64,000 nucleotides of DNA from a candidate division WOR-3 bacterium (GCA_039802005.1 JBDRVV010000003.1:1-64000), one strand, 5' to 3'; positions 1 to 64,000 are shown, counted from the first letter of the stretch. Program-made: numbers and translations. Notes: generated from the letters alone by a model not told the origin.

Positions 1-262
1 ATTCCCCGTTCGACCGGTGCTCCGATACTCTGTCCAACCCTTTTTACCCCTCTTTGCCCTTCTTCTTCCCTTCTTCACCCTTATTTAATTCGGCTATCGT
101 TATACGGTTTCGCCGCCCGTTTCGTTATACGGCATCGTCTATCGGCTAAAAGGTCAACTAATAATTTTTTTCCCATTCTTGTCATTCTAATCCCCCTATT
201 TCCCCCTTTAGGAAAGGGGGAATTAACGGAAGAATTAAGAAAGGGGGATTGAGGGGGATTTT
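1..262. repeat. Composite intergenic repeat, copy A
   Basis: Positions 1-108 match 2685-2792 almost base for base (one mismatch near 102). Positions 89-153 match 17553-17618 at roughly 85 percent. The part from about 177 onward (a palindromic C-run/G-run pair, then degenerate 26-bp units) recurs at 2952-3055 and 17643-17900. No coding frame is supported here. The element runs off the left edge of the window, and 263-315 holds nothing recognisable. Three copies within 18 kb suggest a dispersed non-coding repeat; whether it is mobile cannot be told. Confidence 0.75.
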
Positions 263-315
263 ACAATAGCAACATACTTCAAACCAATTCCCATACCAGC
301 ATCCATGCTCAATAA

Positions 316-2368
<2,053 letters not shown>

Positions 2369-2684
2369 GAACGGCATTTCGGATTTCGGATTGCGAAAAC
2401 GACATTTCGGATTTCGGATTGCGAATTTCGGAAAATTAAGATGCAGGAGCGCTGCGCTTGCGAAAATGACATTGCGAATTAAACGAATGAGATTGCTTCG
2501 CCCCTACGGGGCTCGCAATAACAATATACTCAAACCAATAACCACCAGTAGGCGCAGGCTTTAGCCTGCGGATAAATATGTCTAAATCTCAAAGGATTTC
2601 GCACCCTAAAGGGTGCGGCTACAATTTTTAAACACATAACAATGCCCGTTTGGGAACGACGCATCAGCAAGCTGATGCACTCCA
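2369..2684. repeat. Intergenic cluster of small palindromes
   Basis: No gene is supported. Imperfect direct repeats of a 'ggatttcggattgcgaa' type lie at about 2378-2432. Hairpins follow at 2493-2519, 2553-2570 (8-bp stem, TT loop), 2600-2617 (8-bp stem, AA loop) and 2661-2678 (8-bp stem, AA loop). The last three belong to the palindrome family also found at 19762, 19793, 44996, 47858, 47961, 48002 and 59905. Confidence 0.75.
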
Positions 2685-3060
2685 ATTCCCCGTTCGACCG
2701 GTGCTCCGATACTCTGTCCAACCCTTTTTACCCCTCTTTGCCCTTCTTCTTCCCTTCTTCACCCTTATTTAATTCGGCTATCGTTGTACGGTATGGTATT
2801 GGGTTTAGGATTGGAAATGAGTTAGGATTTGGTTTAAAGGTTTTGTTTACATTAACAATTTCCCCAAACCTATAGACAAAACCCAATCCCGTTTCCCAAC
2901 CCAAACCTTTAATCGGCTAAAAGACTTATTAATCCCTACTATTTATTTTCTTGTCATTCTAATCCCCCTATTTCCCCCTTTAAAAAGGGGGAATTAAAGG
3001 AGGACTTAAAAAGGGGAATTAAGGGATGGATTAAAATAGGGGGACTAAGGGGGATATAAT
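2685..3060. repeat. Composite intergenic repeat, copy B
   Basis: The first 108 bp repeat positions 1-108. The copy is then interrupted by about 125 bp with fold-back potential (arms attgggttt at 2798-2806 and aaacccaat at 2879-2887). It resumes at about 2912 with the segment also seen after position 145, ending in the C-run/G-run palindrome and degenerate 26-bp units. From 3061 to 3224 there are only short degenerate repeats (cgcttcgctcgcagg type) and a fragment, near 3161-3176, resembling the inverted central block of copy A. Confidence 0.7.
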
Positions 3061-3224
3061 GAATGATCGCTTCGCTCGCAGGATCGTACTAACGGACTTG
3101 CAGGATCATTTCATTCGCAGTATCGCTACGCTTGCGAAAATGACCATCTAACAATAGACGATACGGGCGGTGACAACCTAAAACCAAAAATTAATAACTT
3201 TAGTCATTCAGGTATTTTGGACTT

Positions 3225-3884
3225 TTAGCATTTTAATACGGTCGCCTCTTCCATTATCTTTTCACCTGAAGATGTGCCGATGCGTGTTGCACCAGCCTTT
3301 ATAAAGGCAACCGCAGTCTCATAATCCCTTATACCGCCCGAAGCCTTTATGCCGAATTTCGGACCCACGACCTTCCTCAACAATTTTATATCCTCAAGTT
3401 TTGCACCTTCTTTTGAAAAACCAGTAGATGTTTTAACAAAATGGGCGCCACTCTCTTTTATGATGTTTGCTGACGCAATCTTCTCTTCTTCAGTCAGAAG
3501 ACAGGTCTCAATTATCACCTTTACAATCCTTCCCTGCGCCGAATCAACGACTGCCTTTATCTCCTTTCCTACATATTTAAAGTCTTTTGATTTCAAACGT
3601 CCGATATTGAGCACCATATCTATCTCATCACAGCCAAGTTGTATCAATTCCTCAGTGGCAAAGACCTTTGCCTTTGTCGTTGATGCACCGAGGGGAAAAC
3701 CAACCACACTGCAGACCTTTATATCTTCGGGCAACTCCTTTTTTATAAATTCAACCCAGGAAGGGTTGACAACTGCTGAATAAAATCTGTATTTTTTAAC
3801 TCCTTCTATAAATTTCAAAATATCATTTTTTGTAGCATCTGGTTTTAAAATTGTCTGGTCAATGTATTTATTTATTTCCTTCAT
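3225..3884 (-). CDS. deoC: Deoxyribose-phosphate aldolase DeoC
   Basis: Cleaves 2-deoxyribose 5-phosphate to glyceraldehyde 3-phosphate and acetaldehyde in deoxynucleoside salvage. The product has 219 residues, the usual length, with the TIM-barrel signatures CDEIDMVLNIG and the Schiff-base lysine in FVKTSTGF (about residue 151). The ATG start has an AAGGAAG Shine-Dalgarno sequence. It is the last gene of a leftward unit after mutL and a GHL10 protein (15-nt gap). A nucleoside phosphorylase that could feed this pathway is encoded separately at 24109-24825. Confidence 0.95.
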   Translation of the reverse strand: MKEINKYIDQTILKPDATKNDILKFIEGVKKYRFYSAVVNPSWVEFIKKELPEDIKVCSVVGFPLGASTTKAKVFATEELIQLGCDEIDMVLNIGRLKSKDFKYVGKEIKAVVDSAQGRIVKVIIETCLLTEEEKIASANIIKESGAHFVKTSTGFSKEGAKLEDIKLLRKVVGPKFGIKASGGIRDYETAVAFIKAGATRIGTSSGEKIMEEATVLKC

Positions 3885-3899
3885 AACTTTGCCTTCCTT

Positions 3900-5609
3900 T
3901 CATTCTTTATATAAGTCATCAAATCTTTTTTTAATGGTGTAATAAATATAAATGGGCAATAGTTCGGGTTTTGCCTTATTCTTTTTTATCCAATTCCCCC
4001 CTTCTCTTATTTCTCTCACTTTAAACACATATATTCCTGACCTTGCCTCAAAAATTTTTCTTTCGTCCTTTTTTGCTTCAAAAACAGGTTTTGATAGCGG
4101 GTCCATTCCATCCGGATATATTTCTTTTTTCAAACTGAATTTTTTTATCTTCTTCACAGAATTTCTAACCGCTGTACTATCCTTATTCCATCTTAGAAAG
4201 GCATATTCAATCAAGCGGTGTGGAGGTTCATATAGTTTATCAGGGATATTCAAAATCGTTCTATTCAGATATTCAAATCCCGCAACATCCGCCCTAATTT
4301 TTTGTATAAAATTATTCCGGTCAATGCCCATTTTTGATAGGTCTTTTTCAGGGTTTAATGATAAGGACAAAAGAAACCGACTGAATTCAAGATCTTCGCC
4401 GTATTTTATATATTCCATCCCCTTCTCAATCCATTCCTGATTTGCCAGTTCTTTAAAGAACCCATTCGTATCCTGAGTTTGGACAACCGTCTGCGCTGAA
4501 TCTTGCAAAATCATTGTGCTATCTAAAAGCATATTCAAATCAGCCATTGTATCAAGGGCGGCGAAATCAAAATATGATATCCCTCTACCTTTTGCCTGAC
4601 GAACATAATTGATTTCAGTATTTGCCTGCAATTCCATTCCCTTCCACAGAAATCCTATCCCCATTATTGCTGATGGGAAATAATAAAGAGAAAAATTGAG
4701 AAAATCTTTGAAAAGTTTTGTATCGGTAGTATAGGACATCACCACTGGATAATCTATCAGATCCTGCCATTCCCACCAGCTCTGGGCATACTGATATGAT
4801 GCCCTTGATGGGCTTGAAAATACTGCGCAGGAAATTATACAATCTTTATTAACATTTTTGATCACAGGTCTGACCTGCTCCAGAAAATTATAAATTGTTC
4901 TCTGCCGTTTTTTATTCTCAAGAAAAAAATTATATGCAATCCAGCGATTGAAATATTCTAATTTTGGATATCTCAATAGTGTGAGCCAGCGCATATCACG
5001 ATTGTTCAATCCCGAGAGCAAACTTGATATCAGCGTATCTTCTATGCCCCAGAAGACACCCGGAAATCTAATAAAATCAAAATGGATACCATCGACTTTA
5101 TATTTTTTTAGAATTTCTTCACATATCTTTTTCAAAAATTCCTTTACTTCCTGATTAAAAGGGTCTATAAAGGTTCCTTCAAGACCAAAATCCTTTTGTT
5201 CTTCGGGTGAATAATCGATCATACTCCTGCCCTTTATATCCTTCAATAACCAATCAGGATGTGTATAATAAATATGCCTCGTGGAATCAGGAAGACTATC
5301 CAGAGACCATATCAGGAATGTATTTATCCAGGCATGGACTTTGATATCCTTCTTTTTTGCATATTTGATTATGGAATCAAGTGGGGAATAATCAGGGGGG
5401 GCATTTTTTGAAAGATACTGACTCCTTGGTAATATCTCGGATTTGTAGTATGCTGAACCACTTATCACAACCTGCACATACAGATCGGTTATATCCATTT
5501 TTTCCGCAAGATTTATAATCTTTGGAATAGAATTGGTATCAGCAATTGATAATGCCCTGACCCAGAGACCTTTTTGGAAACTAAAAAGGAATGTCAGCAG
5601 CAGGAACAT
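3900..5609 (-). CDS. Secreted GHL10-type glycosyl-hydrolase-like protein
   Basis: The 569-residue product starts with a short hydrophobic signal peptide (MFLLLTFLFSF). A domain from about residue 15 to 330 resembles the glycosyl-hydrolase-like 10 / DUF187 family: GLWVRALSI near the start, VHAWINTFL, and VDGIHFDFIRFPG near residue 175. The C-terminal 200 residues are not recognised. Members are thought to act on cell-envelope polysaccharides; the substrate here is unknown. It begins 5 nt after the mutL stop and precedes deoC, so it is probably transcribed with mutL. The functional link is unclear. Confidence 0.75.
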   Translation of the reverse strand: MFLLLTFLFSFQKGLWVRALSIADTNSIPKIINLAEKMDITDLYVQVVISGSAYYKSEILPRSQYLSKNAPPDYSPLDSIIKYAKKKDIKVHAWINTFLIWSLDSLPDSTRHIYYTHPDWLLKDIKGRSMIDYSPEEQKDFGLEGTFIDPFNQEVKEFLKKICEEILKKYKVDGIHFDFIRFPGVFWGIEDTLISSLLSGLNNRDMRWLTLLRYPKLEYFNRWIAYNFFLENKKRQRTIYNFLEQVRPVIKNVNKDCIISCAVFSSPSRASYQYAQSWWEWQDLIDYPVVMSYTTDTKLFKDFLNFSLYYFPSAIMGIGFLWKGMELQANTEINYVRQAKGRGISYFDFAALDTMADLNMLLDSTMILQDSAQTVVQTQDTNGFFKELANQEWIEKGMEYIKYGEDLEFSRFLLSLSLNPEKDLSKMGIDRNNFIQKIRADVAGFEYLNRTILNIPDKLYEPPHRLIEYAFLRWNKDSTAVRNSVKKIKKFSLKKEIYPDGMDPLSKPVFEAKKDERKIFEARSGIYVFKVREIREGGNWIKKNKAKPELLPIYIYYTIKKRFDDLYKE

Positions 5610-5614
5610 AAATT

Positions 5615-7243
5615 CTATCTGCCGAATCTCTGGTCTAAGTCATCAAGACTTATCTTGATCACAACCGGTCTTCCATGGGGGCAGATAAATGGATTCTCAC
5701 AGGCAAATAAACGGTCAATGAGACTCTGCATTTCTGCAACCGAAAGTTTCTGTCCTGCCTTTATCGCCATCCTGCAGGCAATTACCTTTGCCAGTTCGCC
5801 TTTCTGATTCATCAACTTACCAAGACTCCCAATCTCACTGAAAAATCCCTGGAGGTCTTCCCTTGTTACCTTTGTATCCGAAGGGAGTGTATCTATGACA
5901 AGGGTACGGGCGGAAAATTCTTTGAATACAATACCCAGTTCTTTTAAATTTTCTTTTGTAGCCTGATATACCCGGTATTCTTCAGGTGTGAGTTCTATGG
6001 TAATTGGAAATAATAGATGCTGGGAAGAACCTCGATTGTTCATAAGGGATTCGTATAATATCCTTTCGTGTGCTACATGCTGGTCAATGATTATGAGACC
6101 GGTGCTGGTCTGGGCAAAGATATAGGTATTGTGGAGCTGCCAGAAATCCCCGGTCTCACCCGTTGCCGTAGTTCGCGTCTGAATTTCACTATATGGTATA
6201 AGCGACTCCTGGACCAATCGGGCATCTGCTGGAGAAACAGAACCAACCTCGTGTGGATATTCCTTTACTGGGATCGCCGGAAATATTTTACTCTTTATAC
6301 CTTGAGTAAGCAGGTCCATCACATATCTCTCTTCTTTTATCTTTACTTCGTTCTTTGTGGGATGGATATTGACATCCAGCATCTGTGGCGGAATTTTTAT
6401 ATTTAATACATAAAGGGGTGGTTCTTTGGGGTTCTGATAGACCTCAGAAATCACCCTTGTAATACGTGGATACCTAACCGGTCTTGAGTTCACATAGAGC
6501 AGATTTAAATTTTGTTTTTCATTCAGATTAAATGGTGATAAAAATCCATAAAAATTTATCTCGCCTACATCCAACTCAAATGGTATTAATTTTTCTACCA
6601 GCCGAACAGGATATAATTGCAATAATCTGGATTTTAAATCTTTAGCCGATGGCAGGTTCAGAATATTTCTTCTTTCCTCGCCTAAAATAATATGAACTTC
6701 TGGAGAAATGATCGCGTATGTCTTTACCAAATCAATTATGAGACGACGCTCATATTCATCTGATTTCAAAAATTTTCTTCGCGCCGGCAGGTTGTAAAAA
6801 AGGTCAGATACTCTTACCCTGGTTCCTCTTTCTCTGAAGGTATCAATGACCTGTTTTACCTTGCCTTCCTCAACAATTATCTTTGTCCCTTCGTTCCCAT
6901 CAAAGGTTTCAAGTTCAAAATGGGATACCTGGGCAATGCTCGCAAGTGCCTCACCACGGAACCCAAAGGTCTTTATATTTTCTATATCTTCAATACGCTC
7001 AATCTTACTCGTTGCGTATCTTTCAATTGATAAAAGGGCATCGGCACGGGACATTCCAATACCATCATCGTTCACCAAACATTTGGATTTGCCCCCGGAT
7101 TCAATCTCAATCTCTATCCTCTTTGCACCGGCATCAAGGGAGTTTTCAATGAGTTCTTTTATGACTGAGGCAGGTCTGATTATGACTTCGCCCGCTGCAA
7201 TCTTGGAACGGACTTCTTCTGAAAGTAATCTAATCTTCGGCAC
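5615..7243 (-). CDS. mutL: DNA mismatch repair protein MutL
   Basis: Matchmaker ATPase of mismatch repair. The N-terminal GHKL ATPase is clear (ENSLDAGA, NDDGIGM, TFGFRGEALASI). The C-terminal domain keeps both endonuclease signatures, DQHVAHERILYE and CPHGRP, so this is a nicking-type MutL, as expected without MutH. The reading frame is open up to a TTG at 7276, but that TTG is the first half of a -35 box. I choose GTG at 7243, which gives MPKIRLLSEEV, the usual MutL beginning, and lies 5 nt after the -10 box. This gives 542 residues and a leaderless mRNA. First gene of mutL-GHL10-deoC. Confidence 0.93.
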   Translation of the reverse strand: MPKIRLLSEEVRSKIAAGEVIIRPASVIKELIENSLDAGAKRIEIEIESGGKSKCLVNDDGIGMSRADALLSIERYATSKIERIEDIENIKTFGFRGEALASIAQVSHFELETFDGNEGTKIIVEEGKVKQVIDTFRERGTRVRVSDLFYNLPARRKFLKSDEYERRLIIDLVKTYAIISPEVHIILGEERRNILNLPSAKDLKSRLLQLYPVRLVEKLIPFELDVGEINFYGFLSPFNLNEKQNLNLLYVNSRPVRYPRITRVISEVYQNPKEPPLYVLNIKIPPQMLDVNIHPTKNEVKIKEERYVMDLLTQGIKSKIFPAIPVKEYPHEVGSVSPADARLVQESLIPYSEIQTRTTATGETGDFWQLHNTYIFAQTSTGLIIIDQHVAHERILYESLMNNRGSSQHLLFPITIELTPEEYRVYQATKENLKELGIVFKEFSARTLVIDTLPSDTKVTREDLQGFFSEIGSLGKLMNQKGELAKVIACRMAIKAGQKLSVAEMQSLIDRLFACENPFICPHGRPVVIKISLDDLDQRFGR

Positions 7244-7248
7244 GACAT

Positions 7249-7276
7249 ATTTTATTGAGGGTATGCCTAAAGTCAA
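7249..7276 (-). promoter_or_regulatory. mutL promoter, leaderless type
   Basis: TTGACT (7276-7271), 16 nt, TAAAAT (7254-7249), then 5 nt to GTG at 7243. No Shine-Dalgarno sequence can fit. It is divergent from the cyclase promoter; the two -35 boxes are 12 bp apart. Confidence 0.8.
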
Positions 7277-7288
7277 GAATTTTCTCTC

Positions 7289-7316
7289 TTGACCAATTGC
7301 AAAATATAAATAGAAT
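7289..7316 (+). promoter_or_regulatory. Probable promoter of the cyclase gene
   Basis: TTGACC (7289-7294), 16 nt, TAGAAT (7311-7316). It would give a 5' leader of about 75 nt before the ATG at 7398, with only a weak AGGG upstream of the start. Confidence 0.6.
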
Positions 7317-7397
7317 ATCTCTGATAATGGTTAAAATTGCGGGACTTTTTTTAAAATCTATTTTTGTTGATAAATTTTACTAAAAACAGGGTAAAAA

Positions 7398-10300
7398 ATG
7401 CTACAGAAACCACAGGAAAGACGACTGATAACCATAATCTTCGCAGACCTTTCTGGATTTACCAGGTTATCTTCTGAACTCGACCCCGAAGATGTCCAGG
7501 AAGTTGCCAATACAACCTTTGAGATATTGAATAAACCAATCATTGAACAAGGCGGATTGATTCACAAGTATGAAGGAGACCTGGTCATTGCCTTATTTGG
7601 TCTACCCACTGCCCATGAAGATGACCCGGAAAGGGCAATAAAGGCTGGATTTAAAATGATGGAACTTATTCCTGAAGTAAATGATAAACTATCGAAAAAA
7701 TTAAAGAAAAAGACAGATTTAGGTCTGCATATTGGCATAAATTCCGGAATTGTAGTTGCGGGTGAGGTTGGGTCAGAAGAAAAAAAGGAATGGACAGTAA
7801 TGGGTGATGCTGTGAATCTTGCTTCACGGTTAAAAGATATCGCAAAAAGAAGTGAAATAATTGTCTCTGAGCCGGTCTTCAGGGCTTCAAGGTACCTATT
7901 TGACTATGAAATACTGACCCCAGTGCCTATCAAGGGTATAGAAAAACCAGTGAAGATTTTCAAACCATTGAGGATAAAGGAAAAACCTGAACCAAAAAGG
8001 GGAATTCAAGGTTTATATTCACCGCTCGTGGGCAGAGACAAAGAACTTCAAACACTCAAAAAAAAGATTGATGAATTACAGAAAGGAAAAGGTGGTGCAG
8101 TCTTCATCCTTGGCGATGCAGGACTTGGGAAAACAAGGCTCTATGAGGAAATGAAAAAACAACCCATAACCTTCCCTGTTTATTTCTTTGAAAGTCGATG
8201 TTCATTATATGACCAGGAACTTTCTTATTCAATAATCCTTCAGATTTTAAAAGAAATCTTTTGTATCACCGAAGATCGCAAGGCAACAATCGAGCATAAA
8301 ATTATCAATAAAATTAAAGAGGTATTTCCTGATGGATTTAATGATGTTGTGCCTTATCTACTCCTGTTATTTTCTATTGATTTAACAGACGAATTCAAGA
8401 AAAAAATAGAATATCTTGACCCCCAGTCATTAAAACGCCAGATATTTTTGGCTATCCGGAGGTTGTTATGCAAAATTGCAGAAAACCAACCAATAATTCT
8501 CGTCGTAGAAGACTATCACTGGATTGATCCTTCATCATTGGAGTTATTTGAATTCATTTTCGGTGACTGGGAAAGTGAACCGCGATTACTATTGATCGGC
8601 ATTTCCAGAATTGAGAAAGAGAAAGAATGTTGGCTGACGAAAGAACGGCTAAAGAATAAAATTGGCGATAGATTTCTTGAAATTGTATTAAATCCGCTTG
8701 ATTACGAATCGAGCGCAAAACTTACGCACAATATTTTAAATATCCTTAATATCCCTGAAGAATTTAAAGACAAGATTTTAAAAAAGGCTGAAGGGAATCC
8801 ATTCTATCTTGAAGAAATAATTCGAGCATTGATAGATACAGGATGTCTAAAATTGGACGCCGGTGTCTGGCGTCTTAGTTCCGATGTTAATGACATTGAA
8901 ATCCCGGACACGGTCCAAGCAGTAATCATCTCCAGAATTGACAGATTAGAACCAGAGTTGAAGCAGATACTACAAATTGCTTCGGTCATAGGCAGAATTT
9001 TTTATAGACAGGTACTACAACCTGTCTCTAAAATCGACGATTTACTACTAACCCTCCATTTGGCAACACTTGAAGAATTGGAATACATCAAAGAATCTAA
9101 AACAGAAGATGAGATTTCATATATATTTCGTCATCCGCTTCTCCAGGAGGTTATTTATAACAACATATTAAGGAAAAAACGGAAAGAACTGCACAATAGT
9201 GTGGCAGAATGTATTGAAAAATTATTTGCGGAAAGAATCAATGACTTCTGCGATTTGCTTTCCCAACAATTTTATCTTGCGGAAAACTGGGAAAAGACAC
9301 TTACATATTCAATAAAGTCTGCGGAAAAAGCGAAAAGATTATATCTCAATAAGCAAGCAATTGAATTATACGAGCGAGCTGAAGAATGTGCGGAAATGAT
9401 AAATAACACTGTAAAAAAAATTTATTGTATTAAAGAAAAAAGTGAGATACTAAATCTGATTGGTGAAACTAAAAGTGCACTTGATGAGATTGGCAAAGGG
9501 ATTGAACTTTCCAGAAATATAATGGATAAAAAATCGGAGGCTGACTGTCTGATAGCAATTTCTGATATCTATGCCAATCTCAGTAGGTACGAAGATATGC
9601 TTGATTCAGCGTCAAAAGCACTTTCAATTTATAAAACAATCAATGATAAAAGGGGTGAGGCTGAGAGTCTCAATAATATGGGATATGCGTATGAACACTT
9701 TGGCGAATACAATAAGGCACTTGAATATTATAATAAATCTTTAGAGATTCAAGAAAAGATAGACGACAGAGATGGACAGGCATTAAGTTTGAATAATATC
9801 GGTAATATTTATGAATACTTCGGTGAATACGATAAGGCACTTGATTTTCTTGTGAAATCTTTAAATATTCGTGATGAAATGTGCCATTTGGCAGGACAGG
9901 CAACAAGCCTTAACAATATCGGCGCGGTTTATGATGACCTCGGTGAATATGCAAAGGCGCTTGAATATTATAAAAAGTCCTTTAAGATACAGGAAGAAAT
10001 AAACGATATGGATGGCAAGGGAACGAGTTTGAACAACATTGGCTATCTGTTCTCCCTTATTGGTGATTATAAAAAAGCACTTGAATATTACATGGAATCC
10101 CTGAAAATCCGTATTGAAATAGGTGACAAAGACGGGCAGGCAACAAGTTTATGTAATATTGGTGTAATTTATGGAAATATGGGTGATTACCAAAAAGCGC
10201 TTGAATACTTTATAAAATCATTAAAAATTCGCGAAGAAGTAAATGATATAGCTGGTCAGGTAATCAGTCTATATGATATCGGTAAACTATATATAAATCT

Positions 10301-10916
10301 CGCTTATTTACAATATGATGAATTAAAGACAAGATTTGCTTTGGAAAATCTCTTGCTTGATGTCAAAAATAATCTTGATCTTAAATCTACCCTATTAAAT
10401 AAAGCAAGGGAATATCTTAGTAAAAGCGAGGAAATTGCCCAAAAAAAGGGGCTACAGCGATTATTCCCAATCATATATTTAATTTTCAGTGAGATTCTGA
10501 TTGCAGAATGTAATATTTTAGAAAATAAAACTGGTGTCAGAAAGACTAAATTGTCAGAGGCATTAAATTATGTGGAAAAATCATTAAGTCTTGCCGAAGA
10601 ACTCCATTTAGAGAAGACTAAGGCACAGGCAGTTCTTATGCAGGCACGGGTAGAGACATTACTTGGCAATTTAAAAAATGCCGATGGAAAATATAAGATT
10701 GCAATTTCATTATTTGAAAAGCAAAATAGAATTTTTGATATGGCAATGGCATACTACTATTATGGTGAGATGTTGAAAATTTTTAACAAAAACAAGATAA
10801 AAAGTGAAATAGAAAAGGCAGATAAATATTTACAAAAGGCAAAAGAGATTTTTATCAAATGTGATGCAAAGATTTGGTCTGAGAAATGCAGTAAGTTACT
10901 GGAAAAAGGCTATTGA
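7398..10916 (+). CDS. Class III nucleotide cyclase - AAA ATPase - TPR protein
   Basis: The 1172-residue multidomain signalling protein has no evident membrane segment. Residues 1-190 form a class III cyclase catalytic domain: metal-binding aspartates D17 (FADLSGF) and D61 (HKYEGDLV), a substrate-binding lysine K57 and GDAVNLASRL with the catalytic Asn and Arg, so it looks active and adenylate-type. A COG3899-like ATPase follows (Walker A GDAGLGKT near 230; Walker B ILVVEDYHWID near 375). The last ~550 residues hold TPR repeats, including about six near-identical 40-residue units (SLNNIG ... GEYNKALEYY) at about 9650-10270. The same body with a GGDEF head is encoded immediately downstream. Confidence 0.9.
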   Translation: MLQKPQERRLITIIFADLSGFTRLSSELDPEDVQEVANTTFEILNKPIIEQGGLIHKYEGDLVIALFGLPTAHEDDPERAIKAGFKMMELIPEVNDKLSKKLKKKTDLGLHIGINSGIVVAGEVGSEEKKEWTVMGDAVNLASRLKDIAKRSEIIVSEPVFRASRYLFDYEILTPVPIKGIEKPVKIFKPLRIKEKPEPKRGIQGLYSPLVGRDKELQTLKKKIDELQKGKGGAVFILGDAGLGKTRLYEEMKKQPITFPVYFFESRCSLYDQELSYSIILQILKEIFCITEDRKATIEHKIINKIKEVFPDGFNDVVPYLLLLFSIDLTDEFKKKIEYLDPQSLKRQIFLAIRRLLCKIAENQPIILVVEDYHWIDPSSLELFEFIFGDWESEPRLLLIGISRIEKEKECWLTKERLKNKIGDRFLEIVLNPLDYESSAKLTHNILNILNIPEEFKDKILKKAEGNPFYLEEIIRALIDTGCLKLDAGVWRLSSDVNDIEIPDTVQAVIISRIDRLEPELKQILQIASVIGRIFYRQVLQPVSKIDDLLLTLHLATLEELEYIKESKTEDEISYIFRHPLLQEVIYNNILRKKRKELHNSVAECIEKLFAERINDFCDLLSQQFYLAENWEKTLTYSIKSAEKAKRLYLNKQAIELYERAEECAEMINNTVKKIYCIKEKSEILNLIGETKSALDEIGKGIELSRNIMDKKSEADCLIAISDIYANLSRYEDMLDSASKALSIYKTINDKRGEAESLNNMGYAYEHFGEYNKALEYYNKSLEIQEKIDDRDGQALSLNNIGNIYEYFGEYDKALDFLVKSLNIRDEMCHLAGQATSLNNIGAVYDDLGEYAKALEYYKKSFKIQEEINDMDGKGTSLNNIGYLFSLIGDYKKALEYYMESLKIRIEIGDKDGQATSLCNIGVIYGNMGDYQKALEYFIKSLKIREEVNDIAGQVISLYDIGKLYINLAYLQYDELKTRFALENLLLDVKNNLDLKSTLLNKAREYLSKSEEIAQKKGLQRLFPIIYLIFSEILIAECNILENKTGVRKTKLSEALNYVEKSLSLAEELHLEKTKAQAVLMQARVETLLGNLKNADGKYKIAISLFEKQNRIFDMAMAYYYYGEMLKIFNKNKIKSEIEKADKYLQKAKEIFIKCDAKIWSEKCSKLLEKGY

Positions 10917-10940
10917 CAAATGGTGATTTTTTATTACCAT
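10913..10940 (+). promoter_or_regulatory. Possible promoter of the GGDEF gene
   Basis: TTGACA (10913-10918) overlaps the stop codon of the cyclase gene. A 16-nt spacer leads to TACCAT (10935-10940), 8 nt before the ATG at 10949. CATAAT at 10938-10943 is an alternative -10 with a 19-nt spacer. No Shine-Dalgarno sequence precedes the gene, which fits a leaderless or near-leaderless transcript. Confidence 0.5.
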
Positions 10941-10948
10941 AATACGAA

Positions 10949-13900
10949 ATGCAAGAATCTAGTCATTATCTGGATGATCTGACCGGTGTTCTCAACCGTC
11001 GCTTTTTACGCGAACAATTAGAACCCCGCGTCAAAGATTGGATTGCTAACCAATCACCCTTTTCTGTTGTGATTGTTGATATAGACCATTTTAAAGAAAT
11101 AAACGATATCCATGGGCACCTGCAAGGTGATTCCGTAATCAAAGAGTTTGCAAATTTTATAAAAAAAGCGATGCGGGGAACCGACTTTGTCATACGCTAC
11201 GGTGGGGATGAGTTTATTTGTATTATGCCCCGCACCAGTAAGCACGATAGTGAAAAGGTTTACCAGCGGCTCGTCAAACAATTATCTGAACAAAACTTTG
11301 CAGGACTGAAATTAACCGTCAGCGCAGGCATTGCCGGATTTCCCGATGATGCAGATAACTTAGAAACAATTATAAAGTTTGCGGATAGTGCGCTTTACGA
11401 CGCCAAAAGGAGTGGGCGGAATCGCGTGAGCGTGCAGGGTGGGCGTCGTGCCGAGTTACCAGTAAGGACGTTTATAGACAGGTTTGAAGAAAAAGACCTC
11501 ATACAGAGAACAATTTTTGATAAGGGGGAATTAAAAATAATAGTTGTTTCCGGACCCCTCGGTATCGGTAAAACAAGATTGACCCGTGAGGTTTTATCCA
11601 CCATTCAAGGAAAAGAAATTTCATGGGCGGACTGTATTCCGTTGATTGAGAATATTGCATACTACCCTATTCGGGAACTAATCAGATATAGAATTGAACG
11701 ATATGGAATGACAATTTTTGAATCAATACCTCCCGCTTATAAGGTTGAAATCTTTAAACTTCTGCCTGAATATGCTTCAGATAAAGACCAGTTACCCGAA
11801 GGAACAGTCGCCTTGACTGATAAATATAGACTTTATGAATCAGTGAAACGAATCCTTGAATTTGGTGAAAGAGACAAAATCTTTATTGTTGATAATATGC
11901 AATGGATTGATACAGAATCAATTGAGGTTTTCAAATATCTTATGCGCAGTCTCAAATCTCGTCCCATCACTTTTATATTTATTCGTAGATTAGAAGAGAA
12001 AAATGAGAGTTTACAGGCATTTTATTCTTATCTAAATCGTGAATTTCAGATTCAAGAAATGGAATTAAAAACTTTCGGCGATAAAGATGTTAGAGAAATG
12101 CTCAAAGCAGTATTGGGTGATGAGCCACCTCAAGATTTGGTCATTTACATACAGACTGAAAGCGGTGGTGTACCTTTCTATATTGAAGAGATAATTCGTG
12201 AACTTTTGCGTTCTCGCAACCTATTCACTGAAGGTGAGAAATGGATATTTGAAAAGCCAGAAAAAGGAATTGTACCTAAAACCCTGACCGAAATCATACT
12301 TCAAAAATGCAGTGGGTTGAACCGTGAAGCAAATGAAGTACTTGAACTCGCCTGCGTAATCGGTAGCTTTGATATAAGCATTATTAAAGAAATAACCGGA
12401 TACAATGAAGGGCATATCCTTGGTTTGATTAATGATATAAGCCGACTCGGAGTTGTCCGTTATGTGCGAAACAAATATACATTTAACGAAGCTGTAACAA
12501 GAAATGCCATATATCAAAATTTTAGTGACGGACCTCGTTCCCAGATGCTACACCACGCGGTTGGTATGGCAATGGAGAAACTCAGTCGGGACAAAATAGA
12601 CGAAATCTCTGAAGATCTCGCCTTCCACTTTTACATTTCCCGTGATATAGAACGCGGGATAAAATATTGCCTTAAAGCTGCACAAATCGCCAGTAATAAA
12701 TACGCCAATAGCAATGCGCTCCGATATTATTTTTGGGCACTTGAATTGCTCGGAGAACCTTCTGATGATGATACTAAAAGGGTATTTATTGATACGATAA
12801 TTAAAATGAGCAATATTCTTTATAGAACAGGAAAACATCCTCAGGCGCAGGAACTCCTTGAGAAAGCGGAGAAATATGCAAAGGATATGGACGACAGGAA
12901 ATCGCTAATCAAACTAAAAAAAGAAATGGGTGAGCATATTATGTATTTAGGAAATTATTCATCGGCAATTGAAGCCCTGAATGAAAGTATTACACTTGCA
13001 CGCGAAGAAAAAGACTATGCATCTCAAGTTTATGCCCTTGTGTCTTTAGGGAATGCCCATCGTCTTCATAACAACAATGAAGAGGCCTTAAAAGCATATC
13101 AGGAAGCCTGCAAAATTGCAGAAGATATTGGAGATAGAGTTAGTGCAGTCCGTGCTATGTTCAATATTGGGAATATTATGCTGGATGATTTAAGATATAA
13201 TGAAGCACTTGAAAAGTATGAAACAGCATTAAAGTTCCATCAGGAGATGAAAAACAAATTAAGTGAAGGCCGTGCCCTGAATAATATCGGAAACCTCTAC
13301 GAAGAACTCGGGGATTATAAAAATGCCCGTAAATCTTATGAACAGGCATTAAAAATATCCCAGGAAACCGGCAGCCGTCATGACGAATGTCTAAATTCAT
13401 TGAACCTTGCAAATGTTAATGTAGAGATTGGTAATCGTAAAAATGCCTTTGATTTTGCCCAACACGGTCTAAAAATTGCAATTGATACCGGCAATCCTTA
13501 TGATGAAATTCTATCACGGATATGTCTGTCATCAGTGCAAATGGAATACGGCGATTGTTCAAAAGCAATGGAAACCCTTGAAACCGCATTAAAAATGGCA
13601 GAATCAATAAATCTTTTTAATGTCAATCTGCATAGTTTGATTGGCAGATGTCTGATTTATTTAAATGAAATTGATAAAGCGAGTGCTCATTTCAAAAAAA
13701 TTGAGAATGTTATTGAAACTGGCACGACAGGAATAGGAACAATAATAGACCTTTCGCAGTGGTATTTTGTAATCGGTGATCCAATAAAGCTATGTCAAAT
13801 CAAGGATATGCTGAAGAAAAAAGCCCAAAATGCAAAATCTCCTAAAATTGATGCCGAAATAGAAATAATGGAAGCAAATTGTTGTATCCTCAACAAGGAT

Positions 13901-14128
13901 TACCCAAATGCTGAAAACCATCTTTATAATGCACTGTCCCTGATGGAAAAAATAGAATCACCGCTGAATATAGGAATAACTAATTACAGAATTGCCCAAT
14001 TAGAACTTCTACTATCAAACACTGACAAGGCAAAAAAACATCAGGAAAAAGCATTAGAAATTTTTAAATCCATTGATGCTATACCCTGGATTGAAAGGAC
14101 AACCAACTTTAAACCGATAACTACTTGA
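10949..14128 (+). CDS. GGDEF diguanylate cyclase - AAA ATPase - TPR protein
   Basis: The product has 1059 residues. The N-terminal 170 residues form a diguanylate cyclase domain making c-di-GMP: intact GGDEF at 85-89, metal ligand in IVDIDHFKEIN, and an inhibitory-site RxxD (R76-D79) exactly 5 residues before GGDEF, so product inhibition is likely. It is followed by a P-loop ATPase of the COG3899 type (GPLGIGKT near 205, IFIVDNMQWID near 315) and a long C-terminal TPR array (ALNNIGNLYEELGDY and related units). No sensor domain precedes GGDEF; the ATPase-TPR part presumably provides regulation. It lies 32 nt after the cyclase gene of the same architecture. Confidence 0.92.
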   Translation: MQESSHYLDDLTGVLNRRFLREQLEPRVKDWIANQSPFSVVIVDIDHFKEINDIHGHLQGDSVIKEFANFIKKAMRGTDFVIRYGGDEFICIMPRTSKHDSEKVYQRLVKQLSEQNFAGLKLTVSAGIAGFPDDADNLETIIKFADSALYDAKRSGRNRVSVQGGRRAELPVRTFIDRFEEKDLIQRTIFDKGELKIIVVSGPLGIGKTRLTREVLSTIQGKEISWADCIPLIENIAYYPIRELIRYRIERYGMTIFESIPPAYKVEIFKLLPEYASDKDQLPEGTVALTDKYRLYESVKRILEFGERDKIFIVDNMQWIDTESIEVFKYLMRSLKSRPITFIFIRRLEEKNESLQAFYSYLNREFQIQEMELKTFGDKDVREMLKAVLGDEPPQDLVIYIQTESGGVPFYIEEIIRELLRSRNLFTEGEKWIFEKPEKGIVPKTLTEIILQKCSGLNREANEVLELACVIGSFDISIIKEITGYNEGHILGLINDISRLGVVRYVRNKYTFNEAVTRNAIYQNFSDGPRSQMLHHAVGMAMEKLSRDKIDEISEDLAFHFYISRDIERGIKYCLKAAQIASNKYANSNALRYYFWALELLGEPSDDDTKRVFIDTIIKMSNILYRTGKHPQAQELLEKAEKYAKDMDDRKSLIKLKKEMGEHIMYLGNYSSAIEALNESITLAREEKDYASQVYALVSLGNAHRLHNNNEEALKAYQEACKIAEDIGDRVSAVRAMFNIGNIMLDDLRYNEALEKYETALKFHQEMKNKLSEGRALNNIGNLYEELGDYKNARKSYEQALKISQETGSRHDECLNSLNLANVNVEIGNRKNAFDFAQHGLKIAIDTGNPYDEILSRICLSSVQMEYGDCSKAMETLETALKMAESINLFNVNLHSLIGRCLIYLNEIDKASAHFKKIENVIETGTTGIGTIIDLSQWYFVIGDPIKLCQIKDMLKKKAQNAKSPKIDAEIEIMEANCCILNKDYPNAENHLYNALSLMEKIESPLNIGITNYRIAQLELLLSNTDKAKKHQEKALEIFKSIDAIPWIERTTNFKPITT

Positions 14129-14148
14129 TAGGATCTTAAAAATGATTG

Positions 14149-14829
14149 ATGTCCAGAAAAAATAGTATGGGAAGATTTGATATTATTTTAACATTTTTAT
14201 TTATTTTTAGTTTTGCAACAGGACAGGAGAAAATGGAAAAAAGTGATGAAATAGTTGAGGATACGATAAAAAACCTCTTCAAAGACAAATATGATAATCC
14301 AGTTGTTAATTTAATAAATTTACCTTATTGTTTTCAAAATCTTAAGTATCTGCGTGTATATGATTATAGCCAACTCGTTGAAGACCCGCTCATACCAACA
14401 AAATGGGTTGTGACCCCTTCAATGAAAAAATTCAGAATCCCACTGTCCGGAGAAGATATAAAAATGATTCTTTCTGAAATTGCTTTTTTACCATCTTCTT
14501 CTGAAGAAGCACTTACCGCCACCAAAGTCATTGCTGAATGGCTATATGAATATGGGAGTTTAATCGACGATATTAATTCAAATTCCTTCCAGAAAATTAT
14601 AAAATCAAGCCAGCTAAATTTTGCACAGGTTAAAAACCCTGAGGTTATAAAAATAGACAGTGGATATATAATCAATTGTTATATATATCAACCTAAGGTT
14701 AACATCTTGGGATTTGATATCATTCCTTTTGAAGTGCTCGTTAAATTATGCTGTGAATTTAGTAAAAATGCATATAAACTTGAGCAAATTGAAATTGATG
14801 CAACATATCTAAAGAAAACCGTAGAATAA
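14149..14829 (+). CDS. Secreted protein of unknown function
   Basis: About 226 residues, not recognised. The N-terminus has a signal peptide (hydrophobic stretch IILTFLFIFSFATG, cleavage probably before QEKMEK). The rest is a soluble mixed domain without a visible motif. Start uncertain: TTG at 14146, ATG at 14149 or ATG at 14167 (MGRFDII). I chose 14149, with AGGAT 14 nt upstream as a weak ribosome site. It begins 20 nt after the GGDEF protein and is probably transcribed with it. Confidence 0.6.
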   Translation: MSRKNSMGRFDIILTFLFIFSFATGQEKMEKSDEIVEDTIKNLFKDKYDNPVVNLINLPYCFQNLKYLRVYDYSQLVEDPLIPTKWVVTPSMKKFRIPLSGEDIKMILSEIAFLPSSSEEALTATKVIAEWLYEYGSLIDDINSNSFQKIIKSSQLNFAQVKNPEVIKIDSGYIINCYIYQPKVNILGFDIIPFEVLVKLCCEFSKNAYKLEQIEIDATYLKKTVE

Positions 14830-14858
14830 ACCATTAGCAATAAACGAGAAGGGTCTCC

Positions 14859-14886
14859 TTGACTTCTATTCTAAAATCAGTATAAT
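14859..14886 (+). promoter_or_regulatory. sucCD promoter
   Basis: TTGACT (14859-14864), 16 nt, TATAAT (14881-14886). The expected start near 14893 leaves an ~18-nt leader carrying the strong Shine-Dalgarno AAGGAGGTAA of sucC, so this unit is not leaderless. Confidence 0.85.
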
Positions 14887-14910
14887 AAATAGCGAACTTA
14901 AGGAGGTAAT

Positions 14911-16041
14911 TTGAAAATCCATGAATATCAAGCAAAGGAATTTTTCAAAAAATACGGCATTCCCGTGCCAAAAGAAAAGGTCTGTTTCAATATAAACGAG
15001 GTAATCCAGGCCTCAAAAGAAATAGGGCTCCCCTGTGTTATAAAGGCGCAGGTAATGGTCGGTGGCAGAGGTAAGGCAGGTGGGATAAAGGTTGCAAAGA
15101 CCGAGGAAGAGGTTAAGACCTATGGTACCCAGATACTTGGTATGGAGATAAAAGGCATACCAGTAAAGAAGGTTCTGGTTTCAGAAGCAATAGGAATTGC
15201 CTCAGAAGCCTACCTCGGTATTATCATTGACCGCAATGAAAAAAAGACCGTCTTGATGGCATGTAAAGAAGGCGGTGTGGAGATTGAAGAGGTTGCCCGA
15301 CAGAAACCCGAGGCAATATATAAGGTTTATGCTGACCCTTTGCTCGGTTTGCTTGAACACAAGGCAAGGGAGATCGGCTTATTTTTATATGGCAGTTCCA
15401 AGACCGCCTTTGATTGTGCTGCAATCGCCGATAAACTCTATAGACTTTTCGTTGAAAATGATGCATCACTGGCTGAAATAAATCCACTCGTCGTTGATAA
15501 TAAAGGAAATTTAATAGCACTTGATGCCAAGATAAATTTTGATGATAATGGACTATATCGCCACCCCGAGATTGAGGCGATAAGGGACAGGGAAAGTGAA
15601 GACGAAAACGAATTGCTTGCAAGGGAAAGGGATTTATCATATGTCAAACTCAATGGCAACATAGGTTGTGTTGTAAATGGTGCAGGATTGGCAATGGCAA
15701 CAATGGATTTGGTCAAACACTTTGGTGGTGAACCGGCAAACTTTCTTGATATAGGCGGTTCATCCTCCCCGGAAAAAGTAAAAAATGCACTGGAGATCCT
15801 TTTGCGCGACAAAAATGTGAAGGTGATATTCTTCAACATTTTCGGTGGTATCACAAGATGCGATGATGTTGCATTAGGAATCCTTGAGGCAAAAAAATCT
15901 TTGAATATTAAACAACCAATCGTTGCAAGGCTCACCGGAACAAACGAAGACAAGGCAATGGAGATTCTCAAAGAGGCAGGATTGATATTTGCCAAGACAA
16001 TGGATGAAGGTGCGAAAAAGGCAATTGAACTATTAAAATAG
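14911..16041 (+). CDS. sucC: Succinyl-CoA synthetase (ADP-forming) beta subunit
   Basis: ATP-grasp subunit of succinate-CoA ligase, interconverting succinyl-CoA and succinate with ADP/ATP. 376 residues. The start MKIHEYQAKEFF is canonical and uses TTG directly after AAGGAGGTAA. The ATP-grasp loop VGGRGKAGGIKV lies near residue 50, and the C-terminal CoA-ligase region (GGSSSPEKV, FNIFGGITRCD) is intact. sucD follows after 12 nt. Confidence 0.96.
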   Translation: MKIHEYQAKEFFKKYGIPVPKEKVCFNINEVIQASKEIGLPCVIKAQVMVGGRGKAGGIKVAKTEEEVKTYGTQILGMEIKGIPVKKVLVSEAIGIASEAYLGIIIDRNEKKTVLMACKEGGVEIEEVARQKPEAIYKVYADPLLGLLEHKAREIGLFLYGSSKTAFDCAAIADKLYRLFVENDASLAEINPLVVDNKGNLIALDAKINFDDNGLYRHPEIEAIRDRESEDENELLARERDLSYVKLNGNIGCVVNGAGLAMATMDLVKHFGGEPANFLDIGGSSSPEKVKNALEILLRDKNVKVIFFNIFGGITRCDDVALGILEAKKSLNIKQPIVARLTGTNEDKAMEILKEAGLIFAKTMDEGAKKAIELLK

Positions 16042-16053
16042 AAAGGAGTCTAA

Positions 16054-16923
16054 ATGAGCATTTTAATAAATAAAAATACAAGACTTGTAGTGCAGGGTAT
16101 CACCGGTCGTGATGGGAGTTTCCATACACGCCAGATGCTAAATTACGGAACGAATGTCGTTGCTGGTGTAACACCGGGTAAAGGTGGAACAGTAGTTGAA
16201 GGTGTACCGGTATTCAATTCAGTTGCTGAGGCAGTAAAAAAGACCGGTGCGAATACATCGGTGATATTTGTGCCGGCGAAGTTTGCCCCGGCTGCAATGT
16301 ATGAGGCAATTGATGCGGGTATAGAATTGGTTGTCTGTATCTCCGAAGGAATTCCTACAATTGAAATGGTAAAGATTATGGCGTATTTGAAAGATAAAAA
16401 ATGTAGACTCATCGGACCGAATTCACCAGGGCTCGTGTCCGCAGGCGAGGCAAAAGTGGGTATTTTACCCGGGCATATATTTAAGAAGGGGAGGATCGGC
16501 GTGGTTTCGCGCAGTGGCACCCTGACTTACGAAATCGTCGACCATATTACAAAAATCGGACTTGGACAATCAACCTGTATTGGTATTGGTGGCGACCCGA
16601 TAATCGGAACAAAATTCATTGATTGTCTTGAATTATTTGCAAATGATCCTGAGACCGAAGCTGTTGTTATTGTAGGTGAGATTGGCGGCAGGGATGAACA
16701 GGATGCAGCAGAATATATCAAAAAATATTTCAAAAAGCCGGTCTTTGGTTTTATCGCAGGCAAAACCGCACCACCGGATAAAAGAATGGGGCATGCCGGT
16801 GCAATAATTTCCGGGACTGCTGGCACTGCTGCAGAAAAGGTAAAGGCATTTGAATCAGCGGGGGTGAAAGTTGGCGAGACACCGGCACAGGTAGCAGAGT
16901 TGATAAAATCAACATTAAAATAA
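16054..16923 (+). CDS. sucD: Succinyl-CoA synthetase alpha subunit
   Basis: CoA-binding and phosphohistidine subunit paired with SucC. 289 residues, the family length. The Rossmann CoA site ([14 protein letters not shown]) lies near residue 12, the catalytic histidine in GHAGAIISG near residue 250, and GPNSPG is present. ATG start with AAAGGAG 5-9 nt upstream. Cotranscribed with sucC; the rubrerythrin gene follows after 47 nt containing four short 'aaggcaa' iterations. Confidence 0.96.
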
Positions 16924-16970
16924 AGGCAAATTAAGGCAATTGAAGGCAATGTAAGGCGAAAGGAGAATAT

Positions 16971-17549
16971 ATGGGAAAGTCATTAAAAGGGACAAAGACT
17001 GAAAAAAATTTGTTGATTTCTTTCGCAGGTGAAAGTCAGGCAAGAAATCGTTATACATATTTTGCATCAGTGGCAAAAAAAGAAGGATATGAACAGATTT
17101 CTGCAATATTTCTTGAGACCGCGGATAACGAAAAAGAACATGCCAAGGTCTTTTTCAAGTATCTTGAGGGTGGAGAACTTGAAATCACCGCGGCGTATCC
17201 TGCGGGTATGATAAAGGATACTTTGACAAATCTCCAATCTGCGGCAGATGGCGAAAGATTTGAATGGTCAAAATTGTATTCTGACTTTGCGAAGATTGCT
17301 GATGAAGAGGGATTCCCTGAGATTGCCACATCATTCAGAGAGATCGCTGAGGTTGAACAATTCCATGAATCACGGTACAGAAAACTGATTGAGAATGTGA
17401 AAAACGGTACAGTCTTTAAAAAGCCGACAGTCGTAAAATGGCATTGCCGAAATTGTGGATATATCCACGAAGGGATTGAGGCACCTAAAGAATGCCCGGC
17501 GTGCAAACATCCACAATCGTACTACGAACTTCTTGCGGAGAATTATTAA
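16971..17549 (+). CDS. Rubrerythrin
   Basis: Non-haem iron peroxidase that reduces hydrogen peroxide in anaerobes. 192 residues. A four-helix ferritin-like diiron domain (ESQARNRYTYFA, ETADNEKEHAKVF, EVEQFHESRYRKL) is followed by a C-terminal rubredoxin-like domain with two CxxC pairs (CRNCGYIHEG ... CPACKHPQ). ATG with AAAGGAG upstream. Probably read through from sucCD. Its electron donor may be the rubredoxin at 23902-24090. Confidence 0.96.
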   Translation: MGKSLKGTKTEKNLLISFAGESQARNRYTYFASVAKKEGYEQISAIFLETADNEKEHAKVFFKYLEGGELEITAAYPAGMIKDTLTNLQSAADGERFEWSKLYSDFAKIADEEGFPEIATSFREIAEVEQFHESRYRKLIENVKNGTVFKKPTVVKWHCRNCGYIHEGIEAPKECPACKHPQSYYELLAENY

Positions 17550-17552
17550 AGA

Positions 17553-17905
17553 TCGGTTATCGTTGTATAGTTTCGCTGCCCGTTTCGTTATACGGCATCG
17601 TCTATTGGCTTAAAGACCGGTTAATCAACTTATTTCTTTTCTTGTAATTCTAATCCCCCTGTTTCCCCCTTTAGGAAAGGGGGAATTAACAGAGGATTTA
17701 AGAAAGGGGGAGTTAATGAATGAATTAGGAAAGGGGAAGTTAAAGAATGAATTAGAAAAGGGGGAGTTAAAGGATAAATTAGAAAAGGAGAGCTAAAGGA
17801 TGAATTAGAAAGGGGAAATTAAGTGTTGCATTAGAAAGGGGATTAAGGCATGTATTAAAAAAGCGGAATTAAAGGATGAATTAGAAAGGGGGAGTTTATA
17901 CAATA
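17553..17905. repeat. Composite intergenic repeat, copy C, with 26-bp tandem array
   Basis: 17553-17618 match 89-153, and 17643-17690 match the C-run/G-run palindrome of copies A and B. From about 17674 to 17900 there are about nine degenerate units of 24-27 bp of the form gaaaggggga(a/g)ttaa, then an 8-nt variable part, then tgaatta. Units touch without spacers, so this is a minisatellite and not a CRISPR. No gene lies between rubrerythrin and rlmN. Confidence 0.8.
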
Positions 17906-17916
17906 AAGAAAGGCCT

Positions 17917-18942
17917 TTAGGAATTTTTAAGATTTCCTGCCAGTTGACCACAACCAGCAAGAATATCTTTTCCCTTTGACTTGCGCAGGGTCACAGGATG
18001 GTCAGAATTAAATAATATCTCCTGGAATTTTGCAACTGTGTCAGGAGGAGAAGATTCATAAGGCAATTCTGGATAGGGATTATAAGGAATTAAATTTATC
18101 TTCGAAGGGATTCCTTTTAATAGTTTCAAAAGCTGCTGGGCATCTTTTTGAGAGTCATTCAAATTTTTAATCAATACATATTCAAATGTAACGAGCTCCT
18201 TTTTTTCAGAATATAATCTTGCCAGTTTCAAAATTTCTTTTAAAGGATTTTTTTTTGCCACGGGCATATATCTTTCACGCATTGCTTGGTCGGCAAAATT
18301 TAAGGAAATTGCAAGTTTAACCTTCCACTTTGAGTTCAAAAGTTTCTCTATCCCTTCAATTATTCCGGCAGTTGAGATTGTGATATGACGCTGACTCATA
18401 CCAAGCCCTATTGATGATGTGATGAATTCAAGCGCAATAAAGACATTTTCTAAATTCAAAAGCGGCTCACCCATGCCCATAAAAACGATATTGGTCAATT
18501 TATCGATTACTGATTTCTGGACGAGTTGAACCTGATTGGCGATTTCAAACCCTTTCAAATTTCTTTTGAAACCCATAATTCCGGTTGCACAGAATAAGCA
18601 TCCTAAGGGGCAACCTACCTGGGTTGATATGCAGACAGTCCTCCTCGGTAATTCAGGAATAAAGACTGATTCAATCAAATTTTTGTCACTCAATTCCCAT
18701 AAAAATTTTTCTGCACCATCCGTTGCCTTTAAATTTTTAATCAATTTTATATCTTCAATAATAAATTTTTCCGATAATGTTTTTCTCAGAGCGAGTGAAA
18801 GATTTGACATCATATCGAAATCATTGACTCCCTTCTGCCATATCCATTGAAAGATCTGACGTCCACGATATGATTCAAGACCCATATCCTTAAATAAATT
18901 TTCAAGTTCTTCAAGCGAAAGTTCTTTTATATTATGTGGCAT
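17917..18942 (-). CDS. rlmN: 23S rRNA (adenine2503-C2)-methyltransferase RlmN
   Basis: Radical-SAM enzyme that methylates A2503 of 23S rRNA and A37 of some tRNAs. 341 residues. The radical-SAM cluster CPLGCLFCATG is near residue 110, the family N-terminal helical domain (GRQIFQWIWQKG) is present, and the conserved C-terminal cysteine lies in ILAGCGQLAG. It lies 26 nt after lepB on the same strand. No clear Shine-Dalgarno sequence is visible, only a weak AGGAT. Confidence 0.95.
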   Translation of the reverse strand: MPHNIKELSLEELENLFKDMGLESYRGRQIFQWIWQKGVNDFDMMSNLSLALRKTLSEKFIIEDIKLIKNLKATDGAEKFLWELSDKNLIESVFIPELPRRTVCISTQVGCPLGCLFCATGIMGFKRNLKGFEIANQVQLVQKSVIDKLTNIVFMGMGEPLLNLENVFIALEFITSSIGLGMSQRHITISTAGIIEGIEKLLNSKWKVKLAISLNFADQAMRERYMPVAKKNPLKEILKLARLYSEKKELVTFEYVLIKNLNDSQKDAQQLLKLLKGIPSKINLIPYNPYPELPYESSPPDTVAKFQEILFNSDHPVTLRKSKGKDILAGCGQLAGNLKNS

Positions 18943-18968
18943 AAAATCCTGTGGAAAATTCTGGATTC

Positions 18969-19667
18969 TTAAATTATTCTACCTATGCGATTACACCTTA
19001 CTTCCTTCCATCTCCAGAATTGTAATATATCTAAAAGGCTTGATGCCTCACGACCCGGATTAAAAGAAAAATAAATGAATAATGGCTTGCCCTTCAAGTA
19101 TTTTTTGTGTAATGGTCCCCAGAATCTGGAATCCATTGAGATATCCCGATTATCTCCCATTGCAAAAACACAATCCTTAGGCACAACGACCGGACCAAAA
19201 TTATCCCTTATATAAATTCCATAAAGATCAGCAAACTTTGCACTCTCCCAGTTTTTTTGATAATTTGGACCATCATTGGTGTAGCCCGGTAGGATACGTG
19301 GATCACGATGTATTTTGTATGGCTCATCAACGGGTTTGCCATTTACATAAAGAACTTTATTGACAATTTTTACTGTATCCCCTTCTACTGCCACACATCT
19401 TTTTACAAAATCACGATTCTCAAACGGGTATTTAAAAACTATTATCTCTCCCCTGTTCGGCATTCTACCCGGTATGATCTGAAATTGAGTATATGGAAAT
19501 TTTACTCCGTAGATAAAACGATTAACAAGTAGTGCATCGCCGATAAGAAGGGTCTTCTCCATTGAACCTGTGGGTATAACATACGCCTCAACAAATACTG
19601 CCCTGAGAATTAAAACAACGAGTATCACAATTACCCAAGAATAAATCTCTCTCTTTAGTTTCTCCAT
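18969..19667 (-). CDS. lepB: Signal peptidase I
   Basis: Membrane serine protease that removes signal peptides from exported proteins. 232 residues. One N-terminal membrane segment (residues about 8-28) precedes the catalytic serine in IPTGSMEKTL. The general-base lysine is in RDFVKRCVAVEGD, and GDNRDISMDSRFWG is the family signature. The ATG is only 8 nt after the -10 box, so the mRNA is nearly leaderless. rlmN follows. Confidence 0.95.
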   Translation of the reverse strand: MEKLKREIYSWVIVILVVLILRAVFVEAYVIPTGSMEKTLLIGDALLVNRFIYGVKFPYTQFQIIPGRMPNRGEIIVFKYPFENRDFVKRCVAVEGDTVKIVNKVLYVNGKPVDEPYKIHRDPRILPGYTNDGPNYQKNWESAKFADLYGIYIRDNFGPVVVPKDCVFAMGDNRDISMDSRFWGPLHKKYLKGKPLFIYFSFNPGREASSLLDILQFWRWKEVRCNRIGRII

Positions 19668-19675
19668 AGGCCTAA

Positions 19676-19703
19676 ATTATATGCATAAGAGGGTGAAAGT
19701 CAA
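19676..19703 (-). promoter_or_regulatory. lepB promoter, near-leaderless type
   Basis: TTGACT (19703-19698), 16 nt, TATAAT (19681-19676). The ATG lies at 19667, leaving a leader of about 1-2 nt and no Shine-Dalgarno sequence. Confidence 0.8.
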
Positions 19704-19761
19704 TAACAAAAGCCATTGCGAATTAACCTGCCCTTACCGTTGTTCTGCTCTAAAAGATGTA

Positions 19762-19808
19762 GCGGTCCTTGGTCGCAATAAAGATTGCAGTGGTAGAGTT
19801 TACTCTGC
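19762..19808 (+). repeat. Two small palindromes of the TGTAG family
   Basis: A hairpin at 19762-19776 (six pairs counting wobbles) directly follows the GATGTAG tag at 19756-19762. A second at 19793-19808 (7-bp stem gtagagt/actctgc, TT loop) follows TTGCAGTG. Both lie in the divergent lepB/S8-protease intergenic region. Confidence 0.6.
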
Positions 19809-19833
19809 AATGAGGATTCAGGTGACTTAAGTC

Positions 19834-19861
19834 TTGACTTGGTGATAGAAACGAATATAAT
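19834..19861 (+). promoter_or_regulatory. Promoter of the S8 protease gene
   Basis: TTGACT (19834-19839), 16 nt, TATAAT (19856-19861). The ~32-nt leader contains a small stem (AGAGT 19873-19877 / ACTCT 19881-19885) just before the Shine-Dalgarno GGAGGT (19891-19896). Confidence 0.85.
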
Positions 19862-19899
19862 AGAAAAATAAGAGAGTCAAACTCTTGAAAGGAGGTTCA

Positions 19900-22254
19900 A
19901 TGAGGTTTTTGACTCTTACAATAATAGCCGTTATGGCTTATGCGGTTGATATCCATACCCCCTCTCCAGTAGAACCATACCTCCCTCTACCCGATGAGAA
20001 TCCCACGCTTATCTCTTTCTCCAACGGCATTGTCTTTGATACACGGACTGGTGAGCCTGAATTACCCGCAAATCTAAAGATTGATTCTTACCGCGGTCCT
20101 GGATACTATCTCATACAGGTTGATGGTCCGGTATATTCTCACTATCTTGACCAGATAAAAGAACTCGGGATTAATGTCGTTGGCTATATTCCAAATTATG
20201 CGCTAATCTCTTACGCAACTGAAGAACAGATTGCCCTTGCGAACTTAAAGCCTTTTGTCCGCTGGACCGGCATATTCCAGCCTGCATATAAACTCCAGAA
20301 GGAGGTAATGGAAGGGAGAGGAACCGCACGCGTGACGATACAATTATTCCCTGATGAAAATACCAATTCTATCGCCAGCATAATCCAATCCCTCGGCTTT
20401 GATGTCGTAGAAGTCATTGACCATAAACTATGCAAGACGATTGATGCCGTCGTAGATCTTGAAAGAATTGATAAGATTGCTAAGATCACTGGTGTCCAGT
20501 GGATCCAAATATGGTCTGAACCGACCCTTGCCAATAATAATTGTCAGTGGGTGACACAAACTGGATGGCAAAGCACGGTTCCGTCTGACCCGGCGGCAAG
20601 AAGGGTCTGGTATGCTGGCATAAGGGGAGCAGGTGTTGTCCTCAGTTCATCTGATACAGGTATACACACATCACACCAGCAATTTTATGATTCCGCATAT
20701 CCTATCACAGCACCTGGAGTATTTCCCAACCATCGGAAGGTAGTTGGCTACAAGGTCTATTCAGGTGCAGCATTCGGTGATGTTGGAGGAGGTGGCTACT
20801 GGCACGGCACACATGTCAACGGAACAGTCGCAGGAAATGATACATTATTAGGAACAAGCGCCTATGATGGTATGGCAAAAGAGGCGAAGATCTATTTCTG
20901 TGATATCGGCAGTTCATCAGGTGGACTCGTTGTCTCCACTAATCTAACCCCAATGTATGATACGATTTATCTTGGACGCGGACTTACCTATAACATCCTC
21001 CAGCACTCAGGTTCCTGGGGCTGGGCTAACTCCAGTGGGACTTATCTCACCCAGGATGCCTCAACTGATGCGTATATCTATGCCTATCCTAATTTTTTAA
21101 ATCTGTACGCTGCGGGCAACGAATATTATGCAACAAGAATTCGTAATCCAGGTATTGCCAAGAATGTGATAACGGTTGGTGCAACACAGAATGGTACTGC
21201 AGCTAATCAGATTGCCTCATTCTCCAGCCGCGGTCCAACCCAGGACAACCGAATAAAACCCAACCTCGTAGCACCGGGAGATGTTATTTATTCTGCCCAG
21301 GGTGGTACAACAAATGCATACTGGTCAATGTCCGGTACAAGCATGGCAACACCAGCAACGAATGGCTCAGTTGGTCTTATCCGACATTATTTACTCGCTG
21401 GTTATTATCCATCAGGTGCTGCGAATCCTGCAGATTCAATAAAATACCAGAGTGCGGCGCTTTTACGGGCGATGGCAATGGTTTCCTGTGACCCTAATGT
21501 CGGTTCTTATGTAATTCCGAGTTTTGATATCGGCTGGGGCAGGATTGATGTGGACAGTGTCCTTTTCTTAACCGGTGATACAAGAAAACTGATAATAAAA
21601 GATGATACGATTGGTGTTGGAACCGGCCAGTCAAAAACCGATTCATTTATTGTAACTAATTCAGCGATACCATTAAGGGTTGCCGTTGCCTGGACCGATA
21701 CTGCTGCAGCAGCGAATGCCAATCCGACACTTGTAAACGATTTGAATGTTACCCTCACCGCACCAAACGGAACATACTATCGCGGAAATCAGTATACAAG
21801 CGGGCAATCATCTGCCAATCCCACGACCTGGGATAACCGGAATGTTGAAGAATGTTTCAGGGTTAATAACCCGGTTACCGGGGTCTGGAGACTGACTGTT
21901 GCAGGTCAGAATGTGCCAAATGCACCTATGGGATTTGCCTATGCCATTACCGGTGGCATTGGAACAATCGGCATTGAAGAAAGGACAAGCAAAACCGCAA
22001 TTAAAGAAAACTTCATCTGCAATACTGTCATAAATAGATTACTAAATGTAAAATTCACACTCAATACCCAGAAATTAGTGACGATTCAGGTCTATGACCT
22101 GACTGGCAGAATGGTTGAACAGGTTCTGAATCAAAGATTGAATCCTGGCGAACACCAGATCAATCACAGACTCAATCTACCAAATGGTGTCTATTTTGTA
22201 GAACTGAAAACTGACAATTCAAAACAATTCAGCAAGGTTGTGACGATTCATTAA
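19900..22254 (+). CDS. Secreted subtilisin-like (S8) serine protease with C-terminal sorting domain
   Basis: 784 residues from the ATG at 19900; the frame is open from a TTG at 19885, but GGAGGT fixes the ATG. Signal peptide MRFLTLTIIAVMAYA. The catalytic triad is intact: Asp in SSSDTGIHTSH, His in HGTHVNGTVAGN, Ser in MSGTSMATPA. A beta-sandwich of P/Homo B type follows (VAVAWTDTAAAANANPTL ... GVWRLTVAGQ). The last ~80 residues (VQVYDLTGRMVEQ-like ... LPNGVYFVELKT) resemble the type A C-terminal sorting domain of T9SS-dependent proteins. Probably an exported degradative protease. Convergent with hisS. Confidence 0.93.
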   Translation: MRFLTLTIIAVMAYAVDIHTPSPVEPYLPLPDENPTLISFSNGIVFDTRTGEPELPANLKIDSYRGPGYYLIQVDGPVYSHYLDQIKELGINVVGYIPNYALISYATEEQIALANLKPFVRWTGIFQPAYKLQKEVMEGRGTARVTIQLFPDENTNSIASIIQSLGFDVVEVIDHKLCKTIDAVVDLERIDKIAKITGVQWIQIWSEPTLANNNCQWVTQTGWQSTVPSDPAARRVWYAGIRGAGVVLSSSDTGIHTSHQQFYDSAYPITAPGVFPNHRKVVGYKVYSGAAFGDVGGGGYWHGTHVNGTVAGNDTLLGTSAYDGMAKEAKIYFCDIGSSSGGLVVSTNLTPMYDTIYLGRGLTYNILQHSGSWGWANSSGTYLTQDASTDAYIYAYPNFLNLYAAGNEYYATRIRNPGIAKNVITVGATQNGTAANQIASFSSRGPTQDNRIKPNLVAPGDVIYSAQGGTTNAYWSMSGTSMATPATNGSVGLIRHYLLAGYYPSGAANPADSIKYQSAALLRAMAMVSCDPNVGSYVIPSFDIGWGRIDVDSVLFLTGDTRKLIIKDDTIGVGTGQSKTDSFIVTNSAIPLRVAVAWTDTAAAANANPTLVNDLNVTLTAPNGTYYRGNQYTSGQSSANPTTWDNRNVEECFRVNNPVTGVWRLTVAGQNVPNAPMGFAYAITGGIGTIGIEERTSKTAIKENFICNTVINRLLNVKFTLNTQKLVTIQVYDLTGRMVEQVLNQRLNPGEHQINHRLNLPNGVYFVELKTDNSKQFSKVVTIH

Positions 22255-22270
22255 TCTAATGGAATAAATG

Positions 22271-22299
22271 AAAAAGGGGCACCACCGGTGCCCCTTTTT
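22271..22299. terminator. Bidirectional intrinsic terminator
   Basis: A perfect 13-bp stem (A5-GGGGCACC / GGTGCCCC-T5) with a 3-nt loop between the convergent S8 protease and hisS genes. It offers a U-run in both directions. Confidence 0.92.
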
Positions 22300-22325
22300 A
22301 TTAGAATCTTTCAATAAACTTTCTC

Positions 22326-23570
22326 CTACATAATAGCATTGAGATAATTTTCTAAATCAACTTTGCTAACCTCTTTTTGTTCTCCAGTTGACATATTCTT
22401 TACTGTATATACACCTTTCTTTGCCTCATCTTCACCATAAATAATTACATAATCTGCCTGATAATGATTTGCCTCCTTTAATTGCGCCTTAATCTTATCA
22501 AGGGGATTGCCTACGAGGCAAAGTCCGTCTTTATTTATAATTATATCCCTCAATTTAATACCTTCATAAAGTAAATTTTCACCCATTATCGCAACAAAAA
22601 ATCTCTTATTCTTTTTTATTTCGGGTAGATTTTCTGGTAATGCAAGCAACATCCTCTCCACCCCCATTGCCCAGCCGATACAGGGTGTATCATTACCACC
22701 AAGTTCCTTCATCAATAAATCATATCTCCCACCGGCGACAATGGTATCCTGGGCGCCCAATCCTTGTAATTTTAATTCAAAAACAGTCCTTGTATAATAA
22801 TCAAGGCCACGCACAAGTTTTTTATTCTCAGTAAATTCAATATTTAATTTCTCAAGAAATTCCTTTGTCTTTAAATAATGAATCTGACAATCACTGCACA
22901 AATTATCCGTAATCTTGGGTGCCTCATTATAAATGTTCTGACAGTTGTTATTTTTGCAATCAAATATCCGCAAAAAATTCTTTTCAAACCGTCGCTGGCA
23001 ATCAGCACAAAGGGAATCTTTCTTTGATTTTAAAAAATCACTGAGAATCTTTTTATATTCCTGTCTGCAATTTGGGCAACCAATAGAATTCAACTCAATC
23101 AAAAAATTTGTCGCACCAATTGAATTTAAAAATCTCTTTGCCAGATTTATACATTCCGCATCATAGAACGGTGCCGATTCACCAATCAATTCAATACCAA
23201 TCTGAAGAAATTCACGATATCTGCCCTTCTGGGGCTTTTCCTTACGAAACATCTGACCGATATAAAGAAATCTGCAGGGTGGATTTATTTTATTTTCCAG
23301 AACTGCGCGCAAGACCGAAGCAGTTCCTTCAGGTCTGAGCACATACAACTTTTCGTCGTGCTCAAAGGTATACATTTCCTTTTCTACAATATCGGTATGT
23401 TCACCAATGGAACGCACAAAGAGTTCAATTGATTCAAAAGTCGGCGTCTTTATCTCTAAGAAACCATTGAGTTTAAAAAATTTTCGCGCCTGCTGATTTA
23501 TAAGTTCAATCCGTTCCAACTCCTGTCCATAAATGTCCCTTGTTCCTTTGGGCTTCTGGTATTTTGTCAT
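22326..23570 (-). CDS. hisS: Histidyl-tRNA synthetase
   Basis: Class II aminoacyl-tRNA synthetase charging tRNA-His. 414 residues. Motif 2 (FRKEKPQKGRYREFLQ), histidine-binding motif LVRGLDYYTRTVFE and GGRYD are all present, and the anticodon-binding domain is at the C-terminus. A cysteine-rich insertion (CPNCRQEY, CADCQRRF, CKNNNCQ, CSDCQ), usual for many bacterial HisRS, lies at residues about 170-235. ATG with AAGGAA upstream; overlaps the vanZ-like stop by 4 nt. Confidence 0.96.
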   Translation of the reverse strand: MTKYQKPKGTRDIYGQELERIELINQQARKFFKLNGFLEIKTPTFESIELFVRSIGEHTDIVEKEMYTFEHDEKLYVLRPEGTASVLRAVLENKINPPCRFLYIGQMFRKEKPQKGRYREFLQIGIELIGESAPFYDAECINLAKRFLNSIGATNFLIELNSIGCPNCRQEYKKILSDFLKSKKDSLCADCQRRFEKNFLRIFDCKNNNCQNIYNEAPKITDNLCSDCQIHYLKTKEFLEKLNIEFTENKKLVRGLDYYTRTVFELKLQGLGAQDTIVAGGRYDLLMKELGGNDTPCIGWAMGVERMLLALPENLPEIKKNKRFFVAIMGENLLYEGIKLRDIIINKDGLCLVGNPLDKIKAQLKEANHYQADYVIIYGEDEAKKGVYTVKNMSTGEQKEVSKVDLENYLNAIM

Positions 23571-23890
23571 TTATTCCTTCTCTTGATTAAATAAAAACAT
23601 AATAGACCGATTACCCCTGCTACCATATCGAGTACCTCAAAATCCCTTCCCGGGACGAAAATCTGCTGGACCTCCGCAGTTATTACAAGAATCAATCCTG
23701 ATAAAAAATAGACTCCTGCATCAAGAACTCTCAATCCAAATAATCCATATATAAAAAATAGCAAAAAGTGATAGAATTTATCTATAGGAACTTCTTTTAT
23801 TTTCGGCGCCTCAAGACTGGGATAACCGGTAAGAAAGAATATCACAACAATCCAGATAATCAACAATAATAAATCTATGCTACGCTTCAT
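23567..23890 (-). CDS. VanZ-like small membrane protein
   Basis: 107 residues with about four membrane segments (LLLLIIWIVVIFFLTGYPS, FYHFLLFFIYGLFGLRVL, YFLSGLILVITAEVQQIFVPGR, VAGVIGLLCFYLI). The arrangement FYHF...E(V)QQ...PGR(D)...D is typical of the VanZ/teicoplanin-resistance-like family, whose general function is unknown. It lies between rubredoxin and hisS. AAAGGT precedes the ATG. A resistance role is not implied. Confidence 0.8.
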   Translation of the reverse strand: MKRSIDLLLLIIWIVVIFFLTGYPSLEAPKIKEVPIDKFYHFLLFFIYGLFGLRVLDAGVYFLSGLILVITAEVQQIFVPGRDFEVLDMVAGVIGLLCFYLIKRRNK

Positions 23891-23901
23891 TTATAATACC
23901 T

Positions 23902-24090
23902 TTAATAAATACCGAAATCATCTCCTTCCTCACCGCAGGGTTCAAACAATTCCTTTTCCGCGCCGCACTCCGGGCATCCCCAGGAATCCGGCAATTCTTC
24001 AAAAAAGACACCCGGGGCAATCCCGCTTTCCGGGTCACCAATTTCTGGATTGTAAATATATCCACAAACTGCACAACGCCATTTTTCCAT
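23902..24090 (-). CDS. Rubredoxin
   Basis: Small one-iron electron carrier, 62 residues. Both CxxCG pairs are present: [14 protein letters not shown] near residue 6 and [13 protein letters not shown] near residue 39. The short acidic C-terminal tail ([10 protein letters not shown]) is an extension over the usual ~52 residues. AGGAGGT precedes the ATG. A likely partner is the rubrerythrin at 16971-17549. Confidence 0.96.
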
Positions 24091-24108
24091 TTCTACCTCC
24101 TGTTTAAA

Positions 24109-24825
24109 TTAGTCAATCACACAACAAACTTCAAGCACAAGATTGATTAACTTTTCCATACCCTGTTTGAGTTCTTCATCGGTCACAAACTTTGTAAACT
24201 CCTCACCCCTTCCCACCACATCGGAAACAAGCAGGAATGATGCAGTCTCAAGATTACTTCTATTACAGAGGTAATAAATCAAACTCGTCTCCATTTCCAC
24301 AGCAAGGATTCCTTTCCCCTGGAGTTTGGGAACATAATCCGGGTCCGGGCTATAAAATACATCAACACTTGCAATACCACCAAAATATAGATTCAATCCC
24401 ATTTTTCCCGCAATATCATCCGCTGTCTTTAATATCTTAAATGTTGCATAAGGGGCAACGGGCTCTCCATTGAGGTATGAATTCGTTGTTCCATCATAAG
24501 GTGCAGAAGTCAATGCACATATCATATCAAGTGAGTTTATGTGTTTGGCAATACCACCACAGGTTCCAATACGAATAATTCTTTTTGTATCCAGTTGTAT
24601 CAATTCTTCCACCACAATTGCGGCAGAGGGACAACCCATCCCTGTTGTCTGGACCGAAATCCTTTTGCCTTTATAAAATCCTGTATAACCAAGCAGACCC
24701 CGATTTTTGTTCACCAACCGAGCATCGCTCAATTTCTGGCTGATAACCTCTGCCCTTCCCGGGTCTCCAACGACTAATACCGTCTCTGCGTAATCACCTT
24801 TTTTTGCCCTTAAATGTATTGGCAT
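24109..24825 (-). CDS. Purine nucleoside / uridine phosphorylase family protein
   Basis: 238 residues of the PNP/UDP phosphorylase superfamily: phosphate-binding GDPGRA near 20, GMGCPSAAIVVEEL, RIGTCGGI near 87, and AVEMETSLIYYL near 175. The enzyme releases a nucleobase from a nucleoside, giving (deoxy)ribose 1-phosphate. The VSDVVGRGE segment takes the place of the catalytic SD loop of DeoD-type enzymes. Substrate preference (DeoD-like or Udp-like) is not settled. Strong Shine-Dalgarno AAAGGAGGT. First gene of a leftward set with rubredoxin, vanZ-like and hisS. Confidence 0.88.
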   Translation of the reverse strand: MPIHLRAKKGDYAETVLVVGDPGRAEVISQKLSDARLVNKNRGLLGYTGFYKGKRISVQTTGMGCPSAAIVVEELIQLDTKRIIRIGTCGGIAKHINSLDMICALTSAPYDGTTNSYLNGEPVAPYATFKILKTADDIAGKMGLNLYFGGIASVDVFYSPDPDYVPKLQGKGILAVEMETSLIYYLCNRSNLETASFLLVSDVVGRGEEFTKFVTDEELKQGMEKLINLVLEVCCVID

Positions 24826-24893
24826 TTAACCTCCTTTAATAAAACTACAAATGGTAATTGGTAACTGGTTAAAAAACATTTAACCAATCATTC

Positions 24894-26084
24894 CTATTTT
24901 GTGTTTACGGCAGCAGTATCAATGACCACTGCGAGTAAAGAATCGCGCAGGCGTTCAAAATCCTTTAGATATTCTTTTTTAACCGAAGGAGCCCTCGGTA
25001 GTTTAACAGTCAAAGGATTTATCGGTACACCGTCTTTATGCAGTTCAAAATGTAAATGTGGTCCTGTAGAAAGACCGGTTGAACCAACATAACCAATGAG
25101 TTCACCCATTTTTACATGTTTCCCCTGAAAGATTCCCTTTGCAAATCGTGATAGATGCCCGTACCGTGATTTGAAATTATTCTTGTGTTTTATCTCCACA
25201 AGATTACCATAACCACCCTTCCATCCTTTAAAACTTACATAACCATCCCCGATTGAAGAAACCGGGGTCCCAATCGGTGCTGAATAATCAAGCCCGTGGT
25301 GTGGACGCCAGACTTTTAAGATTGGATGATATCTACTTTTTGAAAAATATGAACTAATACAACTATATTTTAAAGGGGATTTGAGCAATGCTTTACGCAA
25401 GGATTCGCCTTTTAAGTTGTAATAATCATCATAACCAGTGGGGTCATTATAGTAAATACCGTAGAATTCACCAACCTTCCCCTTATATTTAACAAAAGTA
25501 ATGTTTGAATAATCTACAAATTGAGAATCACAAAATACCTTGTCAAATACAATCATAAATGAATCACCATTCTGGGTCTCGGTCGTAAAATCAATTTCCC
25601 AGGCAAAGATATCAGCGAATTTATAAACAAGCATTGGCGTCTCCCCCCTTTTTAGCATTGATTCATAAAGTGTAGAATTTATACAACCCTTCAAGGATTG
25701 TTTTACACGCGTTATATAGGGGAACTTCATCGCCAAACACATAAACTTACCATTGTTTATTACATAGTAAACATTCATCGGATTTTGAAAATATGTAAAT
25801 TTCTTGAGTACATTATTTTCTTTCAAAACAATCAACGAATCACCGGGTAAGCATCGGCGGAATGAAAAATCACATTTTTTTAAAAGTTTTATAATATCAT
25901 CGGCAAGTTTCTGATCTTTGAGAAGATCAACAAGCGCACGCTGTAAGACTTCGTTTTTTTTAAGGGTCTTTTTAACTTCAGTCAAGACCGGTTCAACCTT
26001 TTCTTCAATTTCTTTCTTTTCCTTCCGACATCCAATATTAAATACAATTAAAAAGAAGATAATGATAAAAATATATTTCTTCAT
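24894..26084 (-). CDS. M23-family peptidase, probable lipoprotein
   Basis: 396 residues. The N-terminus (MKKYIFIIIFFLIVFNIGC) is a probable lipoprotein signal with Cys19, although the -3 residue is Asn. A middle region of OapA/peptidase-associated type (residues about 75-245) leads to the LytM catalytic domain. Zinc ligands are in HHGLDYSAP and HLHFELHKDG, with GHLSRFAKG between, all intact, so it should cleave peptidoglycan cross-bridges. It starts 3 nt after the Lrp-like gene without its own Shine-Dalgarno sequence, so it is probably translationally coupled. Confidence 0.9.
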   Translation of the reverse strand: MKKYIFIIIFFLIVFNIGCRKEKKEIEEKVEPVLTEVKKTLKKNEVLQRALVDLLKDQKLADDIIKLLKKCDFSFRRCLPGDSLIVLKENNVLKKFTYFQNPMNVYYVINNGKFMCLAMKFPYITRVKQSLKGCINSTLYESMLKRGETPMLVYKFADIFAWEIDFTTETQNGDSFMIVFDKVFCDSQFVDYSNITFVKYKGKVGEFYGIYYNDPTGYDDYYNLKGESLRKALLKSPLKYSCISSYFSKSRYHPILKVWRPHHGLDYSAPIGTPVSSIGDGYVSFKGWKGGYGNLVEIKHKNNFKSRYGHLSRFAKGIFQGKHVKMGELIGYVGSTGLSTGPHLHFELHKDGVPINPLTVKLPRAPSVKKEYLKDFERLRDSLLAVVIDTAAVNTK

Positions 26085-26087
26085 AGT

Positions 26088-26990
26088 TCAAAGTGCCTTT
26101 TCTTTTAAAAAACTCTTGATCCAATCATCACAGATCTCATTATGATTTGCGATAGAAATACCATGAATTGTAATTCGCCTTTCTCTTTTTATCTGCTCCA
26201 ATATTTTAATCATATCGGAGAAACCCCACAAATCAAACTCTAACTGGAGATATTTCTTTTTGAATTTACTAAAAATATCTGCCGGAATAACATATTGTTT
26301 TAAGAATTTCTTTAATTCGTTGGGTCGCATACGCGTTGTAATTGCCAGGTGGATATGGGCAAAATTCTTTATCAGACCCCAGTTTATGTTGGGAAAAATT
26401 GAAAATACACCATGCCGATTTTTGCGGTTTTGCATTAATCTTGCCAGTTGAACATCCGCATCATTTGCAGGATTTTCCGTTATTTCATAAATTCTTGCAA
26501 AATTTATCTTTGAACGCAATACTTGATAAATCAATTGCCATTCCTCTTTGGTCAATTCATAAGGCACAGATATGTTATATTCGGCAATCTTATAGATTTC
26601 TACATACTTTACACCGAGGGTTTTATTCAATAACCGGTAGCAGTGTTTCAAATCCCTTGCGTAGAAAAAATATGAATATGAAGGAAGTATGCCATGCGGA
26701 ATTGTTGTATTAACAATCATTTCTTCGGTAAGCGGATACGTCTTTGCTATCTCTGGCTCAAAGTCAGCATCAACAAACGCACAGCCACGGTACCATTTAC
26801 CACCAGCAATCCCGGGAATGAATAATTTTATTCCGTACCCTCTTATCAACCCATGTTCTTCAAAATTCTGAATGCGCAAGAAAATTTCATCCTGTTTGAT
26901 GTGGAATTTGCTGACTATCTCATCAATCGGCACATAACCCTGGGATTCAAGATGGCGTAAAATCTTTAAATCAATCGGATCAATAATCAC
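26088..26990 (-). CDS. Lrp/AsnC-like winged-helix protein
   Basis: 300 residues. The N-terminal 60 residues match an AsnC-type helix-turn-helix (DLKILRHLESQGYVPIDEI ... GLIRGYGIKLF). The rest, about twice the size of a usual Lrp effector domain, is not recognised; a second helix-turn-helix-like unit may lie near residues 170-200. Some enzymes (for example the sirohaem decarboxylase family) share this layout, so a regulatory role is inference. The start GTG is 5 nt after the -10 box, so the mRNA is leaderless. Confidence 0.7.
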   Translation of the reverse strand: MIIDPIDLKILRHLESQGYVPIDEIVSKFHIKQDEIFLRIQNFEEHGLIRGYGIKLFIPGIAGGKWYRGCAFVDADFEPEIAKTYPLTEEMIVNTTIPHGILPSYSYFFYARDLKHCYRLLNKTLGVKYVEIYKIAEYNISVPYELTKEEWQLIYQVLRSKINFARIYEITENPANDADVQLARLMQNRKNRHGVFSIFPNINWGLIKNFAHIHLAITTRMRPNELKKFLKQYVIPADIFSKFKKKYLQLEFDLWGFSDMIKILEQIKRERRITIHGISIANHNEICDDWIKSFLKEKAL

Positions 26991-26995
26991 AATCC

Positions 26996-27023
26996 ATTAT
27001 ATTCAAATTATTTTAATAGTCAA
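26996..27023 (-). promoter_or_regulatory. Promoter of the Lrp-like gene, leaderless type
   Basis: TTGACT (27023-27018), 16 nt, TATAAT (27001-26996), 5 nt, GTG at 26990. Confidence 0.85.
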
Positions 27024-27038
27024 TATTTTTATTATTTT

Positions 27039-27785
27039 CTACTTGGTAATACAATATCTTTTGCCTTTATAACGGGGCATTGAGGAATAATCATCAACAC
27101 AATCTATTATCACCCCTCCATTTGCTTTAATAAAATCATTTAATACACTCTCTTTTATCCAGTACATATCTTTTATTCCCCAGGTCTTATATCTTAATTT
27201 TTTATATAAAAACCTTACTGGTGCAGGTATAATAAAATTTACAAACCTTCTTACCCTGTTTTTAAATCCAATGATATCGGTAGTGATTTGGAAGATAATA
27301 ACTCCGTTTTTTTTAATAATTCTCAGAAATTCCTTGATATAACTTAGTGTTAATTCAGGTGGTAAATGCTGAAAAACGATATTGGAGTAGATAAAATCAA
27401 AAACATCATTCTTAAAGATCTTTAAATCTGAACTGCAATTTAGTATATATGAACATTTTTCTTTATATTGATTATGATCACGGGCGATACGTAACATACC
27501 AAATGAAACATCAATACCTATACATTCTTCAAAATATTTACACAATGCCTGTGTCAGACGTCCAACCCCGCAACCAAAATCAAGTGCACGGTGATATTCT
27601 AAATTTAATTGGAGACCTTCCATATATTTTATAACCGCATCTATCTCATCGCGGCCTGTTTGATACAGTTCATCTATTTGCCAGCGGTTATCCTTTTTCT
27701 CAGGAAAAGGAAGGATAGACCATAATGGGTCTTTTTTAGCAAATTCCTCCCAGTTTTTACGCAGAACCTTTATACATTTTTCCAT
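27039..27785 (-). CDS. Class I SAM-dependent methyltransferase
   Basis: 248 residues. SAM-binding motif I ALDFGCGVGRLTQAL lies near residue 65, followed by the acidic loop IGIDVSFGM. FDFIYSNIVFQHLPP matches motif IV of the Methyltransf_11/25 type. The substrate cannot be read from the sequence. The ATG has no Shine-Dalgarno sequence and lies 27 nt after the bifunctional nuclease stop, so it may be the last gene of that operon. Confidence 0.85.
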   Translation of the reverse strand: MEKCIKVLRKNWEEFAKKDPLWSILPFPEKKDNRWQIDELYQTGRDEIDAVIKYMEGLQLNLEYHRALDFGCGVGRLTQALCKYFEECIGIDVSFGMLRIARDHNQYKEKCSYILNCSSDLKIFKNDVFDFIYSNIVFQHLPPELTLSYIKEFLRIIKKNGVIIFQITTDIIGFKNRVRRFVNFIIPAPVRFLYKKLRYKTWGIKDMYWIKESVLNDFIKANGGVIIDCVDDYSSMPRYKGKRYCITK

Positions 27786-27812
27786 TGTTTTTTATGAATA
27801 GGATTGTGTAAC

Positions 27813-28292
27813 TTACTTTATTTCGTATTTACCAAATTCTTCGGGTTTGGTTCCACGCAATTTGTTTTTAAGTTCTTCTTCAACACTATCACCCTTGAAT
27901 ACTATTCCATTTCTTTCCATTATATTATCTTCAACAAAGATTGCAGCATTGGAACGAAGGGCAAGGGCAATAGAATCAGAAGGACGGGCATCAACAGAAA
28001 TCATTTTACCATCAACTTCAAGATAAATTCGTGCATAATAGGTCTCGTTTTTTAAATCATTGATAACTATTTTTATAATCTTGCTTTCAAGTGCATCCAG
28101 TAATATTTTTATTAGATCGTGGGTAAGGGGTCTTACCGGTTTTATACCCTCCAGACACATTGCAATCGCCATTGCCTCATTATCACCTATCCATATCGGT
28201 AATGTCCTTTCACCATATCTTTCTTTCAATAAAACTACATAATTGTGAAACTGCTGGTCTTCAACAACGCCGCTGACAAATACCTCTAAGAT
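27813..28292 (-). CDS. Bifunctional nuclease (DUF151) family protein, probable AUC start
   Basis: A DUF151-type nuclease-fold protein. Read from TTG at 28229 it would lack the first beta-strand of the family. The frame stays open upstream and encodes ILEVFVSGVVEDQQ...YVVLLKERYGERTLPIWIG, which matches the usual beginning of the family. The only plausible initiator at that place is ATC (28292-28290), preceded by GGAGGAGGAGAA. I therefore propose an AUC start, giving 160 residues and a 7-nt overlap with the rplI stop. No ATG, GTG or TTG occurs in frame between 28292 and 28229. Last gene after rpsF-ssb-rpsR-rplI. Confidence 0.8.
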   Translation of the reverse strand: MLEVFVSGVVEDQQFHNYVVLLKERYGERTLPIWIGDNEAMAIAMCLEGIKPVRPLTHDLIKILLDALESKIIKIVINDLKNETYYARIYLEVDGKMISVDARPSDSIALALRSNAAIFVEDNIMERNGIVFKGDSVEEELKNKLRGTKPEEFGKYEIK

Positions 28293-28738
28293 TTCTCCTC
28301 CTCCACGACAACCAGTTTAAATACGGCGGTTACCTGTTGTGGTAAACGAATTGTAATATCATAAATACCGGGATGTTTTATTGGTTCATCAAGTTCAATC
28401 TGTTTTTTATCTATTTCAATCTTCTCTGCCTTCAATAATTCTACAATATCTTTGGGACCAATGGAACCGAATGATTTACCATCTATACCCGTTTTGATAG
28501 TCGTCTTTATACTTAAATTGTTTATTTTTTCCGCAATCTGCTCACTCATTTTTCTCACCTTTTCTATACCTTGAGAAAAATGTCGTTTCGACTTTTCAAG
28601 ACCCCTTATATTGCCTGCAGTAGCCGGTATCGCAAGTTTATTAGGAATGAGATAATTTCTTGCGTACCCATCCTTGACTTCAACAACTTCATTCTTTTTA
28701 CCTAATTTTGCAACATCCTTAGTAAGTATTACTTTCAT
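28286..28738 (-). CDS. rplI: 50S ribosomal protein L9
   Basis: 150 residues. The N-terminal domain (MKVILTKDVAKLGKKNEVVEVKDGYARNYLIP in essence) binds 23S rRNA, a long connecting helix covers residues about 42-75, and the C-terminal domain is complete (TGIDGKSFGSIGPKDI). The ATG is 2 nt after the rpsR stop without a Shine-Dalgarno sequence, so coupled translation is likely. Confidence 0.97.
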   Translation of the reverse strand: MKVILTKDVAKLGKKNEVVEVKDGYARNYLIPNKLAIPATAGNIRGLEKSKRHFSQGIEKVRKMSEQIAEKINNLSIKTTIKTGIDGKSFGSIGPKDIVELLKAEKIEIDKKQIELDEPIKHPGIYDITIRLPQQVTAVFKLVVVEEEKS

Positions 28739-28740
28739 AA

Positions 28741-28944
28741 CTATTTTATTTCATATGGCAAAAGGGCAATCTCACGGGCACGTTTGATTGCCTGGGCAAG
28801 TTTTCTTTGATGTTTGGCGCATAAACCAGTCAATCTCGCTGCAAGTATCTTGCCGCGTTCGTTTATATAGCCTTTTAAAAGCGCAATATCTTTATAATCT
28901 ATTACCTTTACATTGGTCTCACACAACCGACATTTTTTTGCCAC
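28741..28944 (-). CDS. rpsR: 30S ribosomal protein S18
   Basis: 67 residues with GTG start after AAAGGAG. Core motif [35 protein letters not shown] is visible in order (quoted in part: [13 protein letters not shown]). It carries an N-terminal cysteine pair (CRLCE), typical of zinc-containing S18. Between ssb and rplI, the usual order. Confidence 0.97.
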
Positions 28945-28962
28945 TGTTTCTCTCCTTTTTGA

Positions 28963-29397
28963 TTAAAATGGGGTGTCTATATTATCTTCTTCCTTTATTT
29001 CTTCCTCTGCCTCAATCGGGGCATTGCCACCGGTTTCAGCATTAGATTCAGGCATATCAAGGAATTGTATCCTGTGTGCAACTACTTCAATGACCGATCT
29101 CTTCTCTTTGCTGTCTGTCTCCCACTGCCGCGACCTTAATCTACCTTCAATGAGAACTGCACTTCCTTTTTTAAGAAAATCATTAACCAATTCAGCCTGT
29201 CTTCTCCAGGCAACAATTGTTACAAAAAGTGTCTCTTCATGGGTCTCACCGGATTCCCGATTTTTAAATCTACGTGTAGTAGCAATTCTAAATGAACAAA
29301 CCGGTGCTCCTTTCTGGGTATAACGCAGTTCAGGATCAGCAACAAGACGACCGATGAGATGAACTGAATTAAGATAGCCCAGCCTTAGTTGATTCAT
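28963..29397 (-). CDS. ssb: Single-stranded DNA-binding protein
   Basis: 144 residues. The OB fold (NSVHLIGRLVADPELRYT, RQAELVNDFLKKGSAVLIEG) fills residues 8-110. The acidic tail ends IDTPF instead of the classical DDDIPF, but keeps the acidic-hydrophobic end that recruits partner proteins. Overlaps the rpsF stop by 4 nt. The usual rpsF-ssb-rpsR cluster. Confidence 0.96.
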   Translation of the reverse strand: MNQLRLGYLNSVHLIGRLVADPELRYTQKGAPVCSFRIATTRRFKNRESGETHEETLFVTIVAWRRQAELVNDFLKKGSAVLIEGRLRSRQWETDSKEKRSVIEVVAHRIQFLDMPESNAETGGNAPIEAEEEIKEEDNIDTPF

Positions 29398-29687
29398 TTC
29401 CTCTTCTCCCTGGAAATTATCATAAACCTCAACACATTAGAACGATGTTTCAACTTATCCTTGATGCTTTCAATCTTATCAGGAGAAATAGAAAATTCGT
29501 AATTCACATAATAACCCTCTTTCTGCTTTTCAACTGGATAAGCAAGAACCTTTTTTCCCAGTAATTGATATCTAACACTGCCAGCACCGCTTGTTTTTAT
29601 AATATCTTCAACAGTACCGGCTTCTTTTTCTAATTGTTCATCCTTTAGTCCAGGATGAAATATGAACATTGCCTCGTAGTTTCTCAT
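29394..29687 (-). CDS. rpsF: 30S ribosomal protein S6
   Basis: 97 residues with the family start MRNYEAMFIFHPGL and YYVNYEFSIS in the centre. Its ATG overlaps the hdrB stop (ATGA), and no promoter or Shine-Dalgarno sequence is evident. S6-SSB-S18-L9 synthesis therefore seems to depend on transcription and translation of hdrCB. Confidence 0.96.
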   Translation of the reverse strand: MRNYEAMFIFHPGLKDEQLEKEAGTVEDIIKTSGAGSVRYQLLGKKVLAYPVEKQKEGYYVNYEFSISPDKIESIKDKLKHRSNVLRFMIISREKRK

Positions 29688-30547
29688 AATATTTTATGTT
29701 CCTTTAATAAATTTGTGGGGTTAACTTTATTATATTCAAGACCCCATACTTCAACTGGCAATCCAAATGCCATAGCCATTATCTGGCTAAAATAGAATAC
29801 CGGGATAAACTGATGGTCAGAATGCATACCTGCAATCTTAGATTGGAAATTATCAAGATTATAATGGCAGACAGGGCAAGAAGTAACAATTGCCTCTGCC
29901 CCTCTTTCCCTTGCATTCTTCAAAATTTTATAAGAAGCTTCAAGGGCTGCTTCAGGCGAATTAACTATGAGGTATGAACCGCAGCATTCAACCTTCAGCG
30001 GAAAAGTAACAGGCTGTGCACCCATTAATTGAACAAATTCTTCCATAATCGTTGGTGACTCAGGATCGTCAAATTCAACTTCGTTTTTAGGCCTCAGCAG
30101 ATAACATCCATAATAAGAACCCAATTTTAAATTTTCAAGACTCTTTTTCACACCTTTTTTGAACTCATCTTTATGCTCTTTGATAAATTCAAATGGGTGG
30201 ATTATTTTCTCTCCACCATTGTAATTTTCACCAAGATGCTCGTTTATAATTTTCAGGGTGTCCGGGTCATTTTTGAAAATGTAGTTTGCCCTTTTTAAGG
30301 TATTGTAGCAAATTGAACAAGGAACAAGCAAATATCCATCTTCTTTCTGAGCCCTGCTGAGAATCCGCAAGGGAGCAATCAAAGACATTTTGTTGTCCCG
30401 GGCAAGGGTAAATGTAGTCCCACAGCAGTACCAATTTGCCAGTTCTTTCAATTCAATACCTACGGCATTGAATGCTGCCTTGATAGAATCATTAAGAACC
30501 TTTGCCTTTGTATACAAATCGCAACCAGGATAATACGATACCTGCAT
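29684..30547 (-). CDS. HdrB-like heterodisulfide reductase subunit B
   Basis: 287 residues with two cysteine-rich CCG modules: CCGTTFTLARDN near residue 42 with CSICYNTL, and ECCGSYL near 190 with CPVCHYNL near 225. In methanogens HdrB holds the non-cubane [4Fe-4S] clusters that cleave CoM-S-S-CoB. In bacteria related subunits serve other disulfide or electron-transfer partners, so the substrate is open. It follows hdrC by 2 nt and overlaps rpsF by 4 nt. No hdrA gene is visible nearby. Confidence 0.88.
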   Translation of the reverse strand: MQVSYYPGCDLYTKAKVLNDSIKAAFNAVGIELKELANWYCCGTTFTLARDNKMSLIAPLRILSRAQKEDGYLLVPCSICYNTLKRANYIFKNDPDTLKIINEHLGENYNGGEKIIHPFEFIKEHKDEFKKGVKKSLENLKLGSYYGCYLLRPKNEVEFDDPESPTIMEEFVQLMGAQPVTFPLKVECCGSYLIVNSPEAALEASYKILKNARERGAEAIVTSCPVCHYNLDNFQSKIAGMHSDHQFIPVFYFSQIMAMAFGLPVEVWGLEYNKVNPTNLLKEHKIL

Positions 30548-30549
30548 GA

Positions 30550-30945
30550 TCAGTATGAATATTTATATAATGCACTCATCAATACAAGGGGATGGGCATC
30601 TTTAAGTAACTCTTTATCAATCTTATCAATATCAATCAACTGTTCCTTGGCGCGCAGGTGTATTGTCCGTACCGCTTCCATTATTCTTGGTATATCAACA
30701 CCCCGTGGGCATCGTGATTCACACACCAGACAGGCAGCACAGAACCATGGACTATGTGCCTTCAGAACATCTTCTTTATACCCGAGTTGAATATATCTTA
30801 TTATACGATTGGGTGGTTCATCCATAAACTCAGCAAATGGGCAACCTGCCGTGCACCGTCCACACTGATAACAATCAGCTATATTCTGCTGACTTATTTC
30901 CTGTATTCTCAGGATAAAGTCCTTATCTCTTGAGAGTTTCCTCAT
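30550..30945 (-). CDS. HdrC-like 4Fe-4S ferredoxin subunit
   Basis: 131 residues with two [4Fe-4S] motifs, CYQCGRCTAGCPF near residue 21 and CAACLVCESRCPRGVDIP near residue 60, the HdrC pattern. It passes electrons to HdrB. The ATG is 8 nt after the -10 box, so the mRNA is nearly leaderless. The promoter -35 box overlaps the end of the upstream flavoprotein gene, so hdrCB can be transcribed on its own. Confidence 0.9.
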   Translation of the reverse strand: MRKLSRDKDFILRIQEISQQNIADCYQCGRCTAGCPFAEFMDEPPNRIIRYIQLGYKEDVLKAHSPWFCAACLVCESRCPRGVDIPRIMEAVRTIHLRAKEQLIDIDKIDKELLKDAHPLVLMSALYKYSY

Positions 30946-30953
30946 AATATATC

Positions 30954-30981
30954 ATTATATTTAAAAATATCTTAATGTCAA
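30954..30981 (-). promoter_or_regulatory. hdrC promoter, near-leaderless type
   Basis: TTGACA (30981-30976), 16 nt, TATAAT (30959-30954), 8 nt, ATG at 30945. Likely drives hdrC-hdrB-rpsF-ssb-rpsR-rplI-nuclease. Confidence 0.85.
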
Positions 30982-32111
30982 GTGATTTTTAGCAAATGGG
31001 AGAAACTCTTTAAGCAAAAATAAAATAGATCAGAATGGAAATCAAAATTTATCTTAGGAATCAATAAATCAACCCAAAAACGATTCCGTTTAACAAAGGT
31101 GAACAACTGTTCAATCGTTCGGTCACTTATTTTCGTGGCAACTTTGCGAACTTTTTTACCGATGTCAAGTTCTGATGATAATGCAGAGCGCCAGGTTATG
31201 TCATATTCATATAATGATTTATTATATTTTAAAGCCTTAAAGAGATAATCAACCGCAATCTCTGCACACAGAAGTCCTGTAAAAATACCACCACCGGTCG
31301 TCGTTTTAACCTGACCCGCAGCCTCACCAACCGCGAGGATTCTTCCCGAGACACTATTTTTAACTGGACCATGTGCAATCGGTTTTAAAAATATTCCATT
31401 CTGGTTTAATATTTTATCTCCAAAGTTCATTCTGTTTTTTAAAAACCTTCTCAGAAAGATCTTACCATTTTTTTCAAGAATCATTCCTATCCGTGCTTCT
31501 TTTTCACTGATTGGCACCACCCAGGCAAATGAATCAGGAACATATTTTTGGCTAATGTATATCTCAATATTATGAGGCTCCACTTTTTTGGGCAATTCTA
31601 TCTGTGAACCATAAAGAAATTGAGGTGGTGTACCAAGACCGATTTTTTTCTGGAGTTGATAATTTACCCCGGTGGCAATAACGATAAATTTGCCAAAACG
31701 CCTTATACCATTGGCACTTATTTTATAATATTTAATGTCTTCTTCTATTGCACTCACATTCACACCAAGGTTAAATTCTACACCATCCATCTTCGCAATT
31801 TCAAAAAGTCGGTAGTCAAATAATTCTCTATCAACAACATAGGCGAATGGTTTTGGTGCAATATATTCAAGTCTCTGATTCTCAGGTGAAATAAAAGTGA
31901 AAGATTTTATTTCGGTTAAAATAGACTCGGTAGGAAGATCATATCTTTCAAAGGAGTTTGTACTTATGACACCGGTACAGATCACGCCCTCCCCAATCTT
32001 CTGCTTCTGGTCAAAAACACATACTTTGAAACCCTTTCTACAGAGCCTTCGCGCTGTGTAAGAGCCTACAGGTCCCCCACCTATTATTATTACATCATAT
32101 AGCTCTTTCAT
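30978..32111 (-). CDS. Geranylgeranyl-reductase-family FAD oxidoreductase
   Basis: 377 residues. The N-terminal FAD dinucleotide fold (IIIGGGPVGSYTARRLC) is followed by GEGVICTGVIS, and GRILAVGEAAGQVKTTTGGGI near residue 255 is the second FAD motif. This is the geranylgeranyl reductase / FixC-like family; members reduce isoprenoid double bonds or pass electrons to quinones. Substrate here unknown. It has its own leaderless-type promoter and lies directly upstream of hdrCB on the same strand, which may reflect a shared redox task. Confidence 0.82.
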   Translation of the reverse strand: MKELYDVIIIGGGPVGSYTARRLCRKGFKVCVFDQKQKIGEGVICTGVISTNSFERYDLPTESILTEIKSFTFISPENQRLEYIAPKPFAYVVDRELFDYRLFEIAKMDGVEFNLGVNVSAIEEDIKYYKISANGIRRFGKFIVIATGVNYQLQKKIGLGTPPQFLYGSQIELPKKVEPHNIEIYISQKYVPDSFAWVVPISEKEARIGMILEKNGKIFLRRFLKNRMNFGDKILNQNGIFLKPIAHGPVKNSVSGRILAVGEAAGQVKTTTGGGIFTGLLCAEIAVDYLFKALKYNKSLYEYDITWRSALSSELDIGKKVRKVATKISDRTIEQLFTFVKRNRFWVDLLIPKINFDFHSDLFYFCLKSFSHLLKIT

Positions 32112-32120
32112 ACTGCGTTA

Positions 32121-32148
32121 ATTATACAAAATCTCTTGATAAAGTCAA
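32121..32148 (-). promoter_or_regulatory. Promoter of the FAD oxidoreductase gene
   Basis: TTGACT (32148-32143), 16 nt, TATAAT (32126-32121), 9 nt, ATG at 32111. The leader would be 2-4 nt, with no Shine-Dalgarno sequence. Confidence 0.85.
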
Positions 32149-32227
32149 GAAAAATGTTGATATGTTTAATAGCTTTAGAAATTATATAATTGTTGCTTTT
32201 TGTTTCCGTTAAGTAGTATTAAATTAG

Positions 32228-33220
32228 TTATATTGAAATCTGCTCCAGAGGCTCGCGGGCAATTGCATCAATTCCAATATCAGAAGGTCCAAATTTTTTA
32301 TATCTATTCTGCCCTGCCAGTGCAATCATTGCCCCGTTGTCTGTGCAAAATTGTGTATCCGGGATATACAATCCAAAACCCATTAATTTCGCAAGGTTTA
32401 GAAATTTTTCTCGGAGTCTTTTATTAACTGAAACACCTCCAACGATTCCAAAATATTTGACTTTTGTATACTCTATTGCCCGTTTTGACACCTGTACCAA
32501 GTGCTCTATGGCTGCTTCCTGAAAAGAAGCAGATACATCATCTTTCTTATATCTCTTGTTATCACGGACATAATACAAAACTGCAGTCTTTAAACCTGCA
32601 TAACTAAAATTAAAACCCTTTGGTCTTGGTACAGGAAATTTGATTTTTAATGGATTGCCATTCTTTGCTGTCTTTTCAATATAAGGACCGCCCGGGTATG
32701 GTAAATCTATCATTTTTGCAACTTTATCAAACGCCTCTCCACAGGCGTCATCAAGTGTTCTACCCAGTGTTTTATAACTGAATTCCTTTTCAACAAAGAT
32801 AAGTTCGGTATGACCTCCAGAAACGAGTAGTACAAGATAAGGATATTTGGGCACCTTTTGATTGAAAAATAATCCATAGATATGTCCTTCAAGGTGATTT
32901 ACACCAATAAAGGGTTTTTTCAAACCAATTGATAAAGACTTTGCAAAAGAAAGTCCGGTTAATAGTGAGCCCAGTAATCCTGGACCACGGGTTGCTGCGA
33001 CTAAATCAATCTGGTTCAATCCAATGCCAGCAGTTTCAAACGCAATTCTGATCAATGGCAATAGCACTCTAATATGATTTCGTGCTGCAAGTTCAGGAAC
33101 AACACCCCCATATTTTGTGTGTGCAATCTGGGAAGATACAATGTTTGCAAGAACCTTATTGTCTTTTATGATTCCTATTGAAGTTTCATCACAGGAGCTT
33201 TCTATGCCGAGGGTAATCAT
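32228..33220 (-). CDS. tsaD: tRNA N6-adenosine threonylcarbamoyltransferase TsaD
   Basis: Transfers threonylcarbamoyl to A37 of ANN-decoding tRNAs. 330 residues. Start MITLGIESSCDETS is canonical, metal-binding HLEGH lies near residue 110, and LLVSGGHTEL follows. The ATG lies 56 nt after rplQ, with a small stem (GTCCAT/ATGGAC, 33231-33247) in the gap and no obvious promoter, so it probably ends the ribosomal operon. The 116-nt gap to the next gene holds that gene's promoter. Confidence 0.96.
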   Translation of the reverse strand: MITLGIESSCDETSIGIIKDNKVLANIVSSQIAHTKYGGVVPELAARNHIRVLLPLIRIAFETAGIGLNQIDLVAATRGPGLLGSLLTGLSFAKSLSIGLKKPFIGVNHLEGHIYGLFFNQKVPKYPYLVLLVSGGHTELIFVEKEFSYKTLGRTLDDACGEAFDKVAKMIDLPYPGGPYIEKTAKNGNPLKIKFPVPRPKGFNFSYAGLKTAVLYYVRDNKRYKKDDVSASFQEAAIEHLVQVSKRAIEYTKVKYFGIVGGVSVNKRLREKFLNLAKLMGFGLYIPDTQFCTDNGAMIALAGQNRYKKFGPSDIGIDAIAREPLEQISI

Positions 33221-33276
33221 ATTTGCGGTTGTCCATTAAAAATGGACGAAAATTTCAAACAAATCGTTAAGTGTAT

Positions 33277-33873
33277 CTATTTTTTCTTCTTGCCCTTTTT
33301 CTGTTTCTTCTCTTTCTTTTCCTTCTTTGCAATCTGCTTTTTCTCTTTCTTGGTCTTTTTTTCGACTTTTGGCTTTGCTTCTTTTTTGGGCAATTCCTTT
33401 TCCTTCTTTTCTTCCTTCTTCGGTTTTTCTTTTTTGGGTTTTTCTACCTTCTTCTCTTTTTCGGGCAACCAGCGGTGTTCAATCAATTTTCTACGCTGGT
33501 CAATTTTCTCTGGCTCGCTCTTCTCAGTCAATTCTAATATTGCCATTTCTGCACCATCACCCAGTCGCGGACCGAGTCGGTAAATCCGTGTATATCCACC
33601 CTGACGGTTGGAAAACTTTGGTGCAATCTCCTCACAGACAATTTTTACAAGTTTATGGTCAGGAATAAACCGATAAATAAATCTCTTTGCAGCAACCGTA
33701 TTCTTTTTAGCATACTCAATCAGGTGTTCTGCGAGCCGCCTTGCTTCCTTGGCTTTAGGCAATGTGGTTTTAATTTTTTCAAAAATAAAAAGGGCACGAC
33801 ATAAATTCTTCAAAAGTGCCAAACGATGTGCCTTTTTCCTACCCAATTTTTTTACCTTCTTCCCGTGTCTCAT
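33277..33873 (-). CDS. rplQ: 50S ribosomal protein L17 with long basic-acidic tail
   Basis: 198 residues. Residues 1-118 are a normal L17 (MRHGKKVKKLGRKKAHR, TTLPKAKEARRLAE, RQGGYTRIYRLGPRLGDGA). Then about 75 residues are nearly only Lys, Glu and a few Pro/Ala/Gln, ending in KKGKKKK. The tail is low-complexity and should be disordered. Bacterial L17 is usually 115-130 residues long. GGAG precedes the ATG. Follows rpoA as usual. Confidence 0.95.
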   Translation of the reverse strand: MRHGKKVKKLGRKKAHRLALLKNLCRALFIFEKIKTTLPKAKEARRLAEHLIEYAKKNTVAAKRFIYRFIPDHKLVKIVCEEIAPKFSNRQGGYTRIYRLGPRLGDGAEMAILELTEKSEPEKIDQRRKLIEHRWLPEKEKKVEKPKKEKPKKEEKKEKELPKKEAKPKVEKKTKKEKKQIAKKEKKEKKQKKGKKKK

Positions 33874-33894
33874 CTCAACTCCATATCTTATTTA

Positions 33895-34971
33895 CTATAC
33901 ATCTTCTTTCAAATACCTATCAACATCCATCTCAAGGTGTAAACCCATATTGTGAAGTATCTTTTCCAATTCTTTGAGAGATTTTCTACCGAAATTATCA
34001 TAGGTAAGCAGCTCTTTGCCACTCTTACGCACAAGGTCCCCAATCGTTTTTATATTCTTATTCTTAAGACAATTTGATGTCCTGACTGAAATTTCAAGTT
34101 CGTCGATACTCCTTTTCAAAATTTCCCTGATCCTTCTATGTTCTGCATCAAGCTGTTCACGGGATGTTAAAAGGGGCTCAATATATAACTGAAGTCCCTT
34201 CTTGTTAATCGTATTCCTTATCTCATCAATCATCTTCTGGGTTACATCATCAAGTAGCATAGAAGGTTGGGTTTCAGCTATATCAACAAAAAATTTAAAA
34301 TGATGCCTCAGAATGCTTGCTGCCTCAGCCACACATTCAATAGGTGTCTTTGTGCCATCGGTCTTTACCTCAAGAACGAGATGGTCATAGTCAGTTTTGG
34401 TACCAACCCTTGTGTTGCGCACATCAAAATCTACCGACAAAACTGGCGAGAATATCGCATCAATATAAATTGTACCAACAGGCATATCTGCCTTTTTCAA
34501 TAACTCTGCGGGGACAAATCCTCTGCCTGACTCAACTGTCATTTCCATTGTAAAATTTACCTTTGCATCGGTCACAGACAATATTTTCTGTTTTGGATTG
34601 ACGATCAGAACAAGTGGATTTTTTTCAATATCCTCAGCAAAATAATCTTTCTTTCCTTTTACCTTTAAAACAAGTGTTGCGGGCTCGCTACCGAACAATT
34701 TTACCCGTATTTTCTTTAGATTCAAGATTATTTCAACAACATCTTCATATACACCGGGGATGGTTGAAAATTCTTGGGTAACATTTGATATCCTGATATT
34801 TGTAATAGCGGCACCCTGTATTGAAGACAAAAGCACACGACGCATTGCATTCCCCAGCGTTACACCATACCCCCTCTCCAGAGGTGAAATTGTAAACCTC
34901 GTAAACACTTCGGATACTGTCTCTTTATCAATTTCAATGCCTTTGGGCATTACAATTGGTTTCAATACCAT
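33895..34971 (-). CDS. rpoA: RNA polymerase alpha subunit
   Basis: 358 residues. The N-terminal assembly domain (RGYGVTLGNAMRRVLLSS; ITNIRISNVTQEFSTIPGV) spans about 1-235. A linker leads to the C-terminal domain (SVRTSNCLKNKNIKTIGDL ... NFGRKSLKELE), which contacts UP elements and activators. ATG with AAGGAG. Lies between rpsD and rplQ in the standard alpha operon order. Confidence 0.98.
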   Translation of the reverse strand: MVLKPIVMPKGIEIDKETVSEVFTRFTISPLERGYGVTLGNAMRRVLLSSIQGAAITNIRISNVTQEFSTIPGVYEDVVEIILNLKKIRVKLFGSEPATLVLKVKGKKDYFAEDIEKNPLVLIVNPKQKILSVTDAKVNFTMEMTVESGRGFVPAELLKKADMPVGTIYIDAIFSPVLSVDFDVRNTRVGTKTDYDHLVLEVKTDGTKTPIECVAEAASILRHHFKFFVDIAETQPSMLLDDVTQKMIDEIRNTINKKGLQLYIEPLLTSREQLDAEHRRIREILKRSIDELEISVRTSNCLKNKNIKTIGDLVRKSGKELLTYDNFGRKSLKELEKILHNMGLHLEMDVDRYLKEDV

Positions 34972-34979
34972 ATTACTCC

Positions 34980-35609
34980 TTATTTAGAATATAACTCAAC
35001 TATTAGATTTTCCTGTAAAGGTATTGTGATATCTTCTCTTTTTGGTAATCTGAGGATCGTACCGGTCATATTTTCCTTGTTAAGTTTTAGCCAGCCCGTT
35101 ATTTTCTCAGGATCCCTTTCTTCCAATGCCCTTTTAACAAATGGATTTTTTCGCATTTGTTCACTCAGGGAAATCACCTGATTTGGTTTTACAAGATAAC
35201 TTGGAATATCAACTTTTTTACCATCAATCAAAATATGACCATGTTTAACAAGTTGTCTTGCCTGAGTTCTTGATGAAGCAAAACCAAGTTGATATATAAC
35301 ATTGTCAAGCCTTCTTTCAAGAAGTATCAGAAGATTTTCACCGGTAGCACCAGGCATCCTTACCGCCTCCTGGAAAAATCTTCTGAATTGTGCCTCCAGT
35401 ATCCCATAAATAGACTTTACTTTTTGTTTTTCCCTTAATTGTGTAGCATAAGATGTCAATTTCCTTCTTCCTGCCTTTCCATGTTGTCCAGGTGGATACC
35501 CTCTTCTGGTAAATGAACATTTATCAGTATAACATCTGCTTCCTCTCAAAAACAACTTTTCACCTTCACGTCTGCAAATCTTGCATTTCGCCCCAATATA
35601 TCTTGCCAC
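34980..35609 (-). CDS. rpsD: 30S ribosomal protein S4
   Basis: 209 residues with GTG start after GGAGGG. A cysteine set near the N-terminus (CKICRREGEKLFLRGSRC plus CYTDKC) marks a zinc-type S4, and the S4 RNA-binding domain (RRLDNVIYQLGFASSRTQAR) lies in the middle. In E. coli S4 is the repressor of this operon; whether that holds here is unknown. Confidence 0.97.
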   Translation of the reverse strand: MARYIGAKCKICRREGEKLFLRGSRCYTDKCSFTRRGYPPGQHGKAGRRKLTSYATQLREKQKVKSIYGILEAQFRRFFQEAVRMPGATGENLLILLERRLDNVIYQLGFASSRTQARQLVKHGHILIDGKKVDIPSYLVKPNQVISLSEQMRKNPFVKRALEERDPEKITGWLKLNKENMTGTILRLPKREDITIPLQENLIVELYSK

Positions 35610-35996
35610 TTATACCCTCCTTCTTCTTGGTGGACGGCAGCCATTATGAGGTAACGGTGTCACATCCTTGATTGCCGTTATCGTCAGACCAACTGTCTGT
35701 AAAGTTCTCACCGCTGCCTCACGACCCGGTCCCGGACCTTTGATTCGTACTTCAATCTTTTTTATGCCCATTGCCAGTGCATCCTTTGCGACTGCAGTAG
35801 CACATTGCTGTGCGGCGTAGGCAGTACCCTTTTTAGTTCCTTTAAAACCAACCCTTCCGGCACTCGACCAGCATAAAGTATTACCTTGATTATCACAAAT
35901 CGTAACAATTGTATTATTGAAACTGGCAAAGATATTAGCAATACCAGTTAACTCTGCCTTTTGCGTCTTCTTTTTCCTAACTGGTTTCTTTTTCAT
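35610..35996 (-). CDS. rpsK: 30S ribosomal protein S11
   Basis: 128 residues with basic N-terminal tail ([14 protein letters not shown]), [15 protein letters not shown], and the C-terminal signature [17 protein letters not shown] precedes the ATG; overlaps the rpsM stop by 4 nt. Confidence 0.98.
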
Positions 35997-36376
35997 TTCT
36001 TCTCTCCTACACCTTTACTAACTGCAACAGTCTTTCTCTTACCTTTACGCGTTCGGGCATTCGTCCGTGTCCTCTGTCCTCTAACTGGAAGTCCAATCTT
36101 ATGTCTCGTTCCACGATAGCAACCAATATCAATCAACCTCTTTATATTTGCTGCAATATCTGCTCTCAGCGCACCTTCAACCTTATATTCAGATTCAATC
36201 ATCTTTCTGATCTTTGTAACTTCTTCTTCAGTAAGATCCTTTATCTTTTTTGAACGATCAATACCACATTGCAGAACAATCTGCTGGGCGGTTGGGATAC
36301 CAATCCCATAAATCGCCGTCAAACCATACTCCACTTTTTTGTTCAAAGGCAAATCAACACCAGCAATTCTCGGCAT
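35993..36376 (-). CDS. rpsM: 30S ribosomal protein S13
   Basis: 127 residues. [20 protein letters not shown] start, helix-two-turn-helix centre, and C-terminal [18 protein letters not shown], which reaches the P-site tRNA. Strong AAGGAGG before the ATG; 20 nt after rpmJ. Confidence 0.98.
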
Positions 36377-36396
36377 AAACCTCCTTATCTAAAATA

Positions 36397-36510
36397 TTAA
36401 CCCTGTCTTTGTTTGTGCCGGGGATCCTTACAGATAATCCTGACCACACCCTTTCTTTTAATGACCCGACACTTTATGCATCTCTTCTTTATTGATGATT
36501 TCACTTTCAA
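36397..36510 (-). CDS. rpmJ: 50S ribosomal protein L36
   Basis: 37 residues read from TTG at 36510 after AGGAGT. The sequence begins [14 protein letters not shown] (TTG read as Met) and ends [11 protein letters not shown], the zinc-ribbon L36 with its Cys3His ligands (CxxC, C, H). It lies between infA and rpsM, where L36 is expected, with its own promoter just upstream. Confidence 0.97.
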
Positions 36511-36529
36511 TTTTACTCCTTAAACAGAT

Positions 36530-36557
36530 AGTTTATCAAATTTTTTAAAAAAGTCAA
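36530..36557 (-). promoter_or_regulatory. Internal promoter before rpmJ
   Basis: TTGACT (36557-36552), 16 nt, TAAACT (36535-36530). The same -10 variant is seen at pgsB. The leader to the rpmJ TTG would be about 13 nt and includes AGGAGT. It would drive rpmJ-rpsM-rpsK-rpsD-rpoA-rplQ and possibly tsaD, apart from the upstream spc genes. Confidence 0.65.
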
Positions 36558-36564
36558 TATTTTT

Positions 36565-36783
36565 TTATTTATAGCGCCAGACAATCCTACCCCTTGATAG
36601 GTCATAGGGTGACAATTCAAGCAAAACCCTATCCCCTGGAAGAATCTTTATGTAGCTCATTCTCATCTTTCCAGAAACATGCGCCAGAACTTTATGTCCG
36701 TTATCAAGTTCAACACGAAACATTGCATTCGGTAATGTCTCAATTATCGTTCCCTCGGTCTGTATCAAATCCTTTCTTGCCAT
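36565..36783 (-). CDS. infA: Translation initiation factor IF-1
   Basis: 72 residues, single OB fold: [49 protein letters not shown]. It occupies the ribosomal A site during initiation. GGAG before the ATG; directly after map. Confidence 0.98.
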
Positions 36784-36784
36784 C

Positions 36785-37537
36785 TCAGTTCTCCACTACC
36801 CTCGTTGCATTTAAACTACCTTTTTTTAAGATTATTATTGTATCCTCAAAATGGCACGATAACGAACCATCCCTTGTTGACACAGTCCAGCCATTAGTTA
36901 AAGTCTTTACTTCATATCTGCCCATATTTGTCATCGGCTCAATCGCCAGTGCCATACCCGGAATAAGTTCCGGATCCGGTCCACTGGAAACAAAATTCGG
37001 TATCATCGGCTCTTCATGTAGCGTCTTGCCAACACCATGTCCAGTAAGTTCCCTCACCACGCTGTATCCATTATCTTCAACAAGTTCCTGTATCGCCTGT
37101 GATATATCTGAGACATGATTACCCGGTTTTGCCTTTTCAATACCTTTTTTCAATGCCTCTTTGGTCAATTTAACAAATTTTAAAACATCTTCTGAAACCG
37201 TTCCTGATACATATGTCCTTGCCGCATCCGCGATATATCCACCGTAAACTACCCCAATATCAATCTTCACCAGGTCACCATCTTTAATCACCCTATCATC
37301 AGGGATGCCATGGACAACCTCATCATTCAAAGATATACAGGAACTCCTGGGAAATCCACGATAATTTAAAAAGGCAGGATATCCATTATGTTCAATTATT
37401 AAATTGTGTATCAAATCATCTAATTCTTTCGTCTTCATACCCCTTAAATCCATCTTTTCAATTCTCCTAAAGATTTTGTTGATGATCTCTCCCGCAAGAA
37501 TAACATTTCTTATCCCTTCTTCATTTAATATAGCCAT
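36785..37537 (-). CDS. map: Methionine aminopeptidase type I
   Basis: Removes the initiator methionine. The frame is open to 37627, but the first 30 codons lie inside adk. I choose ATG 37537 ([12 protein letters not shown]), with AGGT just upstream, giving 250 residues and a 17-nt overlap with adk. Metal ligands are in [37 protein letters not shown] and the final Glu in CHFEDTIII. Confidence 0.95.
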
Positions 37538-38171
37538 CAAGAACCTGAGATATTCTTTTGTAAACATCCTCTTTGGTCCCTGACGCATCAATAGATACAA
37601 GGACACCAAGAGATTTGTAGTAGTCACTGAGTGGACGGGTTAAATCTTCATAGACCTTAAGTCGGTTATTGATGACTTCAAGATTATCGTCTTTTCTTTT
37701 TTCAAGATGGGTACCACATTCATTGCAAGTCCCGGGAATCTTCGGTGGATTTGTAACTTCGTTATAAACAGCACCACATTTAGGACAATATAGACGACCA
37801 AGAATTCTCTTTATCAGTTCTTCTTTTGATACCTGGAGTTCAATCGCAAGTGCGATTTTTCTGTTATGGCGGGCAAGCAGTTTCTCTAACTCAATTGCCT
37901 GATTTAGATTTCTTGGAAATCCATCAAATAATATTCTATCGTTTAGATTTTCAATCACAAAATCTTCTACGATCTCAAAAACGATATCATCAGGGGCAAG
38001 AACTCCATTCTTCATATACTCTTCAACCTTCTTTCCTATGGGACTACCAATTGCAACCTCTTCTCTCAAAACATCACCCATGGAGAATTTTTTAAAGTTG
38101 TATCTTTCAACAAGAAGGTCTGCCTGGGTTCCTTTACCAACCCCTGGAGGTCCAAAGAGAAATATCATCAA
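37521..38171 (-). CDS. adk: Adenylate kinase
   Basis: AMP + ATP interconversion with 2 ADP. 216 residues; P-loop GPPGVGKGTQ near residue 7, DGFPRNLNQA, and a long-form LID with four zinc cysteines (CPKCG ... CNECG). Start ATG 38171 overlaps the secY stop by 4 nt; the second Met is an alternative. Confidence 0.97.
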   Translation of the reverse strand: MMIFLFGPPGVGKGTQADLLVERYNFKKFSMGDVLREEVAIGSPIGKKVEEYMKNGVLAPDDIVFEIVEDFVIENLNDRILFDGFPRNLNQAIELEKLLARHNRKIALAIELQVSKEELIKRILGRLYCPKCGAVYNEVTNPPKIPGTCNECGTHLEKRKDDNLEVINNRLKVYEDLTRPLSDYYKSLGVLVSIDASGTKEDVYKRISQVLDGYIK

Positions 38172-39481
38172 CGACGTCCCTTTATCCTTCCCTTTTTCAT
38201 AAAACCTTCATAATGATACATCAGCAGTTGGGATTCAATCTGCTGGACCGTATCAAGGGCCACACCAACAATAATCAGCAGCGTTGTTCCGCCAAAATAA
38301 AAAGGGACCTTGAGATAGTTTATCAAATACCAAGGAACAAGGGCAATGAAACCAAGGAATAGAGCCCCCGGCAATGTAACCCGTGACAGAACCCCATCCA
38401 CATAATCAGCGGTCTTCTGCCCGGGCCTTATACCCGGAATAAAACCGCCATACCGTTTCATATTCTCAGCGAGTTCTGTCGGATTGAATACTATTGATGT
38501 ATAAAAATAAGTAAAAAATACGATCAAGATAAAAAATATAATATCATATGCCCAATGACCCGGTCTGAACATTTCGGCTAAATATTTTAAATTCGGAACA
38601 TACGCTGCCACTGTACTTGGAAATACTACAAGCGACTGGGCAAAAATGATAGGAATAACACCGGCAGTGTTCACCCGCAATGGTAAAAATGTTGATTGCC
38701 CACCGTACATCCTTCTTCCAATAACCCTTTTTGGATATTGCACCGGAATGCGCCTCGTTGCCTGGGTCATAACAATCACTGCGGCAACTATCAAAATCAT
38801 TATTACAATAACAATAAGAAGATTAAAGATAGAAAGTCCCTGGGTTGCCACGAGCTGAGCGGTTCTTAAAAAGTAAATTGGATATTCTTCAAGACAACCA
38901 ATAAATATCAAAAATGAAATTCCATTACCTATCCCCTTTTCTGTGATTTGTTCGCCAATCCACATTGCGAATATTGCACCACAGGTCAGGGTCAATACCG
39001 AAGAAAGCCGAAAGACCCAGCCCGGTTCATAAACAATTGGCACCACACCGGTAGCAGTGTTGAATTTCTGCATCTCGAGATAAGCGGCGATGCCGAATGC
39101 CTGAAATGCTGCAAGTCCTACTGTCAGGTATCTCGTATATTGGGTTATCTTTCTTCGGCCTGCCTGATCCCTTTGCATTTTTTCAATCTGCGGAAATACC
39201 GAACCGAGCAACTGGAATATAATGGATGCTGAAATATAAGGCATAACGCCCAAAAAAAGTATTGCAGCCCTTGACAAAGCACCACCCACAAAGATATCAT
39301 ACATTCCAAATAATGAACCCTGTTGTTTTAATTGTTGCATCAATAAACCGAGCGCCTGTGCATTTATACCCGGAAGTGGTATATGTGCACCAAGCCTGTA
39401 TATGATTACTGCTACAAGGGTGAAAAGAAGTTTTTTCTTTAAATCGGGAACCTTGAAAATATTCTGAAATGTGGAAATCAT
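38168..39481 (-). CDS. secY: Preprotein translocase subunit SecY
   Basis: 437 residues, ten predicted membrane segments, the protein-conducting channel of the Sec pathway. Signatures GGALSRAAILFLGVMPYISA near residue 68 and YPKRVIGRRMYGG near 235 are intact; the cytosolic loop RPGQKTADYVDGVLSR lies near 345. Overlaps rplO by 4 nt. Exports the signal-peptide proteins in this window that lepB matures. Confidence 0.98.
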   Translation of the reverse strand: MISTFQNIFKVPDLKKKLLFTLVAVIIYRLGAHIPLPGINAQALGLLMQQLKQQGSLFGMYDIFVGGALSRAAILFLGVMPYISASIIFQLLGSVFPQIEKMQRDQAGRRKITQYTRYLTVGLAAFQAFGIAAYLEMQKFNTATGVVPIVYEPGWVFRLSSVLTLTCGAIFAMWIGEQITEKGIGNGISFLIFIGCLEEYPIYFLRTAQLVATQGLSIFNLLIVIVIMILIVAAVIVMTQATRRIPVQYPKRVIGRRMYGGQSTFLPLRVNTAGVIPIIFAQSLVVFPSTVAAYVPNLKYLAEMFRPGHWAYDIIFFILIVFFTYFYTSIVFNPTELAENMKRYGGFIPGIRPGQKTADYVDGVLSRVTLPGALFLGFIALVPWYLINYLKVPFYFGGTTLLIIVGVALDTVQQIESQLLMYHYEGFMKKGRIKGRR

Positions 39482-39918
39482 AGAACCAACTCCACCTTAC
39501 CACCAGCGGAAATAATCTTTTCTTCTGCCTTCTTAGAAATTGCGTGTGCCTTCACAAATAAAGGTTTATCAACATTCCCCTGACTCAGGATTTTTAATTT
39601 CAAATCACCTTTTATTAGACCCTTACTTTTCAAAAATTCTGGTGTAATTTCAGTATTGGGTGCAAATTTGGCTAATTGGTATAGATTTATAATTTCAAAT
39701 TCCTTCTTTGTATAATTTTTAAAACCACGCTTGGGGATTCTTCTCGTCAACGGCATCTGGCCGCCTTCAAATCCCATCTTCACCCGATACCCTGAACGCG
39801 CTTTATGACCTTTATGCCCCCTGCAAGAAGTCTTTCCATGGCCTGAACCAGGACCGCATCCTCTTCGTTTCTTTTTGTGGGTAGTCCCAATTTTGGGCCT
39901 GATTTCACTGAGTTTCAT
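39478..39918 (-). CDS. rplO: 50S ribosomal protein L15
   Basis: 146 residues: MKLSEIRPKIGTTHKKKRRG, GHGKTSCRGHKGHKARSG, GGQMPLTRRIPKRGF. GGAG before the ATG; 4-nt overlap with rpmD. Confidence 0.98.
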   Translation of the reverse strand: MKLSEIRPKIGTTHKKKRRGCGPGSGHGKTSCRGHKGHKARSGYRVKMGFEGGQMPLTRRIPKRGFKNYTKKEFEIINLYQLAKFAPNTEITPEFLKSKGLIKGDLKLKILSQGNVDKPLFVKAHAISKKAEEKIISAGGKVELVL

Positions 39919-40100
39919 TGGACATTCTCCTCTACTTCAACCATATATGAAATTTTCTCAATCATCCCCCTCACAGCCTTGTTGTCGGGCAAAATTCTTG
40001 ATTGTCCAATTCTTCTCAATCCAAGTGCTTTGAGGGTCAGTTTATGTTTTTTTACCTTATCAATTGGACTCTTTTTCAATATCACTTTTATCTTTTTCAT
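39915..40100 (-). CDS. rpmD: 50S ribosomal protein L30
   Basis: 61 residues: KIKVILKKSPIDKVKKHKL and LGLRRIGQSRILPDNKAVRG match L30. The ATG at 40100 lies inside rpsE, giving a 41-nt overlap, unusually long for this gene pair; a later start would remove the first beta-strand. Confidence 0.95.
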   Translation of the reverse strand: MKKIKVILKKSPIDKVKKHKLTLKALGLRRIGQSRILPDNKAVRGMIEKISYMVEVEENVQ

Positions 40101-40596
40101 ATCTCTTCCTTAAAAAATAATCAACTGGTTTATTTCTTAATTCAGCAACCGTCTGAAGCGATCTAATGGATTTGAGTGCCTTTATTGTTGCCATTGCAAG
40201 ATTAGTCGAATTCCTTGAACCAATTGCCTTGGAAAGAATATCCCTTATCCCTGCGGCCTGACAAACAGCCCTTACCGCATTTGAAGCGATAATACCACTA
40301 CCCGGTAGGGCTGGTTTTAATATCACCTTACTTGCCGAAAATTTACCCGAAACCGGGTGCAGAATTGTTCCTTCAACAACATCAATTTTAACCATATTCT
40401 TCTTTGCTATCTCTGTTGCTTTCTTTATTGCCGGTGCCACTTCTGCTGATTTAGCATGTCCGATACCAACCTTCCCTGCGCCATCCCCCACAACAACACA
40501 GGCATAAAGTTTCAACCGCTTACCACCCTTTATCACCTTTGATACTCTCTTTAATTCAACGAGCCTTTCAATTAGTTCAACATTATTTTCCTGCAT
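40060..40596 (-). CDS. rpsE: 30S ribosomal protein S5
   Basis: 178 residues; double-stranded RNA-binding-like N-terminal domain (RVSKVIKGGKRLKLYACVVV) and GSGIIASNAVRAVCQAAGIRD. AGGGGG-type Shine-Dalgarno before the ATG. The C-terminal ~15 codons (YEKDKSDIEKESN) overlap rpmD. Confidence 0.97.
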   Translation of the reverse strand: MQENNVELIERLVELKRVSKVIKGGKRLKLYACVVVGDGAGKVGIGHAKSAEVAPAIKKATEIAKKNMVKIDVVEGTILHPVSGKFSASKVILKPALPGSGIIASNAVRAVCQAAGIRDILSKAIGSRNSTNLAMATIKALKSIRSLQTVAELRNKPVDYFLRKRYEKDKSDIEKESN

Positions 40597-40608
40597 TTAA
40601 TATTCCCC

Positions 40609-40950
40609 CTAAAACTTTAATCCAGCCTGCCTTGCGCCTTCAGCAAGTGCCCTGACCCGACCGTGATATTTGTAACCTCCACGGTCAAAACAGACGAGCT
40701 CTATCCCCTTTGACTTTGCAATCTCACCTATCTTTTTACCTATTTCAAGGGCAATCTCTGTTTTTTTCTTGCCCTTAAATTCTCCAACTTCAGATGACAC
40801 CCCACATAAAACAATACCCCTTGTATCATCAATTATCTGGGCGTATATATGCCTATTGCTCCTGAAAACGCAAAGCCTCGGCCTGTTTTGAGAACCTACG
40901 ATCTTTTTTCTTATTCTCTTATGCCTTCTTAACCTGCTTGTTAATTTCAT
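40609..40950 (-). CDS. rplR: 50S ribosomal protein L18
   Basis: 113 residues: [20 protein letters not shown] and the 5S-rRNA-binding end [20 protein letters not shown]. 13 nt after rplF. Confidence 0.98.
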
Positions 40951-40963
40951 ACCTTTTCACCTG

Positions 40964-41536
40964 CTATGCAGTCTGACCAACTGCTCGTTTGCCCACCTTC
41001 TTGCGCAATACTTCATCTGCGTATCTTATCCCTTTATGTTTATAGGGATCTGGTGGGCGGATTCTTTTTATCTTTGCGGCAAAATCACCAAGTAATTGTT
41101 TATCAATACTCTTCAATGTAATATGGGTTAGTTCTCCTTTGTCTGCACTCTTAACCGTTTGCATCTCAAACTTTATCTCTGGTGGAAGTTGAACAGTTAC
41201 AGGTTTTGTAAAACCCAAAAATAGCTGGATGCCTCCGCTCGTTGGTTGAGCACGATATCCCGTTCCTTGAATAATAAGCGTCTTTGAATAACCCTCAGTC
41301 ACACCTTTTATCATATTAAGAATTAGGGTCCGCGTTGTTCCCTGTATACCCTGGGTAAATTTTGATTCATCTTTCGCTATAACCCTTATTGATTTGTCCT
41401 TCAATTCAAGTTGAACATGAGCTGAGGCAATCATCTTCAGTTCACCAAGCGGTCCCTTTACCTTTACTTCCTGCCCATTTACTTCTATCTGTACCTTATC
41501 AGGAATTACAATTGGTTTGGTTCTGAGTTTAGCCAT
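40964..41536 (-). CDS. rplF: 50S ribosomal protein L6
   Basis: 190 residues from ATG 41536; a GTG at 41542 is in frame, but AAGGAG is correctly spaced for the ATG. Two L6 repeats, with the C-terminal signature RPPDPYKHKGIRYADE. Confidence 0.97.
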   Translation of the reverse strand: MAKLRTKPIVIPDKVQIEVNGQEVKVKGPLGELKMIASAHVQLELKDKSIRVIAKDESKFTQGIQGTTRTLILNMIKGVTEGYSKTLIIQGTGYRAQPTSGGIQLFLGFTKPVTVQLPPEIKFEMQTVKSADKGELTHITLKSIDKQLLGDFAAKIKRIRPPDPYKHKGIRYADEVLRKKVGKRAVGQTA

Positions 41537-41552
41537 AATCACTCCTTTTTAA

Positions 41553-41945
41553 TTAATAAACATAGCCTATGACTTCACCACCGATTTTTTTGCGTCTCGC
41601 CTCACGGTCAGTCATCACGCCCTTTGAAGTGGTCAAAATCGCAATACCCAATCCGTTTAAAACCGTGGGAATCTCATCTTTTGAAACATATACCCGTCGT
41701 GAGCAACGGGATACCCTCTGGATGTCACGGATCACAGATTCACCTTCTTTTGAATACTTCAACATTACCGTTATCTTGCGCGGTTTCCGTTCCGAATCAA
41801 CCGTAAAGTTATTTATAAACCCTTCTTCAAGCAATATCCGCAAGAGCTCCACATGCAATTTTGAATACGGCACAATAACTTCTGTCTTATTGGCACGACA
41901 GCCATTCCTGATAATAGAAAACATATCAGCAATTGGATCAACCAC
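41553..41945 (-). CDS. rpsH: 30S ribosomal protein S8, first gene of the cluster
   Basis: 130 residues with GTG start after AGGAGG. DPIADMFSIIRNGCRANK, and the RNA-binding C-terminal part (GIAILTTSKGVMTDREARRKKIGGEVIGYVY) is complete. Unlike the usual order, no rplE or rpsN precedes it; a promoter and a spacer do. Confidence 0.97.
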   Translation of the reverse strand: MVDPIADMFSIIRNGCRANKTEVIVPYSKLHVELLRILLEEGFINNFTVDSERKPRKITVMLKYSKEGESVIRDIQRVSRCSRRVYVSKDEIPTVLNGLGIAILTTSKGVMTDREARRKKIGGEVIGYVY

Positions 41946-42014
41946 CGATGCCTCCTAACAATAAATTATATTCAAAGCCCTTTCTATAAATTATATTCAT
42001 AAACATAGACTTTT

Positions 42015-42042
42015 ATTATAATTATTTTCTAAAAAAAGTCAA
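42015..42042 (-). promoter_or_regulatory. Promoter of the rpsH ribosomal operon
   Basis: TTGACT (42042-42037), 16 nt, TATAAT (42020-42015). The leader is about 60 nt and contains two near-identical 'ataaattatattca' stretches and the Shine-Dalgarno AGGAGG. In contrast to the leaderless units, this operon has a true 5' UTR. Confidence 0.85.
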
Positions 42043-42069
42043 GAGAGAAATGCATTAATTTCTAAAATT

Positions 42070-42282
42070 CTATTTCCGAAAAATCAGGTTGAGAATTATG
42101 GTTAAAACTATTGATAAAACAATGCTTGATACAATCGGAAAATAGAAAATAAAATTGTCTTTTTTTATGACAATATCTCCAGGCAATCTGAAAATGGAAA
42201 CCTTTTGAGAAATTAAAAATAAAAAACCCATAACAATAAAAATAATGCCTAATATTATAAGAAACTTTCCGATACTAAACAT
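42070..42282 (-). CDS. DUF2905-family small membrane protein
   Basis: 70 residues, two membrane segments separated by RLPGDIVIKKDNFIFYFPIVSS (conserved part RLPGDIVI). This matches the DUF2905 family, of unknown function. 10 nt after the FmdB-like gene. Confidence 0.8.
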   Translation of the reverse strand: MFSIGKFLIILGIIFIVMGFLFLISQKVSIFRLPGDIVIKKDNFIFYFPIVSSIVLSIVLTIILNLIFRK

Positions 42283-42292
42283 ATTCAGATCT

Positions 42293-42556
42293 TTATTTAT
42301 CTTTTTTGTGGGTTATTGCCGGCTTTTCTTCGGGTTTTTTCAATTCAGATTTTTTCTCTTCTTTGGGCAGGCTCGTCTTTTTATAATCAGTTATATAAAA
42401 ACCACTCCCCTTGAAAATCAAACCTGCACCACCGGATATCAACCTTCTCACACACCCCCCACATTTTGGACATTTTTCAATCTTTGGTTCATTAATACCC
42501 TGGAATATTTCAAACAGGTATTTGCAGTTATTACATTCGTATTCGTAGGTGGGCAT
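42293..42556 (-). CDS. FmdB-family zinc ribbon protein
   Basis: 87 residues. MPTYEYECNNC start and CPKCGG form a zinc ribbon with two CxxC pairs, followed by RRLISGGAGLIFKGSGFYITDYKK, all standard for FmdB/CxxC_CXXC_SSSS proteins. A Lys/Glu-rich tail ends the protein. General function unknown; often proposed as a regulator. Confidence 0.88.
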   Translation of the reverse strand: MPTYEYECNNCKYLFEIFQGINEPKIEKCPKCGGCVRRLISGGAGLIFKGSGFYITDYKKTSLPKEEKKSELKKPEEKPAITHKKDK

Positions 42557-42573
42557 AATTATGGATTCTCTTT

Positions 42574-42630
42574 GGGTTAGGGTTTAGATGCTGGTCATTT
42601 TATCGATTTCCAGCATCCCAACCCCAACCC
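42574..42630. repeat. Long inverted repeat after groEL
   Basis: Two 21-nt arms (42574-42594 and 42610-42630; 18 of 21 positions complementary, the rest G-T capable) enclose a 15-nt loop. The arms are built from ggttaggg-like steps plus GATGCTGG. It could stop or slow transcription leaving groEL, although no U-run follows on the minus strand. Confidence 0.7.
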
Positions 42631-42642
42631 TTAACCTATTCT

Positions 42643-44268
<1,626 letters not shown>

Positions 44269-44282
44269 TCACGCTCCTTTCT

Positions 44283-44570
44283 TTACTTCTGAATAATACC
44301 TAATACATCATCTTCACGAATTATCAAATATTCCTTATCCTCAATCTTCACCTCAGAGCCCGCATACTTACCGAAGAGTATGATATCACCCTTCTTAACA
44401 TCCATAGGAATACGATTTCCTTTTTCATCCCTACGGCCATCACCAACTTCAATCACCTTGCCCTGCTGGGGCTTTTCCTTAGCCGTATCAGGGATTATTA
44501 TCCCACCCTTTTTTACTTCCTCTTCAATCCTTTCCACAAGGATATGGTCATGGAGTGGTTTTATTGTCAT
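44283..44570 (-). CDS. groES: Co-chaperonin GroES
   Basis: 95 residues from ATG 44570 ([16 protein letters not shown]). An ATG at 44576 is in frame but sits 1 nt from AAGGAGG, too close, so the second is preferred. The mobile loop ([21 protein letters not shown]) is present. No CIRCE operator is seen upstream; tRNA-Val and its promoter precede it. Confidence 0.97.
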
Positions 44571-44634
44571 AAGCATACCTCCTTTCTTTCAATTTTATTA
44601 TAAAAATCCCCTAACCTTGATAAAAATATTAATC

Positions 44635-44708
44635 TGGGCGAAACCCGATTTGAACGGGTGACCTTCTGCTTGTAAGGCAGACGCTCTCACCATCTGAGCT
44701 ATTCGCCC
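44635..44708 (-). tRNA. tRNA-Val (anticodon TAC)
   Basis: Complete cloverleaf on the minus strand: acceptor GGGCGAA/TTCGCCC, anticodon stem TCTGC/GCAGA with loop CTTACAA, T-stem ACCCG/CGGGT, discriminator A. CCA is not encoded. It lies 58 nt before the groES coding region on the same strand. Confidence 0.97.
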
Positions 44709-44720
44709 TTTAGACTTACT

Positions 44721-44748
44721 ATTATAGTCAAAAGTTTAGTTTTGTCAA
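44721..44748 (-). promoter_or_regulatory. Promoter of tRNA-Val (and possibly groESL)
   Basis: TTGACA (44748-44743), 16 nt, TATAAT (44726-44721), consensus in both boxes. No other convincing promoter is found between the tRNA and groES. Confidence 0.88.
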
Positions 44749-44751
44749 TGT

Positions 44752-44779
44752 TTGACTTTTTTTAAATTTTGAGTATAAT
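44752..44779 (+). promoter_or_regulatory. Divergent promoter of the candidate RNA
   Basis: TTGACT (44752-44757), 16 nt, TATAAT (44774-44779). Its -35 box is 3 bp from that of the tRNA-Val promoter. The expected +1 (44785-44786) is the first base of the outer helix of the RNA below. Confidence 0.75.
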
Positions 44780-44784
44780 ATATT

Positions 44785-44880
44785 GGCTCTGTTAGAACCG
44801 CTGTATCCTATTAAAAAACCCGTACTCCCTCCTACGGGCTAAAGATACAGCAGGGAATTCTAATGGGGCCACATTTTTTA
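44785..44880 (+). ncRNA. Candidate small structured RNA
   Basis: From the predicted start, bases 44785-44797 pair with 44858-44870 (13 consecutive pairs including wobbles). Inside, 44800-44807 pair with 44844-44851 (8 bp, perfect) and 44819-44824 with 44833-44838 (6 bp, perfect), with apical loop CTCCCTCC. A run of six T follows at 44874-44879. A promoter, a full-length hairpin starting at +1 and a U-run together suggest an independent RNA of about 95 nt. It lacks the SRP RNA and 6S RNA hallmarks. The inner hairpin read on the other strand is followed by TTTTTT and could be a terminator instead. From 44881 to 45115 nothing else is seen except a palindrome at 44996. Confidence 0.5.
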
Positions 44881-44995
44881 AACACCAAACCCTAATTACC
44901 AATATTTAGGCTCACCTCTTTACCCAATTTCAAAAACCATGATTCATTTCACGTTTACGAAATGCCTTTTGTCATCGTTCGTAAGAATTGTAGTA

Positions 44996-45011
44996 GCAGA
45001 CCTTGGTCTGC
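44996..45011 (+). repeat. Small palindrome of the TGTAG family
   Basis: Stem gcagacc/ggtctgc (7 bp) with a TT loop, preceded by TTGTAGTA. Confidence 0.6.
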
Positions 45012-45115
45012 AGATATCTAAAAGCCCGGTAAGCTTAGCCATTAGATTTCAATCGGTCGTTTAAGCACTAAAAATCCTTTAAACAAAAGTGGAAAGAACT
45101 CAACAATGCGATATA

Positions 45116-45143
45116 TTGACACTTCCTGAATTTTATATATAAT
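45116..45143 (+). promoter_or_regulatory. Promoter of tRNA (CAT)
   Basis: TTGACA (45116-45121), 16 nt, TATAAT (45138-45143). The predicted start is near 45150, about 28 nt before the tRNA. Confidence 0.85.
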
Positions 45144-45177
45144 ATATTTCAGTTATATGAAAAATTAGACTAACAAG

Positions 45178-45251
45178 GGGCCCGTAGCTCAGGTGGTTAG
45201 AGCAGCTGACTCATAATCAGCGGGTCGTGGGTTCAAGTCCTACCGGGCCCA
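45178..45251 (+). tRNA. tRNA with CAT anticodon (elongator Met or Ile2)
   Basis: Cloverleaf: acceptor GGGCCCG/CGGGCCC, D-stem GCTC/GAGC, anticodon stem GCTGA/TCAGC with loop CTCATAA, T-stem GTGGG/CCTAC with one G-T pair, discriminator A. It lacks initiator features. Met and lysidine-modified Ile2 cannot be separated with certainty; the acceptor resembles Ile2. A T5 run follows, then an ATG 13 nt after the tRNA. Confidence 0.95.
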
Positions 45252-45264
45252 TTTTTAATTAATA

Positions 45265-45663
45265 ATGAAATGGCAAGTACATCCGGCAAAGAAAAATATC
45301 ACAAAGACAATCCTGAGCACGGCATTTATAATTATTTTTCTCTCCCTCATCGCTATTTTTTATAACCTGTACTGGGCATTGCTCGGTTTAATCTTTCTCA
45401 TTGCTTCTTTAAATTCTTATTATTTTCCGACAACTTACGAAATCACTGATGAAGAAGTAATCGTAAAGACAATATTCTCCACCAATAAAAGAAAACTCAA
45501 GGAATTCAAAAAATATTATATTGGAAAAAACGGAATTCTTTTGAGTCCCTTTACCCATAAAACATTCTTAAATAACTTCCGTGGGATATTTCTATTATTG
45601 CCCGAAGAGCGCAACGAGATAATAAATTTTATCAAAGGCAAGTTTAATGAAGACAATGGATGA
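45265..45663 (+). CDS. Small membrane protein with PH-like domain
   Basis: 132 residues. Two membrane segments (ILSTAFIIIFLSLIAIF, YWALLGLIFLIASLNSYYF; about 18-58) are followed by a short PH-like/YcxB-like part (YEITDEEVIVKTIFSTNKRKLKEFKKY). Function unknown. The ATG is 13 nt after the tRNA and has no Shine-Dalgarno sequence, so it may be translated from a message released by tRNA 3' processing. recJ overlaps its end by 17 nt. Confidence 0.7.
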   Translation: MKWQVHPAKKNITKTILSTAFIIIFLSLIAIFYNLYWALLGLIFLIASLNSYYFPTTYEITDEEVIVKTIFSTNKRKLKEFKKYYIGKNGILLSPFTHKTFLNNFRGIFLLLPEERNEIINFIKGKFNEDNG

Positions 45664-47143
45664 TATTCTGATTCAGAGATATGCAAATGCATTCAACATT
45701 CCCTATGAACTTGCCTGTATAATCAGCAAAAGATTTCCTGATTATAATGAAGCAAAAAAATTTTTGTATCCTGAAATAGACCATTTAAAGAATCCCTTAG
45801 AATTACCTGATATACAAAAGGCAGTTGAAATATTAATAGAAGGGATTAAAAATAATGAGAACATTCTCATCTACACCCATGATGACCCGGATGGATATAC
45901 TTCCGCAACGCTCCTTTACCAAACACTTTTAGACATACGGCGCAAAGGAAGTCCTTATATATTTATATATCCAATCAATCGTGAAAAGGATGGATATGTT
46001 TTAAACCCTGAGGTATTAAAAGAGTATATTGAAAAGGGTGTGAAAATCCTTGTCACTGTTGATTTTGGCATAAGCAATCCAAAAAATTTTGAGGTTGCCC
46101 GTGAACTGGGATTAAGACTGGTTATATGCGACCACCACGAAACTGACTTTAATGAATTTCTTGTTCCTGCGGTAGATCCAAAACGAAAAGATTCTAAATA
46201 TCCATTCCGTGAACTCGCCGGTGTTGGTGTAACACTTAAATTATGTCAGATGATTTATAAAACTGCATTCGGGATCAATGACCGGGATTTTTTCAAACTG
46301 AAAAAAGAATTCACTGCCATAGCAATGATTGGAACACTTGCAGACAGGGTTATGCCGCTTGATGAAAACCGCATTATTTGTTATGAAGGTCTAAAGGCAT
46401 TCAGGGAAATAGATAAACCCTGGGCAAGACATTTTTTAACTGATAACTCAATTAATATTCCATACATTTTTAATGAGATAATTCCACTATTACAATCTGC
46501 GGCATTGGAAGATTCGCAACTGGGCATTGATTTTTTTATTTCACCTGATTTTTTAAAAGTCGTTGAAAAGTTGAAATCAATAGAAAATGCGAGAAAAGAA
46601 AACATTGAATATCTATTCCAGATTGCTTTAAATGTTGCAAAGGTCTATCCGAATATTGTTATATCGGTAATTCCTTATGAAGCAATAAATGAAAAGCAAA
46701 AAACAAAGATAAATAACCTTGGTGCAGTGGTTTCAAAATTGCGCGACAATTTCCATAAGACTGCAGTAGCAATGATAATAAAAGAAGGGAAATGTTATGC
46801 AGAATTGCGCTCTTACGATATCAATCTTTTTGAATTTCTGAATAGATCAAAGGAACTTTTTATTGACTTTGGCGGTCACAGAAGGGCAGCAGGTTTTTCA
46901 ATGTTTGAAAAATTTCTTGATAAATTTGTTGATTATGCTACAAAAATGCTACCGGAGCCCACAATAGAAAACAAAAAAAAGATGGAACCGGAGGCAATCA
47001 TTGATAAATCTAAAATAAAACTCCTTGAGCCGTTGTTGCCTTTTGGTGAAGGTAATCCCTCTCCACTATTGACTGATGGCATTGATTTATATACAATAGA
47101 TAACAGGTTGAATATTATTGAGATAGGATTATGGCAAACCTAA
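45647..47143 (+). CDS. recJ: RecJ-like single-strand exonuclease (DHH family)
   Basis: 498 residues. DHH phosphoesterase motifs: THDDPDGYTSATLL near 77, VTVDFGISNP near 133, VICDHHETD near 158, GTLADRVMPL near 225, and the DHHA1 signature DFGGHRRAAGF near 405. RecJ degrades single-stranded DNA 5' to 3' in repair. It is shorter than the ~570-residue E. coli enzyme, mainly at the C-terminus. Start ATG 45647 or 45656 (MDDILIQRY). Overlaps its neighbours on both sides, so it is in an operon. Confidence 0.87.
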   Translation: MKTMDDILIQRYANAFNIPYELACIISKRFPDYNEAKKFLYPEIDHLKNPLELPDIQKAVEILIEGIKNNENILIYTHDDPDGYTSATLLYQTLLDIRRKGSPYIFIYPINREKDGYVLNPEVLKEYIEKGVKILVTVDFGISNPKNFEVARELGLRLVICDHHETDFNEFLVPAVDPKRKDSKYPFRELAGVGVTLKLCQMIYKTAFGINDRDFFKLKKEFTAIAMIGTLADRVMPLDENRIICYEGLKAFREIDKPWARHFLTDNSINIPYIFNEIIPLLQSAALEDSQLGIDFFISPDFLKVVEKLKSIENARKENIEYLFQIALNVAKVYPNIVISVIPYEAINEKQKTKINNLGAVVSKLRDNFHKTAVAMIIKEGKCYAELRSYDINLFEFLNRSKELFIDFGGHRRAAGFSMFEKFLDKFVDYATKMLPEPTIENKKKMEPEAIIDKSKIKLLEPLLPFGEGNPSPLLTDGIDLYTIDNRLNIIEIGLWQT

Positions 47144-47727
47144 ATTATAACTTAAAAGAGTTGAACCTGAAGATTGTCTATTATGGCACCGGACTATGCG
47201 GTAAGACAACGAATCTGCGCTCAATATATGCAGCATTCCCCCAGGAAAGAAAAGGAAGGATGATGAGTTTGGCAACAGAACTTGACCAGACCCTGTTCTT
47301 TGACTTATTACCCCTTGACATGGGGAGTGTAAAGGGATGGAAACTAAGATTTCATTTATTTACGGTGCCGGGGCAGGTTTATTATAATGTCTCAAGGAAA
47401 CTCGTATTAAGGGGTGTTGATGGGCTCGTTTTTGTCGTTGATTCTCAAGAGGAAAGATTGGAAGAGAATATAGAGAGTTTTAATAACCTTAAAGATAACT
47501 TACAGTCCTATGGTCTGGATTTAAAGGATATACCAATGGTAATCCAGTATAATAAAAGGGACCTGCCCAATATAATGCCCATCGGAGACCTACAGATTTA
47601 TATCAACAGGGATGGTTATACCTATTTTGAGGCCGTCGCCATAAGGGGGATTGGAGTCTTTGACACCCTAAAATCAATCTGTCAGAAGACCATTCTAAAA
47701 CAGATTGATAACATTCCTGAAGTATAA
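47131..47727 (+). CDS. MglA-like small GTPase
   Basis: 198 residues of the MglA/Arf-like family. P-loop YGTGLCGKTTNLR near residue 20, the switch region with FDLLPLDMG, PGQVYYNVSRKLVLRGVDGLVFV (MglA-type PGQ), and NKRDLP for guanine recognition. In Myxococcus MglA sets cell polarity; here no MglB partner is adjacent, so the role is open. Overlaps the end of recJ by 13 nt. Confidence 0.9.
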   Translation: MANLNYNLKELNLKIVYYGTGLCGKTTNLRSIYAAFPQERKGRMMSLATELDQTLFFDLLPLDMGSVKGWKLRFHLFTVPGQVYYNVSRKLVLRGVDGLVFVVDSQEERLEENIESFNNLKDNLQSYGLDLKDIPMVIQYNKRDLPNIMPIGDLQIYINRDGYTYFEAVAIRGIGVFDTLKSICQKTILKQIDNIPEV

Positions 47728-48107
47728 GGAAAATCCAAAATTATAAAAATCCTTCCTCAAACTCTTAGAAAGTAAGACCGGTAAACCCTCGGCTGGGTAT
47801 TAAAAATACTAAAAATTCTCTTATCCCTTCTATATTGGGTTTACAACTAAATGCAGGGCAAGGCTTTAGCCTTGCGCTCACCCGGAAGCATCGGAACAGG
47901 AATATCGTGCCCATAAAAATTTCTGGTAGCCACAACCTTCAAATTGCGTAGGGTCTTAAAGTCGAGCAAGCTCGACCACTACAAATGTTTGAAATATAGT
48001 CGTAGAGTCTACTCTGTAAATGTTAAGCTAACTCAACAACTACATTTAAATGCTAATGTCTCTTCCCTCGCTCAAATTAGAGTATAATCCCCTAATAAAC
48101 ATTTTTG
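47728..48107. repeat. Intergenic region with three palindromes
   Basis: No gene. Palindromes of the TGTAG family at 47858-47875 (8-bp stem gcaaggct, TT loop), 47961-47976 (7-bp stem gtcgagc, AA loop; opposite orientation) and 48002-48017 (gtagagt/actctgt, CT loop). The remainder is unstructured AT-rich sequence up to the ribBA promoter. Confidence 0.7.
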
Positions 48108-48135
48108 TTGACTTTTACAGAATTTTCAATAAAAT
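48108..48135 (+). promoter_or_regulatory. ribBA promoter, leaderless type
   Basis: TTGACT (48108-48113), 16 nt, TAAAAT (48130-48135), 6 nt, ATG at 48142. No room for an FMN riboswitch or a Shine-Dalgarno sequence. Confidence 0.82.
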
Positions 48136-48141
48136 ATTTGT

Positions 48142-49374
48142 ATGCTTGATACGATTGAAAAAGCAATAAGAGAGATAAAAAAAGGTAAACCTGTAATCGT
48201 TGTTGATGATGAAAATCGTGAAAATGAAGGCGATTTTATTGCTGCCGCAGAAAAAATTACCCCCAAACTCGTGAATTTTATGGCCCAGTATGGGCGTGGG
48301 CTCATTTGTGTTGCGCTTCCTGCCGAACGCCTTGAGCAGCTTGATATCCCAATAATGGTAAATAATAATACCGCAAAATTTCAAACTCCTTTTGCCGTGA
48401 GCGTTGATTATAAAATAGGAACCACAACCGGAATATCTGCCTTTGATCGTGCAAAAACAATAAAGGCACTCATTAACAAAGATACAAAACCTGAAGACCT
48501 TGCCCGCCCTGGTCATATATTTCCGTTAAGGGCAATGGAAGGTGGGGTATTAAGGCGCGCAGGACATACCGAAGCGAGCATAGATCTATCCAAACTTGCC
48601 GGGCTTTATCCGGGCGGTGTTTTATGTGAAATAATGGATAGCGATGGGAGAATGGCAAAATTACCCAAACTGAAAAAAATTGCGAAAAGGTTTAATCTTG
48701 CAATCATCACAATAAAAGACCTGATTGAATATCGCCGGAGAAGAGAAAAACTTATAGAAAAGATACTTGAGACAAAATTTCCGACCAAGTACGGAGATTT
48801 CAGACTTTTGTTATATGAAGATAAAATAAACTTTGAACACCATATTGCCCTTGTGATGGGTAATGTGTATGGGAAAAAAGAAGTCCTTGTCAGGGTTCAT
48901 TCACAGTGTCTAACCGGTGATGTATTCCATTCGTTAAGATGTGATTGTGGAGATCAGCTTGATAAGGCACTCAAGATGATTGCACAAAATAAATTGGGGG
49001 TATTTCTTTATATGAGGCAGGAAGGAAGGGGTATTGGTCTGGTAAATAAATTAAAGGCATATCATTTACAGGATAAGGGATTGGATACAGTGGAAGCAAA
49101 TATCAAGCTCGGTTTTCCACCGGATTTAAGGGATTATGGTATCGGTGCCCAGATACTTGCCGACCTCGGTCTCTCCACAGTCAAACTATTAACCAATAAC
49201 CCCAAAAAGATAATAGGGCTTGAAGGCTATGGACTAAAAGTAGTAGAACAGATTCCAATATTTGCACCAAATAAATGCAATATAAATTATTTGAGAACAA
49301 AAAGAAGAAAGCTTGGGCATTTAATACCTGATGCTGTAATAAATGCTCCCAATCTTAAAGGAGGCAGTATATGA
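48142..49374 (+). CDS. ribBA: Bifunctional DHBP synthase / GTP cyclohydrolase II
   Basis: 410 residues, two enzymes of riboflavin synthesis in one chain. The RibB half (about 1-200) makes 3,4-dihydroxy-2-butanone 4-phosphate: DDENRENEGDFI near 26, GHIFPLRA, RAGHTEASIDL. The RibA half opens GTP: zinc cysteines in CLTGDVFHSLRCDCGDQL, RQEGRGIGL. ribH overlaps by 4 nt. Start fixed by the leaderless promoter. Confidence 0.97.
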   Translation: MLDTIEKAIREIKKGKPVIVVDDENRENEGDFIAAAEKITPKLVNFMAQYGRGLICVALPAERLEQLDIPIMVNNNTAKFQTPFAVSVDYKIGTTTGISAFDRAKTIKALINKDTKPEDLARPGHIFPLRAMEGGVLRRAGHTEASIDLSKLAGLYPGGVLCEIMDSDGRMAKLPKLKKIAKRFNLAIITIKDLIEYRRRREKLIEKILETKFPTKYGDFRLLLYEDKINFEHHIALVMGNVYGKKEVLVRVHSQCLTGDVFHSLRCDCGDQLDKALKMIAQNKLGVFLYMRQEGRGIGLVNKLKAYHLQDKGLDTVEANIKLGFPPDLRDYGIGAQILADLGLSTVKLLTNNPKKIIGLEGYGLKVVEQIPIFAPNKCNINYLRTKRRKLGHLIPDAVINAPNLKGGSI

Positions 49375-49832
49375 AAGAAATTAGAGGAAATCTCATAGGC
49401 ACTGGTAAAAAATTCGCCATTGTCGTATCCCGGTTTAATGAGTTCATCTCGCGCAAACTTCTTGATGGTGCAATTGACTGCCTGTTGAGACATAATGTAA
49501 ATGAAAAGGATATCAGTATCTACTGGGTTCCGGGAAGTTTTGAAATCCCTGGATTGGTAAAGAGATTGCGTAACAAAAAGATTGATTGCATAATATGCCT
49601 TGGTGCAGTGATACGAGGCGATACACCGCATTTTGACTATATCGCAAGTGAAGTGACCAAAGGAATAGCCCAGTTGAATCTTGAATCAGGGCCCCCGGTA
49701 GTGTATGGCATAATTACTGCTGACTCAACCGACCAGGCAATTGAGCGGGCTGGAACAAAGATGGGTAATAAAGGATGGGATGCAGCGTTAACAGGCCTTG
49801 AACTCGTAAATCTTTATGCTGAAGTGGAATAA
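49371..49832 (+). CDS. ribH: 6,7-dimethyl-8-ribityllumazine synthase
   Basis: 153 residues. Joins the products of the two RibBA branches. VSRFNEFISRKLLDGA, WVPGSFEIP, LGAVIRGDTPHFDY and GIITADSTDQAIERAG are all family signatures. ATG after AAAGGAGG. Riboflavin synthase alpha (ribC/E) and ribD are not in the window. Confidence 0.97.
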   Translation: MKEIRGNLIGTGKKFAIVVSRFNEFISRKLLDGAIDCLLRHNVNEKDISIYWVPGSFEIPGLVKRLRNKKIDCIICLGAVIRGDTPHFDYIASEVTKGIAQLNLESGPPVVYGIITADSTDQAIERAGTKMGNKGWDAALTGLELVNLYAEVE

Positions 49833-50263
49833 TGAGCCGCAGGTTAGCGCGTGAACTCGCACTAAAAATTCTTTATGCACACGAAAGTGGAAGGGATGAA
49901 ACACAAAAGGTTATAAATGAAATTTTTGGTAAAAAAAAATATCATAATGAGGACAAAAAATTTGCTACAGCACTGGCTATGCTTACCATAGAGAATAATA
50001 GTAAAATAGATGATTATATAAGAGGTACTTTGCAGAACTGGGAATTTGAAAGGATTGGAACGATTGATAAATTAATATTGAGAATGGGAATCTGTGAATT
50101 TCTTTTTTTTGATGATATTCCTTTTGAAGTATCAATAAATGAAGCGATTGAACTCGCCAAAAAGTTTGGCACCGACGAATCAAATAAATTTGTAAATGGC
50201 ATTCTTGATGCCATTGCGAAAAAAGTAAAGAAAAATAAAAATGAAAGCAGCAATAATAAGTGA
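49832..50263 (+). CDS. nusB: Transcription antitermination factor NusB
   Basis: 143 residues: RRLARELALKILYA start, ILRMGICEFLFFDDIPFEVSINEAIELAKKFG and FVNGILDAIAKK at the end (cited in part). It binds boxA RNA with S10 during rRNA transcription. TAATG overlap with ribH; the ribH-nusB pairing is common. Confidence 0.95.
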   Translation: MSRRLARELALKILYAHESGRDETQKVINEIFGKKKYHNEDKKFATALAMLTIENNSKIDDYIRGTLQNWEFERIGTIDKLILRMGICEFLFFDDIPFEVSINEAIELAKKFGTDESNKFVNGILDAIAKKVKKNKNESSNNK

Positions 50264-50969
50264 TATACATTCAAACTTGGAAGCCGTTCAGGCAGTCATC
50301 AAAGACATAAAAAAGAGAAGAATAAAAAATATATTTTGCCTTGGCGATGTTGTCGGCTATGGTGCAAATCCTAATGAATGTGCAGATATATGCTTTAAAG
50401 AATCTGATGTGATAATTGCAGGTAATCATGACTGGGCAACTACCGATAAAACAGATACATCAAATTTTAATAAAGTAGCGGCTACCGCAGTAAAATGGAC
50501 TAAAGAACATATCAAACCAGAATACTATAAGAAATTGCGGGAACTACCTCTTACACAAAAAATTGATAATTTACTTCTGGTGCATTCTACCCCGGAAAAT
50601 CCAGAGGAATGGCACTATCTTTTCAATCTTGATGAATTTGAAAAGCAATTCAATTTCTTTACTGAACAGATATGTTTTATTGGACATTCGCATATTCCGA
50701 GCGCAGTTTTTCAGGATGATAATGGATACACGGATTTTCTCCACGAAAATCCATTCCCGATTATAAAAAAGCGGAGGTATATAATTAATGTAGGAAGTGT
50801 AGGACAACCCCGCGACCTTGACCCGCGTGCGAGCTATGTAATATATGATGGAAATAAAAATAGTATTGAATTTGTCAGAATAGAATATAATATACCACTC
50901 GCGGGGCAAAAAATATTAGAAGCCGGACTACCAGAGATTTTATCAGAAAGACTGCTTGTCGGAAAATAA
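50241..50969 (+). CDS. Calcineurin-like metallophosphoesterase
   Basis: 242 residues. Metal-binding motifs ISDIHSNLEA (5), CLGDVVGYGANP (35), AGNHDWA (60), LVHSTPENP (110) and GHSHIP (148), then NVGSVGQPRD. This is the YfcE/MJ0936-like phosphodiesterase group; substrate unknown. Overlaps nusB by 23 nt. The 66-nt gap to grpE has no clear promoter. Confidence 0.9.
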   Translation: MKAAIISDIHSNLEAVQAVIKDIKKRRIKNIFCLGDVVGYGANPNECADICFKESDVIIAGNHDWATTDKTDTSNFNKVAATAVKWTKEHIKPEYYKKLRELPLTQKIDNLLLVHSTPENPEEWHYLFNLDEFEKQFNFFTEQICFIGHSHIPSAVFQDDNGYTDFLHENPFPIIKKRRYIINVGSVGQPRDLDPRASYVIYDGNKNSIEFVRIEYNIPLAGQKILEAGLPEILSERLLVGK

Positions 50970-51035
50970 TGTACCTGTTGCTAAACCTCTTTTAATAGGG
51001 GCTGTCTAAATTTTGGAAAAAGGAGAATTTTTAAA

Positions 51036-51560
51036 ATGGTGAAAAAAGGACCTGTCAGTTTAATGAAAGAGGAACTGGAAAAAAAAGAGGCTGAAGTGAA
51101 GGAACTTCGTGACAACTACCTGCGTGCTCTTGCTGATTGGGATAATTATCGTAAGCGAATGGAGAATGAGTTTGCGGAATTTAAAAAGTATGCTAAAATT
51201 GATTTTCTTTCCAAGATTCTACCGGTGCTTGATAATTTTGATCGCGCACTTGCGGGGGCAGAATTGAATCCAAATTTTGAAAGTTTCTTTAAAGGCGTTG
51301 AAATTATTGAGAGGCAATTAAGAGAAATTTTAAAATCAATGGGTTTGATTGAATACTCTGGATTGGGCGAACAATTTGACCCGACGCTGCATGAAGCGGT
51401 CGGTGTGATTGCCACAAACGACCATCCAGAGAATACAATTATAGAAGAAATTAGCAAGGGTTATAAAGTTGGAGACCGGGTGATAAAACCGGCAAAGGTC
51501 CTGGTTTCTAAACCTGATGAAAAAGGAGGTCAAGAAAATGTCCAAGATAATCGGGATTGA
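51036..51560 (+). CDS. grpE: Nucleotide exchange factor GrpE
   Basis: 174 residues: long N-terminal coiled coil (residues about 8-65; [17 protein letters not shown]), then the C-terminal beta domain ([33 protein letters not shown]). Releases ADP from DnaK. AAAGGAG about 10 nt before the ATG. dnaK starts inside its last codons. No HrcA gene or CIRCE element is seen nearby. Confidence 0.96.
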
Positions 51561-53454
51561 TTTAGGAACAACTAATTCTTGTGTTGCAGTTTTAGAGGGT
51601 GGGCAACCAGTAGTGATTCCCAACCCTGAGGGTGGTAGGACTACACCATCAGTTGTTGCATTTACTAAGACTGGTGAAAGACTCGTAGGACCACTCGCAA
51701 AAAGACAGGCAATTACCAATCCACAGAATACGGTATATTCAATAAAGAGATTTATGGGCCGTCGTTATTCCGAGGTTCCACAGGAGATAGCACGCGTTCC
51801 CTACAAAGTTGTGGAACATTCCAATGGTGATGCCTGGGTTGAAGTAATGGGTAAGCAATATTCACCACCCGAGATTTCGGCTATGATACTGCAATATCTA
51901 AAACAGGCTGCGGAGTCATACCTTGGAGAAAAAGTAACAAAGGCAGTAATAACTGTTCCTGCATATTTCAATGATTCGCAGCGACAGGCAACAAAGGATG
52001 CTGGTAGCATTGCGGGGCTTGAAGTTCTAAGGATAATCAACGAACCCACTGCCTCTTCGTTGGCTTACGGACTCGACAAAAAGAAACACGAAAAAATTGC
52101 AGTATACGATTTCGGTGGTGGAACATTTGATATTTCCATTCTTGAGATTGGTGAAGGTGTATTTGAAGTCCTTTCTACAAATGGTGACACCCATCTTGGT
52201 GGGGATGATATTGACGAAAGAATTATGCACTACATCGCTGATGAATTTATGCGCGAACATGGTATTGATTTGAGAAAAGATGTTACTGCATTACAGCGCT
52301 TAAAAGAAGCAGCAGAAAAGGCAAAATGTGAACTATCAACAGTAATGGAAACAACCATCAGTCTTCCATTCATCGCTTCTGACAAAGACCGCACGCCACT
52401 CCACTTAGAAATGAAACTTACCCGTGCAAAGTTAGAAAGTCTTGTAGAAGACTTGCTCCAGCGTTCAATACCCCCAATAAAACAGGCACTCCTTGATGCC
52501 AACTTAACTATTCAGGATATCAATGAAGTCGTACTCGTTGGTGGCCAGACAAGAATGCCGAGAATACAGCAGATTGTCAAAGATTTCTTTGGTAAAGAAC
52601 CCCATAAAGGTATCAACCCTGATGAAGTCGTTGCAATAGGTGCAGCAATTCAAGGTGCGGTTCTTTCTGGTGAGAAAAAAGATATTCTATTACTTGATGT
52701 TACACCACTCACCCTTGGTATTGAAACCCTTGGTGGTGTTATGACACCGATAATACCACGCAATACCACAATACCTACAAAAAAATCCCAGATATTTACA
52801 ACTGCTGAAGACAATCAGACCGCCGTGACTGTCCATGTTTTACAGGGCGAAAGGCCTATGGCAAGTCAGAACCGAACCCTTGGCAAATTTGATCTTTACG
52901 GCATCCCTCCAGCCCCAAGGGGTATTCCGCAGATTGAGGTGACCTTTGATATTGATGCTGATGGCATTCTCCATGTCTCGGCAAAGGATCTGGGAACAGG
53001 CAAGGAGCAAAAAATAAGAATCACCGCATCCAGTGGTCTGTCAAAAGAGGAAATTGATAGAATGATGAAGGAAGCGGAAGAACATGCGGCTGAGGACCGT
53101 CGTCAACGGGAATTGATTGAAGCAAGGAATAAAGCAGATTCAGTCATATACAGTGTGGAAAAAACACTTAAAGATTACGGTGAGAAGATTTCATTTGAAG
53201 AGCGGAGTGAAATTGGCAAAAAACTTGAAGTTTTGAAACAGAAAAAGGATGGTACTGATATTAACGCTATCAACCAGGCAATTGATGATTTACAGCAGGC
53301 TGTTTATAAACTTTCAGAGGCGGTTTATCGTGAAGCAGCGAGTAAAGCTCAACAAACCGGTCCTTCTGAACCCCCGCCACAGGGTCCCAAGCCTGAAGAA
53401 GGGCAACCTGGTGGTGCGGACTATCGGGTAGTTGACGACGAGGGTAACAAATAG
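51538..53454 (+). CDS. dnaK: Chaperone DnaK (Hsp70)
   Basis: 638 residues from ATG 51538 ([18 protein letters not shown]), which has AAAGGAGGT upstream; the frame is open to 51517. Nucleotide-binding domain, linker [15 protein letters not shown] and substrate-binding domain are intact. The C-terminal lid ends in a Pro/Gly/Glu-rich tail rather than EEVD. 23-nt overlap with grpE; dnaJ follows after 57 nt. Confidence 0.98.
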
Positions 53455-53511
53455 AGAATATTAGGATATCAGGGCACCTGGGTAGCAGGCAGAATTTATT
53501 CTAATTAAATT

Positions 53512-54612
53512 ATGAAAAAGGATTATTACGAAATCCTCGGGGTATCAAGAAACGCAAGCCCTGAAGAGATAAAAAAGGCATATCGGGAACTCGCAAAGAA
53601 ATGGCATCCGGATATGAATCCCAATAACAAAAAGGAAGCCGAAGAACGATTCAAAGAGATATCAGAAGCCTATGAAGTCTTAATGGATCCACAAAAAAGA
53701 CAGTTATACGATAATTATGGTCACGATGGGGTGTCACAAACATTCCGTGGTGGTGGATTTACATGGGATGATTTTACCCATTTTGATGATTTGCAGGATA
53801 TTCTTGGTAATCTATTTGGTGGTTCAATATTCGAAGACTTTTTTGGCACAACAACCAGAACCAGTACAGCACGACAGCGGGGTGGAGATATAAGGGTTGT
53901 ATTAAAGGTTTCACTCGAAGAGATAGCAAATTCAGCCAAAAAACAGTTCAAGGTAAATCGTTATGAATATTGTTCTGCCTGTTCAGGAAAGGGTGGATTT
54001 GATTTTACTGCCTGCCCCCAGTGTGGTGGTAGGGGGCAGATAAGAACTCAGACAAGAAGTTTTTTCGGTACATTCACAAATGTCTCAACCTGCCATAGGT
54101 GCCAGGGAAGTGGCGAGATAGTAAAGACACCTTGTGCAAAGTGTGGTGGTAGCGGAAAGATAAAAATTTCAAGAACCGTAGAAATAAAAGTTCCGCGCGG
54201 TGTGAGCAACGGACAATACATAGTCTTACGTGGAGAGGGTCATTATGGACCTGGTGGCAAGGGAAATATAATTGTAGAATTTGAAGAAAAACCCCATGAA
54301 TATTTTGAACGGCATGGAGATGATCTTTTAATTAAAATATCTGTTCCATATTCTACCCTTATTAATGGCGGGACAATTGAAATCCCAGGATTAAATGGCA
54401 CACGAGATGTTGTGAAAATTCCCCGCGGCTGTGGAGCACCTGAAATAATAAAATTAAAAGGTAAGGGAATGCCCAAGATAAATGGCGGTTATGGTGACCT
54501 TTATGTTGAAATAGGGTTGAAACCCCTACAATCTTCAGACCGCCATCTTAATAAAATTATTGATGAACTTAAAAAATATGAAGGGGAACCGTTGATTAAA
54601 AAACGTATTTAA
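53512..54612 (+). CDS. dnaJ: Chaperone DnaJ (Hsp40)
   Basis: 366 residues: J domain with HPD in KWHPDMNP near residue 33, G/F-rich region, zinc domain with four CxxCxGxG-type repeats ([36 protein letters not shown]) and C-terminal substrate-binding domains. No obvious Shine-Dalgarno or promoter in the gap after dnaK. Confidence 0.97.
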
Positions 54613-54616
54613 CCTT

Positions 54617-55327
54617 ATGAATGATGTACCCCATAATCTTTTTTTTATAAGAGACGAGCAGATTCAAAATAACCAGATTCTGTTTACCGGTCCTGAGTTC
54701 CATCATATAAAAAATGTTCTGAGGAAAAAAACGGGTGAAATAATTTATTTTACAAATGGAAAAGGAAAAAGTTATAAAGCAATTATTGAACAAATACTCC
54801 ACAATGCGATGGTAATAAAAGTTATGGAGGAAGGAACAGTACCGAGACGCAATAAAATAAATATTGACCTCGGAATTGTTCCATTAAAAAGTGGCAGGAC
54901 TGATTTTATCATTGAAAAAGGAACTGAACTTGGTGTTAACAAATTCATATTTTTTATATCAAAATTTTCTGTGATTAGAAGTTTAACTCCGCCCAGAATC
55001 GAGCATTTCAAAAAGATTGCCCTATCAGCAATGTTACAATCCCAGCAATATTATCTACCAGAGATAATCTTTGTCAAAGACATACAAAAAGAATTTTCAA
55101 ATTATGACCTCGTTGTTGTCGGCGACCGAGATGGAAAAGATAAAGTTATGCCCGGCGTACAGAATATTCTTTTAGTGATCGGTCCAGAAGGAGGTTTTTC
55201 CCCTGAAGAAATAGAAACATTTTTGAACAATAAAGTAAAGTTTATTCCTTTCAGTATCAATCGGCTGCGCAGCGAAACCGCAGCCCTTGCCGGGATAGTA
55301 AGTATACTTTCCTATTACTCGCTATAA
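54617..55327 (+). CDS. rsmE: 16S rRNA (uracil1498-N3)-methyltransferase RsmE
   Basis: 236 residues. N-terminal PUA-like part (FTGPEFHHIKNVLRKKTGE), then a SPOUT knot fold with VIGPEGGFSPEEIETF near 190 and LRSETAALAGIVSILSYY at the end. 4 nt after dnaJ, a common pairing. Confidence 0.95.
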   Translation: MNDVPHNLFFIRDEQIQNNQILFTGPEFHHIKNVLRKKTGEIIYFTNGKGKSYKAIIEQILHNAMVIKVMEEGTVPRRNKINIDLGIVPLKSGRTDFIIEKGTELGVNKFIFFISKFSVIRSLTPPRIEHFKKIALSAMLQSQQYYLPEIIFVKDIQKEFSNYDLVVVGDRDGKDKVMPGVQNILLVIGPEGGFSPEEIETFLNNKVKFIPFSINRLRSETAALAGIVSILSYYSL

Positions 55328-55333
55328 TAAATA

Positions 55334-55361
55334 TTGACATTGTCATTTTTCTGACTAAACT
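55334..55361 (+). promoter_or_regulatory. pgsB promoter, leaderless type
   Basis: TTGACA (55334-55339), 16 nt, TAAACT (55356-55361), 5 nt, GTG at 55367. Confidence 0.75.
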
Positions 55362-55366
55362 TAAGT

Positions 55367-56593
55367 GTGGTTTTCGATTACGGTATATTTCTTTTATTTT
55401 CCCTTTTGATTCTATTTATTGTAATCGGCAGAATTGAATGGGTAAATCATACCCGGAACATAAATGCCATTCCTTTGCGCATTGTCGTCAACGGGACAAG
55501 AGGAAAATCCACAGTAACAAGACTGCTCGGTGCGGCATTAAAGGCAGGAGGTTATAAGACCCTTGCCAAAACAACAGGGACAAAACCGAGGATTGTGATT
55601 GACAACAAAGTTGAAAAACCAGTAATAAGACCGGGTAGAGCCAATATACACGAACAACTATCCATAACGAGAAAAGCAGTCCAGGAAAAAGTAGATGCCA
55701 TTGTTTTTGAAAATATGTCTTTAAGACCTGACCTGCAATGGGTTGAAGAAAGTAAGATAATATCCCCTCAGATCGTGGTGATCACAAATGTGCGGGCTGA
55801 CCATCTTGAAGTAATGGGTCCCACCTTAGAGGACATTGCAAAAAATTTTATAAATGCAGTACCACAAAAAGCAAAGGTGTTCACCGGTGAAAAAGTTTTA
55901 TTTCCCTTATTAGAGAAACTGGCTAAAAAACGCGGACTTGAGATTTATCTTAGTAACGAGAATGAGGTTACAGATGAAGACTTGCATCCTTTTCCTTATT
56001 TTGAACATCGCGAAAATATAGCGTTGGTTTTAAATGTGTGTAGCCACTTAGGAATTAAAAAAGAAAAAGCCCTTGCTGAAATGTATAATTATATCCCGGA
56101 TTCTGGTGTATTAAAAAAATATGAACTAAATATCGGGGGCAAAAATATTTTGCTTTATAATGCCCTTGCTGCAAATGACCCGGACTCTACTTATTTTATA
56201 TATGAAAGAATTAATAAACCCGAAAAAAATTTTTATATTCTTGCCAATTGCCGGGCAGACCGTATTGACCGTTCGGTCCAATTGGGTATACTTATCAGCA
56301 CAAAGATTAAGGCTGACTATTATTTTTTAACCGGTGGTGAGACCCGTATTTTATATCGCTCGGCAATAAAAAATGGTATGGACAGAGAAAAGTTAATTGA
56401 CCTAGGCAATAGAGATGTTGAATCGGTTTATGAGAAAGTAAGCGAAATTATCAATGATAACGGAGTGATACTTGCGATTGGGAATATCGTTGGATATGGT
56501 GAAAGATTGATTGCGCACTTTGTTCAAAAAAGTAATCCGCGGCATTCCGTGTTGCCATCCACGCCCTCCCGCGGAATTGCGGAGCAGAAATGA
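55367..56593 (+). CDS. pgsB: Poly-gamma-glutamate synthase PgsB/CapB
   Basis: 408 residues. One N-terminal membrane segment (about 5-22), then a Mur-ligase-like ATP-dependent amide ligase: P-loop VNGTRGKSTVTRLLG near 42, KTTGTKPRIV, NVRADHLEVMGPTLEDIA near 140, and ANCRADRIDRSVQ near 285. Polymerises glutamate through gamma-carboxyl groups. GTG start at the predicted +1. ATGA overlap with pgsC. Confidence 0.95.
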   Translation: MVFDYGIFLLFSLLILFIVIGRIEWVNHTRNINAIPLRIVVNGTRGKSTVTRLLGAALKAGGYKTLAKTTGTKPRIVIDNKVEKPVIRPGRANIHEQLSITRKAVQEKVDAIVFENMSLRPDLQWVEESKIISPQIVVITNVRADHLEVMGPTLEDIAKNFINAVPQKAKVFTGEKVLFPLLEKLAKKRGLEIYLSNENEVTDEDLHPFPYFEHRENIALVLNVCSHLGIKKEKALAEMYNYIPDSGVLKKYELNIGGKNILLYNALAANDPDSTYFIYERINKPEKNFYILANCRADRIDRSVQLGILISTKIKADYYFLTGGETRILYRSAIKNGMDREKLIDLGNRDVESVYEKVSEIINDNGVILAIGNIVGYGERLIAHFVQKSNPRHSVLPSTPSRGIAEQK

Positions 56594-57039
56594 TTGTCAT
56601 CGCTGTCGGCTTAGGGATGATGCTAAATCTCCTGCTAACCGAGACAATCGGCCTTGCTGCGGGCGGTATTGTTGTTCCCGGCTATATCGCCCTGAATCTA
56701 CATAAACCCGATATGGTCATAAGCACCGTAGTTATAGCATTAATAACTTATCTTCTGTTATATCTTTTATCCCGTTTTATTTTACTTTATGGCAGAAGAC
56801 TACTAATAGTATCCATTATCATCGGTTATCTGCTTGGATACCTGACAAGAGTATACCCTTCAATTTCACTTGAGACGCTGAAACTTGATATAACAACTAT
56901 TGGATTTGTTGTTCCGGGTCTGATCGCATACTGGATGCAGAGACAGGGCATTATAGAAACAATCAGCACAATGATAATTGCAGCGGTGATTGTAAGACTG
57001 ATATTGATAATCCTGACTGGAGGTGCAATATTGCCATAA
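56590..57039 (+). CDS. pgsC: Poly-gamma-glutamate synthesis protein PgsC/CapC
   Basis: 149 residues, almost entirely membrane-spanning (about four to five segments). TETIGLAAGGIVVPGYIALN near 17 and LDITTIGFVVPGLIAYWMQRQG near 100 (cited in part) are PgsC signatures. Works with PgsB as the membrane synthase. Confidence 0.94.
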   Translation: MIVIAVGLGMMLNLLLTETIGLAAGGIVVPGYIALNLHKPDMVISTVVIALITYLLLYLLSRFILLYGRRLLIVSIIIGYLLGYLTRVYPSISLETLKLDITTIGFVVPGLIAYWMQRQGIIETISTMIIAAVIVRLILIILTGGAILP

Positions 57040-57041
57040 AA

Positions 57042-58121
57042 TTGAGGAGCGGTAAATTACCAAATTATATCCTTATCTCTGTCACAATTATTTCTTTAAT
57101 ATTCATATTCTTAACACTTTATTATAAAACGAAACATTATGCTCCATATTACCAGGAAAAAATAGAGAGCGCCCGTTTAACAAAGGCTTTGTTTGAAAAA
57201 ATAAAACAAGAAAAATTAAAAAAAGGTTTGATAATAGATCCAATCAATGACCCAAATCAAACCGGATTGATTGGATTAGAGCATTCACCAATTACAAGCG
57301 AACCCGGTGATCTAAATGCTAAACTAACCACAACGAATCCCAACATTTCCGCAGTAATTATTGAGTTATTCAAAAAATGCCACTTGAATGATGGAGAAGT
57401 TGTCGCTGTTTCTTTCAGTGGCTCTTTTCCCGCCTTGAATCTCGCGGTTCTTTCTGCAATCCAGACCTTAAATTTAAAACCCATTATCATCACTTCTGTA
57501 AGTTCTTCAATGTGGGGTGCAAATATTCCTGAATTTACTTATCTTGATATGGAAAAATTTTTATTTCAGAATGGTCTTTTAAAATTTCGTTCGGTTGCTG
57601 CTTCCCTGGGAGGTATTGATGACATTGGTAGAGGATTGAGCCCAGAAGGTAGAAAAATCCTTGAAACAGCAATAGAAAGAAATGAAATTATGGAATTGAA
57701 ATCAAAAGACCTTGAAGAGGCGATAGAAAAAAGATTCAGATTATATTACGAAATTGCTGGTGAAGAAAAAATTTCCTGTTTTATAAATATCGGGGGCGGT
57801 GCAACTGCACTCGCAGGATACGAATTACCTACAGGAATTTTAGACCCATTGAAATATTCTTTCCATCAAGGGCTTGCTGGCAGGTTTCTTAAAAACGGCG
57901 TAAAGGTGATAAATATCAACAACATTGGAACCTTGACGAGGCGTTATGAACTTCCCATTGCACCGATACCCCTCCCGGAAATTGGCGAAGGGAAATTATA
58001 TTATGAAAAACGTTATTCGGTCATTCTCTCCACAATCTTTTTTGTCATCCTCAGTTTGATAATCTTTGTGGTCTTGAGAATTGATATTGATTATTACATC
58101 AGGAGGCATAAAAATGATTAA
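57042..58121 (+). CDS. pgsW: Poly-gamma-glutamate system protein PgsW
   Basis: 359 residues with one membrane segment near each end (about 9-27 and 325-345) and a large extracytoplasmic domain between. FSGSFPALNLAVLSAIQTL, SVSSSMWGANIPEFTYLDME and FINIGGGATALAG match the 'poly-gamma-glutamate system protein' family that accompanies pgsBC in many environmental bacteria in place of PgsA. TTG start, 2 nt after pgsC; GGAGGT lies too far upstream (about 18 nt), so initiation probably depends on coupling. Confidence 0.85.
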   Translation: MRSGKLPNYILISVTIISLIFIFLTLYYKTKHYAPYYQEKIESARLTKALFEKIKQEKLKKGLIIDPINDPNQTGLIGLEHSPITSEPGDLNAKLTTTNPNISAVIIELFKKCHLNDGEVVAVSFSGSFPALNLAVLSAIQTLNLKPIIITSVSSSMWGANIPEFTYLDMEKFLFQNGLLKFRSVAASLGGIDDIGRGLSPEGRKILETAIERNEIMELKSKDLEEAIEKRFRLYYEIAGEEKISCFINIGGGATALAGYELPTGILDPLKYSFHQGLAGRFLKNGVKVININNIGTLTRRYELPIAPIPLPEIGEGKLYYEKRYSVILSTIFFVILSLIIFVVLRIDIDYYIRRHKND

Positions 58122-58935
58122 TATTATTTTATTTTTTGTCCTGAATCAGGTTGTAAACATTTCGCCAATGAATGAAGTTAAAATAAAAATCCAGACACAA
58201 AAAGAAGAATCTTATTATGTTCTGACCAAAAAGCAACCATTAGAGATAAAAGTCTCGGGTCCTACCTGGCTCCGGGTCTATACAAGAATTCCCTGGTCGG
58301 GTGAGAAAAAAGGTACAAAATTATACAAATTAATTCTACAGGAAGATGACATTAAAGAAAAATTTATTACCCTGGAGAGCGAGTATTCAAAAGTATCCCG
58401 TATTGATAATATTAGATTGAGTAAATGGCGTTCTTTTTATATAAATGTCCCAGAAGGAAACCACTCATACCGTTTTATTCACTGGCGTGCACCAGGTGAT
58501 ACAATCTTTTTGAAGTTTACAAATGAATCACCCGGTAAATGGCAGGATATTACACCTTTGTCTTATAATGCAAAATTAGAACTTGTTGAAGATGAGAAAA
58601 TAATTAATTACTTTGAAGCAACCAGAGAAAAACCAGTTGTATTAGAAATAGAAGGACCAAAGAAATTAAAAATAATCTCGCGTTTGAATTTAACAGCAGA
58701 TATCAAGGGCGAGCAAATATATTCTATCAATATCAAAGAAAAAGGTAAAACAATAAAGTCCATCAATTATCGTGCTTACCCCTCAGAGACAGTGCACTAT
58801 AACAACCGTCCCGGCACATTACCTTCAAATCCGCACGTTTTTTTTCTCAATGTTCGTAAGGGGCTACATCGTTATGAATTTTATATTGAAAATTGGACTG
58901 AATGCGGTTTAAGGTTTCTCATTGAATCAAAATGA
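58114..58935 (+). CDS. Exported protein with duplicated domain, pgs operon
   Basis: 273 residues from ATG 58114 after AGGAGGC; overlaps the pgsW stop by 8 nt. Short hydrophobic N-terminus (MINIILFFVLNQVV), probably a signal peptide. Two similar halves follow. The first has QPLEIKVSGPTWLRVYTRI ... SFYINVPEGNHSYRF; the second KPVVLEIEGPKKLKIISRL ... VFFLNVRKGLHRYEF. The domain is not recognised. Its place between pgsW and a barrel suggests a periplasmic role in polymer handling (inference). Confidence 0.75.
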   Translation: MINIILFFVLNQVVNISPMNEVKIKIQTQKEESYYVLTKKQPLEIKVSGPTWLRVYTRIPWSGEKKGTKLYKLILQEDDIKEKFITLESEYSKVSRIDNIRLSKWRSFYINVPEGNHSYRFIHWRAPGDTIFLKFTNESPGKWQDITPLSYNAKLELVEDEKIINYFEATREKPVVLEIEGPKKLKIISRLNLTADIKGEQIYSINIKEKGKTIKSINYRAYPSETVHYNNRPGTLPSNPHVFFLNVRKGLHRYEFYIENWTECGLRFLIESK

Positions 58936-59897
58936 GTATACTGCTGTTTCTGTTTACTACATTTGATTATTCAATCAAAACAAATCTTGATTTTGCCTAT
59001 GATGATAACATTTTTGAATACTCCCAAAAATATCTTGGAGAATTCATAAAAGGAGTAAACCCCGAACGTTTCCCATTTGAAACCTATGATGATTTATATA
59101 CAAACTATGGACTGGATTTATTGATTCGGAATAAATTCATCGGTCAACATACAACAACCTTCAATTTCAGTTTCACCGGATATAACTATTTTGTAAATAG
59201 TCAAAAAAATTATTCCGTCATTTCAACTGGAATAAGACAATCCTTTGGTGATTTCGCCATCAGGTTCGGGTATCTGATAATGCCCGGATATTTAATTCGT
59301 TATTACCGTGACCCACTTGGAACAAAATATATTGGTTGCGAATTTACCGAGCATTTATTCACCATTAAAACAAATCTGAAATTAAGTTCATTAGATTTAG
59401 GCGCGGTCTTTGCCTATGAGATTGATGATTACATTGAAAATTTTAATATATATGATTCAAAGGCAATTAGAATTGCGCCTTTTTTTGATTTTTCACTATT
59501 CAGGACTATGGATTTTAAGTTTAACTACGAGTTCAAATCTTCTGATGCAAGGGGTCCGGTACCTGATATCTCTTATGCCCAGCACCGGTTCGGTTTAAAA
59601 CCGAACCTAAAAATGAATTTCCCCAGATTCTCAAAACTCGGTTTTGAATATCAATTTAAATACCGAATTTTTACGACCGAGGTCTCCCCTATTCTTGATA
59701 CACCACATAGCGGTCGGTTGGATATCACCCAGAAATTGAAATTTTCTTATGAATTCCCCATTTTTACAGGACTAAATTTTTCTTTGAATTATACCTATGA
59801 GTTTCGCATCTCACAATCTGAAGTCTATCAGGACATAGGCGATTATAAAAATTACAATAAATGGAGTGCGGGCTGTGGTTTGGAATTTTTCTATTAA
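58932..59897 (+). CDS. Outer-membrane beta-barrel protein, pgs operon
   Basis: 321 residues. Short signal-like start (MSILLFLFTTF), then alternating hydrophobic/aromatic strands throughout and a C-terminal ...AGCGLEFFY ending in an aromatic residue, the pattern used for barrel insertion. Not matched to a named family. ATGA overlap with the preceding gene puts it in the pgs operon, so it may be an exit porin or anchor for the polymer (inference). Confidence 0.72.
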   Translation: MSILLFLFTTFDYSIKTNLDFAYDDNIFEYSQKYLGEFIKGVNPERFPFETYDDLYTNYGLDLLIRNKFIGQHTTTFNFSFTGYNYFVNSQKNYSVISTGIRQSFGDFAIRFGYLIMPGYLIRYYRDPLGTKYIGCEFTEHLFTIKTNLKLSSLDLGAVFAYEIDDYIENFNIYDSKAIRIAPFFDFSLFRTMDFKFNYEFKSSDARGPVPDISYAQHRFGLKPNLKMNFPRFSKLGFEYQFKYRIFTTEVSPILDTPHSGRLDITQKLKFSYEFPIFTGLNFSLNYTYEFRISQSEVYQDIGDYKNYNKWSAGCGLEFFY

Positions 59898-59904
59898 GTG
59901 TAGG

Positions 59905-59922
59905 GCAGGGCTTCAGCCTTGC
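59905..59922 (+). repeat. Small palindrome of the TGTAG family
   Basis: 8-bp stem gcagggct/agccttgc (one G-T pair), TC loop, preceded by GTGTAGG. Lies between the barrel gene and the LVIVD gene. Confidence 0.6.
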
Positions 59923-59942
59923 AGAACTAATATGGAGAGCGT

Positions 59943-60914
59943 ATGAAAAAAATAAAAATTTTTTTACTGCCATTAATTTTAATCTTAACCTGCCGCCATC
60001 CCCAGGTGGACACACATAATCTGGTAATTGTAAGTCAGTGTAAACTCCCAGGATACTCGGTAAATATAGATATCAAAGGAAGTTATGCATACATTGCCAA
60101 TGACCAGGGTGGTTTGCAAATTGTTGATATATCAAATCCCGAATCAACCTATGTTGTGGGTCATTATTTTCACCAGACAAATATCCAGGGTGTAGCAGTG
60201 AGAGATAGTTTTGCTTATCTTGCGCTTGCGGCCGGGCCACCGAATAATGGTGGGATGCTAATTGTAAATATTTCAGACCCAGCGAATCCTTCTTTTGTGG
60301 GACAGGATAACTGGTTTTACGGATATAATGTCTTTTCACCGCCCAATGATTCAAAGTATGTATATATTGCCGCAAGATACTGGTTCATTGTTGAAGATGT
60401 CTCCTGGCCTCAGTATCCAAGTTATGCACGGAGATTTGCCACGCCCGGAAATGTTCACAGTCTATTTATCGTTGACTCTTTGGCATATTTGGCTTGCGAA
60501 CAGATGGGTTTAATTATCTATAATTTAAAAAATCCGGATAGCACCGCCAAGATTGGAGAAATTGACACACCTTCTAATGCCAGAGATGTCTTTGTAATTG
60601 ATGATTTTGCTTACATTGCTGATGGTTATGATGGGCTGGTCCTGATTGATGTATCAAATCCTTACAAACCAGCATTCGTCAGCAGTTATGATACGCCTGG
60701 GTATGCCCAGGGCATATTTGTAGAAAATGACCTCGCCTATTTAGCAGATGGCAGCGGTGGCTTAAAGGTGATTGATGTATCAAACCCCGAGAATTTAGAA
60801 GTGTATGCAGAATTAAAAACACCCTATGCCTATAATGTCTATGTAAAGAATGGGTTGATATACCTTGTTGACAGGGACCTCGGAATGGTTATAATTAAAG
60901 AGGAAAATCAATGA
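59943..60914 (+). CDS. LVIVD-repeat lipoprotein
   Basis: 323 residues. Signal with probable lipid-anchor cysteine (LLPLILILTC; Thr at -1 is less usual). The rest is about six repeats of the LVIVD type (AYIANDQGGLQIVDISNPES, AYIADGYDGLVLIDVSNPYK, AYLADGSGGLKVIDVSNPEN), expected to fold as a beta-propeller on the cell surface. Function unknown. The C25-like gene overlaps its stop by 4 nt. Confidence 0.88.
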   Translation: MKKIKIFLLPLILILTCRHPQVDTHNLVIVSQCKLPGYSVNIDIKGSYAYIANDQGGLQIVDISNPESTYVVGHYFHQTNIQGVAVRDSFAYLALAAGPPNNGGMLIVNISDPANPSFVGQDNWFYGYNVFSPPNDSKYVYIAARYWFIVEDVSWPQYPSYARRFATPGNVHSLFIVDSLAYLACEQMGLIIYNLKNPDSTAKIGEIDTPSNARDVFVIDDFAYIADGYDGLVLIDVSNPYKPAFVSSYDTPGYAQGIFVENDLAYLADGSGGLKVIDVSNPENLEVYAELKTPYAYNVYVKNGLIYLVDRDLGMVIIKEENQ

Positions 60915-63900
60915 TTACTCTATCCTTGCTTCTCTTATCCGCATTAAATAGTCTTGATATTCAGATTGTTAACCGAACAGAAAACTCAATCCAGCTGAAA
61001 ATCCCTTTTGCCGACAAGATATTGGAACCAGTGAATATAGGATTTATAATCGCCCCCGAGTATCCAGTGTATGAATGTTTGGAAACAGGAAGTAACAATC
61101 CTGTGGAGATTGGTCCACCGGTGACACTAAAGGATTATAATCTTTATCCGGTGATTCTCAATCCGGTCGCAGGGATTAAAGAATTTAATTTAGAAATTCA
61201 CTTTTCCAAATATCAAGATATCAAACTTCCCCATAGCCATGCCCGGGTTTTCAAAAATTTAATTCTCAATTACGAATACAATCCTGAAACAAAACCCCAG
61301 GGACTTTTGATTATCACACCCAATTCATTTTATAATGCAGTTTTACCCCTTGCGGATTGGAAGGAAAAAAAGGGCTGGAAGGTCACGGTGGCAAAATTAT
61401 CGGAAACCGGCAATACAGCAACTGCGATAAAAAATTATATCACAAATGCGTATTACAACTGGAATCCACCACCAGAATATGTTATCCTTGTCGGTGATAA
61501 GGATAGTGTTCCATGTTTCACCGTCTCTTCAAATCCCACTGACCATCCCTATACAACGATAAAAGGCAACGACTTCCTTTCTGATTTTTTTATTGGCAGG
61601 TTATCTGTCGCCAATATAAACGATTTAAATACCGTGATTGCAAAAATCGTTAATTATGAAAGAAATCCTTATACTACAGATACCCTGTGGTTCAAAAGGA
61701 CACTGATGGTTGCCGGTAATTATCCTGACAATCAAATGACAACACCAATTCTGACCAAACGCTGGGTGCGCGAGAAATTTTTGAATAGTGGATATTATCA
61801 GGTGGACACGGTTTTTTATCCACCAGTTTCCAACGGCGTTACTGCCATCACCAATTCAGTTAACCAGGGTGTAACCTTTGTAAATTATCGCGGTGGTATT
61901 GCTTCCTGGTCAGGATGGGACCGACCGAGTTTTTATAACACAGATGTGATTGGACTTTCCAATGGCTGGAAATTACCCGTAATAACAAGCATTGTCTGTT
62001 TAACCGGCAATTTCAATGCCGAACCCTGTTTTGGGGAAACCTGGTTAAGGGCAGGTAATCCTTCAACTCCAAAAGGTGCGGTTGCGTTCTTTGGTGCATC
62101 ACCACCCACAACCCATTCAAGGTGGAACAATTGCCTTGACTTTGGAATCTATCGCGGATTATTGATTGATAGCATTTATTATTTGGGGCCTATGACATAT
62201 CGTGGAAAAATGGAAGTTTATGTGAACTTCCCATTAGAAACCTCTCCAGATTCTGGAAGTGAATTCTATTTCAATGCTTATAATCTTTTGGGCGACCCTT
62301 CGCTTGAGGTCTGGACCGATGTGCCAAGAAGTTTCATTGTCAATCATCAACCAACAATTCCTGTTGGAACAAATCAATTTTCGGTCCAGGTTTTAAATTC
62401 TTCTTCCCAACCTGTAGAAGGGGCAATGGTGAGTCTTTATAAAAAGAATGAAACCAAGGAAGTAGAATTCACTGGTGCTAACGGCATTGCAAATTTTCAG
62501 ATTACTGCAAACACTCCTGATACGCTCTTTGTGACCGTAACAAAGCATAATTTCAAACCTTATTGTGGTTATGCAATGGTAAATAACTCTGCAGTCTATG
62601 TTGGATACTACAATCATACGATAAGTGACCCCGGCGGTAATAATAACGGTGAGATAAATCCCGGAGAAACTATTAACCTAACAATAACCCTGAAGAATTT
62701 CGGCAATTCAACGACCGCAACGAATGTGAATGCCATACTAACCACAAACGACCCATTTATTACCGTTATAGATTCAATAAAAAATTATGGAACAATTGCC
62801 CCGGGGGCGACGGCAAATTCATCACCCTTTGTCTTTGGTGTTTCACAAAACATTAAAAATAATCATACAATTAAATTCAATATTTCAATTAGTTCTTCCC
62901 AGGGCAACTGGAATTCAGTGCTCTGGCTCAATGCAAAGGCAGCAGAATTTGAGTATCAAAGATGTCAAATCTTAGACGGCGGTAATGGTATACTTGAACC
63001 AGGCGAAACCTCGGAGCTGACAATTTCAATAAAAAATATTGGTGGACTTATTGGAACAAATCTCCAAGGAGTTTTACGGTCATTAAATCCCGGTGTATCA
63101 GTCATTGACTCAAATGGTTCCTTCAGCAGTATTCCGGTTGGCGACTCAGCAACAAATTCTGGCGATGTATTCCGGATAACCGCCTCTCCCCAACTTGCCC
63201 CGGGCCATGAAATAAAATTTTTAACTATCTTATCTGAAGGCAGTTGGATAAGAGATACCGTTGTATTTTCTATTATAATTGGCGTTGTGGCATCCAACAA
63301 ACCCACCGGACCAGACCGCTATGGCTATTATGTCTATGATAACACTGATACCGGATATCCCGAAGCCCCAACTTATGAATGGGTTGAAATTGACCCGGAT
63401 TTGGGAGGCCCGGGCACAATTTTGGGCCTGTTAAATGATGAGACAAAAACAATTGCACTCCCATTTAATTTTAAATATTACGGGAATAATTACAATAGAA
63501 TCAGTATCTGCTCCAACGGCTACATTGCCATGGATTCCACCTGGATTGCCGATATGTATAACTGGCATATCTTCGGTGCGGGCGGTCCACCCTTGCTCAT
63601 TGCACCGTTCTGGGATGATTTAGACCCGAATGCGACCGACTCCAGCGGTAATATCTGTTATTATTATGACGCCTCAAATCATAGATTTATAATTGAGTGG
63701 TCGAGGGTTCAACACCTCCACAATCCAACTGCACCGACACCTGCAGAGTTACAGACATTTGAAATAGTTTTATATGATCCGATTTTTTATCCCACCCAGA
63801 CCGGTGATGGTGAGATACTATTCCAATATAAGAAGATAAATAACGACGATTACTGGCATAATTATGCCACGGTTGGAATACGGGATTACTATCATATAAA

Positions 63901-64000
63901 TGGCCTTGAATATACCTACGCCAATCAATATCCAGCCTCTGCGGCAATACTTGAAAATAATCGGGCAATCAAATTTACCACCGACCCACCGGATCCATTC
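60911..64000 (+). CDS. C25 (gingipain)-like secreted protein, 3' end beyond window
   Basis: At least 1030 codons, open to the window edge. Signal-like start MITLSLLLLSALNSL. An N-terminal domain leads into a gingipain-like region (residues about 130-470): LLIITPNSFYNAVLPLADWK, YVILVGDKDSVPCF, FVNYRGGIASWSGW, ITSIVCLTGNF, CFGETWLRAG, YNLLGDPSLEVW. The catalytic Cys corresponds to C363, but the histidine expected in the GHG motif is replaced (R327-G328-G329-I330). Two CARDB-like beta domains follow (NNNGEINPGETINLTITLKN; GGNGILEPGETSELTISIKN), then a domain with ISICSNGYIAMDSTW and FWDDLDP. Activity is uncertain. Confidence 0.85.
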   Translation, partial: MITLSLLLLSALNSLDIQIVNRTENSIQLKIPFADKILEPVNIGFIIAPEYPVYECLETGSNNPVEIGPPVTLKDYNLYPVILNPVAGIKEFNLEIHFSKYQDIKLPHSHARVFKNLILNYEYNPETKPQGLLIITPNSFYNAVLPLADWKEKKGWKVTVAKLSETGNTATAIKNYITNAYYNWNPPPEYVILVGDKDSVPCFTVSSNPTDHPYTTIKGNDFLSDFFIGRLSVANINDLNTVIAKIVNYERNPYTTDTLWFKRTLMVAGNYPDNQMTTPILTKRWVREKFLNSGYYQVDTVFYPPVSNGVTAITNSVNQGVTFVNYRGGIASWSGWDRPSFYNTDVIGLSNGWKLPVITSIVCLTGNFNAEPCFGETWLRAGNPSTPKGAVAFFGASPPTTHSRWNNCLDFGIYRGLLIDSIYYLGPMTYRGKMEVYVNFPLETSPDSGSEFYFNAYNLLGDPSLEVWTDVPRSFIVNHQPTIPVGTNQFSVQVLNSSSQPVEGAMVSLYKKNETKEVEFTGANGIANFQITANTPDTLFVTVTKHNFKPYCGYAMVNNSAVYVGYYNHTISDPGGNNNGEINPGETINLTITLKNFGNSTTATNVNAILTTNDPFITVIDSIKNYGTIAPGATANSSPFVFGVSQNIKNNHTIKFNISISSSQGNWNSVLWLNAKAAEFEYQRCQILDGGNGILEPGETSELTISIKNIGGLIGTNLQGVLRSLNPGVSVIDSNGSFSSIPVGDSATNSGDVFRITASPQLAPGHEIKFLTILSEGSWIRDTVVFSIIIGVVASNKPTGPDRYGYYVYDNTDTGYPEAPTYEWVEIDPDLGGPGTILGLLNDETKTIALPFNFKYYGNNYNRISICSNGYIAMDSTWIADMYNWHIFGAGGPPLLIAPFWDDLDPNATDSSGNICYYYDASNHRFIIEWSRVQHLHNPTAPTPAELQTFEIVLYDPIFYPTQTGDGEILFQYKKINNDDYWHNYATVGIRDYYHINGLEYTYANQYPASAAILENNRAIKFTTDPPDPF

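What the first reader, a model, noticed from the sequence alone, without database searches (positions are those of the whole stretch)
55367..59897. pgsBCW operon extended by a duplicated-domain exported protein and an outer-membrane barrel
pgsB, pgsC, pgsW, an unknown exported protein and a beta-barrel follow with overlaps of 4-8 nt (2-nt gap once) from one leaderless promoter. Known Gram-positive systems need no outer-membrane step. The two additional genes would supply a periplasmic carrier and an exit pore or anchor for poly-gamma-glutamate in a diderm cell, possibly an undescribed secretion route.
Basis: partly seen in the sequence, partly recalled or inferred. Interest (0 to 1): 0.72.

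Follow-up and report, generated by a model that had tools for sequence, protein, structure and literature searches.

The report
Polyglutamate operon with outer-membrane exit
Bacteria with two membranes carry, right behind their polyglutamate-making genes, a conserved pair encoding a periplasmic two-domain protein and a 14-strand outer-membrane barrel, which together look like the missing route by which this slimy capsule polymer leaves a two-membrane cell.

Summary
pgsB, pgsC and pgsW pass curated NCBIfam cut-offs and overlap as stated, followed by D4 (duplicated domain) and D5 (barrel). The operon is longer than reported: an LVIVD propeller and a C25 peptidase with a weak T9SS-type tail follow.

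D4-D5 occur almost only with pgsW. Among 147 genomes of the window's phylum (WOR-3), W, D4 and D5 are found in 70, 70 and 72, with 66 shared. D5 is single-copy, beside pgs, in all 25 D5-bearing named genomes tested. In Cloacimonadota, whose flocs stain for polyglutamate, 106 of 125 genomes have D5, next to pgsW in 19 of 20 regions read. On the PgsW tree all D4-D5 carriers fall in one clade, made up almost wholly of phyla of the FCB superphylum. Spirochaetota, Myxococcota, Bacillota and a second Bacteroidota group have pgsW without D4-D5.

AlphaFold gives D5 a 14-strand barrel without a plug domain (pLDDT 96) and a mostly net-positive lumen. D4 is a tandem jelly-roll, often fused to the barrel's N-terminus.

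Best reading: a dedicated diderm export/anchoring module for poly-gamma-glutamate, not described in the papers searched. Transport itself is inferred, and pore versus surface anchor is unresolved.

The parts
55367..56593 (+). pgsB: poly-gamma-glutamate synthase, amide ligase (GTG start)
   Evidence: TIGR04012 equivalog 381 bits, cut-off 223; Mur_ligase_M
56590..57039 (+). pgsC: integral-membrane partner of the synthase
   Evidence: TIGR04011 123 bits, cut-off 96; PF14102
57042..58121 (+). pgsW: conserved domain between two apparent TM segments (TTG start); takes the operon place of PgsA/CapA
   Evidence: TIGR04332 314 bits, cut-off 100; topology read from the sequence
58114..58935 (+). D4: exported protein of two homologous jelly-roll domains, predicted periplasmic partner of the barrel
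   Evidence: duplication E 1e-32; AF2 pLDDT 93; best fold hits tandem CBM51 modules with low global TM; fused to D5 in many genomes
58932..59897 (+). D5: 14-stranded outer-membrane beta-barrel, predicted exit pore or surface anchor
   Evidence: AF2 pLDDT 96.3, 14 strands, no separate plug domain; OmpG/CymA-like fold only; single copy, beside pgsW
59943..60914 (+). LVIVD beta-propeller, probable lipoprotein; sixth gene of the conserved block
   Evidence: PF08309 124.5 bits; follows D5 in WOR-3, Bacteroidota, Marinimicrobia, KSB1, Eisenbacteria and others; lipobox-like motif in 46 of 86 relatives
60911..64000 (+). C25 (gingipain-type) peptidase with weak T9SS-type C-terminal tail; 1155 aa, runs off the window end (contig 60911-64378)
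   Evidence: PF01364 224 bits; Por_Secre_tail 23.4 bits, below its cut-off of 27; C25 enriched next to the block
55334..55361 (+). sigma-70-like promoter match before pgsB (10 of 12), would give a leaderless mRNA
   Evidence: not clearly above chance

Best explanation
This is the diderm form of the poly-gamma-glutamate (PGA) capsule system. PgsB and PgsC polymerise glutamate through its gamma-carboxyl and pass the chain through the inner membrane (known for the family; here inferred from family membership). PgsW, which seems to be held by two membrane helices with its conserved domain in the periplasm, takes the place that PgsA/CapA has in Gram-positive operons (inferred). D4, a soluble periplasmic pair of jelly-roll domains, receives or guides the polyanion and docks on the periplasmic mouth of D5 (inferred from gene fusions and fold). 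D5, a 14-stranded outer-membrane barrel with a mostly net-positive lumen, lets the chain out, and its conserved extracellular vestibule gates or holds it at the surface (inferred). The LVIVD propeller, and in relatives T9SS-tagged C25 peptidases and CapA-like proteins, act on the outside of the cell (inferred).
For: Family membership of PgsB/C/W. Near-perfect co-occurrence and gene order of D4-D5 with pgsW in 147 phylum genomes. The same order in about 15 named lineages, nearly all of the FCB superphylum. D4-D5 carriers all fall in one supported PgsW clade (SH-aLRT 98, 73 of 76 rows). D5 single copy in 25 of 25 genomes that have it. D5 with pgsW in 9 of 9. D5 in 106 of 125 Cloacimonadota genomes, beside pgsW in 19 of 20 regions read, the phylum in which PGA-embedded flocs were seen by DAPI staining (PMC13082233). 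D4-D5 gene fusions on the barrel's N-terminal side. 14-strand barrel, pLDDT 96. Net positive lumen in 49 of 50. PGA_cap (CapA) domain joined to a T9SS tail next to or near the operon in L130, L134 and L242, which places PGA-related enzymes outside the outer membrane. Distances of D4/D5 correlate with PgsB/W as well as PgsB and W do with each other.
Against: No experiment shows transport. 14 strands is fewer than the 16-18 of known polymer exporters (PMC9601211). The best-conserved residues of D5 lie on the extracellular side, with sparse conservation in the lower lumen, which also fits an anchor or enzyme. Diderm Spirochaetota and Myxococcota have pgsBCW without D4-D5, so the module is not universally needed. 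In flavobacterial lineages D4 stays but D5 is not detected. One WOR-3 genome (G071) keeps pgsBCW with neither gene. The window protein's lumen excess is modest (22 K/R against 17 D/E).
Confidence: 0.7

Rival explanations
1. D5 is a surface anchor or enzyme rather than a pore: its extracellular pocket binds, trims or covalently holds the polymer (the role CapD plays in Bacillus anthracis), while the chain crosses the outer membrane elsewhere.
For: Of 24 positions conserved in at least 80% of 50 D5 proteins, 14 lie in extracellular loops (N26, D53, N89, K92, D175, D212, D256, H259, K306 among them) and none in periplasmic turns. Porin outer loops are usually variable. No gamma-glutamyltranspeptidase family protein (the family of CapD) was found in this genome.
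Against: No other outer-membrane exit is encoded in the conserved block; the lumen is net positive; D4-like domains are fused on the periplasmic side.
Confidence: 0.17
2. The module joins the polymer to the type IX secretion surface machinery: the gamma-glutamyl chain, or a derivative, anchors T9SS-type cargo, with D5, the LVIVD propeller and the C25 peptidase working like the PorV/PorQ, PorZ and PorU parts of the attachment complex.
For: C25 peptidases next to the block in 30 of 42 WOR-3 loci and 19 of 74 flanks in other phyla against 6 of 146 background genes. LVIVD protein hits PorZ_N_b_propeller at 29.4 bits, cut-off 27. Genome has a SprA_N match.
Against: C25 reaches only 64 bits against a PorU cut-off of 420; D5 has no PorV/PorQ match; Cloacimonadota blocks mostly lack LVIVD and C25; T9SS-tail proteins are common in these genomes.
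Confidence: 0.06
3. D4 and D5 are merely conserved neighbours with an unrelated envelope function, such as nutrient uptake.
For: No functional assay exists; D5 resembles uptake channels OmpG and CymA in fold.
Against: Association kept across about 15 lineages with overlaps, fusions and co-occurrence; when pgsW is absent the pair is almost always absent.
Confidence: 0.05

Closest known systems
PgsBCA / CapBCADE poly-gamma-glutamate synthases of Bacillus and Fusobacterium
   Same: PgsB and PgsC homologues in the same order, with a third membrane-associated partner
   Different: CapA replaced in the operon by PgsW; two extra envelope genes and a propeller; no outer-membrane component is in the published PGA capsule model (CapB and CapC mandatory, CapA/CapE accessory; PMC5542703)
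Cloacimonadota PGA operon (CapB, CapC, CapA/PgsF; PMC13082233)
   Same: Same phylum group; polymer stained around cells; PgsB/C/W and D4-D5 found in Cloacimonadota genomes here
   Different: The paper describes three genes of Gram-positive-like organisation; the words 'outer membrane' do not occur in its text, and no D4-D5 is mentioned in the passages read
Synthase-dependent polysaccharide exporters (AlgE, PgaA, BcsC) and EpsX/EpsY composite translocons
   Same: Inner-membrane synthase, periplasmic helper, outer-membrane beta-barrel; cationic lumen for an anionic polymer
   Different: 16-18 strands against 14; TPR or OPX periplasmic part against tandem jelly-roll; amino-acid polymer instead of sugar; no sequence relation found (PMC9601211)
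OmpG / CymA 14-strand monomeric pores
   Same: Strand number and overall barrel (TM up to about 0.6)
   Different: No sequence relation; conserved extracellular face; genetic link to a polymer synthase

Membership tests
PgsB/PgsC poly-gamma-glutamate synthase | Both proteins pass curated equivalog cut-offs and are adjacent | tested here: met
PgsB/PgsC poly-gamma-glutamate synthase | Product is gamma-linked polyglutamate | not testable with these tools
   Indirect only: DAPI-stained PGA flocs in Cloacimonadota (PMC13082233); related Bacteroidota pgsBCW clusters carry gamma-glutamyltranspeptidase
PgsBCA operon type | PgsA/CapA (PF09587) as third gene of the operon | tested here: not met
   Third gene is PgsW; PGA_cap proteins lie elsewhere in the genome
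PgsW (TIGR04332) systems | Match over curated cut-off | tested here: met
   314 bits against 100
Synthase-dependent outer-membrane exporters (AlgE/PgaA/BcsC) | 16-18 stranded barrel with TPR scaffold | tested here: not met
   14 strands; D4 is a tandem jelly-roll with no TPR family match
OPX (Wza-type) export | OPX periplasmic domains | tested here: not met
   No such Pfam match in D4 or D5
T9SS attachment complex (PorU/PorV/PorQ/PorZ) | PorU and PorV/PorQ matches over cut-off | tested here: not met
   PorU 64 bits against 420; none for D5
D4-D5 module as a family of its own | Inherited as a unit with pgsW | tested here: met

The most novel reading that the evidence does not exclude
Diderm bacteria of the FCB superphylum share an ancient, single-origin outer-membrane machine (D4-D5, with surface propeller and T9SS-delivered CapA or C25 proteins) that exports and fixes a poly-amino-acid capsule, a kind of outer-membrane polymer export separate from the polysaccharide types known.
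Probability: 0.45. Interest if true: 0.85.

Novelty: new variant of a known kind. Interest (0 to 1): 0.74.

Why it matters
How polyglutamate leaves a two-membrane cell appears to be an open question: the published genome-scale capsule model for PGA has no outer-membrane part (PMC5542703) and a recent study of PGA in Cloacimonadota does not mention one in its text (PMC13082233). The D4-D5 pair gives a concrete, single-copy candidate present in most Cloacimonadota genomes and in many other environmental phyla, so the question becomes testable by gene removal, channel recording and structure. It also gives a genome marker for diderm PGA makers in anaerobic digesters and sediments.

Tried and rejected
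Single-protein scans with the window PgsW in viral contigs and genome contigs found nothing. The first, broad PgsW alignment was too diverse for pattern search. Sequence profiles of PgsW, D4 and D5 find no solved relative. PorU/PorV/PorZ membership was considered and rejected on curated cut-offs. OPX or TPR roles for D4 rejected on family and fold results. Spirochaete and myxococcal pgsW neighbours sampled (arginase, aminotransferase, ABC transporter, 5'-nucleotidase and others) gave no alternative barrel. The ~280-aa protein behind D4 in flavobacterial loci looks beta-rich but has no Pfam match, so barrel replacement there is only a suspicion. Model coordinates were not readable in the Python box, so pore radius and surface potential could not be computed; lumen charge was inferred from strand alternation.

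Full report
What is there. The window (candidate division WOR-3 by its nearest named relatives) holds five overlapping genes exactly as described. PgsB, PgsC and PgsW pass curated NCBIfam cut-offs. The fourth (D4) and fifth (D5) genes match no family above cut-off. D4 is an exported protein made of two homologous domains: its halves align at E 1e-32, and five shuffled controls do not. AlphaFold2 with 52 relatives gives two jelly-roll domains (pLDDT 93, pTM 0.63), whose nearest solved folds are tandem carbohydrate-binding modules, with low global TM because the domain arrangement differs. D5, with 50 relatives, is a 14-stranded barrel at pLDDT 96.3 in which the signal sequence leads straight into strand 1, so there is no separate plug domain. 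Its fold neighbours are generic pores: OmpG, CymA and, further down, PgaA.

The operon goes on. An LVIVD propeller (59943-60914) and a C25 peptidase with a weak T9SS-type tail (from 60911, off the window edge) follow on the same strand. A perfect TTGACA-16-TATAAT match at 60868-60895 suggests the peptidase may have its own promoter.

Is the association real? In 147 genomes of the phylum, pgsW, D4 and D5 are found in 70, 70 and 72; W and D4 share 66, W and D5 share 66, D4 and D5 share 69. Several exceptions are contig ends; G071 and G108 look like true losses of both genes or of D4, and G010 has only a distant lone barrel. In the f17 group (G017-G020) pgsW, pgsC and D4-D5 are kept but scattered. 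In 36 named genomes D5 is single copy in 25 and lies in the pgs cluster; genomes whose cluster lacks it have none elsewhere at this sensitivity. In a 245-genome sample of the class of L130, all 9 strong D5 hits lie about 2 kb from pgsW, while about ten further pgsW loci have no D5. In Cloacimonadota 106 of 125 genomes have D5, and 19 of 20 regions read show it next to pgsW. Gene starts and stops mostly overlap (median distance -4 nt for B-C, C-W, W-D4 and D4-D5).

History. On a PgsW tree the D4-carrying rows all fall in one clade (SH-aLRT 98, 73 of 76 rows) made up of WOR-3, Zixibacteria, Eisenbacteria, Bacteroidota, Ignavibacteriota, KSB1, Marinimicrobia, Calditrichota, Gemmatimonadota, Latescibacterota, Fibrobacterota, Cloacimonadota, Fermentibacterota and LCP-89 members; the one Nitrospirota-labelled row inside it lacks D4-D5. 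PgsW from Spirochaetota, Myxococcota, Bacillota and a second Bacteroidota group lies outside and has no D4-D5. That second Bacteroidota group instead carries an exported gamma-glutamyltranspeptidase, an AstE/AspA-type enzyme and DUF6305, which independently supports a gamma-glutamyl product for pgsBCW. D4 and D5 distances track PgsB and PgsW as well as those track each other (Spearman 0.53-0.57).

How it probably works. D4-like domains are fused to the N-terminus of the barrel in many WOR-3 families and in Eisenbacteria, Gemmatimonadota and others. Because a barrel's N-terminus faces the periplasm, D4 most likely sits at the periplasmic mouth. Assigning inward and outward residues by strand alternation, the lumen has more K/R than D/E in 49 of 50 members (mean 22.2 against 14.4; window protein 22 against 17), while the outer loops are acidic. 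The strongest conservation is in the outer loops and upper lumen, which points to a gate, a binding pocket or an anchoring site, so pore and anchor cannot yet be separated. CapA (PGA_cap) domains joined to a T9SS tail lie next to or near the operon in L130, L134 and L242, and CapA-PKD proteins without a detected tail in L137 and L193; C25 peptidases are enriched at the block's edges. These put polymer-related enzymes on the outside, as expected if the polymer gets there.

What is known. Review and survey papers name Fusobacterium nucleatum as the Gram-negative PGA producer (PMC3815933) and model PGA capsules with CapB and CapC as the mandatory parts and no outer-membrane part (PMC5542703). Cloacimonadota flocs embedded in DAPI-stained PGA were reported with a three-gene operon called Gram-positive-like, with no mention of the outer membrane (PMC13082233). 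Known polymer barrels have 16-18 strands and a TPR or OPX partner (PMC9601211). PgsW as a PGA protein is not discussed in the library. The library is open-access only, so a description in a subscription journal cannot be excluded.

Shown here: family membership, gene order, co-occurrence, clade distribution, duplication, predicted folds. Inferred: polymer chemistry, direction of transport, D4-D5 contact in cells without the fusion, pore function.

Noticed in passing
60868-60895: Perfect TTGACA-16-TATAAT promoter match inside the 3' end of the LVIVD gene, just before the C25 peptidase gene.
   Followed up: no
L199-L205, L207: A second pgsBCW type in Bacteroidota; upstream genes of about 370, 185 and 630 aa recur. 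In L202 they are an AstE/AspA-type enzyme, a DUF6305 protein and an exported gamma-glutamyltranspeptidase; no D4-D5.
   Followed up: partly
L130 3995-7006, L134 11259-14297, L242 8229-11174: CapA (PGA_cap) plus PKD domain fused to a type IX secretion tail beside or near the pgs cluster.
   Followed up: partly
L149, L167, L171, L173: Flavobacterial loci keep D4 but have no detectable D5; an unrelated exported ~280-aa protein sits in its place, with a 234-aa protein between in three of them.
   Followed up: partly
L076, L077, L178, L179: In one WOR-3 family pgsW lies beside gyrB, away from D4-D5 and pgsC, so the module can be dispersed yet kept.
   Followed up: partly
L209 (G000:C2 near 59242-60279): SprA_N match in a 1814-aa frame, suggesting a type IX secretion translocon in this genome.
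   Followed up: no
L095: A Nitrospirae-labelled genome has a pgsBCW very close to WOR-3 (56% in PgsW) but no D4-D5; transfer or misbinning.
   Followed up: no
L092 5912-18637 (window 60911 onward): A run of proteins with T9SS-tail-like C-terminal ends (C25 peptidase, YCF48-like, a second C25-like, a carboxypeptidase-like protein) follows the operon.
   Followed up: partly
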